A DNA stretch of 32,207 nt from Elusimicrobia bacterium ADurb.Bin231 (GTDB taxonomy: Bacteria > Elusimicrobiota > UBA8919 > MWCF01), in contig MWCF01000027.1 in assembly GCA_002069855.1 (NCBI GenBank), forward strand, positions 1-32,207, given 5' to 3'. Every line of letters begins with the position of its first letter. Positions within the stretch are counted from its first letter, which is position 1. The notes beneath the pieces were generated by a model. The model saw only the letters and a program-made list of their open reading frames with translations. It searched no databases and was not told the DNA's origin. Shown in pieces: positions 1-32,207 of the stretch. Made by a program: the position numbers and the translations under genes.

Positions 1-435
1 CTGCTGCTCCCCGTCTTTGATTATTTTTCGCTCTTTCAATAAATTCAATATCTCTTCTTCAAACTTTTTGAAATATTCCACACCAAGCCGCTTCCTCATC
101 CTCGTTAATGTCGAGGAATCTATCTCTTTCTCACTCACGAACTGATCATAACCGCAAAAATATTGGACATATGGATTCTCTAAAAAATATTCTACCACTT
201 CTTTGTCGCTTAACACCGTCTGATGTTTCACTATCATTAACCCGTTGATTAACTGGCTGTCTTTACCGGGCCTGCCCAATTCAGAAAAATATTTCCTGTA
301 AATATCTTCCATCTCTTCCCACGGTATCAGGTCATGTAATTTCATCCAGCGGTTCTCGGAATTTAACTTCCCGCCGAACGGCATCATTTCCGTAAATAAG
401 TCTCCGGTTCTGCGATCTTTGCTTTTATAGGACAT
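1..435 (-). CDS. IS5-like transposase, N-terminal part (cut by window edge)
   Basis: An open frame of 145 codons runs from an ATG at 435 to the left edge with no stop, so the protein is incomplete here. It begins MSYKSKDRRTGDLF and contains the stretch ENRWMKLHDLIPWEEME, then GRPGKDSQLINGLMIVKH, a segment like the DUF772 domain at the N-terminus of IS5/IS1182-type transposases, followed by SSTLTRMRKRLG, a motif also typical of that group. The DDE catalytic domain would lie beyond the window. A good ribosome site (GGAGG, six bases before ATG) and a consensus-like promoter at 525-553 precede it, so it looks potentially active rather than decayed. The outer end of the element and its terminal repeats cannot be fixed because only one side is visible. 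Family placement is from motif memory. Confidence 0.75.
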   Translation of the reverse strand, partial: MSYKSKDRRTGDLFTEMMPFGGKLNSENRWMKLHDLIPWEEMEDIYRKYFSELGRPGKDSQLINGLMIVKHQTVLSDKEVVEYFLENPYVQYFCGYDQFVSEKEIDSSTLTRMRKRLGVEYFKKFEEEILNLLKERKIIKDGEQQ

Positions 436-457
436 TTCTTGCCTCCGCCAACTTTCC

Positions 458-503
458 AAACTGCAAGGGTTTTTGACGCTTTTCTTCGTTTTCCTTGCAG
501 TTT
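458..503. repeat. 11-bp perfect inverted repeat in transposase leader
   Basis: AAACTGCAAGG (458-468) and CCTTGCAGTTT (493-503) are perfect inverse complements separated by 24 bases. They lie between the putative transposase promoter (525-553, minus strand) and its ribosome site, so the transcript would carry a hairpin in its 5' leader. Each arm is also followed or preceded by a TTTTGACG direct repeat. It may limit transposase expression or mark an end of the element; the sequence does not decide between these. Confidence 0.6.
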
Positions 504-524
504 TGACGTTATTTTCTATGCCCT

Positions 525-553
525 ATTATACCTTTTCTTCGTCTTTATTTCAA
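525..553 (-). promoter_or_regulatory. Putative sigma-70-like promoter of the transposase gene
   Basis: On the minus strand TTGAAA (548-553) and TATAAT (525-530) are separated by 17 bases, close to the vegetative consensus. Transcription would begin near 518 and run through the inverted repeat at 458-503 to the ATG at 435. Confidence 0.55.
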
Positions 554-622
554 TAAACTTTGGCTTTTCTCAGTGAACCCTAAATACCAATATTTTTTCT
601 CCTGCAGATGCCGATTTCTTCT

Positions 623-1447
623 TCATATTCTTCTTACCATCCCAAATCCGGCGGAGTTGAGTTCGCCGAAGCCGCATTCGTAGCCGAATTTTATAAGTTC
701 TTGCGAGCCGGTTACTGTAAACGGGCACATTATTGCCGGAATTTTTATGTCTACTGTCTTACCACGAGATTCTTCGCTGCGCCCAGAATGATGAATGCTT
801 GGCAAAGAATGACTATTTGAAAATATAGATTTAATATAATGCATTAAAACCTGCGCTTTTGGCGATTTTATGTAAACATTGTCAAATTCAATTTTTAGTT
901 TGGTATCTTTGGGTTCTTTTCCAAAAAATGTTGTGTATTTATTGATTAGATTCTGTCTGATTTTTTCAGATATTTCTGATAGGTTATCATTCGGTTTATA
1001 GTAATATTTTGCCAGTTTGCCGTTATACTCTTTTTTGGTTGTTATTACAAGCGGAGAAAGACAGGAAAATTTGAGATTCTTCGCTTCAATCAGAATGACA
1101 TCTGGCAAAGTCTCTGTCTGGGTTATTGGGAAAGTGTATTGTCCAATTCGCAATCCGCCGAGTTCCAATAACCCGTTTACTAAGTTTTGAACGAATTCGT
1201 TCCATGGGGAGGATATATACCAGAAGAATTCAGGAGAGAGAATTTTTATTGAGGAATTGATTATTTTTTTTCGCGGGAACTGCAGCCACGAGAAGGTGAA
1301 AAATTTGAAATTTTTACTTTCATGCAGGTCTGACGAAAATTTTATATCAGCGGTTGCCAGATAGTTGTATATCGCGGATGATAAAAAATGCTGATAATTT
1401 ATCGGTACTGTTTGCTGTTGTGCTTGGAGCTTAAGTTTCAGTTGCAT
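623..1447 (-). CDS. cas6: CRISPR-associated endoribonuclease Cas6
   Basis: Cas6 cuts the repeat stems of precursor CRISPR RNA to make guide RNAs. The 274-residue protein shows the expected features: an N-terminal NYQHFLSSAIYNYL segment, LHESKNFKFFTFSWL at about residues 41-55 whose His42 matches the usual catalytic histidine position, and the C-terminal glycine-rich loop GFGELNSAGFGMV (259-271), the family hallmark. A ribosome site (AGGAG) precedes the ATG and a promoter lies at 1477-1504. No other cas gene and no array is visible in the window; neighbours are a transposase gene downstream and a pilin upstream, all on the same strand. Residues about 212-233 are encoded by a dispersed repeat inserted in frame; without it the protein would be about 252 residues. 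Whether it serves a distant CRISPR locus is unknown. Confidence 0.85.
   Translation of the reverse strand: MQLKLKLQAQQQTVPINYQHFLSSAIYNYLATADIKFSSDLHESKNFKFFTFSWLQFPRKKIINSSIKILSPEFFWYISSPWNEFVQNLVNGLLELGGLRIGQYTFPITQTETLPDVILIEAKNLKFSCLSPLVITTKKEYNGKLAKYYYKPNDNLSEISEKIRQNLINKYTTFFGKEPKDTKLKIEFDNVYIKSPKAQVLMHYIKSIFSNSHSLPSIHHSGRSEESRGKTVDIKIPAIMCPFTVTGSQELIKFGYECGFGELNSAGFGMVRRI
765..812. repeat. Copy of dispersed short repeat, in frame inside cas6
   Basis: The plus-strand string GAGATTCTTCGCTGCGCCC followed by AGAATGA matches the core of the repeat units found at 1515-1561 and 2219-2339. In cas6 it is translated as HHSGRSEESRG plus flanking residues. The boundaries are approximate because both sides are diverged. 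Confidence 0.65.
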
Positions 1448-1476
1448 GTTTGCTCCTATTTTAACATTATATTAAA

Positions 1477-1504
1477 ATTATACTCTTTCCGTTCCAAAAT
1501 TCAA
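1477..1504 (-). promoter_or_regulatory. Putative promoter of cas6
   Basis: Minus strand TTGAAT (1499-1504) and TATAAT (1477-1482) with a 16-base spacer. The predicted start near 1470 leaves a leader of about 22 bases containing the AGGAG ribosome site of cas6, suggesting the gene is transcribed independently of the pilin gene. Confidence 0.55.
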
Positions 1505-1514
1505 GAAAATCGCC

Positions 1515-1561
1515 GAACGAAATTCTTCATTTCGCTTTGCTACGCTAAGAATAACTGTGAC
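1515..1561. repeat. Copy of dispersed short repeat upstream of cas6
   Basis: The stretch GAAATTCTTCATTTCGCTTT-GCTACGCTAAGAATAAC matches the repeat core seen at 765-812 and 2219-2339 (an ATTCTTC half, a GCTACGC centre and an AGAATGAC-like half). It fills the gap between the pilin stop and the cas6 promoter. Confidence 0.55.
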
Positions 1562-1568
1562 TAATTGC

Positions 1569-2102
1569 TCACCAGCCGGAAATGTAAGAGTCATTAATAT
1601 CCTTATGCCAGCATTCTACGAATATATGCCCAAATTTTGTATCGTCTCCGTTGCCTATATATGCCCATTCTCCGTCGCAGGTTACATCAAGTTGCGCGAA
1701 GGTAGAGTATTCGTCCACAGTATCTGTTTTATTGTGATGCGGAGGCACATGGCAGACAGGCCATCTATTTACATATTTAGGTATTAGAGTGTTTTGAAGA
1801 TATGTAATATTTGCCGTATATAGAGCCGTTGGTTCCATTGCTTTGGCGCTTTCGGTATTTGCCGGATAAGTCCCTTCGTTTTCAGAATAGTATATGGAAA
1901 TCGCGCTGCGAAGTGTTGCGAGGTTGCCTTTTGTGGCTGCTTCTGTGGACTTTCTTGTCATATTGATAAATTTCGGTATTGCTATTGCTGATAAGATGCC
2001 GATTACAGTAACCACTATCATAAGTTCAATGAGAGTGAACCCTGCTTTTATGCGCCAGTTTGCGGAAGGACAATTTTTTTTCGTATCTTTTTTGTTGTTC
2101 AT
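1569..2102 (-). CDS. Type IV pilin / type II secretion pseudopilin-like protein
   Basis: The protein has a class III prepilin signal: a basic leader ending in KAG, then FTLIELMIVVTVIGILSAIAIPKF, with Glu at mature position 5, the standard N-terminal helix of pilins and pseudopilins. After the prepilin peptidase cut it would be inserted in the inner membrane and assembled into a pilus or secretion pseudopilus. The body is about 130 residues, has four Cys-containing segments and ends in ISGW. I chose the ATG at 2102 because it gives a normal 21-residue leader; the frame is open up to a TTG at 2141 and neither start has a clear ribosome site. No pilus assembly genes are adjacent, so it is an isolated pilin gene. 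The split between pilin and pseudopilin roles cannot be made from sequence alone. Confidence 0.85.
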   Translation of the reverse strand: MNNKKDTKKNCPSANWRIKAGFTLIELMIVVTVIGILSAIAIPKFINMTRKSTEAATKGNLATLRSAISIYYSENEGTYPANTESAKAMEPTALYTANITYLQNTLIPKYVNRWPVCHVPPHHNKTDTVDEYSTFAQLDVTCDGEWAYIGNGDDTKFGHIFVECWHKDINDSYISGW

Positions 2103-2147
2103 TAGTTTTAAGAGATGCCGATTTTGCCTATGGTAAAGCAATTATTT

Positions 2148-2339
2148 GTCACACTGAGTGTAACGAAGTATTTCCTGCTTTGTTTTTCTTCTTCGTATGA
2201 CATTATTAACGGCAACGACGAGATTGCTTCGTCGCTACGCTCCTCGCAATGACAAGCAAGACGAGATTCTTCATTCCGCTTTGCTACATCCAGAATGACA
2301 GGCCGAAACGTTCGCTGCGCTACGTTCAGAATGACTGCG
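2148..2339. repeat. Cluster of degenerate dispersed palindromic repeats
   Basis: The gap between the pilin and the glycosyltransferase gene (2142-2455, about 310 bases) holds at least four units. One (2148-2175, GTCACACTGAGTGTAACGAA) is in reverse orientation; three run forward at 2219-2254, 2262-2302 and 2304-2339, each with the form CGAGATTCTTC / GCTNCGCT / AGAATGACA. Two arms of a unit are roughly inverse complements, so each can fold. Spacing is irregular and units differ by several bases, unlike a CRISPR array. The remainder, 2340-2455, is AT-rich and shows nothing else. Confidence 0.6.
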
Positions 2340-2455
2340 CAACGCCGCGCCGGAATAACGAATCCGAATTGGGTTTACATTTCAAAGTATTATACAATTT
2401 GCTGCGGACAAAAGCAAACAAAATAGCTTTTTTCCAAAAATAATATTTTTATAAT

Positions 2456-4423
2456 TTAACTTGTTACCTGGAGAGATTCTTTTATGATTAAATCTTTATT
2501 CTTTTGTCCTGCAGATTGTATTTTGTAAAGAATAGTTCCGTCGTGAGAAAATAATTCCGTCATATACAGTTTTTTAAATTCCGCGTAATTATGTAATGCC
2601 TCTTTTTTTATGTACGGATAAAGATAAATTTCAGCCACCTGCTCTCCTATTAGAAAATGCGTGATTTGTTGACCATAGAACCATAGTAAAATATCTTCAG
2701 GCCTGCCTGCTTCGGAAATAGTTTTCAAAAAACTCCATTCTTCGAATACGCTTTCTTGAAAAAACGGTTTTTTACAATAATATCCCACTGCTCCTATATA
2801 AACCATATATGTTTTTGAGTCATCTCGCAGGTTTTTATTGATAAACGCGATGGAGGTATAGTTTTTTATATGTTTTGCGCGGTATTCTTCCTCTGAGATT
2901 TTTCCTGCGTAGTATTTTAACGTTTCGTTTTTGTGAAAATATTTTAATGCGTATGCCGAATTGAAGGATATACATAATAATAACAGAATAGGCAATATTG
3001 TTTTTCCGGTTTTTAATTTGTTAAAACAGAAATCAAGTCCGTATCCGAGACACACTGAAAATGCAGCCATAAACGGTAAAAGAAACCGCGCCTGCTGGCT
3101 GGAAAATGCCCACATCGCGAAAAATGCCGCTGAATAGAGAAACAAAAATTTTATCTTTTTATCGCGGCCGGCTGAAAATAGTATAAGCGGCAAAAATAAT
3201 GTGAAAACAGGGCCTATCCCGCCGTCAAATGGCGCTCCTTCTTTTGATTTTAAGACAAGATTGAAAGGCAAAGAAAGAATTGCTGCAGGCGACTTGCCGA
3301 GTCCGTAAGAATCAGACAGCATTACAGAGTACAGGTTTGCTCTTTCAACGTCCCAGTGCGCGCCTCCGAACAATGAATATAGAAATGGGTATAAGGGATT
3401 ACCTGTGAGTATAATATTGCGCGTCAGCCATGGGATTGCAGGTATTATTGCTGCTGCGAGAAAGATTACGTATTTTTTCTTGAAAGACAAAGATGTTTCT
3501 TTCTCAGCGAACAAAAGGTATATAAATAGTATCAGTATTGTATAAAGAGCCAGATATTTTATGGAAAGAGCAATTCCGCACATAGTGCCTGCGATTATAA
3601 GAGCGCCTGTGTCTTTTTTGTCCACAAAAAGCGAAAAATATCTTAATGCGAGTATGGTATAGAAACATAATGCCAGATCTACATACGCCCATGATGAGAT
3701 TCTGCTGGCTACAGGAACCGAATAAAACGCGATAGCGCAGAGCAAAGCTATGGTTCCGCCGGCAAAACGTTTAATCATTAAAAAAATTACTGCTGCTGTA
3801 AGCAGTCCAAAATAGAAATGCAACAATTTGGCTGCATTGTCATTGGAAAATAAAAGTCCGAAAGTATATAGCATTTCAGTTGTTTGCGGAAAAAAAGAAA
3901 AGAAGTTTTCCGGTTCCGGCCGCACAAAGCCGGTTTTCACATAATCTGCGGGTAATTTTAAATGATATTTCAGCGCGTCCCGTTCGGTAGGTGGCAGAGT
4001 GCAATTTATTAAGTTCAATAATAGCAGAGCGAAGGATAGAATAGAAGCGACAGTAAGTATTGTGTTCCTGCATACACTTTTGCGCGCGGCAAATATTTTT
4101 CCAATAAAATATTTTGTCTCGCTATATGTTTCCAGCCACTCTTTTCGTAAAAACAAAGCAGGAAGAACGCCGAATAATCCGAGAAAAACAATTTTATTTA
4201 TTCCGCCGAATACTCCGGCCAGAAAGATTAGTAGAGAAATTAAAAAAAAGCCTATTGCCTGAAAAAGGATATATTCTTCTGCAGAGTTCCTATGTGTGGA
4301 TATATCAGGGGAACTTAGTTTTACTAATTTTAAGAACCCTTTACCTGTTGCCGAAGATAAAAGTATCAGGTATATCACAGCTGCCGCTGCGCCGCAAAAG
4401 CGAAAGAGATTTATATGGCTCAT
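2456..4423 (-). CDS. GT-C type membrane glycosyltransferase (GT39/GT83-like)
   Basis: A 655-residue polytopic membrane protein, with roughly a dozen hydrophobic segments over its first 500 residues and a soluble C-terminal part. Early in the protein the sequence PPTERDALKYHLKLPADYVKTG matches the first extracytoplasmic loop of dolichyl- or undecaprenyl-phosphate sugar transferases, where an acidic residue acts in catalysis. It would move a sugar from a lipid carrier onto a protein or glycan outside the cytoplasm; donor and acceptor cannot be read from the sequence. Its ATG overlaps the stop of the small membrane protein upstream (ATGA at 4420-4423), implying translational coupling and a shared transcript with rtcB and the antiporter. 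Confidence 0.7.
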   Translation of the reverse strand: MSHINLFRFCGAAAAVIYLILLSSATGKGFLKLVKLSSPDISTHRNSAEEYILFQAIGFFLISLLIFLAGVFGGINKIVFLGLFGVLPALFLRKEWLETYSETKYFIGKIFAARKSVCRNTILTVASILSFALLLLNLINCTLPPTERDALKYHLKLPADYVKTGFVRPEPENFFSFFPQTTEMLYTFGLLFSNDNAAKLLHFYFGLLTAAVIFLMIKRFAGGTIALLCAIAFYSVPVASRISSWAYVDLALCFYTILALRYFSLFVDKKDTGALIIAGTMCGIALSIKYLALYTILILFIYLLFAEKETSLSFKKKYVIFLAAAIIPAIPWLTRNIILTGNPLYPFLYSLFGGAHWDVERANLYSVMLSDSYGLGKSPAAILSLPFNLVLKSKEGAPFDGGIGPVFTLFLPLILFSAGRDKKIKFLFLYSAAFFAMWAFSSQQARFLLPFMAAFSVCLGYGLDFCFNKLKTGKTILPILLLLCISFNSAYALKYFHKNETLKYYAGKISEEEYRAKHIKNYTSIAFINKNLRDDSKTYMVYIGAVGYYCKKPFFQESVFEEWSFLKTISEAGRPEDILLWFYGQQITHFLIGEQVAEIYLYPYIKKEALHNYAEFKKLYMTELFSHDGTILYKIQSAGQKNKDLIIKESLQVTS

Positions 4424-4680
4424 TTTTGTTGTATCTCTTTATCAACTTTCTCGTCAATAGTTTTATACGACCATTTAAGAAACTTTATGAATAAATAAAT
4501 GCCGAACAAAAATCCGAAGATTTTCATTCCTGCGAAAATGACTGATGCCTTTTCCGTTATAGGAGTATCCCCGTATTTATTGATATAATATATGCCGAGC
4601 ATCCACAGTAATGAAAACATAAATATCATTAGAATTATAGGCATATCCTTTTTGATGATTTTATTGATATTTAATCGCAT
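4420..4680 (-). CDS. Small two-helix membrane protein, function unknown
   Basis: An 86-residue protein with two strongly hydrophobic segments (about residues 14-33 and 46-68) and a charged C-terminus KTIDEKVDKEIQQK. I do not recognise a family. It sits 3 bases downstream of rtcB and overlaps the glycosyltransferase start by 4 bases (ATGA), so it is almost certainly part of that transcript and may be an accessory subunit of the membrane glycosyltransferase; that role is inference from position only. Confidence 0.6.
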   Translation of the reverse strand: MRLNINKIIKKDMPIILMIFMFSLLWMLGIYYINKYGDTPITEKASVIFAGMKIFGFLFGIYLFIKFLKWSYKTIDEKVDKEIQQK

Positions 4681-4683
4681 AGA

Positions 4684-6078
4684 TTATCCCTTGATTACTC
4701 CTATAGGCGTCATTTTCGCCACTTTTTTTGCCAATCCTGCGCTGTGGCACACATTGACCACGGATTGAACGTCTTTATATGCATCCGGGGCTTCTTCTGC
4801 AAGAGTTTTGTATGATCTTGCCTGTACTGTAATACCTTTGCTGTCCAGTTTGCGGACGACTTCCGCCCCGCTTTCATTTTTCAATGCTTTTGCCCGGGAC
4901 ATTACTCTTCCGGCGCCATGGCATGCTGAGCCCCATGTTTCAGTCATTGCGGATTCAGCGCCTACAAGAAGATAACTTGATGTTCCCATTGTGCCAGGTA
5001 TCAAAACAGGTATGTCCGGGAAAGAGCGGGTCGCACCTTTTCTGTGTATGAATACTGTTTTGTCGGCATGTTTTTCAAATTTTCCTATGTTGTGGGCTAT
5101 GTCGTATACGGTTTTTATGCCGAGTTCTTTTACGGTTTTGCCTAATGTTTTGACGAATGTTTCAGTTACCCAGTGAGCAATTATTTGCCTGTTTGCCCAT
5201 GCGTAATTAGCTGCTGCTGACATAGCGGAGAAATACCTTTTCCCTTCTTCGGAAGAAACAGGCGCACACGCGAGCTGTTTATCCGGCAATTCTATAGAGT
5301 ATTTCCTTGCTGCTGCCAGCATTGTTTTTGTGTAATCGTCGCATACCTGGTAACCCAACCCTCTGCTGCCGGTGTGTACCATTATGGTAATTTGGCCCGG
5401 AAAGATTCCGAATTCCGCGGCCCAAGAGTCATCAAATATTTCAACGACTTTTTGGATTTCAAGAAAATGGTTGCCTGCTCCAAGCGTGCCCAATTGTCCT
5501 TTGCCGCGTTCAATAGCCCTGTTGGAAACATTTGAAAAATCCGCTTCAGAAAGACGTCCCGCCTCTTCTATATGCGCTATGTCTTCTATGCTTCCGAACC
5601 CGTTTTCTATTGCCCATAGCGCGCCTTTTTCCAGCACCTTTTTTACATTGCCTGAAGAAAGGTTGATCTTTCCGGTTGAGCCGACTCCTGAGGGTATGTT
5701 CACAAAAAGTCCTGCTATAAGCTTTTTCAGGCTGCTTTCAATATCTTTTTCCGTGAGTTCTGTGCGGATTAATCTAACGCCGCAGTTTATATCAAAACCA
5801 ATTCCTCCGGGAGAGATTATGCCTTTTTCTATATCAAATGCCACCACACCTCCTATAGGGAATCCGTATCCCCAGTGAATATCCGGCATAGCCAGAGATT
5901 TGCCCAATATTCCGGGCAGAGATGCGACATTTGCAACCTGCTGGCACACATTATCGGAGCATATCTGTTCCAGCATATCTTCGGAAGCGAATATAAGTCC
6001 GGGCACGCGCATAGCGGAAGTTTTTTCAAGCTCCCATCTGTAATCATCGATTTTTTTTAATGGATATTGTAGCGACAT
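4684..6078 (-). CDS. rtcB: RNA-splicing ligase RtcB
   Basis: RtcB joins RNA ends with 2',3'-cyclic phosphate (or 3'-phosphate) to 5'-hydroxyl, using Mn2+ and GTP, in tRNA splicing or RNA repair. All key residues are visible: Asp96 and Cys99 in GFDINCGVR, His204 in GAGNHFLE, His235 in MVHTGSRGLG, His329 in YDIAHN (metal ligands), and His387 in ACHGAGRVMSR, the residue that is guanylylated. The length, 464 residues, is slightly below the usual 480. There is no archease or RtcA gene beside it, and it lies between a cation antiporter gene (44 bases upstream) and a small membrane protein (3 bases downstream), so co-transcription with envelope functions is likely but the reason is unclear. No strong ribosome site precedes the ATG. 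Confidence 0.95.
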   Translation of the reverse strand: MSLQYPLKKIDDYRWELEKTSAMRVPGLIFASEDMLEQICSDNVCQQVANVASLPGILGKSLAMPDIHWGYGFPIGGVVAFDIEKGIISPGGIGFDINCGVRLIRTELTEKDIESSLKKLIAGLFVNIPSGVGSTGKINLSSGNVKKVLEKGALWAIENGFGSIEDIAHIEEAGRLSEADFSNVSNRAIERGKGQLGTLGAGNHFLEIQKVVEIFDDSWAAEFGIFPGQITIMVHTGSRGLGYQVCDDYTKTMLAAARKYSIELPDKQLACAPVSSEEGKRYFSAMSAAANYAWANRQIIAHWVTETFVKTLGKTVKELGIKTVYDIAHNIGKFEKHADKTVFIHRKGATRSFPDIPVLIPGTMGTSSYLLVGAESAMTETWGSACHGAGRVMSRAKALKNESGAEVVRKLDSKGITVQARSYKTLAEEAPDAYKDVQSVVNVCHSAGLAKKVAKMTPIGVIKG

Positions 6079-6122
6079 AATAGTTTATTATCCGTCCCGG
6101 CTGCTGCAGCAGAAAGAAATTC

Positions 6123-7343
6123 TCAACAGTTTCCGCCGGTTATATCTTTGTTTTCCGGTTTTGTTTCGAAGCGCGTTATTTCGCCCACTTTTTCCAATGC
6201 TATTTTAGTGCATACAGGTCCGACAATTTCGTATATGATTGTTGTGGCAAGGATAGTTGTAAAAATAACAGGTCCGGCCTGCGGGAAATCTGAACGAACT
6301 ACCAGAGCGCATCCGAGCGCAACACCTGCCTGAGGTACCAATCCAAGACCTATATATTTCTTGATATTATCCGGCGCACCTGATATATGTCCTCCTAAAT
6401 AACTGCCCAATGCTTTTCCGATGACCCTATAGATGATATATGCCACCCCTGTGATTCCGATATTTTTCAGCAACCCGATTTCCATATTCGCGCCCGCAAG
6501 AACGAAGAACAGCATATAGAGAGGAGGATCCACAGTGGATATAACATCGTAAAATTTAAAACTCTCGTGGTCTATGTTTACAAGCACCGCTCCGAAAAAC
6601 ATATTTGCTAGCAAAACGGAAAAATTAAATCCTATAGCGAGACCCGCGTTGAAAAATACGAATCCGATGCTGTAAATCAAGAATTCCGTTCTTGATTTTA
6701 TGAATCGTTTGGCTTTTGTCATTAACAGAGCTGTTAAACTGCCCAGTATGAATGCCCCGAATATCTCCGCCCCTGCCGAGAGAATAACTTTTATATAAAA
6801 AAGGTTGGATACCGTCTGCCTTACATATATTGCTTTTGATAATGCGAGAGATATGGCAAAGATGATAAGGCACCAAGCGTCGTCTATAGCCACAACCCCA
6901 AGCAGTGTGTTTGTAAAATTTCCTTTTGCTTTGTATTCCCGTATGATCATTACAGTGGCCGCTGGAGCTGTGGCTGCTGAAATCGCGCCGAAAAGTATTG
7001 CGATATGAAAAGGTTTTTTTAACGCGAGAAATATAAGTGTTACGAGTATCCACGCTCCCATGGCTTCAAGTATGGAAATCCACAGCACAGATGAGCCGAT
7101 TTTTCTGAAACTTTCAAAAGAAAAATTTCTGCCTATACTGAACGCTATAAATCCGAGCACAACATTTGATATCAATCCCGACGCTGCGAGTATGCTGCCG
7201 GATACAACATTTAAAAATGATCCTCCGAGAATAACTCCGAGCAGTAAATAGGCAGTTACAGCCGGAAGATGTATTTTGTTTAGAATCCTTGCTGCCAAAA
7301 CGCTTGCCAAAAAAATGACTCCTACCGAAAGTATGGTGTTCAT
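6123..7343 (-). CDS. CPA2-family cation/proton antiporter
   Basis: A 406-residue inner-membrane protein with about 12 hydrophobic helices, beginning MNTILSVGVIFLASVLAARIL. It has the family pattern of Kef/NapA-type exchangers: HLPAVTAYLLLGVILGG in helix 2, and VVAIDDAWCLI near residue 150, where the paired Asp residues form the ion-binding site of electrogenic Na+/H+ exchangers. There is no RCK/TrkA nucleotide-binding domain at the C-terminus, which ends in a short hydrophilic tail. The CBS-domain protein gene lies only 14 bases upstream and could provide the regulatory part. Na+ versus K+ specificity cannot be decided, though the DD pair favours Na+/H+ exchange. Confidence 0.85.
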   Translation of the reverse strand: MNTILSVGVIFLASVLAARILNKIHLPAVTAYLLLGVILGGSFLNVVSGSILAASGLISNVVLGFIAFSIGRNFSFESFRKIGSSVLWISILEAMGAWILVTLIFLALKKPFHIAILFGAISAATAPAATVMIIREYKAKGNFTNTLLGVVAIDDAWCLIIFAISLALSKAIYVRQTVSNLFYIKVILSAGAEIFGAFILGSLTALLMTKAKRFIKSRTEFLIYSIGFVFFNAGLAIGFNFSVLLANMFFGAVLVNIDHESFKFYDVISTVDPPLYMLFFVLAGANMEIGLLKNIGITGVAYIIYRVIGKALGSYLGGHISGAPDNIKKYIGLGLVPQAGVALGCALVVRSDFPQAGPVIFTTILATTIIYEIVGPVCTKIALEKVGEITRFETKPENKDITGGNC

Positions 7344-7357
7344 AATTTTGTTAAAAC

Positions 7358-7825
7358 TTAAATAAGTCCTTTCTGCCTGAAAACAGTTCTGATTATATCA
7401 AAAGTTCCTATCCATCCGACAAGTTGTTTGGTGTCATTCACTATAAGAACTTTATCTATATGATTGACCTGGAGGAATGTGTATGCCTTTTCTACAGATG
7501 TTTCTTCTTTGATTGAAAGAAATTTTGTGTCCATAAGATCATCCGCGATATAAAGATATTTCATTTCCGGGGTTATTTCCAGATCAAAAATATTAACCTC
7601 AGGATGCTCTATAAAGGATATTGATTTGAAGATTTCCATTTTTGTAGGTTCAAAAATTTCTATGATGTTTTTTAAGGAAATAGTGCCTTTTACAATTCCC
7701 GTATCGTCGACTACCGGAATGAGAGGGAAAGTATGGAACTGTTGAAACATATCCAATATTTTCGCGAGTGTCGCGCATGGCTGCACGGTTATGATTTTTT
7801 TACACATTATATCTTTCAGTATCAT
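7358..7825 (-). CDS. Two-CBS-domain protein
   Basis: A 155-residue soluble protein made of two CBS units: one near residues 5-60 (MCKKIITVQPCATLAKIL ... FPLIPVVDDTGIVKGTISL) and one near 98-150 (TKFLSIKEETSVEKAYTFL ... KVLIVNDTKQLVGWIG). Such pairs bind adenine nucleotides and regulate attached or partner proteins. I start it at the ATG at 7825, preceded by AAGGAG at good spacing; the frame extends 26 codons further but without support, and that extension would cover the promoter at 7860-7888. As first gene of the minus-strand operon and direct neighbour of the antiporter, it probably senses nucleotide or energy state for the transporter; this partnership is inferred. Confidence 0.85.
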   Translation of the reverse strand: MILKDIMCKKIITVQPCATLAKILDMFQQFHTFPLIPVVDDTGIVKGTISLKNIIEIFEPTKMEIFKSISFIEHPEVNIFDLEITPEMKYLYIADDLMDTKFLSIKEETSVEKAYTFLQVNHIDKVLIVNDTKQLVGWIGTFDIIRTVFRQKGLI

Positions 7826-7859
7826 AAAATGCTCCTTAAGAAAGTCGCTGGAAAATAAT

Positions 7860-7888
7860 ATTATAACATAATAACTGTCCGCGTTCAA
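7860..7888 (-). promoter_or_regulatory. Promoter of the CBS-antiporter-rtcB operon
   Basis: Minus strand TTGAAC (7883-7888), 17-base spacer, TATAAT (7860-7865). The start would fall near 7853, giving a leader of about 28 bases that contains the AAGGAG of the CBS gene. It is back to back with the rpmH promoter, 29 bases away. Confidence 0.7.
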
Positions 7889-7916
7889 CTCTTTTAAACA
7901 CAAGCAGGCAATTTTC

Positions 7917-7945
7917 TTGACAAAAATAGATTTTTCAGGTATAAT
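7917..7945 (+). promoter_or_regulatory. Consensus promoter of rpmH operon
   Basis: A perfect TTGACA (7917-7922), 17-base spacer and perfect TATAAT (7940-7945). Transcription would begin near 7952, about 3 bases before the rpmH ATG at 7955, with no room for a ribosome binding site, so the messenger is predicted to be essentially leaderless. Confidence 0.85.
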
Positions 7946-7954
7946 TAAGAAATT

Positions 7955-8092
7955 ATGAAACCGTCATATAATCCAAATGTCAGAAGAAGAAAGAAAAAAG
8001 TCGGGTTCAGGGCTAAGATGAAAACTGCCGGCGGCAGGAAGGTATTGAGCCGGCGCAGGAACAAAGGCAGAAAAAATCTTATTCCGAAATGA
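7955..8092 (+). CDS. rpmH: 50S ribosomal protein L34
   Basis: A 45-residue, strongly basic protein beginning [20 protein letters not shown] and ending GRKNLIPK. This is L34, a component of the large ribosomal subunit; the family is 44-47 residues long and starts with the same (M)K-x-(S/T)-(Y/F)-x-P-x-x-R-R-R pattern, so both ends are secure. It is the first gene of the rpmH-rnpA-yidD-yidC-khpB-mnmE cluster, 3 bases before rnpA. The start codon lies only 9 bases after a perfect -10 box and no Shine-Dalgarno sequence is present (see promoter). Confidence 0.97.
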
Positions 8093-8095
8093 GCC

Positions 8096-8476
8096 ATGGG
8101 CCTTGCCTCTGTCAACAGATTGACCGGCAAAACCGATTTTTCTCTAATCAGAAAAACCGGCAGGAAAATATTTTGCGGGTATATTACGCTATACGTTCTT
8201 GAAAACGGAAAAAGGTTTTCCCGTCTGGCCGTAGTGATACCGGCAAAGGTCGCGCATTCCGCACGGAGGCATAGGATAAAAAGATTGTTCAGAGAAGCAT
8301 TCCGTCGGAATCTTTGTTTTTTTAACCGGCAGGTGGATGTTATAATTCTGCCGGCTAAAGAAATAGCGTCGCTGAATAATTATGCTATGGCTGAATCCGT
8401 TTTGATTTCCGGCTTGAAAAAAACAGGGATAATAAATGCTCAAAAAAACATTGATAGCGCTGATAAAAGTGTATAG
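8096..8476 (+). CDS. rnpA: Ribonuclease P protein component
   Basis: The protein subunit of RNase P, which helps the catalytic RNA remove 5' leaders from pre-tRNA. The 126-residue sequence shows the N-terminal [19 protein letters not shown] segment and the RNR-box-like [17 protein letters not shown] (about residues 58-74), rich in basic residues for RNA contact. It starts 3 bases after rpmH, and its last 41 bases overlap yidD in another frame, a common arrangement in this cluster. The C-terminal dozen residues are not conserved, as is usual. Confidence 0.95.
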
Positions 8477-8645
8477 ATATTTTTCAAAGTTTTTTCCTGC
8501 AAGATGCAGGTTTTATCCCACTTGTTCAGCTTATTCTTTGGGAGTTGTGGAAAAATACGGAGTATTTAAAGGTCTTTATTTAAGCGCTCTGCGTATTGCC
8601 AGATGCCATCCGTGGCATCCGGGCGGATACGACCCGATACCGTGA
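8436..8645 (+). CDS. yidD: Membrane protein insertion efficiency factor YidD
   Basis: A 69-residue protein with an amphipathic N-terminus [19 protein letters not shown] and the family signature [19 protein letters not shown] followed by [14 protein letters not shown]. YidD is a small membrane-associated protein that aids insertion by YidC. It begins inside rnpA (41-base overlap) and ends 4 bases before the yidC ATG. Confidence 0.96.
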
Positions 8646-8649
8646 ACTT

Positions 8650-10203
8650 ATGGAAAAACGAACTTTTGCAGCAGTAATTATATCGATTCTTATTCTTTTC
8701 GGATGGCAATATTTTTTTGCTCCGAAACATCCGCAAAAACATCTTCAGGATGTTCAGGCGTCTTCACACACTTCAGTGGCTGCGCCTGTTGCTGTTTCAT
8801 CATCCGCAGCAGTAGTTTTGCCGTCAGGCAGCAGGACACACGATAAAGCCCGTGTTGTTAATATAGAAACTGATTCCGCGATATATGAATTAAGCGAACA
8901 GGATGCAGGAATAACCGCCTGTTATTTGAAAGAAAAAGATACCGGAAGAAAAGAAGTCAATCTTGTTTTGCCCGGAAGCAAATTTCTTGAAGACGCAGGC
9001 ACAGGCGTTTGGGAGTTTGTCGGTAAAGATGCTCATTCCGCTAAATTCGTAACCTCAGCAGGCGATCTGGATATAGAAAAAACATTTATATTCAGGGACG
9101 GAGCGTATCTCGCCGATGTGGAGTATCTGATAACCAACAGCGGCAATGAGCAGCGTAACTTTTCAGGTCTGAATATTTCCGCTGGTCCGGGAATAGGCAC
9201 TGATGCCATCGATGCCAAAGAGAATAAACGTTTAACCCGCGCTGTTTCTTATACAGTCAAAAAAGCCGATAAACTTAAACCCGGAGAATATAGTTTTCCA
9301 GGCAAATGGGTGGGTTTGGATAACAGATATTTTCTTTTTGCGATTTTCCGCGACGGCACGGATTTCAACAATATTCATGTATCCGAACGGGATAAACTTC
9401 CGGTATTGCGTATAACAACAGGACAGACGCTTTTAAACGCCGGTTCAACAAAGAAGATACATTTATCAGCGTACATCGGGCCCAAAGGATATACCCGTCT
9501 CAAAGGCATTAAACTTGACGGTTTCGAGCCGGAACTGGAGAAGGCGGTTGATTTCGGATTTTTTAACGATGTCGGCAAGCTGGCTCTGCTTACCTTAAAT
9601 TATTTTTATAAACTTACAAGCAATTACGGTTGGTCTATAGTTTTGATTTCCATTATATTGAATATTGTATTTTTCCCTTTGTCAAAGAAATCTTTCCAAT
9701 CCGCGCAGGCAATGAAATCAATTCAGGGCGAAGTAAAACTTTTACAGGTAAAATATAAAAGCGATCCGAAAAAGATGAATACAGAGGTATGGAATTTGTA
9801 TAAATCCAAGGGTGTTAATCCATTCAGCGGATGTTTTCCTATGCTTATTCAATTGCCGATCTTTTGGGCGCTTTTCACTATGTTGAGAAACGCATACGAA
9901 TTGCGCGGTGCTCCATGGATTTTCTGGATTAATGATCTCTCCAGACCGGATGTGTTGTTTACAATAAGCGGTTTCGGTGTCCCGGTTCTTCCTATAATAA
10001 TGGGTCTGGGCATGTTTGTTCAACAGTGGATGACTACATCCTCTGCGGATCCCACTCAAAAGCAGCTGATGTTTTTAATGCCTATAATATTTACAATAAT
10101 GTTTATCAGTTTTCCTTCAGGCTTGGTTCTTTATTGGCTTACGAACAGCACAATAACCATAGTAGAGCAGTATTTTATGATGAAAAAGATAGCGGTTAAG
10201 TGA
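8650..10203 (+). CDS. yidC: Membrane protein insertase YidC
   Basis: A 517-residue insertase for inner-membrane proteins, acting alone or with SecYEG. The layout is that of Gram-negative YidC: an N-terminal membrane anchor (MEKRTFAAVIISILILFGW), a large periplasmic beta domain (about residues 60-310), then the conserved insertase core beginning NYGWSIVLISIILNIVFFPL with the cytoplasmic hairpin (KYKSDPKKMN), NPFSGCFPMLIQLPIFWALF, and two further helices near the end. I start at the ATG at 8650 because the anchor follows directly; the open frame extends back into yidD. No C-terminal basic tail of note. Confidence 0.96.
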   Translation: MEKRTFAAVIISILILFGWQYFFAPKHPQKHLQDVQASSHTSVAAPVAVSSSAAVVLPSGSRTHDKARVVNIETDSAIYELSEQDAGITACYLKEKDTGRKEVNLVLPGSKFLEDAGTGVWEFVGKDAHSAKFVTSAGDLDIEKTFIFRDGAYLADVEYLITNSGNEQRNFSGLNISAGPGIGTDAIDAKENKRLTRAVSYTVKKADKLKPGEYSFPGKWVGLDNRYFLFAIFRDGTDFNNIHVSERDKLPVLRITTGQTLLNAGSTKKIHLSAYIGPKGYTRLKGIKLDGFEPELEKAVDFGFFNDVGKLALLTLNYFYKLTSNYGWSIVLISIILNIVFFPLSKKSFQSAQAMKSIQGEVKLLQVKYKSDPKKMNTEVWNLYKSKGVNPFSGCFPMLIQLPIFWALFTMLRNAYELRGAPWIFWINDLSRPDVLFTISGFGVPVLPIIMGLGMFVQQWMTTSSADPTQKQLMFLMPIIFTIMFISFPSGLVLYWLTNSTITIVEQYFMMKKIAVK

Positions 10204-10223
10204 TATATCGGAGGCAGTGTCTT

Positions 10224-10907
10224 ATGAAAAAAGAAATAGAAACTACAGGAAACTGTATCGAGGAAGCGATACAAAAAGGTCTTGATCAACTGAATATAAA
10301 AAAAGAGAATGTGGATATAGACATTATTGATGAAGGCAAATCCGGCCTTTTCGGGCTTGTAGGAGCGTCTCCGGCGAAGGTCAGGATTTCGTTGAAGGCG
10401 GAATGTTCTTCAGACGCATCTTTACAGGAAATTTCCGCTAAAGATACCGAGCACAACCCGGAAACAGTAAAATCTGAAATTGAAAAGATAGTTTCAGGGA
10501 TTCTGAAACGAATGGATTTCAAAGCAGATGTGTCCACTAAATATGAAGGCAATTGTTACGAGGTAAAAATATCATCGGACGACAGCGCACTTCTTATAGG
10601 ACGGGGCGGGCAGACCTTGGGTTCTCTTGAATTTATTACAAGGCTGATTCTAAACAAAAGAGGATTTCGTTCCGCCAGAGTTGTGGTTAATATAAATGAT
10701 TATTTAGAGCAAAAGCGTGAAAAACTAATAGAACAAGCAAAGCAACTTGCTGAAAAGGTCAAACTATCCGGAGAGCAGGTTTTTATGGATCTGCCTGCAG
10801 GCGAAAGAAGAATAGTTCATCTTGTTTTAAAAGACGAACAAGGTATAGAAACCATTTCCGAAGGGGAAGGCCGTCACCGCAAACTAATTATCAGACGGAA
10901 AAAATAA
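10224..10907 (+). CDS. khpB: RNA-binding protein KhpB/Jag (Jag_N-KH-R3H)
   Basis: Three domains in order: Jag N-terminal domain (KKEIETTGNCIEEAIQKGL ... DEGKSGLFGLVGASPAKVRI, about residues 2-52), a KH domain with the GxxG loop LLIGRGGQTLGSLEFI (about 115-165), and an R3H domain at the C-terminus (AGERRIVHLVL ... EGEGRHRKLIIRRK). KhpB binds RNA and, with KhpA, affects translation and cell elongation in several bacteria. The ATG at 10224 has a GGAGG ribosome site nine bases upstream; a GTG at 10200 overlapping the yidC stop is less likely. It lies between yidC and mnmE, its usual place. Confidence 0.94.
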   Translation: MKKEIETTGNCIEEAIQKGLDQLNIKKENVDIDIIDEGKSGLFGLVGASPAKVRISLKAECSSDASLQEISAKDTEHNPETVKSEIEKIVSGILKRMDFKADVSTKYEGNCYEVKISSDDSALLIGRGGQTLGSLEFITRLILNKRGFRSARVVVNINDYLEQKREKLIEQAKQLAEKVKLSGEQVFMDLPAGERRIVHLVLKDEQGIETISEGEGRHRKLIIRRKK

Positions 10908-10913
10908 TATTCG

Positions 10914-12293
10914 GTGAATACGGAAATTAACGATACCATAGCGGCAATATCCACCTGTTTCGGTGAAGCCGGCATAGGCATTATCAGATTAAGCGGACCT
11001 GACGCGTTTTCTGTTGTTTCACGATTTTTTCATCCATGCGGAAAACTTTCCATAGACGAATTTCCCTCGCATACTGTTCACTTAGGTAAAATTCTTGATA
11101 AAGAAAAATTGATTGACGAGGCCCTTCTTACAGTGATGAAATCTCCCAAATCCTATACAGGCGAGAATATGGCTGAAATTTCATGCCACGGCGGAGTATA
11201 TATATTGCGCAAAACCCTTGAGATGTGTTTGGAAAACGGCGCAAGGCAGGCAGAGCCAGGCGAGTTTACTAAAAGGGCGTTTCTGAACGGCAAGATTGAT
11301 CTGTCTCAGGCAGAGGCTGTATGCGATGTTATAAAAGCAAAAACGGAATCCGCTCTTTCCTGCGCGGCCCAGCAGCTGCAGGGTTCTCTCAGAATATTTG
11401 TAGATGAACAGAAACGAAAGATTGTGGACTTGTTGGCAACAATAGAGGCCGGAATTGATTATTCTGAGGATGATATAGAAAGTTGCAGTATGCCGGAAAT
11501 AATATCCGCAATTCTTACATCGGAAAAAAGCATAGAAAATATAATTTCAACATTCCATATAGGCAAAATATTCAAAGAGGGCGTAAAAACCGCGATTATA
11601 GGGAAACCCAATGTCGGCAAGTCCTCTCTGTTAAATATCCTTTCAGGTTCGGACAGGGCAATAGTTACGGAAATTCCCGGGACGACCAGGGATTTGATAG
11701 AAGAAACTGTAAGCATACGCGGGATACCTTTGATCCTTGTTGATACCGCAGGTATCAGGCAGCACACATCTGATGCCGTTGAAAAGATAGGGGTGGAACG
11801 CGCGATGAACGCCGCAAATTACGCTGACCTTGTTCTATTTGTTGCGGACGCTTCCCGTCCGTTGACTGCTGACGACGAAAAAATAGCGGAATGCCTTGTT
11901 TCTAAAAAGGTGATACTTGTCCTTAATAAATCGGATTTACCGGGAAAAATAACAGATATAGAAGATTTAGGAGTAAACGCTCCTTCAGTAAAGATATCCG
12001 CGCTAAAAAATACAGGCATAGAGGAACTCAAAACCGCGATTTACGGAGTGTGCGTATCTGAGGATATTAATTTAGGCGGTTTTTTGCTTACAAATATCAG
12101 GCACAAAACTCTTTTGGAGAATGTGTTAAAATCTTTAAGCTCCGCGCGCGCAGCGGCATTGAAAGGTATGTCTGAGGAGTTTATAGCGCTTGATTTGCGT
12201 GCCGCTCTTGACTACCTTGGAAAAATTACCGGCGAGGTTACCACGGAAGATATACTTGGTGTTATATTTTCCCGCTTTTGTGTTGGTAAATAG
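10914..12293 (+). CDS. mnmE: tRNA modification GTPase MnmE
   Basis: With MnmG, MnmE makes the 5-carboxymethylaminomethyl (or related) group on U34 of certain tRNAs. The 459-residue protein has the N-terminal folate-binding domain (starting NDTIAAISTCFGEAGIGIIRLSG), a helical domain, and an inserted GTPase domain: P-loop GKPNVGKSS (about 230-238), DTAGIR switch II, NKSD specificity motif. It ends with FCVGK, the C-terminal Cys-x-Gly-Lys motif that carries the functional cysteine. The start is GTG at 10914, six bases after khpB, with no clear ribosome site. Its partner mnmG is not adjacent but lies two genes downstream. Confidence 0.97.
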   Translation: MNTEINDTIAAISTCFGEAGIGIIRLSGPDAFSVVSRFFHPCGKLSIDEFPSHTVHLGKILDKEKLIDEALLTVMKSPKSYTGENMAEISCHGGVYILRKTLEMCLENGARQAEPGEFTKRAFLNGKIDLSQAEAVCDVIKAKTESALSCAAQQLQGSLRIFVDEQKRKIVDLLATIEAGIDYSEDDIESCSMPEIISAILTSEKSIENIISTFHIGKIFKEGVKTAIIGKPNVGKSSLLNILSGSDRAIVTEIPGTTRDLIEETVSIRGIPLILVDTAGIRQHTSDAVEKIGVERAMNAANYADLVLFVADASRPLTADDEKIAECLVSKKVILVLNKSDLPGKITDIEDLGVNAPSVKISALKNTGIEELKTAIYGVCVSEDINLGGFLLTNIRHKTLLENVLKSLSSARAAALKGMSEEFIALDLRAALDYLGKITGEVTTEDILGVIFSRFCVGK

Positions 12294-12570
12294 AAGTAAT
12301 ATTTTTATAAGCGGTTATTTATATACGGCTTAAGCATCAGCACAGTTTCCCTATTCCAGTTATTGAGTTTTTTTACAACTTAAAATTATTTATTTTTTTC
12401 TTGACTGAATATGCTTTTTTTATTAATATAATAAATAATTTATATTTAAAAAAATTTTATATATAATAATAAAATAATAACCAAAACTTCCCAATAGATT
12501 TTTTTATGCGGTATTTTATTGAAAATCGCCTGGTTTTTTTGAATATAAATTGCCTAACGGGTGTTAAGAT
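12294..12570. other. AT-rich intergenic gap with weak promoter signals
   Basis: About 277 bases, very rich in A and T from 12360 onward. A TTGACT at 12401-12406 is followed by TATAAT at 12427-12432, but the 20-base spacing is too long for a standard promoter; other -10-like strings are present and cannot be ranked. No open frame, repeat or clear terminator hairpin was seen. The gap separates the rpmH-mnmE cluster from the regulator gene. Confidence 0.4.
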
Positions 12571-13461
12571 ATGATAAAAGTACTTGTTGTTGAGGATAAT
12601 TTAGGTGATATATTACTGCTTGAAGAGATGCTTTTAGATGTTCCGCTGATTAAGTTTGAGCTGGAAAAAGCGCACTGTCTTTCGGCTGCCTTGGAAAGGC
12701 TTTTGAAAGGCGGGATCGATGTTGTTTTGCTCGACCTTACTCTTCCCGACAGCATTGGTATAGAAACTTTCGCTTTGCTTCGGCAGCGGATACCGGATGT
12801 GCCTGTAGTTATATTAACCGGATTGGATGACGAATTACTCGCCAAAGAAGCAGTCCGGCAGGGTGTTCAGGATTATCTTGTCAAGGGACATATAAACAGC
12901 AAAGCCCTGGAGCGCTCTTTAGTTTATGCCATAGAACGGCAAAGATTACACGAAGAAGTACTTACGCTTTCATTAGTGGACGAACTTACCGGATTATATA
13001 ACAGAAGGGGATTGTTTACTCTCGGCAGACAGCAAATGAAAGTGGCCCTCGTAATGCAAAAGAACCTCTGTGTTCTGTTTATAGATTTAAACAGAATGAA
13101 ATGGATAAATGACAGTTTCGGGCATTCAGCAGGGGATTCGGCCTTGCGCGAGGCCGCCGACATTCAAAGAGACACTTTTAGAGATGCGGATATAATATCA
13201 AGATTTGGAGGAGATGAGTTCGTTATTCTTGCGTTGGATATTTTACCTGCGAACATCCAGATTATTTTGAATCGTCTTAAAACGAATCTTGACAAAATAA
13301 ATTCCTCGCCGAACAGACAATTCCAGTTGTCGTTCAGCATAGGATATGTTCATTTTGATCCCTCCAATCCGCTTTCATTGAACGAATTGATTGATCGTGC
13401 GGATAAACTCATGTACGAACATAAGATGTTGAATAAGAAACTGCGGTCAGAATCTATTTAA
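12571..13461 (+). CDS. Response regulator with diguanylate cyclase (REC-GGDEF)
   Basis: An N-terminal receiver domain (residues 1-120) has the acidic pocket VVEDN, phospho-acceptor Asp55 in VVLLDLTLPD, Thr83 and Lys105. A GGDEF domain follows (about 130-290): VDELTGLYNRRG, then SRFGGDEFVIL with an intact GGDEF active site at 213-217 and an RDAD inhibitory-site motif (RxxD) at 204-207. It should convert two GTP to cyclic di-GMP under control of a sensor kinase and be subject to product inhibition. No kinase gene is adjacent. It interrupts the usual mnmE-mnmG order, with an amidase gene next. No strong ribosome site is visible before the ATG. Confidence 0.93.
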   Translation: MIKVLVVEDNLGDILLLEEMLLDVPLIKFELEKAHCLSAALERLLKGGIDVVLLDLTLPDSIGIETFALLRQRIPDVPVVILTGLDDELLAKEAVRQGVQDYLVKGHINSKALERSLVYAIERQRLHEEVLTLSLVDELTGLYNRRGLFTLGRQQMKVALVMQKNLCVLFIDLNRMKWINDSFGHSAGDSALREAADIQRDTFRDADIISRFGGDEFVILALDILPANIQIILNRLKTNLDKINSSPNRQFQLSFSIGYVHFDPSNPLSLNELIDRADKLMYEHKMLNKKLRSESI

Positions 13462-13611
13462 CAAGGTATAATTTACAAAAATTTTATGTATATTTATATC
13501 TATTGATATTGGATTTGCGGAAAATTATCGGTATCAGTGGAATTAAAATATTGATAATTCGTGAAATTTTTTTATATTTTTATAAGATTTCTTCATTGCT
13601 ATAGGTTAATA

Positions 13612-14277
13612 ATGTTTAGAAAAATTCCCTTTATATTTTTGGTGTTCACAGTGTTTTTTGTTGCCAGGTTAACGGCAGAGGTTTCTTCTCCGCTTTTTGG
13701 CAAAGTGATTGTGGTTGATCCCGGACATGGAGCGAAAAACAGAAAAGGCCGAATTGTAAATGCAGGATGTGCGAGTCCGTCAGGTTATCTTGAAAGAGAC
13801 AGAGCGGTTGTTATAGGAGAAACACTTGGTCGCCAATTCCTGTTAAAAGGCGCCACCGTTTATTTTACAAGAGACAAAAATAATTTTTGGCGTATCGCAG
13901 AAACTCAAAAAATGGACAATAAAACCAGAGCGGAATTTGCCAACAACAAAAATGCGGATATTTTTATTAGAATTCATCTTAACTGGTCGCCGGACAAAAA
14001 ACATAGAGGCGCGCTTGTGTTATGGTACAAAGAGGATTCGCGGGGGATTGCCGCTTTAATAGCGGAAAATATAAAACAAAAAGGGGTGATTTTAGAAGGT
14101 GTCAGGAAGCAGCATCTTGTGGGCTTTGAATTCGCAAAGGTCCCGGCTGTGCTTGTGGAGTACGGGTATCTTTCTAATAAAGAAGATGAACAACTTATTA
14201 AAAGCGACGATTACGCGGCAAAAATATCATCCTCTATTGTAGATGCCGTTGAAAAATATTTCAAAGATAAAAATTAA
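13612..14277 (+). CDS. N-acetylmuramoyl-L-alanine amidase (Amidase_3), secreted
   Basis: A zinc amidase that cuts the bond between muramic acid and the stem peptide of peptidoglycan. After an N-terminal signal peptide ([21 protein letters not shown]), the catalytic domain shows VVDPGHG (zinc His39), the Glu of YLERDRA (about 61), IRIHLN (zinc His) and [10 protein letters not shown] with the catalytic Glu. It occupies the whole mature protein; there is no SPOR, LysM or AMIN domain. I prefer the ATG at 13612, which gives a normal signal peptide; a GTG at 13561 in the same frame would add 17 hydrophobic residues. mnmG starts 4 bases after the stop, so the two are probably co-transcribed. Confidence 0.9.
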
Positions 14278-14281
14278 AATT

Positions 14282-16036
14282 ATGTATAATTATCCGCAAA
14301 AATTCGATATCATAGTTGTAGGCGCCGGACATGCCGGTTGTGAAGCCGCGCTGGCGTCAGCGCGTGCCGGATTAAAGACGCTGCTTCTTACAATAAACGC
14401 AGACACTATCGCTCAGATGTCCTGTAATCCTTCAATCGGAGGGGTGGCAAAAGGACAGATTGTTAGAGAAATAGACGCTCTGGGCGGTGAAATGGCGAAA
14501 AATACAGATAAAAGCGGATTACAATTCCGTATTCTCAATGCTTCAAAAGGTCCCGCGGTGCGTTCTCCGCGCGCTCAATGCGATAAGAAACTGTACCAGT
14601 TTACCATGAAACATACCATTGAAAAGCAGAAAAATCTTATGCTGGTGCAAGCGGAAATCACGGATTTAGTTACAAACGGCAAAAGGGTAACTGGTGTGAT
14701 AGCCAACCCGGGGATAAAATTTTGCTGCGATGCCGTAATTGTTACCACAGGCACATTTCTTAAAGGATTGATACATATAGGCGAAAGTACATTTAACGCC
14801 GGCCGCTTCGGTGAATTTGCTGCGATGAAGTTGTCTGATTCCCTGATGAAACTCGGATTCGCAGTGGAGCGTCTTAAAACAGGCACTCCTCCGCGCATCA
14901 ATGCCAGAACAGTGGATTATTCCAAATGTACGCGCCAGCCGGGAGACCGGCCAGCTGTGCCATTTTCACATTTTACAAAAGAAATAAAACAGGAACAACT
15001 GGATTGCTGGCTCACATATACCAATAGCGATACCCATGCGATTATATCGGCTAATTTTCACCGTGCTCCGCTTTTTTCAGGGCAGATCAAAGGCATAGGA
15101 CCAAGGTACTGTCCGTCAATAGAAGATAAGGTAAAAAAGTTTCCTCAAAAAATACGCCACCAGATATTTTTGGAGCCTGAGGGATACTCTACGGAGGAGG
15201 TTTATTGCAACGGTATAGCTACGAGTTTGCCGTATGATGTGCAGAATGAAATGATTCATACCATAAAAGGACTCGAGCATTGCGAAATGATAAGGCCCGG
15301 TTATGCAATAGAATATGATTATTGTCCGCCTACGCAGTTGAAAAACACGCTGGAAACAAAAAAGGTTGACGGTCTATTCTTTGCCGGACAGATTAACGGC
15401 ACCTCGGGATATGAAGAAGCAGCCGGGCAGGGTTTAGTTGCTGCTATCAACGCGGTATCAAAAATAAAAAATATAGAGCCTCTTGTCCTTGAACGGGATG
15501 AGGCTTATATAGGCGTGCTTATAGATGATTTGATTACCAAAGGCGTGCTGGACCCGTACAGAATGTTTACTTCCCGCGCGGAATACAGATTGCTTTTGCG
15601 CGCTGATAACGCGGATCTGCGTCTTATGGAATACGGACATGCATACAGACTTATACCGCAGAATATTTACGATAGATTTGTTGAATACAGAACAGCTGTA
15701 AGAGAAAAAGATCTTTCCTGGGAAGGCAATGAAGATATGTTTCCGTGGGATAAGCGAAAGGTTATAGCGGAAATAGAGATAGAAACCAAATACGCCGGGT
15801 ACATAAAAAGACAAAAAGCAGATGTTGAAAAATTTAAAAAATTTGAAAGGAAACATATTCCGGAAAATTTTAATTATGAAAAAATCACGGGGCTTCGCAC
15901 CGAAAGCAAATTAAAACTGATGCAGATTCGTCCGATTTCTCTCGGGCAGGCGTCCAGAATTTCCGGTGTGACTCCCGCTGACATCAGCATACTTCATGTA
16001 TGGCTGACTAAATGGCCGCGGCATGATAGAGAATAA
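14282..16036 (+). CDS. mnmG: tRNA uridine-5-carboxymethylaminomethyl modification enzyme MnmG
   Basis: FAD enzyme partner of MnmE in wobble-uridine modification. Motifs seen: N-terminal dinucleotide-binding [63 protein letters not shown] with the conserved cysteine, [19 protein letters not shown], and the C-terminal MnmE-binding region ending [20 protein letters not shown]. The 584-residue length is some 35 below the usual, apparently through short deletions rather than truncation. The ATG at 14282 lies just before the FAD-binding strand; no ribosome site is visible, so coupling to the amidase stop 4 bases upstream may help. The last 14 bases overlap the next gene. Confidence 0.96.
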
Positions 16037-16349
16037 CTTATATATTTCAGAGTCGTTAGATGAACTGGATATCGAACCTGTTTTTATTGTGCCGTATAGA
16101 AACTTATTCGGCGCAGAGAAGACAATTAAATTTTATGAAGTGCATTTAGAATACAGAAACCTGTTTAATAAGAAAAGAGAAGTGGCATACGATAGAATAA
16201 TATCTGTCGGATGCGTTAAATCGCGGATATTCATTAAGATAAAAGGGAGCTTATTTGCTCTTGCGCTGCGCGGCGTAGAAAACGCTTCCTCTGTGTGCAG
16301 GAAAATAAGGGAAGTCGCCGGTTTGAACAATGAAAAGAGAACTTGCTGA
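16023..16349 (+). CDS. Small PH-like protein of unknown function
   Basis: A 108-residue protein, no signal peptide or membrane helix. The central part alternates strand-like segments ([36 protein letters not shown]) and ends in a helix ([15 protein letters not shown]), which looks like a bacterial PH-domain fold; this is a resemblance, not a firm assignment. It overlaps mnmG by 14 bases and rsmG by 20 bases, which makes it very likely a real, translated gene. Its place between two RNA-modification genes is unusual; the function is unknown. Confidence 0.7.
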
Positions 16350-16983
16350 GCAGCTTTTTCGCGGAGCGGAGATTCTTGATATTTATATAGATGAGGAAAT
16401 GCTTGCCAAATTTTCTTTGTATCTTGAGGAATTGCTTGCATGGAACACAAAGATCAATCTTATGGGAAATGTCGCGGATATAGATATAATAACAAAACAT
16501 TTTCTTGATTCCTTAAGTGTCTTAAAAGTTTTGAAACAAAAGATTCCGCTTGAACAAAGATTTTCTTTAATTGATATCGGCACCGGCGCCGGTTTCCCGG
16601 GCATCCCGATGAAAATTGCATGGGATAATATGGAACTTACACTTGCGGATTCTTCCGGCAAAAAGACGGAGTTTTTAAGGCATATATTGAAAAAGATTGG
16701 CGTACCCGCTAAGGTTATTAGTGAAAGAGCGGAGATTATGGCTGCTATGCCGGATTATTGCGGCAGATTTGATGTTGTCACAGCCAGAGCAGTTGCCTCT
16801 CCTGAACGTTTGATTAAAATCCTTTCCAGATTGTTAAAGGATACGGGTATTCTCGTTTTGCCTGTAAGCAAAAAAACAGTATCTGAAACAGGGAGTAATC
16901 AAAAATATGCGGTATACGATGTTCCTGAAGAATTGCTTCCCGGCAGGAGTGTCATAATTATGCGTAAGGCGGATATTGTATGA
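16330..16983 (+). CDS. rsmG: 16S rRNA (guanine527-N7)-methyltransferase RsmG
   Basis: Methylates G527 of 16S rRNA using S-adenosylmethionine. The 217-residue protein has the N-terminal helix region LEELLAWNTKINLMGN, the SAM-binding LIDIGTGAGFPGIPMKI (about residues 77-93), LADSSGKKTEFLRHI and FDVVTARAVASPERLI, all standard for the family. It usually follows mnmG directly; here the PH-like gene is wedged between. The stop overlaps the next start as ATGA (16980-16983). Confidence 0.95.
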   Translation: MKRELAEQLFRGAEILDIYIDEEMLAKFSLYLEELLAWNTKINLMGNVADIDIITKHFLDSLSVLKVLKQKIPLEQRFSLIDIGTGAGFPGIPMKIAWDNMELTLADSSGKKTEFLRHILKKIGVPAKVISERAEIMAAMPDYCGRFDVVTARAVASPERLIKILSRLLKDTGILVLPVSKKTVSETGSNQKYAVYDVPEELLPGRSVIIMRKADIV

Positions 16984-17414
16984 AAAATCTGATTGTGAAA
17001 TGGTGCGTGAATATTATCGCTCTTTCCGTTGTTGTGTATCTGGTGCCCGGTATATATATAGAACGATGGCAAACCGCGATAGCAGCCGGCATACTTCTTG
17101 CTTTTCTTAATACATTTTTGAAACCGATTTTATTATTTTTAACGCTTCCGTTCAATATTCTAACGCTCGGTTTATTCACTCTTATTGTGAACGGGATTAT
17201 ATTTTTTCTTGTTTCCAAACTTGTATCTGGTTTCACGCTCGCGAGTTTTTGGAATGCTGTGTTGGGTTCGATTTTTTTCAGCATAGTGAGCTTTTTTCTG
17301 AATATTATGGTTATGCCTTCCAGACCAAATGTTGTGCGGCGCTACGATACGGATGATATCGACGAAAGAAAATATAAAGATGTTATAGACGTAGAGGCAA
17401 AGGATGAAAACTGA
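16980..17414 (+). CDS. YvlD-like four-helix membrane protein (phage-holin-related family)
   Basis: A 144-residue protein with four hydrophobic helices, starting MKNLIVKWCVNIIALSVVVYLVPG, with ILLAFLNTFLKPILLFLTLPFNILTLGLFTLIVNGIIFF in the middle; this pattern (LNxxLKPILxxLTLPxNxLTLGLF) is the signature of the YvlD/DUF360 membrane family. The C-terminus is acidic and soluble (RRYDTDDIDERKYKDVIDVEAKDEN). Function of the family is not established; it has been linked to envelope stress in some bacteria. It overlaps rsmG by 4 bases and the flavoprotein by 11 bases. Confidence 0.85.
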   Translation: MKNLIVKWCVNIIALSVVVYLVPGIYIERWQTAIAAGILLAFLNTFLKPILLFLTLPFNILTLGLFTLIVNGIIFFLVSKLVSGFTLASFWNAVLGSIFFSIVSFFLNIMVMPSRPNVVRRYDTDDIDERKYKDVIDVEAKDEN

Positions 17415-18696
17415 GGAAAGCTCTGAAAACGAATTTTTCGATGTGGCGGTTATCGGCGCAGGTCCTGCCGGATGTATGGCCGCAATCCAGGCAGGCAAAG
17501 CGCGGAAGTCAGTAGTCCTGTTGGAACGGAACTCAGAGATAGGTAAAAAACTTCTTCTTACTGGAAAGGGAAGATGTAATGTAAGTAATTCCGCAGGAGT
17601 ATGCGACTTGGCGGCTCGTTTTGCGCGTCACGGCGGATTTTACAGGCATGCGTTTACAAGATTTTCTTCAGGCAATCTGTCCCGATTTTTTGCCGCCTCG
17701 GGTTTGTCTCTTAAAACCGAACGACAAGGAAGGATTTTTCCGGTTACTGATAAGGCATCTTCAGTAAATGAGGTTCTGGAAAAAGAAATGCGCGCTGCAG
17801 GCGTTAATATATATTTTAATACGCGCGTTATTTCAGTAACAAAAAGTAAAGGATCTTTTAAATTAACAGTCGAGGGCATAGACCGGGATATATATGCCCG
17901 AAATGTAATAGTTGCCACAGGAGGCTGTTCATATACGGGCACAGGTTCTACAGGAGACGGATTTTTGTTTGCGAGAAGCTTTGGTCATGACATAGAAGAA
18001 CTTTTTCCTGCCCTTGTTCCGCTGACAGTCAAAGAGGAATGGGTGAAAACCCTGCAAGGCCTGACTCTTAAAAATATAAGAATTGTTTTTGAGTGTATAA
18101 AAAAGAAGATAGTTTCAGACATCGGAGAATGCATGTTTACTCATTTCGGGATATCCGGTCCCCTTGTGCTTGATTTAAGCGGAGAAATTCTTCCGTATGT
18201 TATAAAAAACGGGAGTGTGAATGCTTATATTGATGTGAAACCCGGTTTGGCGCTGGAACAGTTGGAAAGCAAATTTTTAAAGGAGTTTGTTACAAAAGGG
18301 AATATGGATTTAAAAAATTATCTTGGTACCATTCTTCCTCATCGTCTTGCCGTTATATTTCCTGAAATCGCAGGTATTTTGCCGGGTAAAAAGCTGAATC
18401 AGATTACGCGTCCTGAAAGAAAGGCACTTGCGGTTTTTTTGAAAAAATTGTCTTTTACGATTGACGGCTCCCTGCCGTTAAACAGAGCGATGGTTACAGC
18501 AGGCGGAGTTTCTATTAAACAAATAGACGCGAAAAGTATGGAGTCAAAAAAGGTCTTCGGCCTGTATTTTGCCGGTGAGGTTATTGCCGGGCATGCCCCG
18601 AGCGGAGGATATAATTTACAGCAGGCCTTTTCAACCGGGTACCTGGCTGGAGAAAATGCCGCGTTAAGCCGCGCGGAAGGGGAAGGTAATGATTAG
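17404..18696 (+). CDS. BaiN/HI0933-family flavoprotein (NAD(P)/FAD-dependent oxidoreductase)
   Basis: A 430-residue FAD protein. N-terminal DVAVIGAGPAGCMAAIQAGKA is the FAD-binding Rossmann motif, directly followed by ERNSEIGKKLLLTGKGRCNVSN, the mark of the HI0933/YhiN/BaiN family; VIVATGGCSYTGTGSTGDGF and the C-terminal FAGEVIAGHAPSGGYNLQQAFSTGYLAG are also typical. Members are oxidoreductases mostly of unknown substrate; one clostridial member has been implicated in bile-acid reduction, which should not be extended to this protein. Start ATG has GAGG upstream and overlaps the previous gene by 11 bases; the stop overlaps the next by 8. Confidence 0.92.
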   Translation: MKTEESSENEFFDVAVIGAGPAGCMAAIQAGKARKSVVLLERNSEIGKKLLLTGKGRCNVSNSAGVCDLAARFARHGGFYRHAFTRFSSGNLSRFFAASGLSLKTERQGRIFPVTDKASSVNEVLEKEMRAAGVNIYFNTRVISVTKSKGSFKLTVEGIDRDIYARNVIVATGGCSYTGTGSTGDGFLFARSFGHDIEELFPALVPLTVKEEWVKTLQGLTLKNIRIVFECIKKKIVSDIGECMFTHFGISGPLVLDLSGEILPYVIKNGSVNAYIDVKPGLALEQLESKFLKEFVTKGNMDLKNYLGTILPHRLAVIFPEIAGILPGKKLNQITRPERKALAVFLKKLSFTIDGSLPLNRAMVTAGGVSIKQIDAKSMESKKVFGLYFAGEVIAGHAPSGGYNLQQAFSTGYLAGENAALSRAEGEGND

Positions 18697-19564
18697 AAAA
18701 ATATTTTTGCCGGATGTCATCTTAACCGCCTTGATAATTATGCTGTTTTCTTCAAACATCCTTTTGGCATATAGAGCCTCCTACATGGCAAAGGTTTCCG
18801 AATTGTTCAGGGAAGCAAATAGAAGAAACGATTTGATAATGCTTACTTCGCAGCCGGATTCCCCGCACGGAGCAGCAGTGAACTCCTTGAAAACCCAGGA
18901 TATATATTTAAATTTTGTGAAAGGACAAAAACCCGGCAGAGAGATTGTTCCTGAAAAATATCTTAATCTGGCTGATTTTGAAAAACTTAAAAAACAAGTT
19001 CCTCAAAAAATCGGAATAAGGAATCATGCGGATTTTGCCTATTTGTTTGCCGGTATGGGGGAAGGAAATGTTTTTGGAGTTGTAGGATATGTTTATGATG
19101 TTTTCACTTTGAAGGGGAACCAATGTTCCGTGCCGCACGGACATGATGAACATTGTGAAGGAGAAGAAATTTACGGCGTGATAATAGGTTTTAATTCTTC
19201 CGTAGCTTCAAGACTAAGGACAGGGAAGCAGGGGCTTAGCGATTCTGTGATCGCAAAAACGGTTATAGCGGAAATCAATCCCGCGCATATCGATTCGGGC
19301 ACTGTAAAATGGAATTTTGAGTTATTAAACGGCATTATAGGTTCCCCTGTGAAAATTCACGGACAGCTGATATACGATAATGTTGATGCTTCTTTATCCG
19401 GTTACTCTAATATGGAGACGCCGCATAATTTACCCGGAAGAAATATATTCTGGGAATTAAGTCCTGTAACAGAATTTTATATCTGCAAAAGCAGTGTTCC
19501 GCCGACTGTGTTTTCCGAAGAGTGGAAAGCTCTGGAAGATATTTATTACGAAAAGGATAAATAA
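18689..19564 (+). CDS. Membrane-anchored or secreted protein of unknown function with His/Cys cluster
   Basis: A 291-residue protein with an N-terminal hydrophobic anchor (DVILTALIIMLFSSNILLAY, about 9-28) and an otherwise soluble, presumably extracytoplasmic body. Residues 146-156 read CSVPHGHDEHC, two Cys and three His that could bind a metal. The C-terminal half has strand-like stretches VKIHGQLIYDN and NIFWELSPVTEFYIC that recall OB-fold-like proteins with a WEIHP motif; I could not name the family. The ribosome site GGGGAAGG and the overlaps on both sides (8 bases and 1 base) support translation. Confidence 0.75.
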   Translation: MIRKIFLPDVILTALIIMLFSSNILLAYRASYMAKVSELFREANRRNDLIMLTSQPDSPHGAAVNSLKTQDIYLNFVKGQKPGREIVPEKYLNLADFEKLKKQVPQKIGIRNHADFAYLFAGMGEGNVFGVVGYVYDVFTLKGNQCSVPHGHDEHCEGEEIYGVIIGFNSSVASRLRTGKQGLSDSVIAKTVIAEINPAHIDSGTVKWNFELLNGIIGSPVKIHGQLIYDNVDASLSGYSNMETPHNLPGRNIFWELSPVTEFYICKSSVPPTVFSEEWKALEDIYYEKDK

Positions 19565-20409
19565 TGAACTGGTTGTTTTATGCCTTGTTATGCGCTTTTT
19601 TTTACGGTATAGAAGCTGTGTACCTTAAATATCTTCATAAAAAGGGAATCGAAGAGAATACTCTTATCTGCGCGATGTTTTTGTATGCTCTGCCGTTACT
19701 TTTTATTCCGGCATCTATCCATGGATTCCGCGAAGTAAAATCAGTCTTTTGGATTGTTCTTGTTTTTGTCGCCGTGGGTAACGGGCTGGGCTTTTATTTT
19801 TATTCCAAAGCGATAAAAAATACCGATGTCTCTCTTGCGGCCCCGGTGCTTTCTATTTCTCCGCTCGTTGTAGTGTTTTTTTCATGGATATTTTTAATGG
19901 AACTTCCTCCGGCAAAAGGTTTTGCCGGCATGCTTTGTATAGTGATCGGGTTGGCGTTTCTTACTGCTGGCTCGCAAGGCCTCAATATTGTGGAGTTTAT
20001 AAAAAATAGAGGGGTGAAATTTGCGCTGATTACCGTATTGATCTGGGGAATAGTCGCAAGTATCGATAAAGTAGCGCTTGGTTATTCCGCCCCTATGGTT
20101 TATCCGTTTATTTCTGCGTCTGCCATATCTGCTGTATATCTTTTTTTCGCAAAGGTATCGTTGAAAAATATTTTCAGGAAAGAGACATTCGGTTTATTCG
20201 CGTGTCTGGGTTTTATTAACGCCGGACTTTTTTTAACGCATATGCTTGCGTTAAATACCGGGTATGTTTCTTATGTTATAGCAATCAAACGCAGCGGCGT
20301 GCTTATATCTATAATTGTGGGCAAGTTTATTTTTAAAGAAAAACAGTCCGGACTAAGGGCAATAGCGTCATTATTTATCCTTTTGGGGCTTTATTTCTTG
20401 TCGGGTTGA
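19564..20409 (+). CDS. EamA/DMT-family transporter
   Basis: A 281-residue membrane protein with ten hydrophobic helices arranged as two five-helix repeats, the layout of the drug/metabolite transporter superfamily. The repeats can be seen in AAPVLSISPLVVVFFSWIFLMELPPAKGFAGMLCIVIGLAFL and the matching IKRSGVLISIIVGKFIFKEKQSGLRAIASLFILLGLYFL near the C-terminus. Substrate cannot be predicted. The start overlaps the previous stop by one base (TAATG). It ends the long overlapped run that begins at the amidase. Confidence 0.88.
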   Translation: MNWLFYALLCAFFYGIEAVYLKYLHKKGIEENTLICAMFLYALPLLFIPASIHGFREVKSVFWIVLVFVAVGNGLGFYFYSKAIKNTDVSLAAPVLSISPLVVVFFSWIFLMELPPAKGFAGMLCIVIGLAFLTAGSQGLNIVEFIKNRGVKFALITVLIWGIVASIDKVALGYSAPMVYPFISASAISAVYLFFAKVSLKNIFRKETFGLFACLGFINAGLFLTHMLALNTGYVSYVIAIKRSGVLISIIVGKFIFKEKQSGLRAIASLFILLGLYFLSG

Positions 20410-20605
20410 AACAGTATGCTGGATTTGTCATTTTTCACTTTACTTTTGTCTGTAATTTAACTATTATTATTTAGATAATTAATTAAAAATACGGCTGTTC
20501 GGGGATATTGCTATTTCCCCATATTTATAAAAAATTGATATACCAGCCGGCCGATCTGGAGCATTTATCGGTATTGCGAGTTTGCGTTCCGCGCGGAGTT
20601 TATAT
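20410..20605. other. Intergenic gap with a weak hairpin
   Basis: AT-rich gap after the transporter gene. GGGGATATTGCTATTTCCCC at 20501-20520 can form a short stem but is not followed by a clear T-run, so it is a poor intrinsic terminator. An imperfect palindrome CCAGCCGGCCGATCTGG lies at 20543-20559, shortly before the next gene; it could be an operator, but nothing else supports that. No gene or RNA is seen. Confidence 0.3.
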
Positions 20606-21061
20606 ATGAGAGCATTTGCCAAAGCACAAGCTGGCGATTCTGTAAAGGTTCACTATGTTTGCCGCTTGAAAGAAGGCGCTGTTTGCGATAATTCTTTTGA
20701 TCGGGAACCTATAGTTTTTAGAATAGGAGAACATAAATTCTTGAGAAGTTTTGAAACCGCAGTAATCGGGATGTCTCCAGGGGAAACTAAGATTATAACT
20801 CTTCCTCCGGAAGAAGCATATGGAGTATATTCCGACGATATGGTAATAGCGGTTGACAGAGCAAAATTTGCTTCATCCGAGAATCTTGAACCCGGAGCAT
20901 CAGTGGATATCGGTGAAATGGATGGCCCTGTAATAACCGTAAGGGTTGTCAGTGTCGGTGCGGATACAGTCACTTTGGACGGCAATCATCCTCTGGCCGG
21001 ATGTTCATTGGTTTTTGAGATAAAATTATTGGAGATTTTATCAGTCATTTGTGAGAATTGA
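20606..21061 (+). CDS. FKBP-type peptidyl-prolyl isomerase, SlyD-like
   Basis: A 151-residue protein of SlyD layout: FKBP half (GDSVKVHYVCRLKEGAVCDNSF), an inserted flap domain (EEAYGVYSDDMVIAVDRAKFASSENLEPGASVDIG), then return to the FKBP fold with VTLDGNHPLAGCSLVFEIKLLEI, the signature NHPLAG. It would isomerise Xaa-Pro bonds and act as a chaperone in the cytoplasm. It lacks the His-rich metal-binding tail of E. coli SlyD. I start at the ATG at 20606, preceded by GCGGAG; a TTG at 20582 is the upstream limit of the frame. Confidence 0.92.
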   Translation: MRAFAKAQAGDSVKVHYVCRLKEGAVCDNSFDREPIVFRIGEHKFLRSFETAVIGMSPGETKIITLPPEEAYGVYSDDMVIAVDRAKFASSENLEPGASVDIGEMDGPVITVRVVSVGADTVTLDGNHPLAGCSLVFEIKLLEILSVICEN

Positions 21062-21365
21062 ACGCTGTGTTTTTCAGCTTTATCTTGGAATGACGGTGCC
21101 GCTACAGGATTTTTCTCACCGGCGCAACAGTGCTCGGAACGACTATGTTTTTTATGCAGTCCCGCACTTGTGACCTGTCATCTTGTCGGGAACGCCGGAT
21201 GAAACAAAGTATCCAGCAGTTTATTCCGGCATTGCGTTCTGCGTATAAAATTCCGGTAAGGGATTGCAGTTTTGTTTGGCATATATTAAGCCGTTCGTTG
21301 CGGCAATGTTTCGGTTTGCCGTATAAATTTTAAATATTTATTGTTCGGGAGGATTTGATTTTATT
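21062..21365. other. Intergenic gap with degenerate repeat-like sequence
   Basis: A gap of about 300 bases between the isomerase and serS. Around 21080-21240 it holds strings such as GGAATGACGGTGCC, CCTGTCATCTTGTCGGGAAC and TATCCAGCAGTTTATTCCGG that resemble worn copies of the dispersed repeats common in bacterial genomes. A 67-codon open frame at 21130-21333 has no ribosome site, odd composition and overlaps these strings, so I do not call it a gene. A GGGAGGA at 21347-21353 is the likely ribosome site of serS. No T-box-like structure was recognised. Confidence 0.4.
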
Positions 21366-22613
21366 ATGATAGATATAAAAATAGTCAGAGAAAATCCGGA
21401 TTTGCTCGAAAGGGCTTTGAAGAACAGGAATTCTAAATTTGAACTTCAGGAAATAATTTCTCTTGACACGGGATATAGGAAACTCTTAAAAGAAAACGAA
21501 GAATTAAAATCGCAAAGGAACAAAGCGTCCGCCGAAATTTCCTCTAATCCGCCGGATAAGCAGGCATTGATATTACAGATGCAGGAGATAAAGCAAAAGA
21601 TTAAATCCGGTGAAGAAAAGGTTAAACAAATGGACTCTGAACTTACGGAAAAGTTGCTTTATATGCCCAATATTCCGGATTCGTCAGTTCCTGTAGGAAA
21701 ATCAGCGGAAGATAATGTTGTTGTGGGCGTCTGCGGTGTGCCGAAACAATATGATTTTAAACCTCTTGATCACCATCTTATAGGAGAAGCTTTGCGTATT
21801 TTGGATTTTTCCACAGCGGCAAAAATATCCGGCAGCAGGTTTGCTGTGCTTGTTGGAGATGGAGCCCGTCTTGAAAGGGCTTTAATAAATTTTATGATTG
21901 ATGTTCATACGGGCGGAGGATATAAGGAAATATTCCCGCCGTTTGTAGTCGACAAAAAATGTCTCACAGGCACCGGACAACTGCCGAAATTCGAGGAAGA
22001 ACTTTATAAATGCAGCGATAACGAATATCTGATTCCTACAGCGGAAGTTCCGCTTACCAATATGCACAGGGAAGAAATACTTGATTATGAATCTCTTCCC
22101 CTAAAATATGTCGCGTACACGGCATGTTTTCGCCGTGAAGCCGGTTCCTACGGTAAAGATACTCGCGGATTGATAAGAAATCACCAATTTGATAAGATAG
22201 AACTTGTCAAGTTTTCCGCTCCGGAAAAATCGTTTGAAGAACTTGAAAAAATGGTTTTTGATGCCTGCGAGGTCCTTAAACGTCTGGAAATCCCTTACAG
22301 AGTGGTATTGTTATGTTCCGGGGATATGGGTTTTTCTTCTGCAAAAACCTATGATCTGGAAGTTTGGATGCCGGGCGAAAGCAAATGGCGTGAAATATCT
22401 TCAGTATCGAATTGTACTGATTTTCAGGCGCGTAGAATAAACTGCAAAATGAGGAGAGAAAAAAAACTGGAATTGGTTCATACCCTTAACGGTTCCGGTG
22501 TCGCAGTCGGACGATTGTTTGCCGCGATTCTTGAAAATTATCAAAATAAGGACGGGTCTGTTACAATACCCTCAGCACTCGTAAAATATTTTGGAAAAGA
22601 AAAAATTGCGTAA
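21366..22613 (+). CDS. serS: Seryl-tRNA synthetase
   Basis: Charges tRNA(Ser) and tRNA(Sec). The 415-residue class II synthetase has the N-terminal coiled-coil arm (about residues 30-100, from NENPDLLERALKNR to KVKQMDSELTEKL) that contacts the tRNA, then motif 1 around GARLERALINFMIDVHTGGGYKEIFPP, motif 2 TACFRREAGSYGKDTRGLIRNHQF, and motif 3 TLNGSGVAVGRLFAAILENYQ. Start at ATG 21366 gives the standard N-terminus MIDIKIVRENPDLL. The stop codon overlaps the next ATG by one base. Confidence 0.97.
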   Translation: MIDIKIVRENPDLLERALKNRNSKFELQEIISLDTGYRKLLKENEELKSQRNKASAEISSNPPDKQALILQMQEIKQKIKSGEEKVKQMDSELTEKLLYMPNIPDSSVPVGKSAEDNVVVGVCGVPKQYDFKPLDHHLIGEALRILDFSTAAKISGSRFAVLVGDGARLERALINFMIDVHTGGGYKEIFPPFVVDKKCLTGTGQLPKFEEELYKCSDNEYLIPTAEVPLTNMHREEILDYESLPLKYVAYTACFRREAGSYGKDTRGLIRNHQFDKIELVKFSAPEKSFEELEKMVFDACEVLKRLEIPYRVVLLCSGDMGFSSAKTYDLEVWMPGESKWREISSVSNCTDFQARRINCKMRREKKLELVHTLNGSGVAVGRLFAAILENYQNKDGSVTIPSALVKYFGKEKIA

Positions 22614-23044
22614 TGGAAACTGAAACGAAAAAATGTCCATATTGCGCGGAAGAAATAAAATTTGAAGCCATAAAATGCAGATACTGCGGCAGTATGCTTC
22701 AGCCGGTTGATTCTCTTCCTTTGCCGCGTGAAGCCGGGTTCGGAGACAGTAAAACATCTCCGATCAGATTGAAACAGGTATCCGCGGATATAAATCCTGC
22801 GGTAAGAATCGTACTTTTCGCGCTTACCTTTGTTATCCCCATTGTCGGCATAATTGCCGGAATTATTTACCGCTCCAAGACCAATCCTAAAACAAAAAAG
22901 TCTGGAAATACCTTATTATTTTTCGGCATATTGATGCTTGTCGTAAATTTTATTTTGGGCGCGGTTGTTGTAAAAGGCGCGCTTGAACAATATCGCAACA
23001 TAAACGAGATGGTGAGAGAAATGGACGGCGTGTTTCAGCAGTAA
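22613..23044 (+). CDS. Zinc-ribbon membrane protein, function unknown
   Basis: A 143-residue protein with an N-terminal zinc ribbon, KCPYCAEEIKFEAIKCRYCG (two CxxC pairs, about residues 7-26), and two membrane helices (about 61-84 and 96-118: VRIVLFALTFVIPIVGIIAGIIY and TLLFFGILMLVVNFILGAVVV). Such zinc-ribbon plus two-helix proteins are common and poorly characterised. Its ATG overlaps the serS stop (TAATG), so it is translated from the same messenger. It converges with polX, 32 bases away. Confidence 0.8.
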   Translation: METETKKCPYCAEEIKFEAIKCRYCGSMLQPVDSLPLPREAGFGDSKTSPIRLKQVSADINPAVRIVLFALTFVIPIVGIIAGIIYRSKTNPKTKKSGNTLLFFGILMLVVNFILGAVVVKGALEQYRNINEMVREMDGVFQQ

Positions 23045-23076
23045 AGAGATAGTGTCGTTTTTTTATGCCGCAGGAT

Positions 23077-24786
23077 TTATTTGCGTCTTCTTTTTAAAAA
23101 ACTTTCCAGAGTTTTCATATCCATGCAGTTTAACAAATTATTTTTTTCCAGCCAGCCGCGTCTTGCCATAAATACTCCCAATTTCATATAATTTAACTGT
23201 TCCGCGGAATGGGAATCGGTGCCTATGGCAAGAGTCACCTTTTTTTCCTTTGCCTTTCTGCACCAGATGTCCGGCAGATCCAATCTGTCCGGGGACGCGT
23301 TTATTTCAAGGGCGACTCCATAATCGGCCGCCGCCTGTATAATCTCATCAAGATTTACGGCATACGGCTCCCTTCTATTTAGAAGTCGGCCTGTGGGGTG
23401 CGCTATTATATGCACGTATTTGTTTTTGATGGCTTGAATTATCCGCCGGGTAATGCTTCGTTCGTCCTGTTTAAATCCGGTATGTATAGCAGCGATCACT
23501 ATGTCAAGTTCTTTTAAAATTTCATCGGGATAGTCCAAAGCGCCGTCGGCAAGTATGTCGGTTTCCGAACCGCATAACAATTTTATTTTTCTGAGTGGTC
23601 CATTAAAATTTCGTATTTCGTCAATCTTTTTGTAAAGAATTTCCGCCGTTACCCCGTTGGCAACTTTAAGAGATACAGAATGGTCGCATATCCCGGCCCA
23701 TAAGTATCCGGTTTCTTCCGCTTTCCCCGCGATTTCGCGGATCGCCATATTGCCGTCGGAATATTTTGAATGTATATGTGTATCTCCCAGTATGTCCGGC
23801 AAATCCACGAGATTCGGAAGCGCGCCCTGCCCTGCGGCTTCTATTTCACCCGCATCCTCGCGCATTTCCGGCGGGATGAAAGAAAGATGCATCTTTTCGT
23901 ATATTTCGGATTCTGTGTCGCCTCCGATTTTTCTACCGTCCATCAGATCGAAGATACCGTATTCGTTTATTTTATAGCCCGCTTCTTTTGCGAATCCGCG
24001 CAGGGATATATTATGTTTTTTCGAACCGGTAAAATATTGCAGCGCAGAACCGTACTCGCTTTTATCCACTATCCTCAAATCCGCCTGTATGCCCCTGGAT
24101 GTGATTATGCTTGATTTAGTTTCTCCTTTTGCGAGTACCCGCTCTCCGATAGAACAGAATTTTTCAATAGTTTGCACTGGGGTTTTCGAAACACACAGTA
24201 TATCGATATCGCGCACAGTTTCCGTTCTTCTTCTTAAACTTCCGGCCTCGGATATATCCGTTATTCCAGTGTTTTTTATTTCCGCGATAATGCTTTCCGC
24301 AGTTTCCAGCGCTGTTGACAGGAGCATCCTTTGAGTTCCTTTTTCATAAAGTTCTATTCCTTTAAGGATATTTTCTTCCGTTTTTATTCCCAGAGTTTCA
24401 ATGTCTCTTATCCTGCCCTGGAGTGCAGCTTCTTTCAATTCTGAAATATTTTTTACGCCGAGCGAGTCGTAAAAAAGTCTCGCCTTTTTGGGGCCTATGG
24501 ATTGTATCGACATTATTTCCATTATTCCGGCAGGGAATTCCTCTTTAAGATTTTCAAGGTACTGTATTTTGCCTGTGGATATGTATTCTTCAATTTTTTC
24601 GCGGATGCCGGTTCCGATTCCCGGGATTTTTTCTTTATTTTTTATTTTTTCCGTTATATCGTCGGTAAGAGATGAAATGTTGGATGCCGCATTCTCGTAT
24701 GCCCGTATTTTAAATAGGTTTTCGCCTTTTAAAGCAAGAAACTCAGCTATTTCGTAAAGCAGTTTGGATATTTCCGAGTTACGCAT
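23077..24786 (-). CDS. polX: DNA polymerase/3'-5' exonuclease PolX
   Basis: A 569-residue family X DNA polymerase fused to a PHP domain, a gap-filling repair enzyme. N-terminal: helix-hairpin-helix regions (KIPGIGTGIREKI, 53-66; IQSIGPKKARLFY, 94-106). Polymerase: AGSLRRRTETVRDIDIL with Asp193 and Asp195, and IQADLRIV with Asp236, the three catalytic Asp. C-terminal PHP phosphoesterase: GDTHIHSKYSDG (335-345), CDHS, LCGSETDIL, AAIHTGF, IAHPTGR and GTDSH metal-binding motifs, all intact, so exonuclease activity is likely. The start codon lies 6 bases after a -10 box with no ribosome site (see promoter). Confidence 0.94.
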   Translation of the reverse strand: MRNSEISKLLYEIAEFLALKGENLFKIRAYENAASNISSLTDDITEKIKNKEKIPGIGTGIREKIEEYISTGKIQYLENLKEEFPAGIMEIMSIQSIGPKKARLFYDSLGVKNISELKEAALQGRIRDIETLGIKTEENILKGIELYEKGTQRMLLSTALETAESIIAEIKNTGITDISEAGSLRRRTETVRDIDILCVSKTPVQTIEKFCSIGERVLAKGETKSSIITSRGIQADLRIVDKSEYGSALQYFTGSKKHNISLRGFAKEAGYKINEYGIFDLMDGRKIGGDTESEIYEKMHLSFIPPEMREDAGEIEAAGQGALPNLVDLPDILGDTHIHSKYSDGNMAIREIAGKAEETGYLWAGICDHSVSLKVANGVTAEILYKKIDEIRNFNGPLRKIKLLCGSETDILADGALDYPDEILKELDIVIAAIHTGFKQDERSITRRIIQAIKNKYVHIIAHPTGRLLNRREPYAVNLDEIIQAAADYGVALEINASPDRLDLPDIWCRKAKEKKVTLAIGTDSHSAEQLNYMKLGVFMARRGWLEKNNLLNCMDMKTLESFLKRRRK

Positions 24787-24792
24787 TTATAT

Positions 24793-24821
24793 ATTTTACA
24801 TAAAGTAACACGGTTTGGCAA
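24793..24821 (-). promoter_or_regulatory. Putative promoter of polX, leaderless type
   Basis: Minus strand TTGCCA (24816-24821), 17-base spacer, TAAAAT (24793-24798). The -10 box ends 6 bases before the polX ATG (24786), so transcription should begin at or next to the start codon. Confidence 0.5.
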
Positions 24822-24842
24822 GTATCCAGTCCCGTATTTTAT

Positions 24843-24870
24843 TTGACTTTTTCCGTTTTATTTATAAAAT
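24843..24870 (+). promoter_or_regulatory. Putative promoter of yjbQ
   Basis: TTGACT (24843-24848) and TAAAAT (24865-24870) with a 16-base spacer, divergent from polX. The transcript would have a leader of about 60 bases before the ATG at 24939, with a GAGG 11 bases upstream. Confidence 0.45.
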
Positions 24871-24938
24871 ACATAAATTAACAGTCTGTTCCACCGATAT
24901 TAAAAATAATATTTCTTAAACGAATTGAGGCATAAATA

Positions 24939-25358
24939 ATGAAGATAATCACAGACAAAATTTTATTTAAAACAACTGGAAATTGCGATATAGTCAATAT
25001 AACTGAAGAAGTGGATGCCATACTTAAAAAATCCGGTATAAAAAACGGTTTGCTTAATGTTTTTATTCCAGGCGCCACAGGAGCCATAACCACCATAGAA
25101 TATGAGCCGGGTTTGGCCGGCGATTTTCAGAATTTATTAAAAACAATAGTTGTGGAAAAAGACAATTACGGCCATAATATAACGCACTCCGACGGCAATG
25201 CCACTTCTCATCTCAGGGCTTCGCTTGTGGGACCCTCTTTGTCTGTGCCTGTTGATGCCGGCAAAATGACTTTAGGCGTCTGGCAAAACATAATATTCGT
25301 GGATATGGATAACCGTGAGCGCGACAGGGAAATAATAGTTAAAATAATAGGAGAATAG
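24939..25358 (+). CDS. yjbQ: YjbQ/UPF0047 family protein
   Basis: A 139-residue single-domain protein matching the YjbQ family in length and pattern: GLLNVFIPGATGAITTIEYEPGL, then HNITHSDGNATSHLRASLVGPSLSVPV (conserved His, DGN and His), and LGVWQNIIFVDMDNRERDREIIVKIIG. Family members show weak thiamine-phosphate synthase activity when overexpressed, but the true role is not settled; no thiamine genes are nearby. It is the first of three small plus-strand genes after the polX promoter. Confidence 0.9.
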   Translation: MKIITDKILFKTTGNCDIVNITEEVDAILKKSGIKNGLLNVFIPGATGAITTIEYEPGLAGDFQNLLKTIVVEKDNYGHNITHSDGNATSHLRASLVGPSLSVPVDAGKMTLGVWQNIIFVDMDNRERDREIIVKIIGE

Positions 25359-25412
25359 CTGCCGTTCTTTTAGCCGTTCATTAGTAAAAAAATAAATATT
25401 AAAGGAGCTGAA

Positions 25413-25955
25413 ATGAAAAAAATAATTCCGTTTGCTTTAATCTGTTTCACGATGCTTGTTCAATCCGCTTTTGTAGATGCTCAAGATGGCGATAAATACG
25501 CTATGGCAGATGAACTTTTAACTTTGATGAAAATGCAAAGTAATATAGAAGAGTCATTTTCTATGGCGAAGAATCTGGTTATGTCCCAATCCGTAAAAAG
25601 GATGCATGATTCGGATGATGATGCGCATGCTGACATTTCCAGCGGCACCGCAAATATGTTGGATGTTATAATGAATGAGTTTAAGTGGGAAAAGGTTAAA
25701 GACGAGTATATTTCTCTTTACGCGGACGCTTATACGGAAGAGGAACTTGCAGGCATCATTGCTTTTTATAAAACTCCCGCAGGGCAGGCATTTGCCAATA
25801 AAAGTCCTGATTTGGGAAAACGCGCCGTTGATTTCAATCAGGCTCGTATGGCAAAAATTATGCCGCAAATCAAGGAAATGATTAGAGAGCAGAGAAAATC
25901 TTTAAGAAACCAGCAGCCGCGTGCTCCGGAGCGTGCGCCGGAGAAAGATAAATAG
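25413..25955 (+). CDS. Secreted DUF2059-domain protein
   Basis: A 180-residue exported protein: signal peptide MKKIIPFALICFTMLVQSAF with probable cleavage after VDA, a helical body, and the DUF2059 motif YADAYTEEELAGIIAFYKTPAGQAFANKSP (about residues 108-137). The C-terminal tail is basic and proline-rich (RNQQPRAPERAPEKDK). DUF2059 proteins are periplasmic and without a known function. A strong ribosome site AAAGGAG precedes the ATG. Separated by 54 bases from yjbQ and 21 bases from the phosphoesterase. Confidence 0.85.
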   Translation: MKKIIPFALICFTMLVQSAFVDAQDGDKYAMADELLTLMKMQSNIEESFSMAKNLVMSQSVKRMHDSDDDAHADISSGTANMLDVIMNEFKWEKVKDEYISLYADAYTEEELAGIIAFYKTPAGQAFANKSPDLGKRAVDFNQARMAKIMPQIKEMIREQRKSLRNQQPRAPERAPEKDK

Positions 25956-25976
25956 AATCTGTATAATGGTGAATTT

Positions 25977-26459
25977 ATGCTTATAGGAATAATGTCTGAT
26001 TCGCATGACAATCTGGTCAATATAAAAAAGGCCGTTGCCCTATTCAACGATAAAAAAGTCGGACTGGTAATTCACTGCGGAGATTTTGTTTCCCCTTTTA
26101 TAGCGCAGGAATTTGAGAAGTTGGATATGCAACTTGTAGGGGTGTTCGGCAATAACGACGGCGACAAACCTTATCTGCTTGAAAGATTTGCCAAAATAGG
26201 GGAATTGCATCAGGATCCATTTGAAATAAACATAGCGGACAGGAAAATCGTGATCATGCATCAGCCGAAATTCATAGAAGAATTAATCGCCTGCGACAGA
26301 TATGACGCGGTAATTTACGGGCACACTCACAAGATAGACATAAGAAAAGACAAATCTCTGACAATTAATCCCGGGGAAACCGGCGGCTGGCTTACAGGTA
26401 AAAGCAGTGTTGTTATTTTGGATACACAGACGCTCTCGCCGCAACTGGTTTATTTGTAA
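25977..26459 (+). CDS. YfcE/MJ0936-like metallophosphoesterase
   Basis: A 160-residue calcineurin-type phosphoesterase with the full set of metal motifs: GIMSDSHDN (Asp8, His10), HCGDF (Asp), FGNND (Asn), MHQP (His) and YGHTHK (GHTH). It matches the short YfcE/MJ0936 group that hydrolyses phosphodiesters in vitro; the physiological substrate is unknown. It is convergent with trxA, 9 bases away. Confidence 0.92.
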   Translation: MLIGIMSDSHDNLVNIKKAVALFNDKKVGLVIHCGDFVSPFIAQEFEKLDMQLVGVFGNNDGDKPYLLERFAKIGELHQDPFEINIADRKIVIMHQPKFIEELIACDRYDAVIYGHTHKIDIRKDKSLTINPGETGGWLTGKSSVVILDTQTLSPQLVYL

Positions 26460-26468
26460 TTTCGATTT

Positions 26469-26789
26469 TCAAAGATGCTTGCTCAGAAATTTTTTAACCG
26501 CCTCTTCCGCGAGCGCTCCGACAAACTGATCTATTATCTCTCCGTTGCGGAACAATTTCACGTTCGGTATGGACATTATGGCATATTTGCTTGCCACTGC
26601 CATATTTTCATCTACATTTACTTTGGCTAATATGAATTTCCCGGCGAAATCAGTTTCCAGTTTTTCAAGCACAGGTCCGAGCATACGGCATGGCCCGCAC
26701 CACGCGGCCCAAAAATCCACAAGAACAGGCACTGTTTTCGATTTGGCAATAACTTCGGCGTCAAAATTCGCATCTTTTACATCTATCAT
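26469..26789 (-). CDS. trxA: Thioredoxin
   Basis: A 106-residue cytoplasmic thioredoxin with the active site FWAAWCGPCRM (Cys31, Cys34) and the conserved cis-Pro region SIPNVKLFRNGE. It reduces protein disulfides and is recharged by thioredoxin reductase, whose gene (trxB) is the first of the same operon. A strong ribosome site GGAGG precedes the ATG; it lies 15 bases after tlpA as the last gene of the run trxB-queH-tlpA-trxA. Confidence 0.97.
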   Translation of the reverse strand: MIDVKDANFDAEVIAKSKTVPVLVDFWAAWCGPCRMLGPVLEKLETDFAGKFILAKVNVDENMAVASKYAIMSIPNVKLFRNGEIIDQFVGALAEEAVKKFLSKHL

Positions 26790-26804
26790 AATTAACCTCC
26801 GGAT

Positions 26805-27392
26805 TTAATTTTTATTTTTCAGCAGGATTTTTATTTTCTTTTCAAGCGTTTCACCGCTGATTTTCCCCATTTGTTTAAATGCGATATCTCCGTTTTTATC
26901 TATTATATAAGTTGCCGGTATGCCCACAACATCTTTATATTTTCCGAGTATCTCTCTCGTCCCTGCCAGAACAGTGTAGTTTATGGACTTTTTGGCCACA
27001 AAATCCTTTAAATCATCCGGATTTCTTTCGAAAGCCACAGCCACTATTTCCACTCCTTTTTCTCTGTAATCCTTGGTAATTTTTATAAAATCTGCTATTT
27101 CAGTCTGGCAGTGAGGGCACCATGTTGCCCAGAAATTCAATATTGTGACATTGTTTTTTGTTTCAGAAAGCCGGAAGATCGTGCCGTCTATGCGCGGCAG
27201 CGCGAAATCCGGGGCATTACCCCATTTTTCCTCTTTTGACGCTGTTCCGGATTCTTTGGTTAAAGAAACCGTCTTTTGTTTTTTAGGAACATTTTTTGTT
27301 TTGGTTGCCACATCTGTCTTGGAATAACCTGTGGCGCAAAGCAAACCGATAAGTAAAATTACTGTTTGATACAGAGCGGGCATCTTTTTCAT
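26805..27392 (-). CDS. TlpA/ResA-like exported thioredoxin-fold protein
   Basis: A 195-residue protein with an N-terminal signal or anchor (ALYQTVILLIGLLCATGYS), a Lys-rich linker (about 25-58), and a TlpA/AhpC-type thioredoxin domain: PDFALPRIDGTIFRLSE, NFWATWCPHCQTEI (Cys92, Cys95), and VVGIPATYIIDKNGDI with the cis-Pro. It would act on disulfides or metal centres such as cytochrome haem sites outside the cytoplasm; no cytochrome genes are near. The Cys at 19 is not preceded by a good lipobox, so I do not call it a lipoprotein. Its ATG overlaps the queH stop (ATGA) and has AAGGAG upstream. Confidence 0.88.
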   Translation of the reverse strand: MKKMPALYQTVILLIGLLCATGYSKTDVATKTKNVPKKQKTVSLTKESGTASKEEKWGNAPDFALPRIDGTIFRLSETKNNVTILNFWATWCPHCQTEIADFIKITKDYREKGVEIVAVAFERNPDDLKDFVAKKSINYTVLAGTREILGKYKDVVGIPATYIIDKNGDIAFKQMGKISGETLEKKIKILLKNKN

Positions 27393-27928
27393 TTCAGCTC
27401 CTTTTTACTGTATAGGCATCCGCAATAATTTTGTCTGTATAGCCCGTAATTCTCCGCCATTAGGGATGTTTTTTTAAAACCGTCTTTCTTTTTGAAATTT
27501 GCCGGAAAAAACAATTGATTACCTATAAAAGATCCGAGATCATTTATAATTTCGGAGTTTTTATAAGGACTTACCGATAATGTTGTGGTGAAATAATCAA
27601 AATTTTCCTGTTCAGCGGTTATAAAGGTTTTGGCTAACCGCAGTTTAAAACATGCGTAACATCTTTTTCCGCCTTCCTTTTCATTTTCCAGCCCTTTTGT
27701 CGTTTTATACCAGATATCCTCTTTTTCTTCGTGAGTTATTAAAGGCAATTTAAGAATGTCTGCTATTTTTTTAGTGTTCTCGAAGCGTTTTTCGTATTCA
27801 TTTTTCGGCTGTATATTTGGATTGTAAAAATAACCCGTAACTTCAAATCCCTGTTCGCGCAAATATTGTACCGGATATCCAGCGCATACTCCGCAACAAA
27901 TATGCAGCAATATTTTTTTTGATGCCAT
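27389..27928 (-). CDS. queH: Epoxyqueuosine reductase QueH
   Basis: Catalyses the last step of queuosine synthesis at tRNA position 34, the reduction of epoxyqueuosine; QueH (formerly DUF208) is the non-orthologous counterpart of QueG and binds an iron-sulfur cluster and a second metal. The 179-residue protein has the family cysteines: LLHICCGVC (Cys11, 12, 15), KRCYACFKLRL (Cys90, 93) and QNYCGCLYS (Cys169, 171). It lies 3 bases after trxB and overlaps tlpA by 4 bases, inside a thioredoxin operon. No other queuosine genes are in the window. Confidence 0.93.
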   Translation of the reverse strand: MASKKILLHICCGVCAGYPVQYLREQGFEVTGYFYNPNIQPKNEYEKRFENTKKIADILKLPLITHEEKEDIWYKTTKGLENEKEGGKRCYACFKLRLAKTFITAEQENFDYFTTTLSVSPYKNSEIINDLGSFIGNQLFFPANFKKKDGFKKTSLMAENYGLYRQNYCGCLYSKKELK

Positions 27929-27931
27929 ATT

Positions 27932-28882
27932 TCAGTAAACGGTTCCTTTTATAATGTCAATATATTTGTGCGCAGACATCGCTGCGACTGCCCCGTCTGA
28001 ACTTGCTGTTATTGCCTGTTTTAGCGGTGTGACCCTGCAATCCCCGCCGGCATAAATTCCCTCAACTGACGTATTCATGCCGGGTCCGGTGATTATGTAT
28101 CCGGCATCGTCTCTGTTAAGCAGTTCCCCTGCAAATCCGGTGTTCGGTTTCCAGCCGATAAAAACAAACACCCCGTCGCAAGGTATATCTTTTTTTTCGT
28201 TTGTCGCGATATTTTTTATTGTTACTGATTTTATAGTATTGTCTCCGGAGATGCTTTCCACAACTGAATTCCACAGGAAACTCACTTTTTTTTCCGCGAA
28301 TATTTTATCCTGCAGAAACTTTTTAGCGCGCAATCTATCCCGTCTGTGAATCAGCAATATTTTTTCCGCAAATTTTGTTAAAAAAAGAGAATTTTGTATT
28401 GCCGAATCCCCTCCGCCGACAACAACAACAGTTTTATTTTTAAAAAACGGCGCGTCGCAAACCGCGCAATGTGAAATTCCTCTTCCGAAATAGGTTTCTT
28501 CTCCGGGCACTCCCAGTTTTCCGGGACTCGCTCCTGTGGCGATAATTACGGAAAGGGCTTTATAGGTTTTTTCTTCTCCTGTAACCAAAAATTCTTTATT
28601 CTTTCCATCCCCTGTCTGCCGTATGCCGGTAACTTTGGAGGATTCGAATTTCGCGCCGAATTTCGATGCCTGTTTTTTTAGATTTTCAATAAATAAATAT
28701 CCCGGTATCCCTTCCGTTAATCCCGGAAAGTTTTCTATCCTGTCTGTCAAGCTTATTTGGCTGCGGGACGAAATATCTTCAAGGACCAGATTGTTCAAAC
28801 CAGTTCTGGAAGCATATACGGCAGCAGATATTCCCGCCGGCCCGGCTCCGATTATTATTGTGTCCAATATTATATCTGTCAT
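27932..28882 (-). CDS. trxB: Thioredoxin reductase
   Basis: NADPH-dependent FAD enzyme that reduces thioredoxin. The 316-residue protein has TIIIGAGPAGISAAVYASR (FAD), ISHCAVCDAPFF with the active-site Cys139 and Cys142, VVVVGGGDSAIQNSLFL (NADPH), and GIYAGGDCRVTPLKQAITASSDGAVAA at the C-terminus. I start at the ATG at 28882, just before the FAD motif; the frame is open 13 codons further, but the promoter at 28890-28917 covers that stretch. No ribosome site precedes the ATG, and the -10 box ends 7 bases before it. First gene of the trxB-queH-tlpA-trxA operon. Confidence 0.95.
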   Translation of the reverse strand: MTDIILDTIIIGAGPAGISAAVYASRTGLNNLVLEDISSRSQISLTDRIENFPGLTEGIPGYLFIENLKKQASKFGAKFESSKVTGIRQTGDGKNKEFLVTGEEKTYKALSVIIATGASPGKLGVPGEETYFGRGISHCAVCDAPFFKNKTVVVVGGGDSAIQNSLFLTKFAEKILLIHRRDRLRAKKFLQDKIFAEKKVSFLWNSVVESISGDNTIKSVTIKNIATNEKKDIPCDGVFVFIGWKPNTGFAGELLNRDDAGYIITGPGMNTSVEGIYAGGDCRVTPLKQAITASSDGAVAAMSAHKYIDIIKGTVY

Positions 28883-28889
28883 AATGCAA

Positions 28890-28917
28890 ATAATACCAAA
28901 AAAATATATTTTGTAAA
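28890..28917 (-). promoter_or_regulatory. Putative promoter of the trxB operon, leaderless type
   Basis: Minus strand TTTACA (28912-28917), 16-base spacer, TATTAT (28890-28895), ending 7 bases before the trxB ATG. Transcription should begin at about the base next to the start codon. Confidence 0.5.
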
Positions 28918-28970
28918 GCAAAAACTTTTAAATTTAATAAAAGACTTCTTCTTTACTATATATCTTGTAC

Positions 28971-28998
28971 TTGATTTTTTCATTCGTTTTGTTAAAAT
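28971..28998 (+). promoter_or_regulatory. Putative promoter of the GT9-waaA genes, leaderless type
   Basis: TTGATT (28971-28976), 16-base spacer, TAAAAT (28993-28998), ending 7 bases before the GTG start at 29006. It is divergent from the trxB promoter. Confidence 0.5.
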
Positions 28999-29005
28999 AC
29001 TTATC

Positions 29006-29977
29006 GTGAAGATATTAATTTTGAGATTAAGTTCTATGGGCGACATAATGCTTGCTACCCCGCTTATAAGGTGCCTTAAAAAAAAATATCCGGATTCCCG
29101 CATCGATTTTCTGGTAAGAAAAAATTTTGTTCAAGTGCTTGCCGGCAACCCGTACATAGACAACTTGCTGGTTTATGAATCCGATTTTTTTCATATCGTC
29201 AAAAAAATAAAAGCCGCCGGATATGATTATATTATAAATATTCACTGCAGCTTTTTAAGCAATTTAATCTGCCTTTTTTCAGGTTCAAAGGTGCTTAGGT
29301 ATAAAGATTATTTTATTCATAGATTTTTGCTTGTGGAATTCGGGCTTAATCTTTACAGAGAAAAGATTCCGGTATTTAAAAGATATATGTCTGCAGCGCG
29401 CAGGATAGGTGTGGAATATGACGGCCAGGGATTGGATTTTTTCCTGCCGAATTCCGTTGCCGAATCCCTTCATGGCGAATCTGGGGAGAAATATATGGGA
29501 ATTTGTCCGGTGGCTGTATGGAATACGAAAAGATGGCCGTCTGAAAATTTTGTCGGTTTGGCTAAATTGGCAGCGGAGAAACGATCTGCCAGAGTATTGA
29601 TTTTCGGAGGCAAAAAGGACTACGATTATTGCGAAAATATACGCAAAGAAATAGATGGCGATACGATAAATCTTTGCGGTATAGATATAAACGAGAGCGC
29701 TGCGTATCTTAAGAAATGTAAAATCCTTGTTACGAACGATACCGGATTGATGCATGTCGCGCGCGCGTTAAAGATTCCTGTGGCTGCTTTGTTTGGACCT
29801 ACTGTCGAGGAATTCGGCTTTTTCCCGGAAGGCGCGGATGCTAAAATATTTCAAAAAAAACTCTCCTGCAGACCGTGTTCTACCAAAGGTTCAAAAAAAT
29901 GTCCGCTGGGAACTTTTTTATGCATGAAAGGCATTTCCGTTGAGGAGGTATTTCAGTACTGTGCTTCTTATTTATAA
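29006..29977 (+). CDS. Family 9 glycosyltransferase (heptosyltransferase-like)
   Basis: A 323-residue GT9 enzyme, the family of ADP-heptose:LPS heptosyltransferases, acting at the cytoplasmic face of the membrane on the LPS core. It begins VKILILRLSSMGDIMLATPLI, the standard N-terminus; it has GICPVAVWNTKRWPSENF, the donor-site motif TNDTGLMHVARALKIPVAALFGPT, and the C-terminal Cys-rich segment CRPCSTKGSKKCPLGTFLC typical of GT9. I chose the GTG at 29006 because the family N-terminus begins there; the open frame extends into the trxB promoter region but without family match. The precise sugar is not decidable. Overlaps the waaA start by 17 bases. Confidence 0.9.
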   Translation: MKILILRLSSMGDIMLATPLIRCLKKKYPDSRIDFLVRKNFVQVLAGNPYIDNLLVYESDFFHIVKKIKAAGYDYIINIHCSFLSNLICLFSGSKVLRYKDYFIHRFLLVEFGLNLYREKIPVFKRYMSAARRIGVEYDGQGLDFFLPNSVAESLHGESGEKYMGICPVAVWNTKRWPSENFVGLAKLAAEKRSARVLIFGGKKDYDYCENIRKEIDGDTINLCGIDINESAAYLKKCKILVTNDTGLMHVARALKIPVAALFGPTVEEFGFFPEGADAKIFQKKLSCRPCSTKGSKKCPLGTFLCMKGISVEEVFQYCASYL

Positions 29978-31238
29978 TATCCTCGTAGGTTTCGCTTTTA
30001 TTTTTATACTTCCATTTGTTATCTGGAAATATAAAGCCGGATTTTTTAAAAAGGTGTCGATCGGATTGAACGAAAGGTTTGGATTGTATAATATTCCTCA
30101 GGGGAAATATATTCTTCTGCATGCCTCATCTGTGGGAGAATTGAAAACTGTTGAAATTTTTGTTCGCGGAATCAAAAAAAGATTTCCGGAAAAGCGGATT
30201 ATAATACTGACTATGACTCCTTACGGGTATAGGTATGCCTACGATAACCGTCTTGGAGACGAGGTTGCATTCGCACCCATAGATATTCCGTTTTTTGTTG
30301 AACGGGTGTTTAATAAAATTACTCCGGAAATGCTTATTTTGGTGGAAAGCGAACTCTGGCCGAATCTTATATTTTCGGCAAAAGGCAAGGGCGCGAAGAT
30401 AGTTTCAATAAATGCCAGGATGTCGGATAGAAGTTTCAAAAGATACGGATTTATCAGAGAGTTTATGAGCGAAATAGTCAATTCTCTGGATCTGATCTGC
30501 GCCAGGGAAAATTCCGACGCCGAAAAATTCAGTTATCTCGGTTACGGCAGGGCAAAGGTCAAAAAAACGGGGAATATGAAATATGACGGGCTGTTGTCCG
30601 GAAGGCCTGTCCCTCAAAAAATGCCTGAGGATTTCGGGTTTTCTTCCGAAGATATGATATTGGTTGCGGGCAGCACGCGCGATAACGAAGAAGAGGTGGT
30701 ATTATGGGCATATAAAAATCTTTTTAAAGATATTCCTAATCTTAAAATTATAATTGCTCCGAGGTACCCGGAAAGATGCAAAGATGTTGCTGCGCTGCTT
30801 CAAAAAATAGGAATAACCTTTGTTGAACGTTCTGCGTTTAAAGATAATGTGTCTTTTCACGGCAAACAGTGCTTGCTGCTGGATACTATCGGGGAACTGG
30901 CAGCCGCGTATTCAACCGCAAGCGTAGTCTTTGTCGGAGGAAGTTTGTACCCCGGCGCCGGCGGGCATAATATTCTCGAGCCTGCTGCTCTCGGTAAGGC
31001 TGTGGTTTTTGGCAAATATATGTCGAATTTTAAAGAGCCGTCCGAATCCTTGGTTGCTGCCTCTGCCGCGTATATTGCCTATGACAAAGAAGATCTGTAT
31101 AATAAATTGCTGCAACTGCTCAATAACGAACAGACTCGGAACGAGTGCGGCGCCAGAGCAAGAAATATCGTTCATAACCAGGTGGGAGCAACAGAACGCA
31201 ATATTGAAATAATTTCAGATATGCTTACAATGAGCTAA
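29961..31238 (+). CDS. waaA: 3-deoxy-D-manno-octulosonic acid (Kdo) transferase
   Basis: Adds Kdo from CMP-Kdo to the lipid A precursor at the inner membrane, the first step of LPS core synthesis. After an N-terminal anchor (LLIYNILVGFAFIFILPFVIW) the 425-residue GT30 protein shows LLHASSVGELKTVE with the catalytic Glu, VESELWPNLIFSAK, NARMSDRSFKRY, AGSTRDNEEE, and GGSLYPGAGGHNILEPAALGKAVVFG, all typical. I start at the GTG at 29961, with a GAGGAGG 12 bases upstream inside the GT9 gene; a TTG at 29940 is the upstream alternative. Overlap with GT9 implies co-translation. Confidence 0.94.
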   Translation: MLLIYNILVGFAFIFILPFVIWKYKAGFFKKVSIGLNERFGLYNIPQGKYILLHASSVGELKTVEIFVRGIKKRFPEKRIIILTMTPYGYRYAYDNRLGDEVAFAPIDIPFFVERVFNKITPEMLILVESELWPNLIFSAKGKGAKIVSINARMSDRSFKRYGFIREFMSEIVNSLDLICARENSDAEKFSYLGYGRAKVKKTGNMKYDGLLSGRPVPQKMPEDFGFSSEDMILVAGSTRDNEEEVVLWAYKNLFKDIPNLKIIIAPRYPERCKDVAALLQKIGITFVERSAFKDNVSFHGKQCLLLDTIGELAAAYSTASVVFVGGSLYPGAGGHNILEPAALGKAVVFGKYMSNFKEPSESLVAASAAYIAYDKEDLYNKLLQLLNNEQTRNECGARARNIVHNQVGATERNIEIISDMLTMS

Positions 31239-31336
31239 TTCCCAATGGAACAAAAAAACTTCTGTCGTAAAATTTTATGTTTTCAACGGTTCATTTGCCG
31301 GATTGTCGTATGCGGCGTTTCAAAAAATGTGTTAAA

Positions 31337-32101
31337 ATGAAAAGTTTTATCAATGGTCTCCGGATTATATTTTTGATATTATGTCTGTATTTAATAGGAA
31401 AGTTCGCGTATAGCCGATACGATTTCCCGTATGCCGGCGCAGGGGATATTGCGGGCTATGATATGCAGCCTGTGGATTTTGCCGGATTTGCTTTAGGCAT
31501 GAGAAGAATTTTCGCGGATATTACATGGATAAAAACACTGCAGTATTACGGTGGAGAAGGATATGATGACATTGTTGCCGGCGAAAGCTATAAAAAATAC
31601 GAGAACGACCCGCACCGCCGCGGCGAATACGGGAGATACAGCCGTTTTTTGGATATGTGCAGAAAAACCGTAAAATTCGACCCGCATTTTACGTATGTTT
31701 ATCTTTTCGGCAGTTCTTCGCTGGCATGGAATCTTACCCGCTATGACGAAGCATTGGAACTTTTAAATGAAGGTATAGAACACAATCCGCATTATTATCC
31801 GTTTCATATTTATGCCGCGGCGATAGTTTATGCCAAAGAAAATAATTATGCCCGTGTTATTGAAAAGTTGGAACTTGCTGTAAAATATCCGGACTGTCCA
31901 TTTGAAGTAAAGGTAATACTTGGAAATATCTATGAAAAGAACGGCAGGTTTGCTGATTCCGCCGAAATATGGCTTGGCATAATGGAAAATTCTCGCAATA
32001 AAGCGCATATAGCCCGCGCGCAAAAAAAATTGCAAGAATTGCTCGAAAACGGTAAAAATTTACAAAACGAAAAATCTATCAATGAGCTATCTAGGCACTA
32101 A
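31337..32101 (+). CDS. Membrane-anchored TPR-repeat protein
   Basis: A protein of about 254 residues with an N-terminal membrane anchor (GLRIIFLILCLYLIGKFAY), a conserved-looking segment DFAGFALGMRRIFADITWIKTLQYYGG, and then TPR-like helical pairs: DEALELLNEGIEHNPHYYPF, NNYARVIEKLELAVKYP and GRFADSAEIWLGIMENS. Proteins of this layout recur in Elusimicrobia-, Omnitrophica- and deltaproteobacteria-like genomes, but I know no function. Three in-frame ATGs (31277, 31310, 31337) are possible, and none has a ribosome site; 31337 gives the cleanest anchor. It follows waaA after a gap of 98 bases. Confidence 0.75.
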   Translation: MKSFINGLRIIFLILCLYLIGKFAYSRYDFPYAGAGDIAGYDMQPVDFAGFALGMRRIFADITWIKTLQYYGGEGYDDIVAGESYKKYENDPHRRGEYGRYSRFLDMCRKTVKFDPHFTYVYLFGSSSLAWNLTRYDEALELLNEGIEHNPHYYPFHIYAAAIVYAKENNYARVIEKLELAVKYPDCPFEVKVILGNIYEKNGRFADSAEIWLGIMENSRNKAHIARAQKKLQELLENGKNLQNEKSINELSRH

Positions 32102-32207
32102 AAAGGGAATTCGTTCTTTTTGCCATGGAAATATACTTGATGAATTATTCGGCAATCCAGTGCCTGATAAAGCTGTTTTCTGGTGTAAAAGTCAAAATAT
32201 TTTTTTT
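32082..32207 (+). CDS. Start of an unidentified gene, cut by window edge
   Basis: A frame opens at ATG 32082, overlapping the TPR gene end by 20 bases, and stays open for 42 codons to the edge. The visible sequence starts MSYLGTKKGIRSFCHGNILD and contains NPVPDKAVFWCKSQNIFF. It is too short to place in a family. Overlap with the upstream gene, as is usual in this genome, supports it as real. Confidence 0.4.
   Translation, partial: MSYLGTKKGIRSFCHGNILDELFGNPVPDKAVFWCKSQNIFF

Follow-up and report, generated by a model that had tools for sequence, protein, structure and literature searches.

The question raised by this locus is how a palindromic repeat that lies dispersed between genes also came to sit in frame inside cas6, and what this would have meant for the enzyme. 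The DNA analysed, hereafter the window, is the whole stretch of 32,207 nucleotides, contig C27 of a 1.77 Mb genome (G000; 94% complete, 119 contigs). The features that bear on the question are the following.

1–582, minus strand: end of an IS5-type insertion sequence; its transposase (1–459) runs off the contig, and the element ends 40 nt past the cas6 stop
623–1447, minus strand: cas6, 274 codons (825 nt), type I-A/I-B-like Cas6
752–829, minus strand: extra segment of cas6, residues 207–232; 26 codons against 3 in relative G135, net +69 nt
766–792, minus strand: REP-like element, copy 1 in cas6, near-consensus, translated in silico as HHSGRSEESR
806–813, minus strand: GTCATTCT, an additional 5' arm lying close upstream of copy 1, able to pair with the AGAATC arm
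1073–1099, minus strand: REP-like element, copy 2 in cas6, 27 nt, reads VILIEAKNL
1519–1555, minus strand: intergenic copy upstream of cas6, 37-nt form, degenerate
2148–2174, plus strand: intergenic copy, degenerate
2220–2253, minus strand: intergenic copy with a TGC/GCA stem
2263–2299, minus strand: intergenic copy, 37-nt form, TCT/AGA stem

The cas6 gene and its two repeat copies

The open reading frame on the minus strand is a genuine Cas6 gene. Its product matches Pfam PF01881 (E 4.5e-30), PF21350 and TIGR01877 (E 1.4e-40), and the top Foldseek matches of its predicted structure are solved Cas6 structures; a plasmid search for Cas6 gave no match. Profile, model and structure comparison together recover the RAMP fold, the catalytic Tyr/His/Lys and the glycine-rich loop. 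Tyr27, His42, Lys48 and the loop GFGELNSAGFGM (residues 259–270) are all intact, in agreement with an earlier note on this DNA that had singled out His42 and the loop. The spacing of the three residues equals that of Y31/H46/K52, which we take to be the triad of Pyrococcus Cas6. Methanocaldococcus Cas6-1 (PDB 5yi6) and Pyrococcus Cas6 (3i4h, 3pkm) share with the window protein the fold, the spacing of the catalytic residues and the glycine-rich loop, whereas the insert found here between the strands preceding that loop is absent from them.

This insert contains copy 1. The closest Cas6 relative found, that of genome G135 (about 63% identical), does not have the extra segment, and its SSKAQVLVHYIKN-KLDIKIPAIMCPF (...HYIKN-KLDIKIPAIMCPF) aligns where the window protein has SPKAQVLMHYIKSIFSNSHSLPSIHHSGRSEESRGKTVDIKIPAIMCPF, so that 26 codons replace 3 and the frame is kept. 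The earlier note had placed a repeat at about 750–812 (residues 212–233) and proposed that 22 codons could be removed without loss of frame; the position and the frame stand, and the size becomes a net gain of 23 codons against G135. In an alignment, the residues are missing from the Cas6 proteins L027 and L028, from G135 and from six further archaeal and bacterial Cas6 sequences. No exact empty site was found among the relatives compared, only one of which exceeds 60% identity. About 15 nt of the extra segment on the 5' side of the element and some nucleotides on the 3' side are not recognisable as repeat, and the 5' arm at 806–813 may represent a truncated second copy.

In solved Cas6 relatives the insertion point corresponds to a turn joining ...KRxxIK and xxxRCSExVF directly before the glycine-rich region, where the earlier note had envisaged a surface loop. 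An AlphaFold2 model built from nine sequences (mean pLDDT 70.8, most core blocks 65–88) leaves residues 206–239 below 50, an outcome expected of a disordered surface loop and, because the alignment is shallow, one that weakly supports it.

The earlier note described a single copy in cas6; a second, in-frame one had been missed. Copy 2 departs from GTCATTCTGAGCGAAGCGAAGAATCTC at two nucleotides, and the reading frame through the element is not the same in the two copies. Since a first covariance model (R1) had included both, a further model (R2) was built without either, and it recovered copy 1 at 29.6 bits (E 2.2e-4 in 32 kb) and copy 2 at 34.3 bits (E 2.4e-5 in 32 kb). Between the same flanks as the 27 nt of copy 2, G135 has 30 different nucleotides; copy 2 therefore has the look of a sequence exchange, or of an insertion offset by a loss, within a linker that is variable among relatives (L027 and L028 carry 14–15 extra residues there). 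With almost no change in length, copy 2 gives no clear sign of a clean insertion.

The repeat family and its likeness to known palindromes

About 102 copies of the repeat are present in the genome according to the covariance model, and a strict pattern finds 68 matches against 2 for its reversed control. The repetitive nature of the string, on which the earlier note depended, is thus confirmed genome-wide, and the intergenic occurrences it had given at 1515–1561 and 2219–2339 correspond to the three minus-strand intergenic copies listed above, the first of them degenerate. An Rfam search of the window returned nothing.

The repeat has the form (C/T)GTC-AT-NNN-GA-NN-loop-NN-GA-N'N'N'-AT-CTC. 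Its stem covaries strongly: NNN is the full complement of N'N'N' in 42 of 53 distinct copies, where shuffling gives a mean of 9.3 and never more than 19, and TCT/AGA, TGC/GCA, GTT/AAC, GCT/AGC, ACT/AGT, CCT/AGG and TAC/GTA are all represented. The covariation score of alignment A3 is 0.554, compared with 0.198 after shuffling and at most 0.089 when slid. AT/AT occupies the first two stem positions in every row of A3, but the search pattern demanded AT. Five pairs are followed by GA/GA and two further pairs around a loop of 3–13 nt (A3); the GA/GA interruption is nearly constant across copies and may form sheared G-A pairs. C or T precedes GTC in 86 of 102 copies, at a base lying outside the search models, and the full tag reads CGTC in 34 and TGTC in 43 (77 together). 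The tail is CTC in 75 of 102, the remainder being mostly CCC. Most copies are clustered (77 of 102), neighbours being oriented ++ in 20 cases, +- in 13, -+ in 12 and -- in 9. The consensus is open in four of its six frames, and copies within coding sequence occur in different frames and both orientations.

Known REPs are classed in superfamilies by their tag, GTAG or CGTC, and the CGTC repeats have no dedicated transposase (Di Nocera et al. 2013, PMC3733652). In several species REP copies have been recorded within genes, sometimes two per gene, and RPE-4 and RPE-6 of Rickettsia conorii belong to CGTC-4 and CGTC-1, respectively (PMC3733652). The window repeat has in common with CGTC-1 to CGTC-4 the unpaired CGTC/TGTC tag, alternative complementary stems, a mostly intergenic distribution with some intragenic copies, and the lack of a dedicated transposase (Y1_Tnp gave no match in the genome, and no mobilising enzyme was found); AT/AT as first stem pairs, which the search pattern imposed, may be a further common feature. 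It differs from them in that their stem is a continuous 8–9 bp with a loop of 4–5 nt, their tail is of the CCA type and head-to-head dimers predominate among them, whereas here GA/GA follows five pairs, the tail is CTC and no such excess of dimers accompanies the common clusters. Since it departs from the described families in stem length, tail and dimer orientation, we regard the repeat as behaving in the manner of a CGTC REP but name it a CGTC-like variant rather than placing it in CGTC-1 to CGTC-4.

The resemblance to Rickettsia in-frame elements suggested in the earlier note is borne out in the tag, and apparently the first stem pairs, shared with the superfamily of RPE-4 and RPE-6 (PMC3733652). 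These are short palindromes lying in frame in genes, twice in R. conorii uvrB as twice in the window cas6, and both cas6 and one further gene of this genome remain open around copies that relatives lack; phylum, sequence and target gene are different. GTAG REPs with RAYT are also short, imperfect, clustered palindromes with some intragenic copies, but both the GTAG tag and the Y1/RAYT transposase are absent here, and mobilisation by RAYT was set aside as unsupported in a genome without a Y1 transposase. Our literature searches turned up no paper describing in-frame repeats for cas genes or for Elusimicrobiota, and a search with the literal repeat sequence returned only unrelated papers.

Copies in other genes, other genomes and viral contigs

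When all 102 copies are placed, only two genes carry them well inside, cas6 and an ORF on contig C95 (L070, G000:C95, 5897–9190), and copies are thus strongly depleted inside genes. The C95 ORF, of 1098 codons and adjoining a helicase gene, encodes a relative of type IIG restriction-methylases (PADLOC E 9e-144; Eco57I domain). Its copies at 6864–6890, 6900–6928 and, in opposite orientation, 7289–7315, together with weaker ones, lie in frame at two sites. At both of these the residues contributed by the repeat are missing from the homologues of Parabacteroides and Lactococcus, the Parabacteroides protein having an unrelated segment at the first. Contigs C39 and C16 have ORFs whose copies lie close to the N-terminus; these were set aside as probably mis-started, the copies being probable 5' leaders because plausible starts lie downstream. 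Both genes with deep copies are defence genes, an observation that, with two genes noticed post hoc, is suggestive only. That such copies survive only in anti-phage defence genes, insertion or tolerance being favoured where proteins evolve fast, strikes us as unlikely; if true, REP insertion would supply defence proteins with new loops. Elsewhere in the window, 10914–12293 has weak PADLOC similarity to LeoA/LeoBC, probably a general GTPase resemblance.

Seven of eight sampled order-mates contain 37–136 strict matches (136 in G006). The closest named Cas6 relatives, L027 and L028, come from uncultured Endomicrobia of the same phylum, apparently G042:C47 and G053:C33. G042, G053 and G135 have 2–4 strict matches each, equal to the control background, so these relatives lack the repeat family as well as the insert. 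The alternative against which the earlier note had guarded, relatives with the same residues in repeat-free genomes, was accordingly not encountered. Some more distant genomes are rich in the repeat, with 331 matches in G087; within the phylum G087, G006, G034 and G036 stand out and most others are at background. Five genomes (G023, G058, G156, G187 and G285) have related palindromes with other loops, e.g. GTCATCCTGAACTTGATTCAGGATCTC, in which a GTCAT...ATCTC frame encloses covarying stems.

The same repeat occurs in 51 stretches of IMG/VR viral contigs, where 9 of 54 copies fall inside ORFs. One viral contig (L151) has it in frame in a GemA-family phage protein (7215–7643, minus strand; CHSERSEESH). 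With the GemA-family gene identified among the nine, the other eight being putative genes, in-frame reading of the repeat seems to be recurrent.

CRISPR context and the probable origin of the two copies

The earlier note saw no CRISPR array or further cas gene. The window indeed has no array, but the genome does: at C91:12789–13455 (L132, G000:C91), 11 uniform 30-nt repeats GTTTTAATTGAACCATTGTGGAATTGAAAT reach the contig end, with no cas genes seen among the ORFs of that contig. Compared with the array repeats next to the Cas6 relatives in L031 and in L035, this repeat agrees at 22 of 30 positions in each case, a level reached by none of 100,000 shuffles, which makes it the likely substrate of the window Cas6. 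In the assembly, Cas1 and DevR/Cas7 were not found, and nothing scored above the cut-off for Cas3. Downstream of cas6, L027 and L028 have cas3 and cas7, L028 also cas5 and a second cas6, where the window has the IS5-type end; window positions 1–582 recur unchanged at the start of contig C66 (L113, G000:C66, 1–582). The IS5-type element may have cut cas6 from its operon.

We consider it very probable that a REP-type family has multiplied in this lineage and that two of its copies entered cas6 in stop-free frames and were tolerated outside the catalytic core. Short palindromic repeats would have spread in these Elusimicrobiota without a transposase of their own, probably by a single-strand-DNA route. 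Copy 1 would have added 23 codons to a surface loop before the glycine-rich segment and copy 2 would have replaced a variable linker of nearly equal length, both probably being translated in a Cas6 that may have retained its activity; the mobility of the repeat and this order of events are inferred. The observation in the earlier note is confirmed by these results and its interpretation supported.

A chance similarity in an ordinary lineage-specific loop could appeal to the variable linker lengths of Cas6, as in L027 and L028 at the copy 2 site, and is extremely improbable in the face of two near-perfect copies within 825 nt, at the E values given by the independent model R2, and of control patterns that yield almost nothing. 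Scarcely more credible is the retention of the repeats as RNA hairpins in the cas6 mRNA, with a part in regulation or in a processing that Cas6 itself might carry out. A hairpin can form in the copy 1 region, and REPs are often transcribed (PMC3733652); against this, the fold energy of both copies is ordinary (z -1.29 for copy 1, +0.86 for copy 2), by which single-strand folding as a functional RNA was rejected, the element has no visible resemblance to the CRISPR repeat, and the other copies are not near cas genes.

A more serious contender, to which we give somewhat less than an even chance, is that cas6 is decaying: cut from its operon by the IS5-type element, it would be under relaxed selection, a young pseudogene that is still open. 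Such decay would explain the persistence of the copies and is compatible with their insertion. It is favoured by the negative searches for Cas1, Cas3 (above cut-off) and DevR/Cas7 and by the position of the IS5-type end, and the open frame says little against it because both copies are near consensus and hence young. What argues the other way is that all 274 codons are open with catalytic triad and glycine-rich loop intact, that a uniform 11-repeat array is present, and that contig ends fall at the insertion sequence and within the array, so that a 94%-complete assembly may just have failed to capture the remaining cas genes.

Taken as a product of insertion, the repeat in cas6 adds a further case, with a sequence variant of its own, to a known phenomenon; the gene it occupies is an unusual one. 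CGTC REPs have been listed for five phyla, Elusimicrobiota not among them (PMC3733652). In-frame palindromic insertion, described in Rickettsia and elsewhere, is here extended to a further phylum, Elusimicrobiota, and to an enzyme of the CRISPR system, and the repeat itself is a CGTC-like REP variant whose stem covariation is strong. Because Cas6 has solved relatives and a candidate cognate repeat, tolerance of the insertion would be directly assayable. Selfish DNA would here have become part of a protein, an uncommon outcome but an intelligible one.
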